Position numbers and translations under genes: made by a program. Positions 1 to 64,000 of a stretch of 64,000 bases of DNA are shown here, in pieces. The stretch covers positions 23,641,967 through 23,705,966 of the forward strand of contig NC_091022.1 in the NCBI RefSeq assembly GCF_041296385.1, given 5' to 3'. Numbering within the stretch: the stretch's first letter is position 1; each line of letters begins with the position of its first letter. Below the pieces are notes generated by a model that was not told the origin of the DNA, ran no database searches, and worked only from the letters and a program-made list of their open reading frames with translations. This DNA is from Aphelocoma coerulescens. Its lineage: Eukaryota > Chordata > Aves > Passeriformes > Corvidae.

Positions 1-2342
1 TTAACAAACACCCTCAAGAGCAGACTCATCTATCTTAATTGGTAAACGCTTCATTAATAATGCAGCTGAGGAGTCTCAGAGCTAGAAATATAAATAGCAA
101 GTTCTGATGCAAGGGCTTTTTTTTTGTTCTCCAAGTACAGATTCAGAAGGAAGGTCTCTGTCGTGCCCTGCTGCAGACACAAGAGCCCTTTGCAGCGTGC
201 ACAAAAAGCCTCTTTTCTCTCTCTGAGGGGTCCAAGTTCAGAGCATCCCTTTCCAAAGGAGAAAGGCAGGCACACTGGAAGGCATTCCTGGGCTGGGAGG
301 CACTCAGGAGGATGGGAACCCATCAAGCACCAACACAGAGGTCAATGTGGACACGCTACCAAGACAGTGGCTTCCAGCCACTGATCGATGACAGGAAAAG
401 CATTAAAACGCCTCTTTGGTTAAGTCACAAATTCCAGCCCTATGATTAATGCTGCTCTTAGCCAGGGAGCAAAGCAAAGGCTCAAACACCACAACCAGAA
501 GGGACATCTGAAGAAAAAGATCTAGTGTGTCTGAGACTATACATTCTGCAAAGAGATGACCCCAGGCCCACCATGCTAATCTCCAGATCTCCATTTTAAG
601 GACTTAGCCAAAACAAGGCAGAAGTCTCTGAAACCCAGCTCTACTCATGAATTCCAGGCGTGTTGAAATAGTAGGCTTGGGTTCTCCTTTTTCTTATAAA
701 TTCATTCTGCAGACAAAACCCCAGACAATTAGGGGTTTTAAGTATACTCAGTCCAGCCAAAGACTTGCTGATCTTAATCAAGTTTCTCAAAGCAATGGCC
801 ATAATTTCTACACAAAATCCTTTTTACTGTCCTTTTTTTTAAAAGCTCTGCTTATCAGTCCCTAAAAAGTCTCAATGGATCAGACTGGGGGTTTAAATCT
901 AAATGTAGAAGAAGAAATTACTGGGGTTTATGGATGTTGGATCTAGTAATTGTTGATAAATATCTTCCTCTGATGGCATTTGGAGGATTTAAATAACAAT
1001 GAAGTGTTAAATCAAATCCCAGATAAACAAGTTTTGGCAAAAACTTAAATATTGCAAGCAAGGTGGTTTTGGACACTTTTCTTGGGATAAAACTGCAAAA
1101 AAAATTTTGTTCCAAATTCTACCACCATGTCCATGTCTTAATTTTTTCTAAGCAACCCTTCTCTGACCCCACCTCTGGTCTCCTTCTGCATTATTTATGG
1201 CATCTTTCTACAGCAAATGACTCTTCCAAACAGTAAGAGGCTTCTTTCAGAGGTTTTCAAAGCGCCAGGCTTGGAGAGCAAGACTGCTGTGCAAGTCCAG
1301 CTCACAAACTTTCAATTTTACTTTGAGTCCTGTGCTTAAAGCTTCTTTGTAAATGGCTCCTGGGCACATGTTCTCAATTAGAACAAAAAGGCAGGCCAGA
1401 GATTATATTTCCAAAGGATCACAAACAGTCACACCTGGAAACACTGTTTTTTCCCCAAATCCCATTTAGTGCTTGTGGAATAGCAAACTTAACTGGGTGC
1501 TTGCCAAAGGTATGTAACTCAGTTTTTGTACTCGTTTAGAGCAGGTCAGCAATACTCCCTGGGACAGCAGCATCAAGGTGGGAATTTGCAATGGGGTCTG
1601 CATGGACACAACATCCATGTATCCCTGCACAGATCCCAGGCAGAGGGGCCTAGCGTTCCCCATCCCGCACAGTGCCTCTGGCTGGAAGTGCCTCATCCCA
1701 GACAAACCCACCATTGTGCAGGATGCTCCGCAGTGCCAGCCCGGCAGGACATCAAGGACATTGAAAACTGATTTCTCCAGCCAGCCTGAGCTCCCGCCCC
1801 ACTGATTAATGGTTCTCTGCCACAGAAGCTAATAGGATCCTCTTTGAAATCCAAATAACCAGCATTAGTGACCTCAGAGCCCTGTCTGCTAACTGGACAT
1901 ACAGCCTGCCTTTAATTCTCTTTATTTTCCACTGCATCTTCCGTAGCAAAGCTTCCTTTCCCACAATTTTCTTTCCAAGCCTCTACACCCCTGTTCAGCT
2001 GAGTTCTGCTCCCCACCTGGCACCCTAGTTACACCCCTGTGGGTGGCTGCATAGCAGCATCAGCCTGACCCAACACATCCTCCCCCTGACCCCCTACCCT
2101 AGGGAAGAGTCAAGGTTAGCTGCTGCAGCCCCACAGCATGTCTGTACCCATACAGAGCCCAGGCAGCAGCAAACAGCTATCAAGTGTATTCCAGGGCTGG
2201 TTCTCAGCAGCCAACAATTTAAAGGTAAAATTCACCAGGCTTCCCTGCCATTCCCACACCTAGCTCAGCAAAAGCCTGTCTGTAAGGGACTAACATTTAG
2301 GCTACCAGCTCTGACTACAGTAAATCTCCTTCATTCCTCTTC

Positions 2343-2360
2343 TTTTTTTTTTTTTTTTTT
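2343..2360. repeat. poly-T homopolymer (18 T)
   Basis: An uninterrupted run of 18 T follows a pyrimidine-rich lead. It could be the tail of a very old retrocopy inserted in the minus direction, but I see no recognisable element or target-site duplication beside it, so it is reported only as a simple repeat. Confidence 0.9.
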
Positions 2361-5300
2361 AATCCATAACCACCAGCTTTAAAGCTTTAAATCAATATCC
2401 CCTCTTGCGATCTGCATTCAGCAAGGAATTATTCACATTGAGAGCTTTAAAAATTAAGCTAAACCCTGCAGGGCCCAGGCCAAACTTATATCACAGCAAA
2501 GCTTTAAACACTGGATCAGGGACACAGCATGAGCCATGTCCTGGTCTTAGATGCAAACTAAATGTAGAAAACAAAGCCGCCGTCACTGTGTTAAAAGGAA
2601 AAACCATAAATGGTCCACGCTGTGGCTTCTCCCAGGGACACAAGGGACAAGGGCCCTCCTTCCACGAAGAGGGGTCAGCCCATTCCAACCAAACACCTCG
2701 CAGAGGAAAGAAACTAATTGTCCCTGCAAAGGAAAGAGACTTATTGTCACTGTTTGAAAGAGAAAATGGCAGCTGATCTGTCCACCCGTCTGTAATGCTG
2801 ACCAGAGGGAGGTCTTTGAGGGATGATGTGAGGACAAAGAGGGCAGTGCCATGTGCTCCCTCCATAGTGGTACCCACATCCACGGGAACAGCAGGTCCTC
2901 AGCACTGCTCACCCACTGCTGCTCACAGCCAGACAGAGCTGGCCACAGGCCGGGCAGAAGTGCCACATGCCAAGCTGAGAGTCTGCAGCATTCCTGGAGG
3001 TGCCAGTTTTAAGGTGCAATTGAAGAAGAGGTGGGGAAAGAAAAAACTCACAATCTAAAACAGATCCTGTTTCTGCCCCAGAGAACCACAAAGGCAGGAA
3101 AAGATGGATGAAAGAGCAAAGACTCTCAGTCTTCTCAGTAAGAGAAGCTTCCATCTTTAATTTGAGGAGGGATCTGACCTGCTCAATAACAGGACTAGAT
3201 ATTATGGGGAAGAAACCCTATACCCCCTCTCTTCTCCCACCACTAGGACAAGGGGCTGCAAGCACATCCCTCTGCACAAAGGCACCTCAATCCCACCTGA
3301 TGCTGTGATGGTGGCAGAGGCAGAAGGTTGGGTATAACCAGTCCAGGAAACAGCTGGAATCCCACCACCCCCACAGTGGTGTCTAAGTGAGCACTGAAAT
3401 CTTTCCATCTTCCCTGCTTGAGGGATGGCATGAAGGAGTCCATCCAGACTGTGCAGAGAGCATCCTTGATCCCACAGTCACTGGCCTAATGTAAGAACCA
3501 ACAAGGACTGGCAAGGGTCAAGGAGCTGGAACAAGGCTAAGACATGGGTACAAAACAACGCAAATCAGGAGACTCTCCTGGCCCTAAACATCCTCATGGT
3601 CCTCCCACACATTGACCTTTTATAGGTATGAACTGCACAGGGGACTTAAGGCTTGAATCCACCCCAGGGCAGAGATTATGTCTCATGTTCAGCTCTTCAG
3701 ATGCCCACACACAGCCACTTCTCCAGCTCTCAATCATAGGGGTGGCTGCCCAGGCCTTAATATTTGTAAAGTCCTTAGGAAATCCTTGGAAGGAAAGAGT
3801 AGAGTATTATTATGAAATAATAGCTTTTTATTCTGCTCCATCTGAAAGCTGCAGCTCTTTGTTCGGCACCACGCTGTCTAAGCCAAGGGTTAAGACTTGA
3901 CTGGCTGGGCTGTGAGAAGCCATCCTCCACGGTGGGGGACAGGCAGACTTCTGAGGGTCTCAAGAACAAGGTGTCTTTGCAACCTATTCGGACTCCAATA
4001 AGCAGCTTTAGATGTAACAATAGGGGGCTGAAAACCCAAATGCCCCAAAACCTGCAGACAATCAGGACTGTTTTAAGCATCCACAACTGGTATTTCTAAC
4101 ACCACCTGAAATGAGTATTTTCCTTTCTGTTTCAAAGCCTTATTTTCCAATCAGATTATGTGCAGGATAAATACCCATATACGGTGACAGCAGGCACTGC
4201 ACAAGAAAATTGGGGATAATGGTAAATGCAAAGATTTACAGATACTTATCTCGGCATCTGCAAGAAATATTAGCTTTGAACATGGTGTTCAAACACAATG
4301 TCAATCACTAGAACCTAGAGAAAGTGCAAACTTGCTTAGCTGAACTCAGCCCTAAAATAAATTCAATTAATAAAATATAACTAGGTTTTTAGAGCCTATC
4401 TCTCAAATGGGAAGCAGCAGCCACGTGCATGAAATGCTAGGCTGGTTCAGGTTGACAAAGCACAATAAAATATGAGAAAGAAATGACCCTGGACACATTG
4501 GGAGAGCTCTTCTCTGAGGTCAAGGACACCCAACCGTGAGGGACCCGATAATAAGGGAGGAGACTTGGTCATCACCTGCAGACAGAGCAGGCACAGACAC
4601 ACTCTAGCTGCCATGAAGCACATCAGTGCCACTCAGCCAGGCTGTAGGAACAGCCCCACAAGCACCCCAAGCTCACTGCAGTCACAAAACAGCACCCACA
4701 TGTTGAAGACATGTTGTAACCCCCTGCCTTGGGGACTACAAAGGCTCAGTGGTTTCTGCTGTCACCATTCCTTCCATACTGCCCACCCAGGAAGGGGACT
4801 CCAAGCTCACGCTGCTGCAAACACTCCCTGACCAGCACCATCCAGGACAACGTTCCTACACACAGAATTGCCAACCAGCAGCTGTTAAATGCCCACACAG
4901 GTCCTACACATTCCCACATAAATAATCCATGTAGCAAGCCAAAGAGATCTCTGAAACACACTTGCCCTGACACTGACCTACGAGGAAAGGATGTGCAATA
5001 AGGTGCTGAAACTTTAATGAATCACCCTGAAAAACAATGTTCCAGTTGCCAGCTTAAAAATACAACAAAATCACAAGCAGTTTCAGTGCAGATGAAAGAT
5101 GAAGGAGGAGGATGCCTCTTCAGCAGCCCAGATCTACTTACCTCTAAAGGTCCAACACATACTGGTATTTCTGAAGATGTGGCTGGACCTCCCCCCAGCT
5201 GGCCAGCCATGCTCTGAAAGCACAGGATCCACTCTCTGCTCATCAGCTCCTTCCCCTGCACTTGCTTTCAGCACTGAACATCGTTCACACCCCCAAAGTT

Positions 5301-8300
5301 AGCCAGACACGCAACTGATCCTCCAGATAAACAGCCCGACATCTAACAGCTCTTCTTGGGCTACAGCCACAGACCATCAACAGAAAAAGCAAAGCTGTGA
5401 TCTGAAATCTTATCTGGTCGCTGCAGAAACGCGGCAGAGAAGGTCAGCTTTCCATCATTCAGCAAAGACATTCAGCGCCAGCACATAAACACTAAAAAAT
5501 ATCACTGTTGAGTTAAGACAACTTTGGGGTTTCTGCTTTGCAGCCAAGTATCACTCAGAGGCCATTAAACAGATTTTTTAGCCATCAGTGGAACATTAGA
5601 AATTCCATGAATTTGAAGTTTATTAATTCCACAATACAGTTTATACTTTTTTCAGGATTTATACTCCTTGGCTTCACTCTTTCAGCTATAAATAAAACCA
5701 TTTGCTAAGTTGGCTGATACATCGCAGCCCATGACTGGCACATTTATGCAAGTTGGCTGAAAAACAAGATGGTTCAAGGAATCGCCAGAAACACTAAATC
5801 CAGTTCTTTCAAATCTATTTTGAAACATCTAATAAATCTGCAGGGATCACTTGATACACAGAACTGGCTAAACTCGAGTAGCACAGCATCCCTGATGTTT
5901 ACGGAGTGGCTGATGTGCATTTTACAACCTTCTCTCTCAAGTCCTTCACAGCCCATCGCAAAATATTCATGTCTTTGGTTAGTCTTCAGAAGGAAAACTA
6001 GGAGAAAGAAATGGCAAAAGAGATCCAGCAGACCAGACATATAGGATCCCCCATCCCTTTCCTCAAGAAGACGAAAATGGAAAGGAGACCTATATCCATG
6101 GGTTCCTATCTTGGTGGGGATGCATCTGGCAGGGACAGGTTCAGGGGTCTTTGCACCGCAGGTATCCCAAGCAAGAAGTCAGTAGACAGAGTGTTTACAG
6201 GATCAGCACAAGGAAAAGGTGGATCTGGTCCATCAAAAACCTCCGGCAAAAAAGTGAGCCTCCACAGCTACTCCCTGAGTCAAAGGGAGTTGGAAAGCTC
6301 AAAGCCTTGTGAAGCTGGGCCAGTGGTGACTCAATCTGCAGTTTGAGGATAGATGGAAATCCTGAAATCTGCCCAAGTCTCAGAGCTCCCTGGTTAGCAA
6401 GAGACAAGCGATGAAAGACCTGATTATAGGAGAAAAAAATAAAGATATCCAACACAAAATTTTTATCATAGCACTGGTAACCTGTGCTCTGGAAACTACT
6501 TGTAAACAGAAAGAGACTGGCCTCAGGATACACCAACAGATCTTACCTCAGAGCACCAAGGGGCTGACAGCAGTTTTGCTCCTCCAGTAAGACAAGCAAG
6601 CCAACGGGAGAAGGCACAAAAGTAATCTCATAGGGAGAGGGCTGAGTAGGAAACCCTGAGCCAGAGGTGGGGCCTGAATACTCAACAGAAGCTTTTGCAT
6701 GCTTACTTCCTGAGCAAAACCAAAACCCTTGGCAAAGCTGCTCAGACAGGTAATGATCAGCACTGCAAAAGCGAGGCAGGCCCTCCAGGAACAGACTCAA
6801 GGTGTGTGGTGCCCCCAGCCATGAGAGAACAACTTGAGCCCTGGGGAAACTGCAAAAATTTTTAGGCAAATAGAGATGTAATAAAATAAATTGGAACACT
6901 AAAAGATGAGAGGAAAGGTCCAGGGCTTCCCTCCCTGCCTGCCCTGCTCCAGGCAGGAGTTGATTTTCTCTCAGCCACCAAAGCCATACTTCTATGTGTT
7001 GGTTTGAGGCACTCCAACCTCCAAAACTGACAGCTTGGGTACACTCCCCAATAGCTGCATGTTGGGTTTTCCTTACCTGAAAGCATCTTTATTGCTTGAA
7101 AGTCCCTCCTCTCACTTTGTATATCCCCAACAGCAGCAAGAGATAGTTGCCAGCAGCTGTGTTTCATCCATGGAAATACCAACCATTCTGGAGCATGTAA
7201 CGCTTGATAAACATGAAATCCGGTGGGATGTTTTTATCCCTGTGCCCTGTCTGACTGACAGGTGACAAGACTACAGCCTCCAACAGACACTGCAGTGTAA
7301 TCCACCTCCCTGCCACCCCCAGCCCTTTCTGGACAACACTGCTGACCAGCACCACTGCGGCACCCAAGGCACAAACCTCCCCCAGAGATCTCCTCGCCTC
7401 TGCTTCCCTTGCTGGGAGCCAGAAAGAAAATCATTCATCATTCCCTGCTCCTCCCTGGTGCAAGTGCTCAGAAATTGCTGAGTCTGACCTTACTTATCGC
7501 TGGATGTAGTGCAGTTCTGTTTTCTAATCCCCTACATCTGCATTTTGTACAGCCCTTTTCTAATGCTCTTCACATTTGCTTCACAGTTTATCGCCCTGCT
7601 CAAGCAAGATGACGCATCTTTAAACTTTCCACTCAAAAGAAGCGCTGAGGAATGAAACCATTCAAAACCAAAGAAGCTGCCTCAGAAAATAGTCCCCACA
7701 GAAAACGGCCAGCAGGAGTTTTTTTTTAAAGTCATAAACTTAATGAGACAAGGGATTATCTTTTCTGTCGGAAAGACTCCTTGTTCCTGGTATCGTAACA
7801 AAATACTGAACCATCTGAGGGCTTTTCTTCTTAGTTTTGCTCAAAAACTAGGACAGTAACAACTGAACTCAGAGGAAAAAAAAAATTGTTTCCCTGCGTG
7901 GAGACAGAAAAAGGCTTCCCAGCACAGACTTAAGGAACAGCCCCTTCTCTCTCCCAATTCAGCAAGTCCTTGCAACTTAGATGACCCTAAAGCAATATAG
8001 ATCCTACAGGTCTAACTTGAAGTTCCTTCAGTGATACATCCTGGAAGTCAGAAAAGGTTTACCATGGTCTCTACAAGCTCAAATACACTTCAGAAATTTT
8101 AGGTCCCTGTATACAAATGAGAAGATCAGTCCACTCTGGCAAAGTTGTTAGTGCTGGAACAGCTGAAGAGGAGCCAGGCAACACACAACCCAGAGAGAAC
8201 AAGACCTAAACACAAAGATGATGCTGCTGCTGCCTTGCAGCCCATGGGGTTGACCTTTACATCCTTCCCTCTTACATAAACCTCAGCTTCACACCCGCCC

Positions 8301-9479
8301 ACAGTCTCTGGGGACTCCCATCTCACAGGAGAAAGCATCACCTCAGTTTATCTGGGCTTTGGGGTCTGCAGGGTCTGGCCAGCACACGTACACCAATCCA
8401 AGCAACAAGGACACCATCAACAGACAGGGAATCTTTTAATCCCAAGTCTTCAAACCACCAGCCCACTCCTCCTCTTTGCCCTCAATGCCGCAGGGAGCCT
8501 CTGATCCCAACCAGCTCCCTGAACACAGCCCCCAGCGCCTCACAGTTCAATATGGGGGTGCTCTGTGGGGGTCTGGGCTGCGTTTCAAAGACAAAACATT
8601 GCCAGAACAGGAAAACCCTGGATAAAAACCAAATGGGCAGCTCTGCTGCTCTGCATCAGGTCTGCAGGAAGCCAAGGATGCCTACAAACACCCAACGGAC
8701 ACAGTGCTCCAGCAGGGCTGCTAAGCCAGGAACCACATGGTCCTATGGCCCCAAAGAGCACACGCTGCCTCCCACATTGAAACCTTGAAGGGTTATTTGT
8801 ACATGAAATCATGTTGAATCAGGGCAGCCAGAGAAAATGTTGTGACTCCAATGAGAAGCATATACACAATCCCCACTCATGATGGAGATGACTTGACCAG
8901 CTCAGCCAAGAGCAGCATCAGGTCGAGCAATGGCCACAGCACTGGTGGGGCAGTATCTTTCATGGGAGGGCTTAGGCAGAACAGAAAGAAGAGGGGAAAG
9001 CCAAGTTTGACTTGGCCCAGCAGCAGGCAGAAGGACCAGGGATGATGCCCTTGCCCAACACACAACCTGCTGGGAGCAGAACCCAATGCCTTGCTCTGCC
9101 ATGACTGGTCTTGTAGAGCTGGTGCTATCAGATCAAATCCCTGCGGCCTCAGTTGAGCCTTGGGAAAATCTTGGGAATATCTGTCATCCCTGTGAGCTTG
9201 GCTTATCACCTGGAGAAGGCAGGACCCTCCACAGTGCAGGCAGATGCTGCAGTCACAGCAATTTCAGAAGAAATCTTCTGACACTACATGTGCAACCATT
9301 TTTCTGCAGTCTGCCCCAGTGATGTTCCCACCTTGAGCAAAAAACGACCCAAACACTCCCCTTAATTAGGTTAAGTTAGCTGTTTTTACTGTAAGGTTCA
9401 AGATAGACTGATTATCTGTGTACCCATTGCATCGGCAGGGCTGGCTGCCTCAGATTTGAATTCATCTTTTTTAGATCCA

Positions 9480-9525
9480 AAGGAAGAAAAAAAAGAAAAA
9501 GACATCTAAAAAAGAAAAAAGAAGC
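9480..9525. repeat. A-rich low-complexity tract
   Basis: Imperfect GAAAAA-type purine tract lying within the ZSWIM5 intron. No coding or element context is visible. Confidence 0.7.
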
Positions 9526-10317
9526 TTTTGGTCCCTTATCAGGTGATTTCTCACTCTCACCTGGGTTTGGCACACAGATGCACAGCACCTGGGCTGACAG
9601 AGAACCTGTTCACACCAGAAGAACGGTCCGAGCCCCCCGGTCCAGCACATGTCCTTCCCTGGGCGATCCCCACGCAGCACTGCAAGTTACTACAGATGGC
9701 TTTACCACGATAACCAAACACGACACACAGTCACCTCGAGTTCACTTGCAGCCCAGCTGTCCTGGAGAAGGGACAACCCATCCCATCACTGGGCTAAGGC
9801 ACAATCAAATATTTAAATGAACGTTTCTGCTTTAGGTCAGCTACTCCTTCCTCCTGCTGCTGGCTACCGAGTGGCAGAGTGATCTCCTTGCATTGCCGTG
9901 ACAACCCGAGGATGGGTTACAGCCATGGCTGGGCTGCTGAATGGCAGCGCTGGGTACTTGACATGTGACAATGGGATACGTTTGCCTTTTTTCAGAAACG
10001 AGAGGCTGACATTGTGAAGCAGTTAAAGCCAGACATCCAAGTGAGCCCATCACCATACACGGGCTCAAAAGGCTTTGTCTGCCCTTCTAAGAGAAATTTC
10101 ATAATATGTGAGGGTGAGCAGTCAGCAAAAGGCTTGGATAGCTCGACTTATAATCATCCCCGGGTTCCTCACAACGGCCCTGAATACATCTCTGATTGGT
10201 TATGTATGAGAGGAGCCGTCCCCAGCGTGGTGCCAGACATGTGCGACATAGACCTGGGTCGGACTCCTGAGCAGGAAGAAGAATTCTGTTCAGCAGCAAT
10301 GATTAAAGGGGGGGAAA

Positions 10318-10335
10318 TTAATAATAGTAATAGTA

Positions 10336-10366
<31 letters not shown>

Positions 10367-10373
10367 TAGTAAC
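10318..10373. repeat. (TAA)n/(TAG) trinucleotide microsatellite
   Basis: About 56 bp of TAA units with TAG interruptions at both ends and a pure (AAT) core of roughly ten units in the middle. The interruptions at the flanks and the pure centre are typical of a microsatellite with a polymorphic core. In one plus-strand frame it creates an artificial Asn/Ser run, which is not evidence for a protein. Confidence 0.95.
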
Positions 10374-10740
10374 ATGTTATTAATACTAATTTGGACTTAT
10401 TATCAAAAAACGTGGCAATTATTTAATCCCAAATGGTTTCAAGCTATTATTGGTTCAATTGTGGTCCCCCCTCTGCAGGCAAGGTGAAGAGCCAATTCCC
10501 AGGCTATGGCTCTTGCTCCTGAGAGGGGCATTTCCACAAAGTCCTCTGCTTGTCAGTCCAAAGGGAAGGGCCACCCATCCCTAAGAGTGCCCAGCCACCT
10601 CCAGCATCCCCCCAGGACCCCAGTCCCAGCCCCTAGGAGGGGAGGAGCGTGGATCCGGTGCTCATCCATCGTGCAAGTGACTTTCCTGTTGTTCCAGGCG
10701 AACAAAAGCCGAACGGCGCAGTGGGCCCTGAGAAGGGTGC

Positions 10741-10960
10741 CTTCCCTTTAATAAACGTGATTTCAATCCCAGTGAATATTCATACAATTACCCTAGCTCT
10801 AATTTGTATAAAATGACAGCCTGCAAACCAGGGATGATTGAAGAGGACCAAAATCATTTTGTTTGATTACAATCTCTCCTCCCTTCTCCCCCCCTCCCAC
10901 CTTCATTATCTTTTATGTCTATTTAAACTCCGGACACTGCATATTCATCTCAATTCTCCC
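10741..10960. promoter_or_regulatory. candidate conserved non-coding element A
   Basis: AT-rich unique sequence with dense homeodomain/POU-like motifs: AATATTCAT at about 10775, ACAATTA nearby, GATTGA, TTTGATTAC, and GCATATTCAT at 10939-10948. It sits in a large intron of a developmental-type gene and is followed by a pyrimidine-rich tract. The motifs are seen directly; the enhancer role and conservation are inference that only cross-species alignment could establish. Confidence 0.35.
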
Positions 10961-11055
10961 TCCATCTCTCCTTCTGTTTGTGGGTTGCTGCTGCTTTTTT
11001 CTCCCCCCTCCCATCTCTCTCTCCTTTCATTGTAATTTTCTTCTTGCTTCTGTTG
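10872..11055. repeat. polypyrimidine-rich tract
   Basis: Roughly 180 bp strongly biased to C and T on the plus strand, with CCCCCC and CTCTCTCTC runs, interrupted by short AT blocks. It could adopt non-B DNA. It reads as a purine tract on the sense strand of ZSWIM5 pre-mRNA. Confidence 0.7.
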
Positions 11056-12822
11056 TGCATTCAGGGATTTGAGGAGGTTTTCAGGGGGAGTGGGGGTGGA
11101 CTTCATTTTATAGAAAAAAAAATACTGTGTTGTCTGGATAGAAAATTACATTTGCATGCTCGAGGGGCCTGAGGGCTTCTCTGTGGGCTTGGCAGAGATC
11201 CTACCTCGGGGGGGGAGGGAGGTGGAAGATGCTGATTTGATTTCCTCCTCTTCCCACCCCTTCCCCCTTTCCTTTCCATATTATAAATGTCTGCCTGATT
11301 TTTCTTTTCTTTTTCTGCATGTGCAAACCACTTGAAGAACAATGGCACAGATTAGAGGCCTTCCTTAGGGCTGTTTATGAATGCAGTTGTGGAGTTCAGC
11401 AAAGCAGAAACATTACATACAGTAATTGGACATTTAATTACTAATGAAGCTAGCAACTGAATTTTTTTTTTCCAAGGGTCTGAAGCAATGTGACAGACCC
11501 TCCAACTGCAGGTTTAATTATGGCTGGAGATGGGCTTAATACTTCCCATCTTGCACTCTATTACCCTCTCAAAAGCCCTTCTGCCTTTTATTTGTAATTT
11601 TTATGCCCCTGCCCCATCCACGGGGAGAAACATCCTGATGCTCAGGCCATCAGACAGGATGATGCTTCTGCCGCTGCTCTCAATTGCTGTGAAGCCAAAG
11701 AAGCCAGCCTTGGACAGGCTTCCTATGGAGTCAGCTCTCTTAAGAACATGGAGGGAAGAGACCTATTCTGGTGGCCAAGAACACCCAGAATCAATCCCTC
11801 CTTCATTATGTCTCAGTTTTGGCCCAACCTAATTTTTGACATCTCAGGTTTCACTCCCTCTTTTTAAGAAATCAAATACTCAGGTTGTTTGTCCTCACAT
11901 GGGGACATTCAGTTTCCTCCTAGAACTTAGCTTAAGTTTTTCTTTTCTTCCTCCCCCTCACCCAGCCACTGCCTCCTCCAAAGACCATGGGACAACTGGA
12001 AATGAAGTCCCCACATGGCAGAGGAACCAGAGCAGGCTCAAAGCAGAGTGAAAGCAAAGAGCAAAGGTTTGTCCCCAGAAAGTTTTGCTCCTGTAGGGTT
12101 ATAATCAGACATCAGCACAACATTGGGCTGGTTTCCTCAGGGAGAGGTGAGCAGGTGGGGGCAGGGGGAGGGGAATTAGGTACTTGAGGTCTCAGTCCCA
12201 CCACTGGCAGCACATCACAGAGAACCTCAAAATGACAAGCCAATCTGCACTGGATCACAGCTTTCACCTCTATCTTGTCTCTGACAGGGGCTGACAACCC
12301 CCAGAGAGAGTTTCTCCCTCACTTCTGGCAAGCAACAGCTTCAGAACTTCCTGAGCTGGAAGCTGCATCTGGACCATCTGGTTTAACACTACTGAAATGG
12401 GGCTGGAATAGGGCTAACAAGCATCTTTGGAGCTTTTTCATCTCAGTCTGCCTCCCTGAGTTTCATTCATTGCAGCTCCAATTTCCTTCTTGAGGTGAAA
12501 GGAGACAAAGTGCCAAGGCAATCCCACCTCCTCATGCAGAGTGCTAAGCTCCAGGGAACTGAACCTCCAGCTTCTGTTGATCAAAAAACCTTCTAATTGA
12601 TTACAGATGAATGCTGTACAGCAAAACTGTTGGATTTTAAGAGCACAGAGAGCACTTTTGTAAAATGTCATATGCATATTGGGATTTTTCTTTCCTGGTT
12701 TTAATGACAAAGTGCAAATTTGGGGGTTGGGGGGGAGAAAAGACAGGAGAAAGAGTAACAGATGTGAGGAGATGAAAAATGTTCCTAAAGAACAAATCAC
12801 CCATTTCTTCCTCCAGATCTCC

Positions 12823-12860
12823 CAGCACATCATATGTAAGACAGCACATCATATGTAAGA
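12823..12860. repeat. 19-bp perfect tandem duplication
   Basis: The 19-bp unit CAGCACATCATATGTAAGA occurs twice head-to-tail with no mismatch (12823-12841 and 12842-12860). Perfect identity suggests a recent replication-slippage duplication. It lies inside the ZSWIM5 intron with no gene context. Confidence 0.95.
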
Positions 12861-13837
12861 CTGTACACTCTCAAGATTTGTTCACACTAATTCTCATGTG
12901 TGTTACAGAGTAAATGACCAGTATCAGTCAGGACCCATGGATTCAACTGGCCTACACATTTTTACAAAGCAGAGACACCTCCTCTGGTCTCAGGAAGGAC
13001 TCGTATCTATGAGAATGTTGTGCCAATTGAGCTAAATCCACTACAAAATGGAGCAGTTGGTATCCCACTTGCACAGGTTATGGTGGAATTCACACACTAT
13101 CACTGAGAGCCTAAGCCAGCGGACAAGGCTCCTCTAATATCAACTGTGAGAAAATCATCTACATACCCCAAAGGACTGGTCCAGGCAGCACCAGTGTCTC
13201 CAGTGGCTATCAGAGATCTTGGAGGACTATACTAACAAAGACACAACTTTTAGACAGCGGACAGCAGGCAGGAGTCCCTCTCAAACAGCATGTGCTTGGG
13301 TAATAGATGCAATTTTCCCCCTGGATTTACCTTCCAAATGTGGGATTCAGCCAGTAAGCACATCAAAAGTTCACTGGCACCAGTGAGAGGCCCTGCTGCT
13401 CTGCTGCTGACTTGGATCCTAGACAACTTGCCCCTGGCTGTTTTAGGAGCAGATATCATACTCCTTGGATTAGAAGCAAGAGTCTGCACCAGATCTCTTC
13501 CAAAACTTTGCCCAGTTCCTCAGCTTTGACTGAATTCAGGACTTCTTCTGCTGCATTAACAGCTGGGCAGAAAGTCTCTGGGGATACAGGAATCTGGCTG
13601 CCGCTCACCTTCCTTGCACAGGGAAGCCGTTTAGAAGAAGACTCTTTCCAAGAATGATTTCCATGTCCCTTGACATGATTTTCAGCCTGTCCTCCACAGA
13701 GAGACACAGCTGAAGGACTCAGTCACTGCTTTAGTAAGTCTTTTCAGGTCCTTTTCCAAATCAGGCTAAACAACAGGGGTCCACCACAAAGTTGGGCAGT
13801 ATGGAACATGGGAGGATCCCATCCATGGGGTCATGGG

Positions 13838-13986
13838 AGGATTTCCCCATCCCTGGGAGTATCGAAGGCCAGGCTGAATGGGACTTTGAGCAGCCTATTG
13901 GAAGGCATCCCTACCCACAGCAGGTGGGTTGGAACAAGACAATCTTTAACATCCCTTCCAACCCAAACCATTCTACGATTCAGAAA
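13838..13986 (+). mobile_element. CR1 LINE 3'-end fragment
   Basis: The sequence resembles the CR1 3' terminal region: a 'ccatccctggg' start, an 'aaggccaggctgaatggg' block, 'ctttgagcagcct', 'ggtgggttggaac', and the diagnostic ending 'cccttccaaccc' followed by 'aaaccattctacgatt', a degenerate form of the ATTCTATG terminal octamer repeat. It is 5'-truncated, as most CR1 copies are, and has no coding capacity. It lies antisense to ZSWIM5. CR1 is the dominant interspersed repeat of birds and other sauropsids, so it supports the taxonomic call. Confidence 0.88.
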
Positions 13987-16900
13987 GGACAAACAGCCCA
14001 TACAAGCCGACATCTCCAGCCAAATCTTGCTATTGAAAACTGAATGCAGTCAAGCAGAGAGATCTAGTGGCCTGGGCTCTGCCCTCACCTCCTGACAGCT
14101 ACTTCAGCAGGTGGTGACCACCTCATGTTTCAAAGGAATGCCAGATTTCACCCAGGGGCATCTCCAGGAACACTTCCAGCTAACTAGCAGCAGCTCCTGC
14201 CCTTTGGGAGCTCACAGTTGCCAATTCAGTGCTATAGAAACACTGGTGGCCAGACTCATCTGCTTTCCTGCGTGTCAGAGTAACACGAACCATTGACTCA
14301 CCTCACTGCTTCCACCTTCTCAGAGACCTTGTGGCACCACGAACACCTGCTCAGGGTCACCAGGACTCAAACTTCCAATCACACTCATCAACTTCTATCC
14401 ACATTAGCTGTATTTTAAACTATTTTGAAGCAATAGTGGTGAACGTAAAACACAACCTAAATATAGATTATATGACAGAACGTAGCCCTGGTGTGAGCTG
14501 CCTTTGACCAGCACAGCTCCATGCACCCCCTACCATAGGGAATCACACTTTGCCCAAGTGACTTGCAACTGCTGCTGTCCATCTGAGCACCCTTAAAAGA
14601 GATCTGCTTTACAGAAAAGGATGAACACCCTCCTACTGAAGTCTGGGCCTCTTCAAGATGTCTCAAGTCAGATGTTCAACACTTAATTGCTTTTGAAGAC
14701 CAAAGAGCCCCTCTTCATTCTCCTCCCATGTGTTTATCTTCTGCAGAAGTCAGCTGCTGAGTTTGCAGGAGAAAGATCAAACAACTAAAAGAAGTTTTAA
14801 GATGCACACCCACTGCCATTAATCATATTTGTTATATCTTTCTTCCCTCATTGCCTTAAAAATGCTTATTTCCACAGCCTGGCCAGCCTACTCCCTAGAA
14901 ACACAAGCATGGTGCCCATCAGAGAAACAGCTTCTGTGGCTAGAACACGCTGCCAGGTGTGAGGAAGTATTTCCTTACTCAACACATCCACTGATGCTGG
15001 GCAAAGGTGCCAGCAGGAAACCAGGAGGACAAGGAGGGTCGATCTTGTCCAAAGTAGCTCCAAGGCTGGAAGGGAAAGGAGTGTGAGAGCCTCCTCTAGC
15101 CCTTGGGCCATGGGAAGTATCTGTGGGAGAAAGCTAGCTCCTCTGGCAATGCCAGTGCTCCTTTGGAGACCTGGTCCTGGCGCCTGAGCTCACACTGCAA
15201 GAACTTGCTGAGATTTTGGGATCATTCATGTCCGGAGGCAGCTGCATTTAGACAGAGCTTCCCCGCTTTAAAGGACAACAGACCCTTTAAGCCACTTCAA
15301 AAAGAACACATCTGCCCAACAGTTGTCTTTTTACCAGCTGTCCCATGGTCCAAAAAATCCATCACCTTCCCACACATTGCCATACACCACACATAGACTG
15401 AGACATCCCAAACACCCTCCAGATCCTGCCATAAAACTAGTGCATCAAAACCTGTTCACATCAGAGTCAAGATCAGAGGGGAGCCTGATCTCCTCCAGCT
15501 CTTCCACCATGCCCAAACTGGCCTCCCAGTACCCACTTGCTCCCAGGGATTTTCAAGCTATAACTCATCTTTGCTCCCAGTTCAGGGTGCCAGGCAAGGC
15601 TGGGGTGGCAGCCCAAGGCTCACACACAATGAAGGAGAGCAGAAAAGCTGAGCTCAGAAACCCATGCCAAGGACATTTGCTCTCCAGCAAGACCAGAAAC
15701 ATCAAGCCAGCACCATAGCATTGCTCAACACAATCTGGATGGAGACAGGGGGCCCCTGTCTGTTACTCACCATCAGGATGGGGGTAAACAACACAGCAGG
15801 CCCCCAGGATCCTGGCTCCTCATGGAGAACGTGGCACTCAGACTCCCATCCCAAACCACTCCTGCTTTGAACCCTAGCAAAATCCAGTTAAAAACATTTG
15901 CCCCTCCCCAAGAGCCCACTGTCATGCTGGACAAGGACACTGCTCTCGAGCTGGACTCCCTTTCAGCATCTCTAACTTGATACAGCTGTTCACTTCAACT
16001 GCTAAAAGCCAGCGTAAGCTGATTTTGCAGAGAGCCCGTCTATGTAAACTGCACTGCTCCTCCAACATAAATAGTATGATCCTGGCTTATAATTTCAGCA
16101 ACTTGATGTTTTCTTGGCCAAGAGTGAGTCCAAGGAACTGGAGATGGAAACAGCTTCAGAGAATGTGGCCAACCACACAAGACAGTCTGAAAAGGTCCCA
16201 AAGAGGACCTTGCTCACAGCCACGTGGCTGAACTAACATCCCATCACTGCAGCTCATACCCACGTGCCCCACAGGCAGGTGAGTGCTTTGCATTGAGACG
16301 CTGCATCCCACAATGTGCTCCTATGAGCCATGGGGTATCAACGGAGACACACAGCAAAGCTGGCAGAGAATCAAACCAAATGCAAAAACCACTTAGGAGT
16401 CAAAAATATCCCAAATCTAATCCTGTTCCTTGGAAAACCAGGTCCTAAAGTCTGGATTTTTAGGACAAAATGTTCTTCCTGCTATAACACCTCGGAAAGA
16501 GAGATGAGAGAGGTCTACAGCCTCCACTACCACCACCGTATTTCCTCTTCCTCCTGTCTTAGTCCCAAGCAGCCAGGATAGCTTGGTGACAGCCAGTGGT
16601 GGTCCTGACCTCACCTGGATGAAGCTCAAGATGCTGCAAGCTCTGTTTACACAGAACCCATGTCACACATGGCATGTGCTGAAGGACACAGGGACCTGCA
16701 CGCCCTCAAAACCACATCAAGGCTCTGCCATGCTGTGTGCATGAAGTCTTTTACATGTGTATACAGTCACACACTGTATGTAAACTAGTCTTAACATCCA
16801 TGTAGCATCCTACTGAAGTAATGCTTCTTCTTTGTTCCCTGGTGCAGAAAGCATCCTTTGAGCTAAGAAGATTTCAAAGCTCTCCACTCCTCACTGCAGC

Positions 16901-17629
16901 CAGAGATAAATACATTAGGATGCAAGGAATTAATAACTTAAGACAACAATTCTGAGTTTAATAGAAAATGTTCCTCCCACCCTTCTCTCTGAAGAGGAGG
17001 ATGGCTGTTAAACCTGTGCAAAACTTGCATTAATTCACCAACTGTTTCCATGGCAGAAACGGGTGATGCAGTGAAGTCGGTGACTTCATTTCCTGAGGAC
17101 ATCAGATCTTGCTCTATGCTAAAAATAGAGATTTGTATTTTAGGTTTGCAAAGGGATGCTGATTTTTAAGCTTCCTTGGAAATCTCTGTGAAGGCACATA
17201 CCTGAGCAGGAATCAGGGGAGCAAACCCTGTGATGGATCGGCAGGTTAGTCCCCACCCTGGCATCAGTACCTAGCATGATTGGCTGCTTGGAGACAGCAA
17301 GATTGAAGTAGTTTGTGAGGAAAATCATCTCCTTGCTTCCTTCACTGCCCATCAGAAAAATATGATGCCCACATTGGCTGCTCATGGTTTGATACCAAAA
17401 AGCAAGGAGATGCTCATGCAGCTCAGAGAGGAGATGGGCCGAAGTCTCAGGAGATTAATCTGTCAGACATGGAAAGTAACTGTCAGCATGAGGCTGAGGA
17501 GACGACACAGACATTAAACACAAGCGAGAAATCCAGTGTTATTTCCTGGGCAGTCAGCGGTGAGATGGTGGAGCCATTTCACACACCTGAGCGATTTTCA
17601 GCAGCCTGCTGACACTCACCTCCCTCCCC

Positions 17630-17960
17630 TCCCCTCCCAACTGCGCAATTTGTTTTCATAGTTAATTACAAAGAGAGATCAACATCGACCTGCAGAAATC
17701 CAGCAGCACCTCAGCTATTTTTGGAACAAAAAGCACAAGACAGAAGGTGATCTCCTTTGATGAGTAGAGGAGATACCCAAAATAAATCTTTTATGTTTCT
17801 CTATAATTTTTTTCCCTTTTGTTTTCATTTAACATCTTTGATCATTTTAAAACAAGACTCACTCTCATGAATTCTCTCCTAATTAAATGTTCTAATTAAA
17901 ATGCACCACACTCCATAAATTCACGCTCATTTCCAAAGCTAGGTTTTAATCTGGAGGGCA
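17630..17960. promoter_or_regulatory. candidate conserved non-coding element B
   Basis: AT-rich unique block with GTTAATTAC, two CTAATTAAA-type homeodomain sites, and two CTTTGAT TCF/LEF-like cores (17755-17761 and 17836-17842). No reading frame or repeat explains it. Calling it an enhancer is an inference from motif density and intronic position. Confidence 0.3.
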
Positions 17961-20900
17961 AATAACTCTGATCTCAAAGTTGAAAGGGGAAAAAAAAAAC
18001 AAACCACCCCACATTCAACTGATTCAACAACATTTAAAAAAGAAATCTACCCCAAGACCTTGAGGGTAAATAGGAACATTTGCACCCACTTAACGTTGCC
18101 AAGATGACGATGGCAGGCTACATCTCTTCCTAAGTCTGTACATCAGCTGGCATAATGGTAGGGTCTATCCTAACACAAATATTTACTCTGATTTCTATTT
18201 ACGTAAATACCTGGAAGGCAAGGTGATATTTACAGATCACTACGATCAATTTAACCACTGTCCTACCTGTCCTGCTTAGCACTTAGACGTCTCTAGTCTC
18301 TGTGCTGAAAATCCTCATAGACCCAGAGAATTCAGGCATCTACTTGAGGAACAAATGGAAGGTACAATCAAGTAAAATTCTTCTTAAAAGCAAAGGCTCC
18401 AACAAGAACAAAGTCCCTGCAGCCACCAAACATGAGTTTACCTGTTATTGGGATAAGTATCCCACATCCTCCTCAAGAGACAGGAAGGATGAGTCTTAGT
18501 ACTGTGTATTTTCCCCTGGTTATCAAGCAGGACACCTTACACAACCATGTTGTATGCTGGACAGATGCTAAGTGTCAAATGTGCAAACTTAAGATGCAGT
18601 CCATTGTACATAAGCTCTTCTCCTGCTTGGAACAAGAACTCTGCAAAAACCCACTTCCTCCGCTCGCAGTTGATACGTGCTTCTGTTCAGTTTTCTGGAA
18701 AGAAAAAGGATCAAACAGGCCAGTTTGTGACATGAGCAGATTTGTGCACGTGATGACATCCTAACAGTGCAAAATGGCATGGACCCACTCTTCAACTGGA
18801 ATTCCTCCCTCTTTGCCCATATACCTCTACGTATTTTATAGCAGTTTCACATCACACGCAGCCAAAGGTTCTCCACCCAAGGGTTTTCCATTCCAGCATT
18901 TAATTGGTTTGTCTTCTTTCCCAGTGATTTGGTCCTTGTGAGGGCATCAGCTGAGTATTTTAACACTCGATCTACATCTCTGCAGGAGAAGAGCATACTT
19001 TCTCACAGCCCAAAATAGCTCAAAAATTGGTTTTGTTTGGATGGGCTTCAAACAAAAGAAATTATTTATACACAACCAAGCCTTTTTTCAACCCAAAGCG
19101 TCTTTTGTTCCCCCCACTCCCAGAACATTATGGTCATGTAACATAAACATTACCAAGGCCACTGATGGTGAGGTAGGTATGGGGTGGCAAACAAGCACAA
19201 ATAATTCCTGCTTCCTGATACAAGGGTTGCTATGAATCTTGCACCTATTCAACACTTCACCACAGCTTCACTAGCAGACAAAAATGGGGTTTTAGGGAAA
19301 AAAGCCTTACTTTAATCACTGATCTTCAAGATGACAGCTACACTGCAAAAATAAAACACATTCATGAAGCCCTACAGGAAAGATCAATGGTTTTAGGTTT
19401 CAGGGAGATTAGACTGTATATTTTTAAAGTTCTGCAATATGAATTTGGTTTAGACAAAAAGAAGAAAGTGGAGGAGAAGTGTAATCTATAACACTTGTTC
19501 GTTCCGAGTTTCAAAGCCATTCATTATTTTGGAGACACTACTGCATCACAATTCCCAAGCAACCAAGAATACGATTTTTACAGCAGGATTAACCATCACA
19601 AGCAGAAAGCCAAGCTCCTGGCATCCTGAGGAGAACTGGAACCACCTGGTACTGGTATGCTTGAAAAGGAGGAGCTGATATCTTAACACTTCATTCCTGT
19701 TATGGGCTTTGCCACCAGCTTTGTCAAAGTGGCCATCATGAGCTTCAAACTGACCCACAGAGGGTCTCCACACACTGCCCAGGAGTATTTGTCATCTTCT
19801 AAGCTTCTCCATCTTAAAGAACATATTGGTCCAGTACTTGGTTCAAGCACAGTGATTTCAGAAAAAAAAATCCTTGCTACGTTTCGTATGTGCTGGGCAC
19901 TTTTCATCCTCAGTGCTCCTTCAGGAGGGCTATGTCCTTCCCATTTTTCAACAGGGCTATTCCCTGCACTACCCCGCTGGATTGGTCACCATGGGAAGCC
20001 AAAGAGACAGGAGCACAACATCTTCAACCCTTTTATGTTTGCAGATCCCTACATGTTCTCCCCATGGAGATGCAGCCTCACAGCATGAACATCAGCCTCC
20101 TGAAAGCAGGCTGGGTTTACTTCTGCAGATCCTTTAGGGTAATCCTCTAATCATCAGGCCCTCAGACCACAGCCGCTAGGACAGGACAGACAACACAAAG
20201 ATGGCAAAGCTCGAAAAGGAAGGGGGGAGGGAACAAGGAATACAAATTTGAAGAAAGAATCTAAACTACCAAAACAGAAACAAATGAAGGAAGGATACTA
20301 AATCCCCACCACAAGAGCATCAGCAAAACATGTTTGTGTTCCTCTGACACCTCCTGCCACTCAACAGCTGACAGGCCAAGCTAAAAAGTACTGCAGAATG
20401 TTGATATTGGAGGCATTTGCAACTGCTTGTCTCCTAATATTCCTGCCAGGTGTAGGTTTTGTTTAAGCTAACGTGCCACAGCAGGGATGCATAATTACAG
20501 GCAAGTTCTCAAAAATAGCAGGAGACATGGTTTTCACTTTGCATTTTTACAGGCTCCCTTTCTTTGTCCAATGCCACAGAATGGAAGTCCAGAGCAAAAT
20601 TCATCTGCTAAAGATTGTGGGGAATAGACTGTCTCCTCCAACCTGTTTAGTCACGTGATGGGGAAGAAAGCAGCTGGGACACAAACTAGTCCCACCAGCA
20701 CAAACATCCCAGCCTTGAAGGGCAAAGTCCAACCCCCTCAACTCTTTGGTGACTGCAACTAATAATACACATCAGAGCATCAAGTGAGCATTAAATCAGA
20801 AAGGAACCCAGTTTCTACAGCACCCCAAGCCCTGATATCCCCCCATGACTTTCAGTGAGGCACCCTCACAGAGCAGCATCATGCTGCTTGTAAGAGACTC

Positions 20901-23900
20901 ACAGCAAAAGTGCTAAGCAATTGGCCAGGACTCCCTGAGTCTCCTGAGATGCCAGGCAAGCAGGACCATCAAAACAGATCCTCCTGCAACATGGGGTCAC
21001 GACTGCAAAAGGGAGGACTCCAATATCTAAATGCAGAGACACAAGGACAAACATTAAGAGTCCATTCACAAAAAGAATGAGTTGGTCGTAGGAATCCAGG
21101 AGGAGATCTTCTAAAAAGTGAGAAAGAGAAGCCTTAGGAGAGGCAGAGGAGGGCAGTTCTCTGAAGACTCAGTGCTCCTCTTCTTCTCAAGCCTTCAGTG
21201 AGGCACAGCACCTTCCCTCTGCCCACAAGCTGCAGCAGCAAGAAAAGGAGCTGGGATCTGCATCAGCCCCTAACAGCAGCTCACAGCCAGGGAAGCAAGC
21301 TCCAGGACATTTCCCCCAGCACAGCAAAGACATCACCCAATGGTCAAAATGGAGAAGGACATATCCAGTTTAGCTGCTGTGAAATGTCTGCATGCCAAAG
21401 ATGTTTAGAGAAGGGATATCTCAGCTAGCTAGTCTGCTATTCCGTTAGCAAGGGTGAAACACTGTTGGAGAATCAGCTCTGCTTGGCCTCTTATTAGGTT
21501 TGCTGCCCAGGCATCATCTAATTGTCACTCCAGTTTATGAGCTGAAGATCTGTGTTAAGATAAGATTGGATGAATTTTTGGCAGCATGTCCAGAGCAGAC
21601 AGGAGGCCCAGAACTGAAGAAAACTAATTCCATCACCTTTCTGGTCTGAAGTGCCCTTGTGCCCACCGGCAACAGCAGATCTAGAAAATCGGGATAGAGC
21701 AGCAAGGATTGTTACAGGTTCAAACAGGCAATTCAACCCCAAATATCAAAAAAGCCTGCTCACTTTGAAATAAACATACTTGTTTAAAGTGCCAGGTGGA
21801 CCTCACATGCTGATCTCCTTTCAAAGCTGTAAAGGCTGCTTCAGCATACCGTTTATGTGAGTCTGGGGCCAACACCATGGTGAATGGTGCTCCTTTCCCA
21901 CAGCAAGTGGACTTCTTCCCCTACCTAAAAACATCCCCACCATACTCCAAATCACCGAGGGATCACAAGACAGAGCAGAGATGGGTCTTTGAACCCTTGT
22001 GGGTCATACAGACAGAAAAAGTCTTGCAAGATCAACCATCCCAAGCCACCTCAGTTGGGATTCATCTTGTCCTACACTGGACTAAAGCAACAAAACCCTC
22101 TGTCCTAACTGCTCATGGACTCTCCCTCTCCAGTTACATCACCCCTAAAGTGCCCATCTCCATCCTCATCAAAGGGAACCCAGACACAGTCTCCAACCAG
22201 GCCTCACCTGGACCACAGCATGAGCCCAGCGTGGACATGCCCATGCACCTCACATCCATTCCCATCACACTGACAACCTGCTCCAGACTGGCATACTGAG
22301 GGGACTCCTCCAGCTCATGTCCACCCCATAAACCAGCAAGAGGACATGACTTCCTTCCCCTAAGGAAACACACTGAACTGTTGGACCAGGTAATGCCACA
22401 GTTTAGAGAAATGACCACTTTCACTAAGTTTGGAAACAGCAAAGCCATCGGAGTTCAAATTTAAAAATCAAGCCAATCAAACTACTGCATATCTGTTTTT
22501 GCTCAAATTAGACTTCTTTCTTTAAAAAAAAACAAACCTGTGACTGTACAGTGCCCTAGCACCCCCACTCCATCCCAAACTTAGCAGGCATTTTTCTACA
22601 CTACAAATTCCAAAGGCAGCTAATTAGTCAAGACTCAGCAAACTCAGGTTAAAAAAAGAAGCCGCTCCAACTCCATCAGGGAGGCAGATGGCAACGGCGT
22701 GTTTCAGACACTGCAGGCTGCATCAGCACTTTCTCCAGCCGATGGTGTCTGAACAGGGAGGGCTGCAGACTGGAGGCAGCACAGCAGTCCCTCTGCCAGA
22801 GGGCCACAAACAGGTGACTCATTGCCGTGAAGAATTCTTCCCTGGCCGGCACCATGCAGCCTGGAAAGGCACACCACTGATTTATTAACTTGTAAGAAGC
22901 GTTCACCTGCCATGGCTTGACCCTCAAGCAACAGTCCCAGCCTCACACAGACACAAGCAGTATTTACTGGGGTACACAGAGCCAGGCATTTCACCCTGCC
23001 TTTTCCCAGATCTGTTCCCACCTCACTTGCTGGGATGCAGGAAGAGACAGGGTAACTGCCAGTGGTGGGGGGCAGTGAAAATGTACCATGGGAAAACCTG
23101 TGCTGGATACAAGGAGCAGTGAGACCAGAGCCTATGCAGCCCAGCTGACTCTTCAAATAATCCCTTATGCCAGCAGGAACCAAGCCAGGTAGGCACAATT
23201 TAATTAAAATGACGTCAGTTCACATACAGGAGTCAGAGGTCCCTCTGGACATGGCGCCCAGTGGTTCAGATATTGAGCAGAGACAAGCAGAGATCAAACT
23301 TGCTTGGACTCCATCCATCCATACTCCTTGCTTTTCTTTCCTCTTGGTTTTAAACACGTCTTCACTACAGACACCCTTCCTTGTACTCTTCCCAATGCCC
23401 TGAGCTCTCACCAACACCATAAACCATCAGGCTACATTGTGAGCAGCATGTTCTGTTTGCAGCATTTCCTGTTCCTCTCAATCCTGTCCCACTCTTTCAA
23501 GACCTTGAGGCATGTCCCTCCCAGCTGAGAAGGAATGGAGAGGGCATAGCAGCAGGTGATACTTTACACCCACTGGGAATGTCAACAAAGTCTCTCTTGG
23601 ACCAGCCGTAGGAAAAAAAACTACACAGTGGAGGTGGGATGCTGCATTTGCAAGATCACTCAGCCTCTGAGCCTGAGCAGACCACAGACAACAGGAAACT
23701 GGTTTACTGGTTTTTCAGATGGCCAGTTGAGCATTCCCACTGCCTACAGACACTGCCATGAAAACCTGTACCATCTGCAGGCTCACTGCTGCCTTAGCTC
23801 AGTTAAGGGCTGCGGGTTGCACAAAAACATCTGTCAGGAGAATACACATCACGTTCCCAAAGAAGCTATGCAGAGCAATGAAGAGCAGGTGACCAGTTTC

Positions 23901-26900
23901 AGCTAGAGCATGACCACAAAAGACTAAGTTCTCCAGAAACACCATGGCCCAGATCCACAGCAGTAAATGTTCTCCCTGCAGTTCTCCAGTTCACTTTGCG
24001 CTAGGGATGCAAAGAATTGCAACTCAGGGAATTCAGTGGCTAAGGACAGTCCCACTCACTTCACTAGGATACAGGATGCCTCTGCTGACAGGTTCAGCAG
24101 CCCTGTGTGAGGTGAGGAGACCCTGACTGTGGGCTAAGCTACCTGTTGTGCTTCCCAGTGCAGGCATGGAGGGCAACTTCCAGCTGAGAGGGCAAGGGCA
24201 CCCGTGCCCAGCACACCTGACCGGGCCCTGATTTGGCAAGGACAGGGCCTGGGCTCCTTATCTGTAAGCTTCAAAAGTGTCCAAAAGATAAGGAGGGACC
24301 AGCTGCCCTGTAAGCACTATTAAATCCTCTTCAAAACATCCAGGCCGGTACTCCCAGACTGATCGATTGATAGCAATCAATTTCTGCTCACCAGTGGGAT
24401 TTTGCAAGTGCCTGCTGCTCTCTGGAATGGGGCCATTAGCACCTACAGTCTCAAACTAATAGCCAGTAATGAACATCTTACCTATGCTAATAGCTGGGTG
24501 AATGATAAACAGTGATTCCTCTATCATTGTTCATCGGGGTGAGCAAACCTTCTTCTTGCCACAGCAAAGAGAGAGAAGATACAGGGAAAGATGGTGCTGG
24601 CACTCTGGGAAGTTGGCTATTTAGAGGAACTGGGAAGGAACAGGTACCCAAACAGACCAAGAAGAAGAGCCAGGAAAAAGGCATTTTCACTACATAAAAG
24701 TAAATTAGTAACATGGGCGTCTCCAAGACAAAAGGACTAACTGAACACAATGTATCAACCAAACCCAAGATGAAACACATTTACCCCATCTCTTAATTTA
24801 AAAACCTGAGTATTTCCACTGGCACTGGAGAAGCACAGCGCCTGGGGAACCATATCCTCACATATCCACTAATTTTGAGTAACAACAGGAGTTTTTCCCC
24901 AACGGCACCATCCCCTCCCAAGTGGATACTCTGATGTGTGGTAGAAGGTCTGGGTCCAGACTGATGCTCCTTCCCCTTGGAGAGCTACCAGGGACAGGTT
25001 TCTCCCCACTCCCGAGGCCATGCACCTGGTAAGAGTTAAACTTCATGGCTGGTTCCAGCTCCTGCTTTGTGGGTTTAATACACCCAGAGCTGTCACAAGG
25101 GTGTTAAACTCCCACTCTTCCAGTTCAAAGGCAGCTTTGCAGAGCTGAGCAGTCTTAAAATGCGCGGCTTTTCAGAAGTGTGACCTTTTCAGGAGGTTTC
25201 CAATTCAGTAAAGGTTTGTTTCCTCCCTCTTCAAGCACGTAACTAATGGTAGTCATGAAACACCTCCTCCAACAGCAGCAGGCAGGCGGGCCAGGCTCCC
25301 CACTGGCCTCAAAATGTCATGACCGGTTGCCTTTGGTTATTGCGATGGTGCTTCTGCAAAGGCTCAAGGGCACACAAAGTCACTGCACCATCATCAGGCA
25401 TCAAGCCCTTGCACACAGGGTCTTGTACACATCTGCACATCACCTCCATCCTACTGCTGCTCCCACACAGGGAGAAGTCAGTGTCGACAAGGAGGGCAGC
25501 AGGGTGATGCACCTGGACCCACCACATTGCCCTGCACAGTGCACGGTCGGTGCTGCCCCATGGACACAACCCCTATCCACCCGCAGCAGGAGGGGTCTCT
25601 CACTTTCAGAAAGCTGTTCAAATCCCTAACTGCATTCCTCAATAAAGTCCACACATGTCTCTTTCTTGCAGATATCAACCTGAGAGACCTCTCCAGTTCT
25701 CCTCATCGCCAGATTGAGGTCACATTCACAAGTTTCACTGGCCATCTTTCTTCATTCTTGCTTGCCTCAGGGCTTCTCCAGGCAAAAGAAAAGTAAGAGG
25801 AGCATTTTTAGGCATTTGCACCAATAAATCCTACAGCACACCAGCAGGAACACCTTCCAGTGCACACAAGAAAGATACCCCAGCCCTCACCCTATGCCCA
25901 CTGCCCAGTTCATGGGCTTGTCCTCTTGCCCCTCTCCGCCAAGACACTTGCAGCTCCAATGTTTTCCACATGGCAATCCAAGAATAAAAGCAGCCACTGG
26001 GCAAACAAAGCAACACATCATGATGACAGGATGGACTGCATTGCCACCCAAAGGGACTTCTCTGTCCTAAATGCCTACAAACCCACACCCCCCCAAAGAG
26101 CCTTGGCATGAAGCGCTGCTCCTGGCTCCACCTGCATTGCCATCCCTCTCCTTCAACCCTAAAGAAAGCTAAAGCCCCGTACACAACCTGTCTTTCCTCT
26201 TCTTCCTTCTCTGTTCATGTTCCCTGGAAATCTCTTCCCATTCCCACACAGAGAGGGACTTCTTGGGGGTAGCAGTCAGTTTTCCCACATCCGGGAAGTG
26301 CCTCCATGTGCCACCTAGCTATGCATGAAGCACAGAACCATTGTACTGCTCTGTCAGACTCCCTTTCACATGTCCTTTATTTCCCTGCAAATGAGCTCAA
26401 CATTTCATATTTTGCCCCTTTTTTCCCTGTTTACACTGCAGGAATGGGGAAATGGGCTGTTGTCCCCTCTGAGGGCAGCAATCCAGCTCTCAAAGGCTAC
26501 CAGTCCCATTGAAGATGGCACTACATACCCCCACCAAAACCAAATCTGTCCCACAGTTTGTTGCTACATTACAACCAAGGACCTCATCTCCAGTTACACC
26601 CTTATTCCAGGGTGTCCAAGTCCTCACCACATCAGCAAACGACCGGACATGAGTTTCTTTGGAGGGGGTCTGTAGAAATATCCACAGAGTCCCTACAGCT
26701 CAGGAGGCTTATGTTATCTTAAAATACCTGGGATTAGTAATCTAAGGCAGGTCACATGCTCTGCATGGGGTAGTGGTAGAGAAACTGGCCTCAAATCCAG
26801 GCCCAGTCAAGGCCAGTGCCATTAAACTGCTGAGAGTCATCAGCACTGATGTGCCAGGTATTTCTGAGCTAACTGACCGGACACACTGCTGGTCCCAAAG

Positions 26901-28079
26901 TTTACAAACTCCTAATCCAAGGCATTGTCAACAACACAGCTGATGTTTGGAAGGAACACATTGTTTTTATGCTGATGAAGTTTCTCCAAATACAGGGCAC
27001 AACATCACACAGACCAAGTTCAGCGTTTGGGTTACGTGCTTCCCAGAAAAACTCTGGGCGAACCAAGCGGGAAGTCCAGCCTTACACCAGACTCCATAAA
27101 CCTGTCACACAGTTCCAAGGCAAGCTGTGGCTAACCTGCATTTTGGCGTTTTCCCTATACACTGCCTATTTACCACATGGGTTTGTTTGGATGTGTTTTG
27201 CTCACGACTTGGCTCTTTGGAGCAACTCCAAATCTGCCTCCCTCTTAAGTTGTGCTACAGTACAATCATTCAAACTGATTGCAAACATCAGAAGCGAGGG
27301 TTGATTTCTTCATCTGCACTAACTCTAGACTAGGTCACCAAAGTATTTTCATAGTTATGTCAGCACTGTCTAGACAAACCACTAAAAACAGGATGCAATG
27401 ATCATCAGAAATGCAATGTCAAGTTTGTGCCCAGAGATACTGCGGGAGCCACAGAGAGAGAAGAAAGGCCAAACCTGTCCCATTTCCATAGGTTAGCCAG
27501 AGTTGGCTCAGTTGTCACTTTTTGGTTTAAGTGAAACTTTACCACAGATCACCAGAAAAACATATATTTAACTGCAGTTTAAAATAAATGAGCTGACATC
27601 AACAAGCCTGGAGCGCAGCGGGATCTTTTGAAGGACTCTCAGTGCAGTCACAAACCCATCTAAAACTGGCTCCCCTGTACCACTGGATGCCCACACCTTC
27701 CTACTAGCACTGAACCCTCACCAAACCACCACATCAGCATCCTCAGGGCACGAGGCAGAGCACCCTGTGCCATGAGTCCCAGTACGTGGAGCAGGACTTG
27801 TGGGCACTCACCCTCACCAACCTCCACCAGGCTCCCATGCCCACCACCAAACCCACAACCTCCGCACCCACGAAAAGCTTCTTGCTAACATCGTGCATGG
27901 GAACGGCTGCGTCCCGTTCCTTGCCACTTCTTGGCAGGAAACTCTTCCAAACTCCAAGAACATGAGCTGTAATCTTGGCAGAAAGGGACGTGCGTATAAA
28001 AATCACCACTCTGTCAAAACAGAAAAATAATGCAGGAGCTGATCTGTGCACATTAATCCGCTGCAGTCATGAGGAGACA

Positions 28080-28420
28080 ATTTCCCTGGAGAAAGTCATA
28101 CATTAAAAGGAAAAAGAAAAAAAAAAAAGGAAGAAAAAAAGATTAATGTGACTTTGAAATATCAAAAGCACCGTTTATCTTCCTCCTACCACCACAGGTT
28201 TCTTGTCTATTTTTCTCTCTTCTTTTTTTTAATACAAAGAGCCTTAAAATTCCCTGTGAATACAGCCTTTCTGCCTTGGATGTGCAAACATAGGTGCATT
28301 ACAGTATAGCAAAAATATAAATATAGTACCACCTGTTCTCCCAGTTATGTTATGTTAACATTTTTAATTAATTCAATTTTAGAAAAACACTATTACTTTT
28401 CAGTGGCATAACCTTCTAAT
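28080..28420. other. A-rich tract followed by AT-rich unique block
   Basis: An A-rich low-complexity run at about 28111-28140 is followed by a very AT-rich unique stretch containing TTAACATTTTTAATTAATTC. Nothing coding is visible. It may be a conserved non-coding element or simply AT-rich intron. Confidence 0.3.
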
Positions 28421-30539
28421 TACACTCAGAGTAGATTCATGCTCCTACTTATGCTTGTAACTCAATCACACACAAAGTTCAGCCCTTGGTACTTCTGTGT
28501 CAGCATGGAAGCTGAATGCAAAATGCTGCTCCCCAATATACATTTAGGCACAGATGGAGAGCTCAGGCTGTGTCATGGGCATGACCAAAAATTCAAGAAT
28601 ACATTCCTTTTCTAGGGCAGGACTAAAGGATTTTTCCAGCTAAAAAAAATAAAAATAAATAAGGTTCAATCTATGTAACACAAAGACGACAGACACGCTT
28701 AAAACCGAGGTGAATTGCATGAACTCAGCCTTTGGCAATCCTGAAGCAAATGAGCTCACCATACCGTTTAGATTCTCATTTTCCCTTTACACATATCCCA
28801 TAGATCATAAATACACATTAATAACTGTAACAGTCAAAGTTTACATTCGGCTGTAACATTTAGGATCAATACTCTTCAAATGACCTTTAGTAGTAATGAG
28901 CTGCCATAACACTGTCTTGAGGACATTAAATTTTTATTAGAAATACTTTACTACAAAGGTTCAAATCTGTCTCTATGCACTTGTGCACCCATACAAATAT
29001 TCTCCTATTATATTCTTCCTTGACAAAAATAAAAAGCAGGTCTTCTGAGATTTTTGAAAAAATGTGCAGTGTGGAGGCTTTAAATATTTCACATTGTCAG
29101 ATGTGGGGGGTTTCTTTTCTTGTTGTTTTTTAATCAGAACCCATGAGCCAAGGGTTGGAAAATCAACCACTTTTCAAAGTGATAAATAGGAATTGTTCCC
29201 ACGTGGCTCAAACTGGACAGGACTGAGCTCCTGATTACCATAAGCCCTCAATTCCATGGGGGTGGAGGAGGAGAGAGAAGCTGATACTCCAGCCGTGGAG
29301 GGGTGACCCAGAGCAGACCTGGACCTGGCCCTATAGATCACCCCCCGCTCCCCAGGGAAGCCATCCAGGGGCTCAGCTTTGCTCCTGCCCCTGGCTCGTG
29401 GGGATCCCGATGGGGACCCACCATCAGAACAGATCCATCTCATCCAGCTCCAGCCAACTGAAAAGCAAAAAACTGAAAGATGAGGGAAAGCATCTAGGCA
29501 AGATCCAGCCTCTCCTTTATTATTTCTTTTTAAAGACTAGTCAAGTTCAAAGTCAGATCATTTCCACATTTCGCTGCCAATTTTAAAAATTACAAATAAT
29601 TCACAGGGTGAGGGGGCTTGTAGCAATTTATTTCTGCAGGTCCTGGACTCAAACTAGAGAAAAATCTGGTTTTAGCAGAACAATGAAACCGAGCGGATGG
29701 AGGTGAAGGCAAACAAAGGAGACACAGGGGAAAAAAAGAAAAATATTTCTTTGCATTGTTATTAGATGTCACCTCTAAGAGTTGCAAATTAAACACATTC
29801 AAGGCAGCACCATATACTGCAGTTAATGTCCTTTGAAGAGCCTGCCTTGGCTCAGCACACCACCAGGATGCTACAAAGAGCCCAGACCTGGCAGGGAGGG
29901 CAGTACGAGCACATTCCCACACTTCATTGTAAATTCCTCAGGAGTCTTGACTCTTAAGAAATAGTTCCATCTTGCCTGTCTTGTTCACACTGATCTTAGT
30001 CTCCAACAAACAATTTTGAGATTTCCATACTGCTTTCTAGACAGCAGTGATCACACTGGAGGGGGCACCCCTGTAAAACCATCAGAACAAGGCAGAAAAG
30101 CTGGTGAATCAATATTTGCATTCCCTAGCCCCATGATTTTTATGAAGATACTCTGAAATCACAGTATGTATCTTTCCATGCCTTCAGAGAGGATCCTTCT
30201 TTCCGGCAGAGGTACCAGGAGAGTCAGCAGCAAGCCTGCAGCGCACACCCTGCCCACAGCACTCTCCTCCCCTGTCTCAGCAGAAGGAAAACCACATCCC
30301 CCACCCTCTCAAAACCCTTATCTGGGTCATGGCAGTGGCAGCCCCTCACCACAACCCCCATTTCTCCCTCAGCTCCTGCAGCGGCTCATTAGGGTGGAGA
30401 AAGGCTCCAGCACATCATCTCTGCGGGCTTGTGGAGGGCTAATCCGCGACGGGTAATTCCCACTGCTTAATGACCTGAGACCAGCCGAGGCAGAGGCAAA
30501 TGGGAAAGGGAATCTTCTCATTTGTTACCCATCCCCACA

Positions 30540-30840
30540 TCCCGATAAAAAGAATGATTACACTTTTAAGTTCGAACAATTCCCTGCAGTTGTAGCCATG
30601 TCATATCTAGATTGTCTAATTTACATGCATATTCATAATCCCTGTGTATTTAATTAAATTCTTCAATCCCTGGAGTGTCTTTCCTAAACAATAGTAATTT
30701 ATCTTGCACAGATAAGGGTGCCCTCGATTTATTCCACTCTGTAGCTAACAGCATTTCCTTCTGATCAAGGCTAGGAAGCAAACTTAAACAGAAGGAATCT
30801 TTAAATATATTTAAATTGCAAGATTAGGCTGCTTCTCTTT
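30540..30840. promoter_or_regulatory. candidate conserved non-coding element C
   Basis: AT-rich unique sequence with an octamer/POU-like ATGCATATTCAT at 30625-30636, TTTAATTAAATT just downstream, AACAATAG (SOX-like) and AGATAAGG (GATA-like). It shares the GCATATTCAT core with candidate element A at 10939. Regulatory function is inferred. Confidence 0.35.
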
Positions 30841-33800
30841 CTTTCTCTCTCACCCCAAGTTACCCTTTTAAAGAATAAACACTCTGTCCTGAGCTCCAAG
30901 GAAAACCTTTCACCCAACCTCCTGACAGCAGCTGCATGTTCCAAATACAATCAAGCTGCCCAAAACCCACAAGGCAAAGAGATCTCACAGACTTGGTGTC
31001 AGGAGCTACAGAGCAGTAGTGCTTCCATCCAAAGCACCCCATGGGACATCCTCTGGATGCATCTTCCATTGCAGGCTACAAATTCCACTGCAGCCCACAG
31101 CAAACAAGCCACATGTCCCAGAAGCTGAAGAGCTCTGCTTCTTTCCAGCAAATATTCCTACACTATTCCTCAATGGATAACCTTGGGCATCTCAGAGAGG
31201 GCCAGACATACAGCAGACACCCTGAGATGAGGCAGCCCTTCAGAGAGTTGCAGCTGCCTCCAGACCGCTAACCCTGTTCAAATATTAGCACAGGGAATTT
31301 AACTTGTCCTACAATTAGAGAAGCGCTAAAATATTTAGCAAAGTCAAACCAGCAAGAAGATTGTGATGAGAAAGGAAAAGAACAGACTCTGGTGCTACTG
31401 CACGGGTTTTTACTACATATTCCTCACACCCTGTTAAATCCACAGCTCTTAATATCTTTGCTTCCTCTCCCAAACCTCAGCCTGCAGATCTGGGATGGCA
31501 TCGAAGTGGGGTGAAGTGCTGGTCTCTCCAGAAGCCCCTTCAGCCCCACCAGTGCTGCATCACAGTTGCCTCCCAGAGCAGTGCAGCAGTCCCTGCCAGG
31601 GAGGAGCATCCTGATGCCCACAGCAAGGATGTTACACCCTGAGGAGACTCAGGGATAATCCCAGGGCTGCAGGAGATGTGGGACCAAAGCTGATGTCACA
31701 AACCATCTCTTTCTGCATCCACATTGCAGCCGAGGGCCAGGGCAGCCCTTTGGCTGGAGAGATTGCTCACACCAGGGAAGCATCCCTCTGCTCCAGCCCT
31801 GCTCTTAATCTCCTCCCCAAGCATCTGCTGCTGACCACTGCCAGACACAGGGGAACCCAGCCGTTCTGTTCCCAACCAAACCCTTGAAGCCTTTAGAGAT
31901 GCTGTTACTATTTATGAAAATAGGGTCAGGATCCTGCTGTCACAGCTCCTTCCTGAGCTGCAGCGTCACCCGTGCTGTTGAGGCAGCTCTGGGAAAGCCC
32001 TCAGGAATGTGACCACTGGGATTCAATGATGGACAGGCTCCGAGTCCCAGCCACTAACACAGCTCTGCAATAAAATCAACCTCCCACCACCTGGGTGTCC
32101 CTATGCCCACCTCTCTGGGCAGCCCCATCTTCCAATTTCACACACACTGCAGCCACCAGGTCTTCCTTTGGGCCGCCCCCAAAGCCACGAGACCCCTACT
32201 TCACTGTGCCACCACACCACAGCCGCAGCTGAACAACTGCAGCCAAACAACTGCAGCCCCACACAGCCATGTCTGGCTGAAACCACAGCCCCTACCTTTA
32301 CAGTGAGGTGCCTGTCCCCTCATTCAACAACAGGAGAAGCAATGTTCAAGGAGGGCAGTGGTCCCCTTCAGCGCTGGAACTGGACCTGGCACTGTCCTGA
32401 AGAGGCAGGGGCTCATGCAGCCAAGCTGCCCTGCCAGCACTGGGCTCCCAGCAGAGCCCATGGGACAGCGAGGTGTGTCCCCCACTCACAATGCAGAGCC
32501 TGCCCACAAGACATCCTGCCATTGCCAAATCCTCTTCCCCAGGAATTCATAACTGGATTCAGACATTCCCAGCCTGTTACTTATTTCAATACTTTCAGCT
32601 CTCTGGAGTATAGGGACATCCTGTCTTAAACCTGCCGAGCCTCACGCCAAAAGGACATCTGCTTGGAAGGCGGCCCCTCTGGCTGACCTGGCCCTGGAGG
32701 GTTGCCTTCCCGTCTCAGCAAGATCCCAAACATACCCTTGCACCCACAAAGCAGAGCCAGCTCACAGCAGAGCCAGAAGCACAAAATGTTGCTTAGGCAA
32801 ACAACAGCTTCCATTCCCACTTCAGAAGCGTTGCAAGATTTTTAGGCCTTGGAAACATTTTCTTCCCACTCAGGGCATTTTTACGTTAATGGTTCATCAA
32901 AGCTCACAGTCCAGGAAACCTTGGTGTGGCCTACCTCTGTGCGGGTGTGGGAACAGGTGGGGGGGAAAAAACGCTTTTGGGCATCAGGCCTTCCCACAGC
33001 ATTTGCACCACAGGCTCTGGGCTGCGCTGGGAGCCACCAGAAACAAGCCAAAATCTAGGCAGGCAAGCAAGAGAAAACCTCACCACTGCCCTGTGCCTCC
33101 TTCAGATACAGGGAATGCATCATTCATGGAAAGCACCAATCCCCATTAAGTCATCCTTCCACATCCCTCTTTTCTATAGGGAAAATTGAGAAGTTGAGCC
33201 ATGACTAAAACAACTAACAATTCATCTTTATCCTGTCTAGTTTTACTGTTTTTATGATTTTTCAGAGCCTAAGTCACAGCAAATTTTTATCACAACACAG
33301 ACAGAAAGGTAACAGAGCAAAATTTCACTCTGCACCCTTTCCCAGCAAGTACAGCACCAGTTGTAAAACACCTCCAGTTCCCTTCTGCCTCTGAGATACC
33401 CCATGGGGAAGGCAGCCCACCGTGAGCCACTGGTAAATAACTTCCAGCTTAAGCAAAGCACAGCACATGGGAACTTTTCAAACCATGTCACTGTGATGAA
33501 ATTTAGAGATAATGGATGCTTGAGCTGTATGAGGACTGTGACTCAAAGTGGACAGTGATGTACCTGAAGATACTCACTTTCCATATGCCCCCAACAACAT
33601 GGTCAGGCCAAAATCAGCAGCCTCATAGACCACTGAACATACTCCTCAATCTCAAAAAAGCTGGCTGTTATCAAGCACTCCTGAGGAGGGTTAGCCAAAG
33701 AACCTGAATATCATGTAGTGGGATGGGTCCCTTGAAGCTAAAGCAGACTGAGTCAAACTCAAGAGAAGTAAGAGATGAAGAGAGCTCTACAAAGGGGAGA

Positions 33801-35879
33801 TAAGATACATTTCCAGGTAATCCAGGGGTTCAGGGAAAGAAGAGGGCTAAGCTCCACTCTGCCCCATTTCAGAGAGCATAGCTTAAAAGTACTCTAAACC
33901 CCACTGCTCGTTCTTGGTCATGCTCAGAAGCACTTGCTTTGTGCCTGTTGTTGGTGAGTAATATTTTCCACAGAGGCAGCAAGTGAGCAGAAGCAGCACA
34001 CCAGAAGCTACTCGAGTTCAGCAACGTGCTTTGTCACACACTGGTTGCAGTTCCACTCCACCAAAACCTGCCAGAGCTTTCAAGGTCTGACCTCATCATG
34101 AGCCAAAGGGGCAGAAGAGCACACTCCATTGTCCCACTCATCATCTTTCCTAGAAGGCACCTGCTTAAAACAAGCACTTCTTCCCTCACCCATTTTCCAG
34201 TCTCCAGAAGTCATCTCCTAATGCAACAGGAAGCCAATCAAGGTCAAGCAACATGGCAGAAGCCACCAAAAGAGGAGATGGCTGGGGACAACACAGGGAC
34301 TGGAGCCCTCTGAGCGCACTAAAAGCATCTGTCAGTGATGCCAGTTAACCTCAAAGACAGATAACCTACTGAGACCCTCAGCTTCTCAGTCCAAGTCTTC
34401 AGGGAGCTCAGCTGACCTCAGCAACTTCCCAACACACCATGACAACACTTCCAAGTAGAGTTTACAGCCTGATTTTTCTACTTTCAGGCCAGATGCCCCT
34501 TGTTTTAGCAAGTACCTCAAATATGGCAAGTCCACATCTTACAGATCAAATAAGGCAAGCTTAAAAGAGGGAAGACTCAAGGTGGAAAATATACTCCCCA
34601 ACAGGAAAAAAAAAAAAGAAATAACTTTTGCCTCAAACGTACCAGACACAGGGGACAAATTAAAAAGGGAAACCATAAAATGCTTGCCCAGCTCTTTTTT
34701 TTAATCCTTACATCTGCTGCTTTACAGTAAAGTTTCATCTACTGTGTATAATTAGATACATGTTCCATGATTCTATTCTATACAGATTTCTTTGAGACTT
34801 ATCTGTACATTTTTTAACCCAAATGAAGTTTTAACTGGACCAAAAGCTGCAGTTAAAGCATTGCCTCACTCAAAAGTTCTCAGAGGTGCTGCAATATCAA
34901 CATATGAAAGTTTTGGCCCACGGTCTGCAGACCTGTGCAAGGCAAGAGGAACACACCAGCTTACTGCTGCTCACCTTCAGCTCCAGGAACATTTAAAGGC
35001 TACACAGCATCCCCTGACTACTCCCCAGAAACCACATTCAGGACCATGTTACACCACACTGAGCTCAGGGCAAAGCCCAGTAGGTTTCTCAGAACAGCCC
35101 CATGCTAATCCTGACCCAACTGCAAAACACACACCAGCCTTTTTGTTATTTGCTCAGAAAAGATGAAGCTTGGTTAGGTTTTCTTCATCAGTTAAAGGGT
35201 TATTTCCTTAGAGCTGGGAAACAAGACAGAGACATAGAAGGCCAGCAATTCAGTGTCAAAAATACAGCAGGCCCAAGAGATACTGGTACTGACCTTAAGA
35301 AGCTCCAAGAGCAGCAGGTCCAGGAGATGAACATGACCTAAATACTCAAGAACCAGACAACAACACAAGTGGGAGAAAGGGATGGGGAGACCAGGCAAGG
35401 GGGATGCTCTCAATTTGCAATCTCTGCCCCATACTAATTGCTTTGGCATACAGAAGATCTTAATCTCATGCCACCCACTTTGTAATTAAGCACATAAAAT
35501 GTGCACAAGTATGGAAGGAAACTGTCTCCACTTATAAGGGAAGGACCAACTACCTCATGCTTTACTGGGGCAGGGAAAAAAGCATTGCTACTGCAAAGCA
35601 CTCAAATTCCACATCCCATTCCTCTTAGGACCAATGCTGTGGGCACTCCTGGGAGAAGCTGATCTGCCAGTGTCTCCACCAACCATGAGGAAAATCAAGG
35701 AGATAAGCAACGCTAGACATCCACCAGCTGAGCTAAGAGGATGAAGCATTTCTCTGGAAACAATCAGGTTCTCTAATAACCGGGCTGCAGTGGCGGTGTG
35801 AAAGGGAGGGAGGAGGAGCAGGCAGGGAGAAAGGGACTAGCTGGATATTTATCCCATCCTCATCTTTGTGTTATCAGTA

Positions 35880-36420
35880 CCCCGGTATCAGCATTGTTCA
35901 AAATGGCTGCTTAGATGGTTGCCAGCAGCAACAACAGAATCGGTCCATCTGCTGGCATTCTCCTTAATCTATCTCAAACACTCGTCTTCTTTTTAAATGC
36001 ACGCAGGGGAAAGAAGGGGGAAAAAAAAGTCTGCCTTGTACAAAGAAACAGAATCCTCCTATAACAGAGCCTTTTAACTAGATTTTATGCCACCCCTGTT
36101 TCCAGGACACACAGACAAAAGTTAATTTTCCGATAAAAGAACCAGTGTAAGGTGCTTTTTTGTTATGAGATCAGAAAGCAAATGGAATTTGAATTGTCTG
36201 CAGTGGCATGTATCTGACAAAGATTAATTTAAACAGATATTGTCTCTGAAACCAAAGTCCATTGAGCGGCTTCACAGCCTATCAACCATGCGAAAGCAGC
36301 TCCTTAGCAGCACTGCTGACTCCACCACTTTCTTTAAAAATGGCTTAACCTATTTCTTGTAAGATAAAAGGTCATATATAGTTCTATTTTACAAACCCAT
36401 AATAGCCAGAGCCACACCAA
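35880..36420. promoter_or_regulatory. candidate conserved non-coding element D
   Basis: Unique, mostly AT-rich stretch that includes a SOX-like CATTGTTC, a CATCTG E-box, and several GATTAA/TTAATTT blocks. It lies about 9 kb downstream of the ZSWIM5 promoter within intron 1. No coding or repeat signal accounts for it. Function is inferred only. Confidence 0.28.
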
Positions 36421-36918
36421 GCGAGGACAATTGGGAGAAAATAATAACGGGGGGGGATTCCCTCCCCCTTCACAGACAGATGCTCGACACTTGCTGGGTA
36501 TTTTTCAACACACGCTGGTAGCGAGCGGCTGCAGCGCTGCCGAAATGTTTCGATGCCCTCAGAAAGAATAAAAACCATGGGGCCTCTGCAGGCCACTAGT
36601 GCAGGATGCAGGAGCCCACCCCGGGATGGAGATGCTGCAGCAGGACAGCCCACCACCAACAGCACAGGATGCTTCCTTGGCTGGGATATAAAGCCACAAG
36701 GCTGCAGGGACAAGCACAGGGGTTCCAGCACCCTTGGTCATTGGGCCAAGCAGGCAAGGGGCAGGCAGGAGGGGAGACCCACTGCTTCCTGGGTGCTCAC
36801 TCATCCCCATCTGAACACTGGGGTATTATTTCTCCTTTCAATCACAAGAAACTGATCTGTGCATGCCATCAGCGGGCTGTGTGGATGGAGACAGCTGCTC
36901 AGACTTCAATGGGACCCA

Positions 36919-36932
36919 CACACACACACACA
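36919..36932. repeat. short (CA)n run
   Basis: About seven CA units; too short to be more than a minor microsatellite. A similar interrupted CA run lies near 42057-42075. Confidence 0.7.
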
Positions 36933-39900
36933 GAGGGGAAAAAAGCTGCAGAAATCCAAATCCTGCAATTTCTTCCCTTTTTATTTCCAGTTTATACGGA
37001 GCACCACAGGGAAAATGCTACCAGACAGTTTCAGAGCATTTGATATAGCAACGACCCAGCTTTGGGAAAAGAACGAAGGAGAAGCAAAATAAAAGATGAC
37101 AGCCAAAAGCACTTTTAATATAGTTTCAGTACTTTCAAGAGAAAGCTTCTGTACACAGAGCAGCCAATGAACTGTTACCAAAATAAACACAACTGGCTTT
37201 AAAAAAAAAATTAAAAATGTCTTTCTGATGATAAAGAAAATCAAAAGAGATGAGAACTAGTGAGTGAGTCAGAAAATGCATTTATTTTTCATCCTCCAGA
37301 CACACTTCTTTTAATTTGGCATCTAAAGCCACTGTAGTTCATTAATGGAAATTTTATTTATCTCAGGAACCATTTGTTGCTTTGCCACTCCTTTGACAGG
37401 GCACTCATCTTCATCAAGGCAGCCGCACAAGGCACAGCACAAAGTACCTCCTGCCACCCCAGCACCAGTAACAAGGAATGCCTGTGACTGGTGTCCCAAA
37501 GCAGTCACCCACATGCTGGTATCAGTCAAAGGACAGAGACCCGAACTATTGGTCAGCATCCAGAACAGGGGCACAGCCTGCCCTGACCTCACCAAGGTCC
37601 CAGACACCAAGCCTCCAGCGTTCCCATGGGGAATCCCCCCCACGCCAGCAGCTGTGGGGCATGGGCACCATCTCCAGGTGCAAGGACAGCAGCCAGGCAG
37701 ATACCATGCCGCATCCTGCTCAGCGAACCTCAATAATGATTAGCAGTCCTGGCCAAAAGAGCTGGGTGGCAAAGGTGCAGGCAGCTCATTATGGGCATCA
37801 GCGACAAGCAGGGCATGGCAAGGGGGACACAGATCCCCCTGTCCCATTTTAACCCGGGGAGACAGCAGCAGGACGTTTGCAGACAACAAGCTGGACCAAT
37901 ATATCCGCATGCAACCCTTCCAAGCTGGCATCCCAGCAGATCTGCTTCCTAAGCACATTCGTGTCTTTGTTTTTAATGAGAAAAAAAAAAAAAGGAAAGA
38001 AAAATCCCTGGCAACACGCACCTACAATGCGACAAGTAAAAGCCCAGGGTTTTATTAATTTGTGCATTACTTTAAATGCACCATTTTTCAAGGACTAACC
38101 CCAATCCTGCACAAAATCCTAAGCCGTAAGCTTGAGACAAAAAAGCAAATGCTCTTAAAACGCAGCACTAGAAAATCCATTTGGAGAGAAATGTGGTGGT
38201 GTCGTGCACAGGTGAATCCTCAGCATTTAATAAAACACACCCACCGCACCAACCAAGTGGAATCTATTCATATTTAAACACCAGGATTAAAAGAAAAAAA
38301 AAAAGCCTTTGAAAAATTGAATTTTATTTCTGGGACATTTTATTGTAAAACTGTGAAGATGTTTTCCTCCCTGTATCCCCCAAGAAGGGGTTCTGAAGGA
38401 CCTGTGTCTCTCTGCGAGATGTTATCAGGACCTTTCCCAACTTCTGTTGCAAAGGCAAAAAATAACTTGGAGGTCAAGCCCATACATCAAACCCCTGTGA
38501 ATACAGGTGAAAAATGAAATGGGCTCAGCACTTCTCTCCTGAGTGTGGAGGACAGCATCTCCAGGATGGAAGCAGACAGGGAGAGATCCCCACCGCCATC
38601 CCACATCCTGGCTCCAGAAGCTAGATTTGTCCTATTGAACTTACTAGCACAGCCAAGGTTTGATGTCTTTGAGTTTTTGTTTTCATCAGAAAACAGATCA
38701 ATTTCTATTGATGCTGATTCCGGAGAAAGTCAAGGCTCTGCAGAGGCAGGAACCAGTTACTCAGAGTCGCTGCTTTCCTCCCCTCCTCTCATCCCCAGAA
38801 GACAAAGACTATGACAATTCCAGGACACAACCTCTTCAAGACAGCATCAAACATACAATAGGACATACCACAAGTGCATCTTTTAACACCCTCAAGGTAT
38901 TCCACACCTCCACCTCCTTGCAAAATAAAGTCACTGGCATCAGCCACAGATGGAGAGACTGAAGGAGAAGCACAGGTTCAACCATCACCTGACTCCTGCT
39001 GAGCAAAGCCAGAGGTGATCCCAGCACCCACCTGCCCAGGTGTCCTCCACTGCCCCACCAGCAGAAACAAGCCCTGAAAAGCAAAGGCTCCTCCCCCACC
39101 ACCTCACCCAGAATGCTACACGAGTTTGGCTCCTCAGAGAGCAGTCAAAGCCTCACATCCCTGAGAGAAAAAGCACAACCTCCCCCATATCCAGAAGAAA
39201 AGTCACCCGCTTCAAGCACAAAGTAGCATCATGCAGCAACAAGCCTTGGCCTCACATTGAAAATCCCCAGGCTTGGCTGCCTTGAGAAGGTGAAGAGATG
39301 CTGCTGCTCCCCCAAAAAACCAGGCCCAGCTCCTCACCCACATGAGCTACTGCATCCTCAAGAGCAGCAGGGGAAAACCAGCATCACTACTAAACATAGA
39401 GCTGTCCATGTCACTTAAATGCAAAACCCCTGAAAAATAAATGCAAGCACAAGGTTGGCCATGCCATTCATCTTATATAACCCCAGAGGTGAGCAGGTCT
39501 CCCATTGGGAAAGGAAAGCAGGACATAACGCCAGAACCACCAAGGATTCCATCTCCCCCACGGACCAGGTCCTCCTACGTGGTGAAGTTCCAATGTATGC
39601 CAAGGAAATACATAAGCCCACAAACTCTTCCATCCTAATACTACCAAGATTATTTTTTAACTTTTTTTTTTTCCAAAGCAAATTAAAAGCTGACACACCA
39701 CAAGACAATTCACAGCTGAATGCGACTTTACAGAGCTATCAGATAGACAAGCTCATTTAAGTTTTCCAAAAGTCCTATCTGAGGTTTGAGGGACTAATCA
39801 TAAAACATCTAACATCAAAGTGAGCGTCAAATAACAGCAAAGCACATTCCCTCACACAAAGCTTCAAAAACAAAGCAAGCAGGCACATGTGGTTTATGTT

Positions 39901-42900
39901 ATTGCAGTTTTAGCACAGTTAAATATTTCCTAAAATATTCCCTCTAGATGTGAGCAAAATTAAAATCTGCTGTGAATGACACGCAACTTAGAAGCTGAGA
40001 AAGCCAGTTTCTCACCTGGGCTAAGCTTTATAAAGCACAGGTGAACTGAGAACAAACTGCTATTGCCAGCTCAAGGCAGAAACTAGGACTCATACTCTGA
40101 AAAATGTTTCAAACCTATTTATTCTTAGAGCTGAAGCTAAATATTTTATTTCTTGCTCTTTATTTTTCAAGTCTTTGGCCTTTAAGTTAATATCATTTAA
40201 TTAACCACCTAGTTCAAAAGACATCCCAGACTCAGAGGATCTGTTTATACTCTTCAAAAAAGACTCAAAAGCCAATAAATAAATCTGCTTAAAATAAAAG
40301 GTTAGAATTCCAGCTGTCATCCCAGCCCTCCGTGCACTACTAGCAAGAAACTCTGGTGGTTTTCATCATCTTCTATTTCAGTTTCTATAATACATCCCAG
40401 AACAGGCTCAAGAAGTATCTCACCTATGAGGGAGCAGCAATAAACAGATCGTAAGTTCTAATGCCTAGTAATACTTTGTTTTAATTATATATGTTAAGAA
40501 AAAGATAATTAGAAACCTAAAGAGCTTAATGTATATTTAAAATGTACAAGAGTTTCCATCATGATAGTGCTAATGAACCTCTGCCAGCTCCTTTTATGTG
40601 GTTTAAAGTATTTTAATACATAGGGTAGGATTGAGTACTCTACCCATAAAGGAAAACAAAGTAAAAATTAATTAGCAAATTGGATACATGTTGTACAACA
40701 AGCATCCCACACAAAAACTAAGAGGATACAGGAAAATTAAACTCCCGTAGCAGCATTCAGACACAGGACACCAAGATTTAACCTGAAAAAACCTTTCACA
40801 TCCCATGGTGTTCCTTCCAAACCTGCCTCTGCCGGATACAGCTTTAAATCCAGACCCAGGAGGAGACCAATCTTTACACAAAACAAAAGCAACCACAATT
40901 CGCCCTAGAGAGCCCCATCAAAGTGTTTTCCCCAAAATAAACAGTTCTATAAAGCAACACACCACTGGATATAAATTTAGACTGCTCTGTACCACGTCAC
41001 AGGGGCAGGAAACCATTTTTAGGGGAGAAGAAAAAAAGCAGCTTAAAACCTAAATATAGTTTTGAAAAAAAAAAGCTAGAAGTGGTTTCAACCACATTGG
41101 AACCCATCGGTATTTTTACCTCTGAAGCTACATTTCAACAGGCGTCATTACAAACATACACCAACACAAGCTGAAAACTGTAGTGTAATAAAAAGCTTCC
41201 AAATCTGAACTCCTCCAATTAAAATGCATTTACAGATATCATTTACAGGTATCAGGTCTTGCTTAACCTCTGCCCAGTTAGAAGGCTGTTGAAGCAAGGT
41301 TAGAAAATCCCCAGCACCTGCATGTCCAGCATAGACACCAGACTAGGAAACATGTGAAGGTACCCATGACTGACCTGCAAAGCATCAGATAAAATATCCA
41401 GAATTAATTGCAGGTTTGAAAAAAACAGGCTCCCTCCAAGTGTTTACAAAGCCAGGGTATTTTAAAGCCCTGCTTCATTGTTATTCTAACAGCAAAAGTA
41501 AATTCTGCCTATGTACTTATGGCTGGACCGCATACCTTCCCATCGGGGCACAAAGGCTTATCTGTGGGTAAGGAGCACATACCGTGTAGGTTCCTAAGTG
41601 GCTGGTTACAACCCAAAGAACAACACAAAGCTCGATGCTTCCTCTTGTAAGCAATTGCAAAACCAATGAAAAAGGAGAATTCCCCCCTAAAATTACCCAA
41701 GACACTTGCCCACCCATCAGCATCCGAGATGACTCAAGGGCAAACCATATTATACCATACTGGGGAGCGCAGGTGAGAAACATGTATTTGTTCTGCCAGA
41801 TCACAGCTTACTGTCAAAATCCACCAAAGGTCTTTTCTCTCTCCAAAAACCCAAGAGATAATAGTGTAAAAACTTTTGTTCATAAATATTTATGCAAGTG
41901 AACTTGTTAAAAATTAACCGCTGTCGTTAAAGGTTTTGTATCCTTTAGGATTCCCGGCATGCAGTGCAGTTGCATGCTTTATATTAAGCCTGGCATTTCT
42001 GCATTCCTTTCCTGCATGCTTTTGTCATTTGTCTAAAAATTAAAAGAAAAAAAACCCACACACCACACACACACAAAGACGGGATCTGTACACATAATAA
42101 TAAAGCAGTTTTTAAGAAGACAAAGATGCCTGTGTTCAACATCCAAGATCTTTCTTTGAGCAGGGGAAAAAAAAAAAATCAATTTAATGACTCCAGTGAG
42201 ATCAGGGTTTAAGCCTCGTTTAAGTTTTACTAAGCATGAAGGAATTATTGGTTGATAATGTGGCATATATGTTTTTTTCAGACCTGCCAGCTTTGTAAGC
42301 ACGAAGGAGCCAAAGCCTGAAGCACTTTGTCCCCATGAGCACAGCCCTCACCCCTCCACACCATCTTCCATCGCCAGAAGGTCATTCCTCCTGGATTTTG
42401 TCTTTCAATTTTTCAAAAGGATTTTTCCAACCACACAGAGAAGGAATTCCACATCTGTACTATCCCTATTTTTTCACAGGTCTGAGTCAGAAACACAACT
42501 GTATAAACATCTGATCTTTATTAACAGCAAATCTCAACTGTGCAAACCTCAGGTCATGGCGCCGGGAGCCGGTGGTGTCCGTTAAAGGGATCCTTAGAGG
42601 GGAACAGTAGTTTTGATTTAGTGCTGGAGAGCATCAAGGAAGCCACGGTTGGAGTTTTATTTTTTTCCAAGACATAATGGTTCCCAAGTTCCTATCTTAA
42701 TTGCAAACACACACATGCAGCCACAAAGTGTTTGTGTCTCTGGTGGCTGGAGCTCTTCCACCTCACCTTCCAGAGGCATCCACAGGATGGATGTGGAAAG
42801 TTGGCGGAGGACATCTCAGCTATGCCTCCTGTCTATAAACACACAGCCCTTCACAGCCTTTTGTTTGATGTAAATTTTCCTCCTCCAGCTCAGGGCTGCA

Positions 42901-45022
42901 GGGACTGCTGTGACGCGACTGCTCTGAGGACAAAAACAGAGGTGTCCGACCCCACGTCACCCACCCACTGCCGTGTGAAGAGGAGCCACACTACAGCCAA
43001 GACCCAAACCTTCCCACCCACCCCTCCCCCCGGCTCCAAAGGCAAATTCCCATGGCAAGCATCCTGCGTGCCCCTTTTGGGCTGTGAAAACATGAGATAA
43101 ATCACCCACCGACTTTGCGGCGAGCGCTTCCAGAACATGCTGCTTCATCTAAAAAGCTGACGGCTCGGAGGACAATGAGCGCGAGCTCTGGTTTCAAAGC
43201 TGGGGAGACGGTTTAGACTCATCGGGGGGGACATGAAACACCAGAGCCAGGACCATCCTCCCTGTTCTCTGGCTCGCCCAGAGCAGCAGCAAGAAGAGCA
43301 GGGAGACGGTGCAGATGGGATGCTGGATACCAGCACTGGACATCACTTTGGGATGGGACTGTTCTGCTGCGTGTCCCACATGCACCTGACCCCAGTGCTC
43401 ACCCATATCCTTCACAAAATTGGAGAAAGGCTCATCAAAGCTATGTTTCAAAGACCAATAAATTTAAAAACGCATTTTAAAAGAAAATTCCTTTGTACAG
43501 ACCAGTCCTGGGTTTAGGCAACCATCACCTCTGTCTCCCACTCCCACACCAGCTCACTGCATCCACACCTTGGTGAGCAGGTCATTCAAACATCAACCTC
43601 AGCAATCTATTATCTTCCCTCCCCCTTAATTGTAAAGTTCCTGAAGAGCTACTCCTCTCCTTCTAAAAAAATTATTTGGTTTTGATTTTCACAGTATTTT
43701 AAACAGAATAATTAATCATCTTAACACAGCCCTTACAAAATATTAATTCACACCAAAAAAAAAGGGTATAATCATATCCTCAGAGAAAAACCTTTTGTGC
43801 TTCAGGAATTTTCACTGCATGTCCTCAGAGGTGGGAGGAGAATTCTTCTGCTGCCTCCTATTCTCACATCTCAAATGGAAAATGTTTTGATAATGCTCTT
43901 CTGAATGTAAACTGTACCAAATGGGATTTTTATTATTTTTTTAAGCAGCTTTTTTTCCCCAAAAGGAAGAACGGCTCTTTGAATAAACAGAGCGAACTAC
44001 CCATTCCTTACAACAAAAACCACCCTCCCTTCACTCATTCACGCCATACCCTGGCACAAGATGAATTTACATTTCGCATTTGCAAAACAAATTCTCGCCT
44101 AATGTCATTTTAATGGGAACGCGCATTTCAATCCCTTCCAATAACAACGAGGAGCGGCTTATTTTATGTAAAACACCCCAATTTGTTTCTCTTTAAATAT
44201 ATGCGGATTTCAGATGGGGACAGAGACTAGAAGGACAGCGCAAGAGGAACATTTCCTCTCCGGCAATCCCCCTCCGCCAGCGCACACAAAAGCCACCTGC
44301 CCATGGAGAGAAAACACGATGCCATTATTCCCATCATGATTCCCACGGCCCCTTCGACATCGAACGAGCGTGAGAAGGCCGCGCGCATCCGTCCCCGACA
44401 CGCGCACCACGCCAGGTCACCGGTGGTACCCGCGGGTCCACCCAACTTGTCACCCCCCACCGCTCCCTTCGCTCCCCCCGAGCCGGCCCCGCTGGACGTG
44501 CCCGTGCAGGGGCTGGGAAGAGGAAAGCGGGGGCTGATGCCACCCCTAGAGATGTTCCAAGCAGGGAAAACCCCTGATGGAGAGGACAAAGAGGAACGCT
44601 CGGAGCTGTTGGAGACATGCATTATGTTTATAAGCCTATCTCCCGGTGGAAGGGACGGGACCCCCGTGGGAGCCCGGGTGGGGGGTGCCCAGGAGTGAGA
44701 GGGACCGCGGCTGAGGGGTCGGGGGGGAGGGGGGGGCAGCAGGGCTGCGTGCCCTCCATACAACCCCCCGACGGGCACTCTGAAGGGGAGGAAGAGGGGT
44801 GGTCTTTATTTTCCCCCTCGGACTGGACGGATGGAGTCCAAGCCGCGGGCAGCTGCCCGTGACCCCCGGGCAGACGCACCCCCCGAGGCGGGGGGAGGTC
44901 ACCCTCGCCCTCCCACCCCCTCAAACCCCAAGCCGGCATCTTCCCGGAGGAGCGCACGGCGGTCCCTGCCCCCGGGGCAGGATTTTCCTGTCAAACCACA
45001 AGCGCGCCAGACAAAAGGCTTA

Positions 45023-46117
<1,095 letters not shown>

Positions 46118-49100
46118 CTACGGAGCTGGTGAGTGAGGGGCTGGCGGGCCATCCGAGCGCCAGGAGCCTGAGCTGGACCAGCAAGACAAAGGGGTACGGC
46201 GGCGCTGGAGGTGGCAGCATTGCCCCGGGGGTGTCGGCGGGATTGGCACTGCTCCTGCTGCGTGCCCGGCGGTGCCCGGCTCCAGCGCCCAGTCTGACCC
46301 ACTGGTTACCCAGCCTCACCCGTAATCACCTACGACTTTACCTCGAGTAGCAGAGCAGACAGCAGTGCCCTGCCCCTCCATGGGAATCAGGGTTTGCTTT
46401 TTCTTTTAAAGCCCTGTAGTGAAGATGCTCGTCCCACGCATCACAGCAGGGTGCTCGGGTACAGGAACCGCCAGGTCCTGTAGCACACATGGCCTTTGGG
46501 GGAGGAGATGAAAAACATAGGTACTGCTGGCTCCCAGGAGCTCTGTTGTGCTCTCAGGTGGGATTACATTAAAGGGACATATGAATATATTCAGCACATA
46601 CTGCCTGATTTGGCACCCCAAAATCCAGGGAGCTGACTCCTTGCCAGCATCTGCTTTCAGCCAAGGGTGATGGCAGCACCCCTGGGACCAGCACAGTGCA
46701 GGGCTGATGGTGAGAGGGCTCTGGCAACTGAAGTCCACTTCTCTGGGCCTCTACACCCCTGCCGTCGTTTTGCTGCTGTGTCCAGCAGGATACCATTCCA
46801 AGATTTTCCCCAGAAATACATTCCTGTTTTTGTGTCCTGTCTAAATTTAAGTCACAGACCTCTGAGGAAGAGCAGAGCTCACAGGTCTCCGAGTTCAGTT
46901 TTCTTGCTATTATTCTCAGTGCTTTGAGAATCCAAGACCGATTCCTTCCTATCTGCAGTTCAGTCACATCTAAACCATTACCGGTTACTCCCTTGTTGCA
47001 GAGATCTCCTATTTATTCTTACTGACAGAGCAAGAGTACATTTCCTGGAATAACAGGGCGACGCAATTAGGGAACAGGAAATAATTATGTGCCTTTGCTC
47101 TGCCACGAGATACCTCCAAGCCCAAGGTCTCCTCCGCAGGACACGGAGGGAAGGAATCAGGTCTCAGGCGGGTGGTGAGAGCAGGCAGAGCTACTGCAAT
47201 GAGAGATCTCCATTTTAGAGAGTAAGCCACAAGCTAATCGATGAAGGTCAGGAAGAGGTTTTCCTTGAAGGCTGAGGTGTTCCTTGCTGCCGTCGGTCTT
47301 GTTCAAAGTAATGAGTGCTAGCAGTGGCAGGGACTGGCCTGGGGCAGCAGCTGCACATAGATTTGTTTACACACAGATTTTCCCCAGGAATCACGTCCCC
47401 ATTTCTTTAACCCTGAAGGCCATTTTGCTCTCTGTAAGAGTTTGTTGCGACAGGAAGCACTTGCCACAGGAGCACTGCATTTTGCCCATCACCTCTGCTT
47501 GCTGTTGTGGTGACAGGTCCTGGGGTGAGAAGAAGGGCTTTGTCCACCTCTGCCCCTCCCTGGCTGCACAGAGGGACCTCACAGGGCCATCCCAAAGCAC
47601 CCTTCTGGCCCAAGGTGGAGCACACATTCCTGGCAGAGAGCAGTCCAGCAATCTCAAGCTTTTCTGATGATGGAAGCTGTGGGCTCTGGTGTCACAGAAT
47701 TTCTGCTGGCACCTGTGTCTCCCTGCAGCTTCCAGGGCTGCTCAGGCAGAGGGTGAGCCTGCATGAGAGCTGGGACACAGCACCCCAGCTTGTCTGGTCC
47801 CTCTTTCACCAGTCGCTGCAGAGCTCACCTAGTGACAACCTTGAGTGTCCTTACTTACGTCGTCCCCAGACAGTGCCAATAAAGAGGATTTTAGACTTCA
47901 GCCCAAGCAGGGATGTTATTCATTCCCAATGAGCTGACTTTTCACTGCATAAAACATATAATCCAGACTCAAATCAAAGCAAGGTCGGTGCAGTGGCTGG
48001 CCAGCCTGTCTCTGGGGGGTTAGCATGTTATTTCAAAGACAAACCAATCTATTTTTCCTCTCTCTCTTCATTCGGAACATTTGTTGCTCCCCATTCCTCC
48101 CCATCTTTCCCTGTACCTTTCATTACTGCCTTGAATTTTGCAAGGGGGAGAGCTCTTCTCCTCCCAGGGAACATGGACAGACCTCTTCTCCCTGGGGAAG
48201 GATGCAAAATGTCAGCCTCCCGCCCAGCCCCTGATGCTGCTCACTCAGAGCCTGGAACCAGGTACATCAATAATTCACTGCACGCTTTCCTGAGCCCGGC
48301 CATTTGCTGAGCCTCTACCACTGGCAGTCCTGGTTCTCCTCTTGTTTTCAAGGCTGTTTGGTCAGGGTCTGCTGCAACCCACCGACTCCAGCCAGAGGCC
48401 TGACCGCTGGTGTTATCCACCAAGTGCTGATTTCTCCTGTTGGCTCCAGGAAGTAAATTTTTTTGAGTCCCTGGCTAGAAAATGACTGACCAAAGGGGCT
48501 GGAGCCCCCGAGGCTTTAGACCACAGTCAGGCAGCAATGCAATGCAATATCCTGGGAAATTCTTTGGGTGCCAGCTCAATCAGAAGTCCAGCTTTAAGAT
48601 GCAGGTGCTGTGGAGTAAGAAAAACTGCTTTCATCTTACTCGAAACTAAATTCAAGGACCGTAAAAAGGAGAGAGGACAAGGATGCTGATGAGATGCCTC
48701 TGCAGGCTTCCTGGAACCTGTGCTTTGTTTTATGGCAGTCAAGGTAAGTGATGGCTGGTGCCACATCTCAGCCTAAGGGGATGTCACCTCCTTGGGTGCT
48801 CTCACCTGCACAGCTGCTCTTCTCTCTCCCCACTGTGCCCAAATCTCATCTTCACCAGAAAGACTGCCTTTCCCTGGGCATCTTCCCCCCTCTCTTGGAT
48901 GCTCCCATGCTGCTTTGACATTGCTTTGACTCCCAACAGTCAATGCTGCGCCCTCACTAACACGAATGACACTGCCTGAGCCTTTAGAGATGACAGCAGA
49001 GCTTTGCAAGGCCCAGGGAGCACCAGGGAAGTCCTGTGGTGACAGATGAAGACATACAAGGGCAGAAGAAGCTTTATGGCCCATTAATGATGGGAAAGAA

Positions 49101-52070
49101 ACAGGACAGTAAAGTGCGGGAAGACACCAAGTTCCTGCTCCAGCCACCCAGAGGATTTGCTGCTCTGAGGCAGTGAAAGACAGGCTTATCAGCAGCCAAG
49201 CTGCCTGCTGCAGCTTCCATCGTACAGTACCCACTGGAAATGTGGCTGCTTCTGCCTTTCCTGTGTTGTTGATGCTGTTCAGAGCAGAGGCAGAAGGGAA
49301 AGGACACAGGGAACAACTGTAGCTCCCCTGCCTTAATGCATTTGGGAGCAGAGGAATCCATTGGCCAGGACTGTTATTCCTTAGCATCCTTGTAGATCCA
49401 ATGTCCAGGAAGAGACAGAGAGCATTGTCTTATGAAATATTTGGCCTTGCAAGCAAGAGGAGAAACACCTTAATTTGGCTGCCCGTGGAGTTGAGCACCA
49501 TTTTTAGATTTTCCAGTGCCTAGTAAGGTCTCCAACAAAGCATAGACTGGAGTTGGAGCTTTTTGCTGTCAAACCATTCAAATCCCCTGTGGATTCTCCA
49601 CTGATTCATTAGTGCTGAGTTATTGCTGTGCTCCTCTTCCAGCAGGGACTCTAATAAAGTGGCTTTTTGCTAGCCAGCCAGTTATTTTATGAAACTTTCC
49701 AGAACTGACAAGCTCAAAGACCTCCTTCAGGTGTGACTGCAATTGTCTGTGTACTCAAAAGAGAAATGCAAGGACTGAAAGTACCATCTCCCCTCTCCAA
49801 GCACAGGCTGAATTCCAAGATCAGATGTAGGATGGCTGTTTTCACCCTCACATCGATCCAGGAACAGTTCTACTTGCCTGTGTGTCCCTGTGTTTGCTCA
49901 GGCTGGGATGGTGCAGACCCAGACTCCCCCTTGTACCCAGACAGAGACTTCTGGCTGTCAGAAGCTGTTGTTCCCTCTCTCCCCCACACATGACATTACA
50001 TCTCTGGCTTGCCAGGGCTGCCTTCCTCCAGCCCCTGTAAGATCAGCAAAGTGCTGAGCCTCTGTCTTGCCACGGAGATTTCAGCACCCTTCCAGCAAAC
50101 GCATTTGCTGTGCAGGCAGCAATTAAGCACAGAGGAGCTGCTGGGCGAAGACCCTTGGCTTCCAGGAGGAACAGCCACCTCTCCAGCACGAAGTCTAAAA
50201 GCACAGAGTGCTCCAGAAAGTTACTCAGTCCCGCACTGGAGAGACGTCCATCCCAGCCAGGCTGGCTGTCAGGGCTGAGCTCAGCAGAAAACAGCCCTCT
50301 TGGGCCACTGCACCCCCCTTTCAGCCACTGAAGTTCCTTCCCCTTAATTAGGGATGCTAAAATAAACAGAAAATCATTTTTCAGGCTACAAGAGTATGAA
50401 AAAGTGATGACAAAGCAAGGGGTAAACAACGCTTCTGTTAGCCTTTAGCATGGGGTCTGCCCTGGCTTTGGAACGCGAGTGGATCGCAGGGTCCGGCTGG
50501 GTGGGAAGTTGGAGTCAGGCATTTTGGCAGCTCTACCAAGCTGTGGTTCCTCAGGTGCCGTGAGGGCCATCACTGTCACATCTGCCATCATCCCAGGCCA
50601 CTCTCAACAGCAGGATTTGGGAACCCAGCATCACACCCAACCTGTCCCCAGGAGAGGCATGTGGAGAGAGACACAATCACCCCTCAAAACACCCTTCACA
50701 CGGCAAAAAAGGATTGTCTTGCTGTCTGCTTTCCTGGCAGGAGGGGAGCCTGAATTTTAGCAAAGCTCCTACAAACACAAGGACCAGGGCAAGATCCAGT
50801 CTCAGCCCTGGGCACCTGCCCTGTGCTGCAAATCCATGCATGAGTTGGGCTGGTGAGATGTGTTTCTCCCAGAGTGTGGGTTGGGCTTTTTCTGCTCACA
50901 CTGGGCTCTTTCAACCCCCTGATGTAAGCTGTAAATAACAGAACCAGACTGTGCTGGATGGACAAAGAAAGGAGACGAAGCCACAGAAGGCCGTGCTGGG
51001 GTGAGAGCTTTGGTATTCCATGGGGCTGAGGCTCCAGCCATGCTTCCCCCAAACCACTCTGGACCCACCAGGAGGGAGGGAAAGAGCTGGGATGGGTCTC
51101 TCATATGTCATCAAATGGCCATGGAGTGGCTTGAAGGCCTTCGGAGGAAGGAGAGAGACTATAGAAGGAAACAAAAAGAGATGCAAACCTGTTGTACGCA
51201 GCTTTGCTCAGAAGTCAGAGAGGCGCCTCCACCCTCTGTCCCTGGGGACTGTTTTGGGATGACTCTGCTCTCCCTCTGCCAGCAGACAGAAGATGGGGCA
51301 TGCCAAGCAACTGGGCTTTGAAAACCCAGGGAATGGACTCTGTCCTGCTGGGGGGCCTCCTGCCCAGCCTGGTCCCATGGTTGATGCTGAAGAGGGAGAT
51401 GGAAATGAACATGGCCAAAATCTGACTCACCTCTGCAGCCCCTGCATCACTTCCATCGACCCCCCTGCACTGGTGGCCATGAAGGGACCACTAGTCACTG
51501 CTTCTGGCTCATCCATGCTGCTGTTTCTCTGCTCTGTCCCATCTCCTTGGGCAATGCTACACCAAGATGAGTCTGGGCCTCTTCACCAGGGTCATCAGCA
51601 AGTTGGCCAAAGCCACAGATGATCTCTCCAGGCCTCATTCCCCAGCTCCTAAGCCACAATGGAGATAGATGGCTGCCATCCCTAGGCAGCAGCAGCCACC
51701 CTGACCCCATAGAAGCCAGAGGGGCCCGGCTGGGCTGGACTTGGGGGACAGAAATGCAGCCGCCTGCATTTATTTTGCCTAACAACAGTGATCCCTCTGT
51801 ATATTTTCATTCTGTTTTCCTAGGCTCAGCTGCCTCCTCAATGAAATGTTTCCAAAGCAGCCTGGCTTGGCAGCACGCCAACCCCGGCTGCCAGATGAAT
51901 GGGCGGAGGAGGAGGGACCCATTCCTCTTCTTGACACAGCATCGCTGCACAAGAGGCCTCTGTTGACATTAGGACTGGCTGTTCCTCCTTTCCTGAGAGG
52001 ATCTGCCTGGCCCTCAGCAGGAGCAGCACACAGAGCCAAGGCTTCATGTGATGTGAAACTGGCATCTGTC

Positions 52071-52172
52071 CTCCTCCAGGATGGTGGCACAGACACGGGT
52101 ACCAGGGCACCATGGTGCACCCTCCTCCAGGGTGGTGGCACAGCCACAGATAACAGGGTACCGAGGAACGGC
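52071..52172. repeat. 51-bp imperfect tandem duplication
   Basis: Two head-to-tail copies beginning CTCCTCCAGG(A/G)TGGTGGCAC, at 52071 and 52122, differ at several positions. It is intergenic and has no evident role. Confidence 0.8.
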
Positions 52173-53100
52173 ACTGTCAGGACCTGAAGCCAGCCCTTGT
52201 TTCTGGCCCTTGACCCCCCAGCTGAGCCAGCCCCCCAACAGGTGAGGATTCCTTGAAGCTCTCTGACTCTACTAACACCATCACTCTCCAAGACATCGGT
52301 GATGTAGAGAGCCTGTTTCCTCCTCCAAATCACCTCTTCTCCACTCCACCCAGAGCAAAGCTCTCCCTCAGCATCACAGGAGTACAGACACTGACACAGG
52401 ATTTGCAGAGCTACAGATTTCCAGCAGCTTTCAGGGGTGAATGATGCCACAGGGGCCCCAAGCATGGAACCCCAAACCCTTCAAGTCTTTGGACAGCAAT
52501 ATGTGGAATAGCATCAGCTTCACTCTGAACCTTTGCCACTACTCAGTCATGTAGGACTTCACCCAAACAATGTCACAGCTCTTTCCCACACCTCAATGTC
52601 TCTACCCACAGCAAAATGCCCACCCAAGCTTTCATGCCCAGAAATTTGTCTGCTGGGAGGTGATCAAATGGTAGCTGTTGCACTGGACTACACACCCAGC
52701 ACCAGATGGGATCCCTCTCTCTGCCACGGCTAGTGGCAGAACTGGTCATCAGTGAGGGAGTGCAAATCCATGTATGCCCCACTCATCACCTGTCACTTCC
52801 TTGGCACTCCTGCACCTCCTTTAGGAGCTGCACAAGGAAAGGATGTGGAATTTAACACAAGTGCTGATAATGCATCAGAAGGCCAAAGAAAGAGACAAAA
52901 GTCATCACCATCCTTCCAGTCTGCACCTCTTCCCCCGACTGCCTCCTTTGGCATCTGCTGGTGGCCGGCACCCAGCTAAGGTAAGCCAAGGACCAGAGGC
53001 TGGATAAGAGCAGCACCCAGCAGCCTGCCACAGGAACACAGCCTGCTCCTACCAGCTGTGGCGGGGAGACCGCTCTGCCTGGATCTGGTGGAAAAGAGGC

Positions 53101-53260
53101 CAACCATGCATCGATAAGATGAATTAGTTGTCTCAGCAGCACCGGCAAAATGAGCGAGAGGAGCCGAGCCCGTGAGGCCCGGCCTGCTTTGTTTCAATTA
53201 CAGCAGCTGCCAGAAGAAAAAGATAACCTCAATATTGATGGCAGGAGCAGCAGACAGAGG
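53101..53260. promoter_or_regulatory. candidate regulatory element 3' of SELENOP2
   Basis: A compact stretch contains two GATA sites (CGATAAG near 53112 and AGATAAC near 53221), a FOX-like TTGTTTCAA, an AATTAG/CAATTAC pair, and CAATATTGATGG, which resembles a Onecut/HNF6 site. Liver-type motifs beside a selenoprotein P-family gene are suggestive, because that family is liver-expressed in vertebrates. It lies about 0.85-1 kb past the gene's polyadenylation signal. The motifs are seen; activity is inference. Confidence 0.3.
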
Positions 53261-54123
53261 TGCCCTTGCAGGCTACTGGGAGCAGGTAGAGGAGGCAGGG
53301 GGAGGAGAGATGGAGGAGGGGGAGCAGGGTCTCAAGCCAGCACCCCGTGGGAGAGCCTGGCTGGTGAGAAAGACACATCTGATCCCATTGTTCTCATCCC
53401 CATGAGGAAGAGCTCCTTTTCACCCTGGTTCTTGTCCCAGTCGCTGTGCAGAGCATCCTCCAGCAGAGACAGGGTGCAGAAATCCAGCAGCAGGACACAC
53501 CACCATGTAACACTGAGCAGAAAAACATCTCTTTGCTCCCCACTCAGGCGGTGGGGCCTGGAGAGGTGTTGAGTGGGGCAGTGTGGGATGATGGATGGAG
53601 CTGGAATAAAGGGCAGAGACAGGCCTGGGGCACCCCAAGCTGCAGGCAGGCATGACTGACTGTCAGGAAAACAGCACCCACCTGCCTGAGGGCTGGGGAA
53701 GCCCCACGACGTGCCTGCAGTGGGGACTGGTCTGGGCACTGGGGACAAGATGCCCATGGTGACTTTGGACTGCATGTGGGAACAAGCAGCAGCTTGGGGC
53801 AGGCACCCCAACATCACACCCGCAAGCCAGGCATGGAGGTGCTGAGCCAAACATCCTCCAAGCAGCACAGTGTTAATGTCCTGGGCTCCCATCCTGGGAG
53901 GCAGCCAGAAGGTAGGAAGAGATGGGGTCTCTTCGGTCTTCAACCCCTTTGCCTCCAGCTCCTGCTCAGGGGATGTAAATCATCACCAGCTGCTGCATCA
54001 TGGGGTCTACATCCAGCCCTGTGTCCCTCCCTGTGCCCAGAGCACAGACCGGCGCTGAGCAAGACCCCCGCCCTCTCTGGGCCCACCAGAGGCCAGACTG
54101 AGCAGTGATCACTTCACAGAGGT

Positions 54124-54129
54124 TTTATT
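54124..54129 (-). terminator. SELENOP2 polyadenylation signal AATAAA
   Basis: Canonical AATAAA on the minus strand, about 750 nt downstream of the SELENOP2 stop codon and about 430 nt past the SECIS element. It is the only canonical hexamer I found in this 3' UTR, so cleavage is expected near 54100-54112. Confidence 0.8.
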
Positions 54130-54558
54130 TGTACTCCGGATATCCACATTGCCCTCCTACCTCGCTTACCCTCAGGAGAGACCTCCGGATCCTCACCCTG
54201 TCCTCCTCGGGCTGTGCCCATTGGATACAGCCCCTGGGTCTCCAAGAGGGGACAAGGCCACCATCTTGCGGCCACCCACCACCACTGCACATACCCGTGT
54301 GCACGGTCTGGGGGGTGCCCAGGATGTGACACTGTGGGGATACAGGGTTTGGACCATGGGGAGCTGCGACATGCCACTGCTCCTCGTGCCCTCAGTCCCC
54401 TGGGACCACGTCCTGCGGGGCACACACTGTCCTTCCCCTCGCTCACTGCCCAGGACACCCAGGCATTCCAGGACATCCATGGGTGTCTAGATGGGCAGAG
54501 GGTGCCGGCAGTGCTGCTCCCATCCCAGCTCTGGCCCCTCCACCCCCGCCCTGCTGCT

Positions 54559-54625
54559 CTGTGCAGTGTCAGCCGGCAGTGACCAGAGACCTCCTGGTTT
54601 GCACAGCGGGCTTCATTGAGCACAG
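54559..54625 (-). ncRNA. SELENOP2: SECIS element (form 2) in the SELENOP2 3' UTR
   Basis: The selenocysteine insertion sequence recruits SBP2 and eEFSec so that UGA is read as Sec. Read on the minus strand: the lower helix pairs CTGTGC (54620-54625) with GCACAG (54559-54564). The 5' core ATGA lies at 54613-54616 and the 3' core TGA at 54569-54571, giving the U-U, G-A, A-G non-Watson-Crick quartet. The upper helix pairs GCC-GC-GTG with CAC-GC-GGC, with two single mismatches. The unpaired AAA is at 54598-54600. A further mini-stem, CCAG/CTGG, closes an apical loop, which makes this form 2. It begins about 250 nt downstream of the stop codon, a normal position for a eukaryotic SECIS. Folded by hand. 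Confidence 0.95.
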
Positions 54626-54877
54626 AAAGGCAGGCAGTGGCAGAGAAAGGCTCAGAACTGAGCCATGGGGCTGAAAATGCAGCACTGAGCAGGGTCCAAG
54701 GGGAATTTCCATCCCTATCACAGCGTAGGAGTGCAACCGACACAGGGGATGCTGGAGGGAGTTGTTAAACCAGCGCTGCTGGTGACCAGCAGCCCAAAGC
54801 AAGTCCTTCCATGCCTCTGTGAAGTGAGTTGGGGTGGTCTGCACACTACTGGGTTCTGCGAGGCTGCCCAGCCTGGT

Positions 54878-56835
54878 TTAATGCTCATCCCCCTCCTTTT
54901 GCTTCTTCCCCTTGTGATGGAGCTGGCCATGGTCTCCATGGTGGTGGTGAGCATGGGTAGCAGGTTTGTGGTCCTCAGTTGGGTTTGTGCCCCTCTCGCT
55001 GCTGACCTTGTCATGGTGGTGAGGATGGAGGGGCTTGTGCTGGTGGATGGGGGTCTCTGACTCCATCCCCTCATGTTCAGGAGGTGAGCTCGGGGTTGCA
55101 TGACCCGCTGTGGTACTGTTAGCCTGAGGAAAGTAACACAAGGACTGGTGTGGTATGTGAATGCCCACAGAGCCCTGCAGAAAGACTGGGAGCACAGCTC
55201 TGAGCTGGGAAGAAGGCAGACCAGCATCCATCATACAGAAAACTGTGGGTCAGAGCAAAGGCTCTCCAGTCCTGACCCAGGGCACAGGGAGCAGAGGAGA
55301 GGCTGGAGCACACAGGGCACAAGCCTCTACACCAGCATCCCTTGGCTCAAGCTGTCTATGGTCCAGAAAAGTGACTTTGCATTTAGTATTTCTGGATGTA
55401 TTTTTCTCCTGGGAAGTGACTAATCACCTTCCAAGCTCAGAGCTACACCCTTTTCTCTGCTCTGAGCTTGCCACCTCTGCATCCACTGCCTGCCCCTTTC
55501 TTATATCAGAACAGTCCTAGTTAGCATTCCCAGACCTGGTATATGACCCCTTTAGTCAATTCCTTTTCAGCTGGAAAGCTCTGACCTATTTACTGTGCCC
55601 TTATTCCAGACCTTTCATCACCTTCCCTCTCAAACACAGCCGAGGGCAGCTGCCAGTCTGGAACCCCTCCCCAACACGGAGATAAGATTGTTTTTGCTGA
55701 TGTGTAGTGCCGGAGGACAGAAGGCATCCCGGCTCCAGCGAGCATTCCAGCTCTTACCTCCTGGGTAGTGTTGGGGTAGAGGGAGCAGTTGCCACAGAAG
55801 TCCTTGATGTGGCTGGAGCGGATGGCTGCCTCCACATAGGGGAAGTGGAGGAAGCTGAAGGGCAACTGGATGTGGAAAGCCAGGCGGCCACACCTGAGGG
55901 GAGAAGCCACGGCCTGGCTCAAGATGGGGGACTGGAGTCCCCCCAGCCCAGCCATCAGGGGAGATTTTGGAAGCCCATCAAACGCTCTGTAATGCCCAGA
56001 AAAGCCTCGAGTCGGGGCACTCGAGGCGAGTCGGGGGACACTCACCGGTCATAAACAAGGAAGTCGTCCTTGTCACCCCCCAGGACCTGCCAGACGTCAG
56101 GGTCCTCCTGCTCCGGCTGGAAGACGGGGACGCCGGGCGGGGCATGGCGCTCCAGCTCCGGCAGCATGGCGCGGGACAGCGGCGCCTTCTCGTTGACGAT
56201 CATGTAGCGCACATCGGCCATGCCCTGCCGGGCCAGCCGCTCCCGCAGGCCCCCGAGGCTGCGGGAAGGAGGCGCTGGGAGGGGCTCCCGGGGCAGGGGG
56301 CTCCCGGGACAGGGGGCTGCCGGGGCAGGGGGCTCCCGGGACAGGGGGCTCCCGGGGCAGGGGGCTCCCGGGACAGGGGGCTCCCGGGGCAGGGGGCTCC
56401 CGGGACAGGGGGCTGCCGGGGCAGGGGGCTCCCGGGGCAGGGGGCTCCCGGGGCAGGGGGCTGCCGGGACAGGGGGCTCCCGGGGCAGGGGGCTCCCGGG
56501 ACAGGGGGCTGCCGGGACAGGGGGCTCCCGGGGCAGGGGGCTCCCGGGGCAGGGGGCTCCCGGGACAGGGGGCTGCCATGCGCTCCCGAGGCGGCGGGGA
56601 TTGTTCTGGGGAGGGGGAGCGGGGCTCACCTGTGGGCCTGCCTCAGGCAGAACTGTCAGCTGGCCTTCAGCAGGGCCACCACCGTCACCTGCCCTGCCTT
56701 CCCCTCCATGGGGCTCGAGCCATTGATGGTCCATGCTGGTGCCTCCTGGCAGATTTGGCTGCTGTTGGCTGCCTCCTCGGAGGCCGAGGCCAGCCCCAGC
56801 CAGGCGGCCAGGGCCAGCACCAGCAGCCCCCCCAT
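54878..56835 (-). CDS. SELENOP2: selenoprotein P2 (SelPb), complete four-coding-exon gene
   Basis: A secreted selenoprotein P-family protein with one selenocysteine. Coding exons are 56835-56630, 56258-56046, 55893-55758 and 55123-54878; total 801 nt, 266 residues, intron phases 2, 2 and 0, all with GT-AG ends. Residues 1-19 form a signal peptide (M-G-G-L-L-V-L-A-L-A...). A thioredoxin-like domain follows: T-V-V-A-L-L-K-A-S-U with Sec60 in U-Q-F-C (60-63), F-L-V-Y-D-R at 135-140, C-G-R-L-A-F at 141-146, F-P-Y-V-E at 157-161, and C-G-N-C at 173-176. N-glycosylation sequons are at 24, 38, 175, 181 and 187. The last exon (186-266) is rich in histidine (18 of 81), with H-P-H-H-H and H-A-H-H-H-H clusters, and ends at TAA. 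It lacks the Sec-rich tail of SELENOP1, so a redox role fits better than bulk selenium transport (inference). The start has a downstream hydrophobic signal and lies 14 nt inside a good acceptor (CCCCTGCCAG). Confidence 0.95.
56285..56572. repeat. 16-bp x 18 GC-rich minisatellite in SELENOP2 intron
   Basis: Eighteen uninterrupted 16-bp units of the form CT(C/G)CCGGG(G/A)CAGGGGG, with a nineteenth truncated unit. No unit gains or loses a base; variation is confined to unit positions 3 and 9. It occupies most of the 371-bp intron (56259-56629) between the Sec exon and the next exon. Because 16 is not a multiple of three and no unit holds a stop, long artificial reading frames with a 16-residue period open in most frames on both strands. 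The five-G runs recur every 16 bp on the plus (template) strand. Confidence 0.98.
56656..56658 (-). other. SELENOP2: selenocysteine codon TGA (Sec60)
   Basis: The in-frame TGA falls exactly where selenoprotein P has its N-terminal Sec, after A-L-L-K-A-S and before Q-F-C. The reading continues for eight more codons, then splices cleanly in phase to a conserved exon. With the SECIS at 54559-54625 this is recoding rather than termination. A standard gene caller would stop here and split the gene. Confidence 0.96.
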
Positions 56836-57539
56836 CCTGGACCCCGGCCCTGGCAGGGGGACATGGGGTGTTACTCTCCTCCCAGATCCACTGCAACCCC
56901 AAACTGTCTCCCTGCACCCTGCTCCAGGGCAGACAAGGACTGGTGGGCAGTGTTGGCCTGGTTCTGGCACTGGGAGCCAGGACCCCCACCCCAGGGGGCA
57001 AGGAAAGGGGGATGAGGTGGGGAATTGGAGCACCCAGCTCCTTGCTACCATCTTTTGTGGACACCCAGTGCCACAGCATCCTGCTCTCCCCTGGCAGTGA
57101 ACACCCACTCCATACATCAAGAGATGAAGGTGCTCGTCCTCCCATGGGCCTTCTCCACTTCTCTGATCCCACAAAACAAACCCAGCCCCAGACAGAGAGC
57201 TGTCTTTACCCCAAAAGGGAGCAGGGATACAGCCCTCGTCATCTCAGCCACCAGTGAGCAGTTACTGGGACAGAAATGGTTTCACCTTCAGGTCACCTTG
57301 AGAGTCCTTGATGCCCCACAAAGTGCTTTGGGGGTACACGGAGCCTTTAAAGCCCTTGAGTCCCAACATCTGTCTGAAGCCCCTTCCTCTCACAGCCCCC
57401 TAACCCTGCCCACCCCAAGATATTCCCCATTCCTCTAGTACCCAGCACATTTAATGGGCAAGGGGGAGGATATGGGTCTGGGAGGGATGATCTGGGGAAG
57501 GAGCAAGGAGATGCAGGATCTGGTCAGTGTGGATGTGCC

Positions 57540-57900
57540 CCCAATCCCCGGCCCTCTACCCCGCGAGAACGAGCCCTCGATACCGCACTTCTCGCTGCCG
57601 TCCTCCCTTGCTCCCGGCCCCAGCAGCTTTCAGCAGCTTCCAGCTGGCCCGGGTCCCCCTTTTATCTCTTGTCCACTCTCCCCGCCCAGGAGGGAGGAGA
57701 AGAGCCTGGCTGGAGCGGGGACTGCGCCCCGGCCGCCACCTCCTGCCTCGAGGGGACAGCAACAAGGCAGGCACTGTCCCCGTCCGTGCCATGTGGCCTC
57801 GGGGTGCTGCTGCCACAGCCCGGCCCAAGCCGTGCTGGGGCAAGGCGGTGCCTGGTGCCGGGGTGACGCCGGCGGTGCTGCAGGGAAGAGACGGACACAG
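57540..57900 (-). promoter_or_regulatory. SELENOP2: putative SELENOP2 promoter
   Basis: A moderately CpG-rich stretch holds, on the minus strand, a TATA-like GATAAAAG at 57659-57666 and a GC box CTGGGCGGGG at about 57680-57689 upstream of it. That would place a start near 57630, giving a non-coding first exon spliced to the acceptor at 56850/56849 just before the ATG. A non-coding first exon is usual for selenoprotein P genes. The donor of this exon could not be fixed with certainty. The start site is inferred. Confidence 0.45.
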
Positions 57901-58347
57901 CCGCTCCACACCTCCCAGGCACAGGAGGGCTGCGGGCATTGCCAAGCACTGCTTACACCAAAGGCTTGCAGAACTGTGGGGTGACCTCGAACAGCGCCAC
58001 CCATGCACAAGGTCCCACAGGAGCCACCGGTGCAGCCTCTGTCACCCTGCAGCCAAAAAGATGGTGCCTCCCTCACACCCTAGGGTGCTGGAGCTCCCTG
58101 CCCTGTGGGGTGTCACCCCAAAGGCCGTGCTGTTCTGTTGTGCCCATGGCCACTCTCAGGCCAAGCTTGGCTCCACAGCAACCCCCCAGTGTCCGGTTCT
58201 ATGCCTCTTGTCCGGCCCCACACAGGGACTGTGGCGGTGTCGGTGTTCCCTTGGGAAATCACAGCAACACTGGATTCCACCCCCAACCAAACAAGAGGAG
58301 CTCACCACTCTGGCAGCACAAGGACATCTCTGCAAATATTTGAGCAG

Positions 58348-58353
58348 TTTATT
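58348..58353 (-). terminator. orphan minus-strand AATAAA
   Basis: A canonical hexamer lies between the presumed SELENOP2 promoter and the HPDL CpG island, where no minus-strand gene has been identified. It may be chance, or the 3' end of an antisense transcript starting in the 58740-59260 CpG island. Confidence 0.25.
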
Positions 58354-58739
58354 GTACCTGGGATCTGTACAAAAACATGATAAGGCAGGGAAGGGCAGCA
58401 GGCACAGTCGCAGCGGGGACAGAACATGATCCCAGCCACACAGAGGGGGGATTCGTCTGAAAAGAGAAGGTGGAGAGGGGATCGCTGCTGGGGGGGCAGA
58501 GGGTCTCAGAGGTGTCTGCAAGGATGTGGGGCCGTGGGTGACCAGCCCCATCTCATGACTGACACCGGACCGACCCCAGAGCTGTCAGACCCCTCCTCCC
58601 CCCCCCCCCGCTGCTCCCCCCACGTCCCCACCGGGTATTCCGGACACCGTGAAGCGTCCAGCACTGAGCAGGGACACGTTTCCCCAGTTCATGTCCGGGG
58701 ACTCGGGTTGACGGGAATGACCCTGCAGACATAAGCTGT

Positions 58740-59260
58740 GTCCCAGGGAGCCCCAGCGACCCTCCTCCCTCGGCTCCCCTCCTCCCTCGGCTCATCCCGA
58801 GCCGCGGTCCCTGCGGTTTTCAGCCTGGGCAGCTTTTCGTCGCGCAAACGCAGCCCGGCACCGCCGGGCTCGGTACGAACCACGGCACCCGCAGCGGGCA
58901 GCGCGTTCTCCGAGTGCCGGCCCCGTCCCTGGCCGGGCGCACCCCCCGATCCCCCGCCGGCTGCGCTCCCGCGGCCGCCCCGCCGCACCCGGGCAGTGCC
59001 GGCGCCGTGCCCGGCCCGCCGTGCCCGGTGCATGCCGGGGAGGAGCGAACGGAACCGCCCCCGGGCCCGCCCCGCCCGGCGTCCCGTTCGCCCGCAGCCT
59101 TGACCCCGGTGAGCCGCAGCCCGAGGGCGAGCGGGGCCCCGCGGGCACGGGGGTGGCGGGGCGGGCGCGGGGAGCGGGGGCGGCGGGAGCGGAGCGGGGA
59201 TGGTGCCGGTGCCGCGGTGCGCAGCGGGAAGCAGGGCCGGGGGGAAGGAATGCTGTCCCA
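58740..59260. promoter_or_regulatory. HPDL: CpG island, likely HPDL promoter
   Basis: Very CpG-dense unique sequence with several GGGCGGGG/CCGCCCC boxes, upstream of HPDL. A consensus donor, CCCCG|GTGAGCC, lies at 59108/59109. Together with the acceptor CCTCCCCACAG at 60180, just before the ATG, it could define a 5' UTR intron of about 1.07 kb. Human HPDL is described as a single-exon gene, so this intron is a proposal. The island could be bidirectional. Confidence 0.55.
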
Positions 59261-60037
59261 TTCCCATGTGCGCACCGCGGCCACACGCGGTCCCTCCGCC
59301 CTGGGCTGGTGGGAAGGAGCGGGGAGAGCTTTGTGCACACGCCTTCCAGGGGGCAGGTGAAAAGGAATATTTCAGCAGGTGTGTGGCCCCCAGCCCACTG
59401 CACACCTGTGGGGTCTGGCCAGGGCGGCTCGTGCATGCCATGGAGTCGGGAAGCCTCGGTGGGATGCCCTGGAGAGGTGATGCCGACTGGGGTTTTGGAC
59501 AGATCTTTTTTTCCCCCTTGAGTGTCACAGCTATTTGGATGGCTGGAGAGGAAGGTCACTTGGCCCAAGTGTCCTTCCTCTGTGCCCCTAGGGCAAGGTC
59601 ATTGTTCCCAGCCTGTTGCAAAGAGCATGGTGGCTCCATGGCCTGTTGGGGAGGGGAAGGGCACATCAGCCTGTCGAGACCCCACTGCTCCCCTCCATTC
59701 GTGGGACACACGTGACAGGCGCTGGGGCAGCACAGGAACATTTTAGGTGTAACCAGTGTGTTGCTCCATGTTTACCAGTCCAACCTCCATGTTCCTGGTA
59801 CAGGACATTCCCACCACAACCCTTGTCCCCATAATCTTGCTTACACATGCAGCACAACTCCTGCACCGGGAATCCCTGCTGACCTCCCTGTGGCACTCCC
59901 AAAGGACACAGGGCTCCAGAGGGGACCCTCTGGGCTGCAGCCAGGGCTTGAGGTTTTCGTCCTCTGGAACCTCAGGAATAGGGCAGCAGAGTGAAGGGCT
60001 GGTAGGATGGCTTGGCATCCTTGGGCAGAGACCCGCT

Positions 60038-60048
60038 TATTTAAAATA
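60038..60048 (+). promoter_or_regulatory. HPDL: TATA-like element upstream of HPDL
   Basis: TATTTAAAATA lies about 150 nt upstream of the HPDL start codon in an otherwise GC-rich setting. It could support a proximal start without the 5' UTR intron, as an alternative to the CpG-island promoter. No experimental support is available here. Confidence 0.3.
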
Positions 60049-60193
60049 CACACAATTAAAAAGTGCAAGTTTACACACATTTGCATCTGTGCTTGCAAAC
60101 ACAGGTGGGCTCTGTGCAAGGTGTGGGAGTGACTTCTCCCCTGGGCCAGCAGCCCCCCTGACCCCCTGCATCCTCCCCACAGCCTGCTCAGCC

Positions 60194-61372
60194 ATGGCAG
60201 CCTCACTGAGCCGCCCCTGCTTCATCTCCCTCCACCTGCCCTACAGGCAGGGCTGGGCCCAGCACCTGGCCAACACCTTTCGCTTTCAGCCAGTGGCCAT
60301 GCGGGAGACATCCTGTGTCCGGCAGCTGGCCTTGCGACGGGAATCTGCCATCTTCCTCGTCAACGAGCGCCTGGCACCTGCCAGCACCTCATCCCAGGAT
60401 TTCCTCTATGACATAGACCCCCAGCCCGCCTTGGGCACGGCCTCCAATGTCTGCTTCGAGGTGGATGATGTGCCAGGGCTCTGCAAGCAGCTGCAGAGCC
60501 AGGGATGCTCCTTGCTGGTGCCCCCCACTGAGCTAAGCGATGACGGTGGTTCTGTCACCTACGGGGTGGTGAGCTCAGTCGTGGGCAATATCAGTCACAC
60601 CCTTTTGGACCGATCCTGTTATCGGGGACACTTCCTGCCCGGCTTCCAGCCCATCCAAGGAGCCCCCTCTGCCACAGGGGATGGGATCAAGATCACACAC
60701 TTTGACCACATCACGTACGTCTGTCCCCGGGGCGGTGCCCGGGCGGCTCTGGACTGGTACCAGCGCTGCTTCGGCTTCCACCGCTTCCATCTGAATCCCC
60801 AGGAGAGACCAGCTGAGGGGTACGTGCTGGGGGGGCAGGGGGTGGGCATGCTGCTCCTTGCATTGCAGAGCACCCGGGGCACCCCAGCACGTGGCTGCAA
60901 GCTGGTCTTTGCCGAGTCCCTCTCCCAGAATGGCACCAACCAGGTTGACATGTTCCTGGAGCAGCACGGCGGGGCGGGGATCCAGCACGTTGGCCTCTGC
61001 ACCACCGACATTGTCAGCACGACCAGGGCTCTGCAGCAGCGGGGGGCACGGTTCTTCACACCCCCCACCACCTATTACAGCCAGGGGGGCAAAGCAGAGG
61101 AGATCCAGAGGGCCGGGCAGGATCCCCACATGCTGGCAGAGCTTGGCATCCTCCTGGACACCACAGTGCCTGGGGACAAGGGCCGGCTGGGCACTGATGC
61201 CACGGAGAGCCCCGCTCAGGAATACTTGATGCAGATCTTCACCCATCCCATCTTCTCCGAGGAGACCTTCTTCCTGGAGCTCATTGACCGTCGGGGCGCG
61301 CCGGGCTTCGGGGAAGGCAATATCCGGGCGCTGTGGAAAGCTGTGCAGGTCTACATGGACCAGCAACAGTAG
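60194..61372 (+). CDS. HPDL: 4-hydroxyphenylpyruvate dioxygenase-like protein
   Basis: A 392-residue protein from one uninterrupted coding exon, with the start in strong context (GCCATGG). The frame is open further upstream, but that sequence shows no family similarity and precedes a good acceptor. Two vicinal-oxygen-chelate domains are visible: an N-terminal one (about 8-150, with L-A-L-R-R and A-I-F-L-V-N-E) and a catalytic C-terminal one (about 165-385). The iron ligands of the family are intact: His172 in F-D-H-I-T-Y, His265 in I-Q-H-V-G-L and Glu362 in F-F-L-E-L-I. The ending G-F-G-E-G-N-I-R-A-L-W-K-A is a strong family signature. The human protein is mitochondrial and converts 4-hydroxyphenylpyruvate-derived 4-hydroxymandelate towards coenzyme Q head-group synthesis; the same role is inferred here. 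It is about 20 residues longer than human HPDL, mostly from an insertion at about 323-344. Confidence 0.96.
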   Translation: MAASLSRPCFISLHLPYRQGWAQHLANTFRFQPVAMRETSCVRQLALRRESAIFLVNERLAPASTSSQDFLYDIDPQPALGTASNVCFEVDDVPGLCKQLQSQGCSLLVPPTELSDDGGSVTYGVVSSVVGNISHTLLDRSCYRGHFLPGFQPIQGAPSATGDGIKITHFDHITYVCPRGGARAALDWYQRCFGFHRFHLNPQERPAEGYVLGGQGVGMLLLALQSTRGTPARGCKLVFAESLSQNGTNQVDMFLEQHGGAGIQHVGLCTTDIVSTTRALQQRGARFFTPPTTYYSQGGKAEEIQRAGQDPHMLAELGILLDTTVPGDKGRLGTDATESPAQEYLMQIFTHPIFSEETFFLELIDRRGAPGFGEGNIRALWKAVQVYMDQQQ

Positions 61373-61851
61373 TGCAACACTGCAGTCCTCCTCCCTCAGC
61401 TCCCCATCCTCTCCAGTCCAACCCCAGGACAAGGACCACAGAGATCCCAGTGGGGGCCAGTGGCATGGCCCAGGTGGGCAGGGACCAAGGGATGGCTCCA
61501 GGTCAATCTAGAGCCAACTCAGTGTGGGAGCAAGACACTCAGGGGAGCATGCCCCAGGATGGGCGTGATTCTCTCCTGCCCTGGGTTCACAGTGTTTATC
61601 GGCCACGTGTGAAGAACTTTCTGCCTTAGTTTCTTAGTTTTTCGTAGTTTTTTAGTTTCGAGTCCCAGTTTATTGAGACTTGAGCCTGCAGCATGGCCAA
61701 GAGCAGTGCTGGCTCCCCAGACGTGGAGGGAAGAGGGGCTGCCCGAGGGGAGTGGATAATCCAAAGGCCATAGATTTGGCCTCTCACTGGCAGTGACCAC
61801 CCACAGCATGACCAGCCCTGGGAGGCGAGTGGTGGCCTCTTGCTCCTCTCA

Positions 61852-61857
61852 ATTAAA
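61852..61857 (+). terminator. HPDL: HPDL polyadenylation signal ATTAAA
   Basis: ATTAAA, the commonest variant signal, lies about 480 nt after the HPDL stop and just before a GT/T-rich stretch (GGTTTGGGTTTTTAAT), the expected downstream element. This gives an approximately 500-nt 3' UTR. Confidence 0.7.
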
Positions 61858-61879
61858 GAATTAACAAACACTGGTTTGG

Positions 61880-62400
61880 GTTTTTAATCCTCATATTTAA
61901 GATGTGCTGACTGCCAGGCAAGGATGAAAAGGCCATTTCCATTGCTCAAGGTGGGCTCATCCCTAAAATTGAGGTTATTGCCCCTTGCACCCTGCCAGGA
62001 CTGTCCCCTGTCCCTGCCAGCCCCCAGCATTGTGCCTTTGCAAGGGTGCACCACAGTCAGCATGAACAGTGCTGAGCAGCCTAACAAAGAAATGTAAAAG
62101 GAGGATAAAACCCTACAAAAAGCCCTGGGAGCAGCTGTTCAGCCCCAGGGAGGAGCAGCCCATGGACAGGAGCTGCACACCCCTCGGGGGCTGATGCCTG
62201 CCCTTACAGGAAGGCTGCTCTGGGTGCCTTATTTGGGGTCACCAGCAGGTAATGCTCAGCCAAGGGGCTCTTGGGTGCATTAATGAAGAAATCCCTGCTC
62301 TCCCCAGCCCAGATGTAAGGAGCCTGTTGGTTATCTTCATGTTTCACCCCAGGCTGACCAACGCCCCCAGCCTAGCACAGTGCAACAGAGACAGAAAGTC
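61880..62400. other. convergent intergenic spacer HPDL/MUTYH
   Basis: About 0.5 kb between the two facing polyadenylation sites. I see no coding sequence, repeat or RNA gene in it. Confidence 0.65.
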
Positions 62401-62426
62401 ACTTAAAAAACCCCACATACTTGAGA

Positions 62427-62432
62427 TTTATT
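62427..62432 (-). terminator. MUTYH: MUTYH polyadenylation signal AATAAA
   Basis: Canonical AATAAA on the minus strand about 420 nt after the inferred MUTYH stop codon, so the 3' UTR runs from 62847 to about 62410. Confidence 0.75.
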
Positions 62433-62847
62433 TTCAGGTCCAGTAAAAACAAGGGAGGGTAGAGCAGCATCCCCAGTCGCTGGCTGGTGGATGAAATGCA
62501 GGCAAGGGGACAGGGCTGCAGGAGCAATGTGGCCCCAGCCTTCCCACCACTGGAGAGAAACCCCTGCTGCCCTGAGTCCATGGTGCCAAAGTGGTGCCAG
62601 TACGTGGCTGAATAGCCCCAGGTGGGCTTCAGCCAAGGAGGGAGAACAAGTCTGGCTCCAGGATTAATCCAGAACCAGTGGCCACATCCAGGTACAACTC
62701 CCATGGGGGAGGCAGGGGAAAGGAAGAGTGTGAGACCATTACAGTGCTGTGTCCTGGGCTTGCTGCAGCACAGGGACACCATTGCCACGCCACGGGCAGG
62801 ACTCACCCCAGCGTGGGGCTCTGGTGTGTCACAGGAGGAAGGTGCCC

Positions 62848-63879
62848 TCAGGGGGCACTTGGTACCCGGAGAAAGGCGTGGAGGGAGAGCTGTGTCCCAG
62901 GGCAGGTGCTGCCTGCTCCCTGTGCCTTTGCCCCGCGCTTCCGCTTGGAGCCCTGCAGGAGACACAGCAGGGCTAGTCCAGACCCCAAGGGCCCCCATGG
63001 TCTCCAGGGATTCCCCCTGGGTACTGGGGACACCCAGGGGCAATGCCAGTCAGGCAAGTTCCCCTGCCACAGGCTGGGGATGCTCCTTGGCCTGATCCCA
63101 AACCCCAGGGGGGTTCAGTGTGGCACACCAGGAGCTGTCCCACAGCATTGGGGCCCCAGGCACCCTGGAGCACTGCTCACCTTGACAGGGCTGCTCTCCT
63201 GCCTGCGCTGCTTCTCGTGAGCTTTCAGCACCTGAAGGAAGAACAAGAGAACCCAGAGCTGAACAGCAGCAGGGTCCTGGAGCTGGGACATGGATTCCAT
63301 GGAGCTGGAGGAGATTCCAGGGATTTTCTCAAGATAACTGAGGGAAGGGGGGAAAGGCCCAGGTGCCCCCCATACCTTCTTCATGGCTGTGGACACAGCT
63401 GAGGCATGGAACTCATTCTCTGTCACCCAGCGGGATGGGGACAAGGCAGGGTCCAGGGTCACGTCCCCATCCAAGGGCAGGGAGTAGACCACATATGTCT
63501 GGTGGATGTGGGAGAAGATGTGGGTGACCTGTGAGGGGATGGAAAGACACATGAGATGGGCAGCTGACAGGCACTGGGGGCTGCAAAGTGCACTGAGTCT
63601 GCCAGGGCTCTGAGAAGTGGGGTAGAGCTTGGGAGGGGTGACAGTGGGGAAGGGAGACCCTTGTCTTGTGTGATACATCCCCCAGGGCTGAGCACAGGGG
63701 GCTCACACTGCAACCCTCCAGCTCCAGGCTCACCTCTCCGATAAACCGCAGGCCTTTGGCTGCCACGGGCCGCCCCATCCATGCCTGAAGGTGATCAGCC
63801 AGCTCCTCCCTCTCCCTCTCCTCCTGCAGATCTTGAGCCAGCGGGAGACTTGGGAACTCCCAGAGTCCAGCCAGGAGAC
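62848..63879 (-). CDS. MUTYH: adenine DNA glycosylase MUTYH, last four coding exons (partial)
   Basis: MUTYH removes adenine mispaired with 8-oxoguanine in base-excision repair. Exons in order: 63879-63734, 63528-63376, 63231-63181 and 62952-62848, all GT-AG; the first is entered in phase 1 and the other junctions are phase 0. The first encodes G-L-L-A-G-L-W-E-F-P-S, the start of the C-terminal NUDIX-like domain that senses 8-oxoG. The second gives V-T-H-I-F-S-H-I-H-Q-T-Y and, at its end, E-F-H-A-S-A-V-S-T-A-M-K-K, both closely matching vertebrate MUTYH. The third is a short 17-residue basic linker. The last (34 residues) starts G-S-K-R-K-R, then has Q-L-S-L-H-A-F-L, a PCNA-interacting-peptide-like motif, and stops at TGA 62848-62850. 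The [4Fe-4S] and glycosylase domains lie beyond the window end. The last-exon frame is fixed by G-S-K-R and the PIP-like motif. Confidence 0.93.
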
Positions 63880-64000
63880 CTGGGAAGGAGGCATGACAAA
63901 AATGTGAGACAGCAAGGGACACATCCAGGGACACTGAGCCTCATCACAGCCCCAAGGGGCTCCTTTCTCCACTCCAGCAACCAGTGCCTCTCCCTCTATC
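63880..64000 (-). other. MUTYH: MUTYH intron (partial)
   Basis: Sequence upstream of the acceptor at 63880-63881 (minus strand ...CCTTCCCAG) shows no further MUTYH coding similarity, so the preceding exon is outside the window. Confidence 0.75.

Follow-up and report, generated by a model that had tools for sequence, protein, structure and literature searches.

The window analysed here, a stretch of 64 kb from a bird-like vertebrate genome, carries on its minus strand what is almost certainly (probability about 0.96) an intact gene orthologous to selenoprotein P2 (SELENOP2, also named SelPb or SEPP2). This identity, already proposed by the first-pass annotation, is supported by the Pfam family of the conceptual protein, a UxxC motif with a single in-frame TGA, a His-rich tail, a SECIS element in the 3' UTR, the amplicon lengths of published SEPP2 primers and the neighbouring genes. 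For this gene, we infer transcription, Sec insertion, secretion and a redox or heparin/metal-binding function. The gene as such is already known, since SELENOP2 has been described in chicken, turkey and fish, and the single Sec, the exon plan and the SECIS type of the SelPb family are in print. The copy described here is an ordinary relative of these genes.

Gene model and family assignment

Rebuilt from the sequence, the gene consists of four coding exons separated by GT..AG introns (Table 1). Their phases are consistent and join them into one frame, as the first-pass annotation had it, and it had correctly placed the start codon, the TGA, the first junction and the SECIS. The donor following coding exon 1 (after 56630) reads GTGAGC and the acceptor before 56258 reads GCAG. 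The spliced coding frame comprises 801 bases, or 266 codons, and the third-position GC of coding exons 1 to 4 is 0.88, 0.90, 0.87 and 0.62, respectively. Upstream of the ATG lies a candidate acceptor, and a 5'-noncoding exon would probably be spliced onto the ATG exon. In zebrafish and medaka, the SelPb gene is reported to have five exons, the first of which is noncoding (PMC6301783).

Table 1. Features of the SELENOP2 gene and of its surroundings in the window.
Feature	Position	Strand	Remarks
Coding exon 1	56630..56835	-	ATG begins at 56835; opens signal-like (by eye), then holds the first part of the SelP N-terminal domain and the predicted Sec codon
In-frame TGA, codon 60	56656..56658	-	U60-Q-F-C63; predicted selenocysteine
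Intron after coding exon 1	56259..56629	-	371 nt, of which 294 nt are a 16-bp minisatellite
Coding exon 2	56046..56258	-	Pfam SelP_N match on its own
Coding exon 3	55758..55893	-	Pfam SelP_N match on its own; holds the turkey and chicken forward primer sites
Coding exon 4	54878..55123	-	81 residues, 18 of them His; TAA stop at 54880-54878
Acceptor-like CCCCCTGCCAG	14 nt before ATG	-	Candidate, by pattern
SECIS (Rfam SECIS_1)	54559..54625	-	3' UTR, same strand as the gene; model positions 1-64 of 64
AATAAA	54124..54129	-	Candidate poly(A) signal, pattern only; the 3' UTR would be ~770 nt
ORF similar to 4-hydroxyphenylpyruvate dioxygenase	59753-61369	+	PDB match, E 2.3e-32
MUTYH-type adenine DNA glycosylase ORFs	63416-63940, 63118-63702	-	Near the window edge

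Indirect evidence for a transcript comes from published amplicons, with which the exon plan agrees. The primer pairs for turkey SEPP2 (PMC4466519) and chicken SEPP2 (PMC4821606) were placed where they fit the spliced model best, and there the turkey pair spans 120 bp and the chicken pair 107 bp, in each case the published size; on the unspliced sequence, the same pairs span 754 and 741 bp. Forward and reverse primers match at 16/20 and 17/20 bases for turkey and at 21/23 and 15/22 bases for chicken, mismatches that make it improbable that the sequence comes from either bird. The turkey reverse primer spans the predicted exon 3/4 junction, with 17 of its 20 bases matching on the spliced model against 15 on the unspliced sequence, and the best of 300 shuffles reached 15. 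The site of the chicken reverse primer rests on the exact amplicon length, because a fit of 15/22 is also reached by shuffles (best of 300: 16). The exon 3/4 junction thus agrees with the amplicon lengths of both species.

The 266-residue conceptual protein matches Pfam SelP_N (PF04592) over residues 25-255 with an E-value of 8.7e-70 and 235.1 bits (cut-off 23.2), and the match runs across the TGA codon. Searched separately, coding exon 1 with its TGA written as U (residues 25-67) matches profile positions 2-44 (E 1.4e-13), exon 2 positions 47-116 (E 6.9e-20) and exon 3 positions 118-161 (E 2.2e-16). The three matches are collinear and each exceeds the curated cut-off, while exon 4 alone, which encodes the His-rich tail, has no Pfam match. 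Five N-glycosylation sequons are present in the protein, and its N-terminus looks signal-like by eye. The one NCBIfam match, to a thioredoxin-fold (seleno)protein domain, is weak (E 0.0052, 16.7 bits vs a cut-off of 100). The single match in a PDB search with the protein (E 0.45) was put down to chance.

The in-frame TGA and the SECIS element

The TGA is the sole internal stop of the 266-codon frame. It lies within a UxxC motif (U-Q-F-C) and, as the first-pass annotation had noticed, it sits at the Sec site of the family, and reading it as a stop would yield a product of 59 residues because it is codon 60. The 206 codons that follow are open, which was equalled in only 70 of 20000 base shuffles of the post-TGA sequence. 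No further in-frame TGA occurs before the TAA in the spliced frame, and a Sec-rich C-terminal region is lacking. Between the Sec codon and the end of coding exon 1 lie 26 nt. In SelP genes, the UxxC motif has been placed in the first coding exon (PMC6301783; UxxC also in PMC2397514), and the position of the intron that follows this exon has been described as ancestral (PMC5133445). Taken from the sequence, codon 60 is probably read as selenocysteine rather than as a stop.

A matching SECIS in the 3' UTR had likewise been claimed, and it is found as a full-length match to SECIS_1 with 23.9 bits, below the gathering score of 35. A default-threshold Rfam scan of the window reported nothing, because the score lies under this value. 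The element was the best of nine RNA-family matches in a 3-kb scan (E 0.16), and when both strands of the whole 64-kb window were scanned with E-values allowed up to 10, it was the sole SECIS among the four matches listed and the second best of them (E 3.5); these E-values count 4227 families and would be about 4227 times smaller for SECIS_1 alone. A crude SECIS motif scan of both strands was unspecific, with eight places passing, this element included, and a place at 48071 on the minus strand tying with it at 9/12 pairs.

The landmarks of the element are an ATGA from 54616 and a TGA at 54571-54569, which delimit a core of 48 nt; the SECIS listed for turkey SEPP2 occupies positions 566-614 (PMC4466519). 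The ATGA starts 262 nt beyond the stop codon, compared with 237 nt in the turkey mRNA as computed from the published table (PMC4466519). The 67 bases fold at -27.3 kcal/mol with a predicted stem beyond the A-rich bulge, and this apical mini-stem, as modelled, would fit type 2, the type reported for SelPb SECIS elements (PMC5133445).

It is highly improbable that the gene died recently, with the TGA as a true stop and the remainder decaying. In the standard code TGA does mean stop, and the SECIS score is below the curated cut-off, but a SECIS match does exist, and the splice sites, the 206 post-TGA codons and the UxxC motif are all intact.

The intron beside the Sec codon might offer a way around the TGA. 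On the minus strand, the register of exon 2 has no stop over the 387 codons between 57205 and 56045, which take in this intron and sequence upstream of it, with ATGs at 57145, 57079, 56734, 56221, 56203 and 56167. A gene caller could therefore build a model that skips the TGA, one way in which the mis-annotation thought likely in the first-pass annotation might arise. An alternative 5' end that enters exon 2 in frame would give a Sec-free isoform, for which the stop-free register and its several ATGs speak. Such an isoform is nonetheless hardly to be expected: the Pfam match of the open register is confined to its exon-2 part (residues 317-387), whereas the 313 residues that precede exon 2, minisatellite included, gave no Pfam match with an E-value of 1 or less, and it is the exon-1 peptide that matches SelP_N (E 1.4e-13). 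The minisatellite itself, at 56281-56574, was delimited by TRF as 18.4 copies of a 16-bp unit with 92% matches, and its units differ at two positions. Its copy number might vary between individuals and alter splicing beside the UGA, and thus shift the balance between Sec insertion, mRNA decay and a Sec-free isoform, an idea that we consider very unlikely. For the gene as a whole, an intact SELENOP2 with a recoded UGA is the reading retained below.

Chromosomal neighbourhood

At higher window coordinates than the gene, the ORF on the plus strand is, judged from its match, probably HPDL, an intronless gene that it would fit. The MUTYH-type ORFs match an adenine DNA glycosylase in PDB (E 3.7e-6) and the family NUDIX_4 (E 3.3e-7, 30.5 bits vs a cut-off of 35). 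On the other side, a CpG-rich stretch on the minus strand (44900-46120) has the look of a coding first exon. This exon, at 45-46 kb, resembles the one that begins ZSWIM5 and is a candidate for it; PDB and Pfam searches with it gave no informative match. ZSWIM5, HPDL and MUTYH neighbour each other on human 1p34. SelPb has been reported at a conserved locus and as missing from the human counterpart on chromosome 1 (PMC6301783); a literature search found no paper joining SelPb with ZSWIM5.

Pfam was run on 150 ORFs: 149 of the 158 that have at least 60 codons and a start beyond 46300 but not within 54600-56900, together with the ORF at 45023-46117, the sole one scanned from below 46.3 kb. Among 74 of the ORFs scanned, the glyoxalase (HPDL) and NUDIX (MUTYH) families were found, and marginal matches to VSG_B (E 0.0034) and TilS_C (E 0.0085) were put down to chance. 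The 76 further ORFs, at 46.3-54.8 kb, gave no match at E up to 0.01. ARAGORN found no tRNA, and neither of two exact forms of the bird CR1 repeat end was found. Positions 1-44000 show a steady negative GC skew and a positive AT skew, as is expected of a long intron transcribed from the minus strand.

SELENOP1 (SelPa) has the same N-terminal domain as SELENOP2, and a match to the shared Pfam family would be expected from it as well. That the gene is SELENOP1 has nevertheless practically no chance, as no additional in-frame TGA lies ahead of the TAA here, while the turkey SEPP1 mRNA carries 12 UGAs in its cloned part (PMC4466519), and the neighbours are of the HPDL/MUTYH type.

Expected expression and comparison with known genes

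In the SELENOP2 mRNA, coding exon 1 would hold a single Sec UGA close to its end, and the 3' UTR a single type-2-like SECIS. Through the SECIS, SBP2 and EFSec would bring Sec-tRNA to the UGA, which is the established mechanism of Sec delivery. A tethering role of eIF4a3 in SECIS delivery has been hypothesized (PMC5133445). The product would be a secreted precursor of 266 residues that combines a thioredoxin-like UxxC domain with a His-rich tail and lacks the Sec-rich tail of SELENOP1. Its synthesis would probably take place mainly in the liver, as in turkey, where SEPP2 is reported as high in liver but not in any other tissue examined (PMC4466519); liver expression is reported for chicken as well as for turkey (PMC4466519, PMC4821606).

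Under selenium shortage, translation would end at the UGA, ahead of three junctions, and decay of the mRNA would therefore be predicted. The published selenium response of SelPb mRNA is mixed. In chicken liver, SEPP2 mRNA showed no significant regulation over 10 selenium levels (PMC4821606), whereas a review cites work on chicken kidney in which every one of the 25 selenoprotein mRNAs, that of SelPb among them, differed between Se-treated birds and controls (PMC6680911).

By itself, the gene answers no open question. It offers a clean test case for the annotation of genes with a recoded UGA and adds one more apparently intact SelPb to comparative work on the loss in placental mammals. The absence of SelPb from these mammals, as stated in the first-pass annotation, is broadly in print, with the reservation that the armadillo is an exception (PMC2397514).

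Compared with SELENOP1, the gene here is without the Sec-rich C-terminal region and has one SECIS match only; the intron positions of SelPa are said to be common with those of SelPb (PMC5133445). Bird SELENOP2 is reported to be a single-Sec selenoprotein (PMC2397514), as the gene here is predicted to be. SEPP2 is already treated as a selenoprotein in chicken and turkey (PMC4466519, PMC4821606), and the turkey SECIS lies in the 3' UTR, as it does here (PMC4466519). The short form is also that of fish and frog SelPb. In the frog gene, however, Cys occupies the Sec site (PMC2397514), whereas the TGA is kept in the gene described here.
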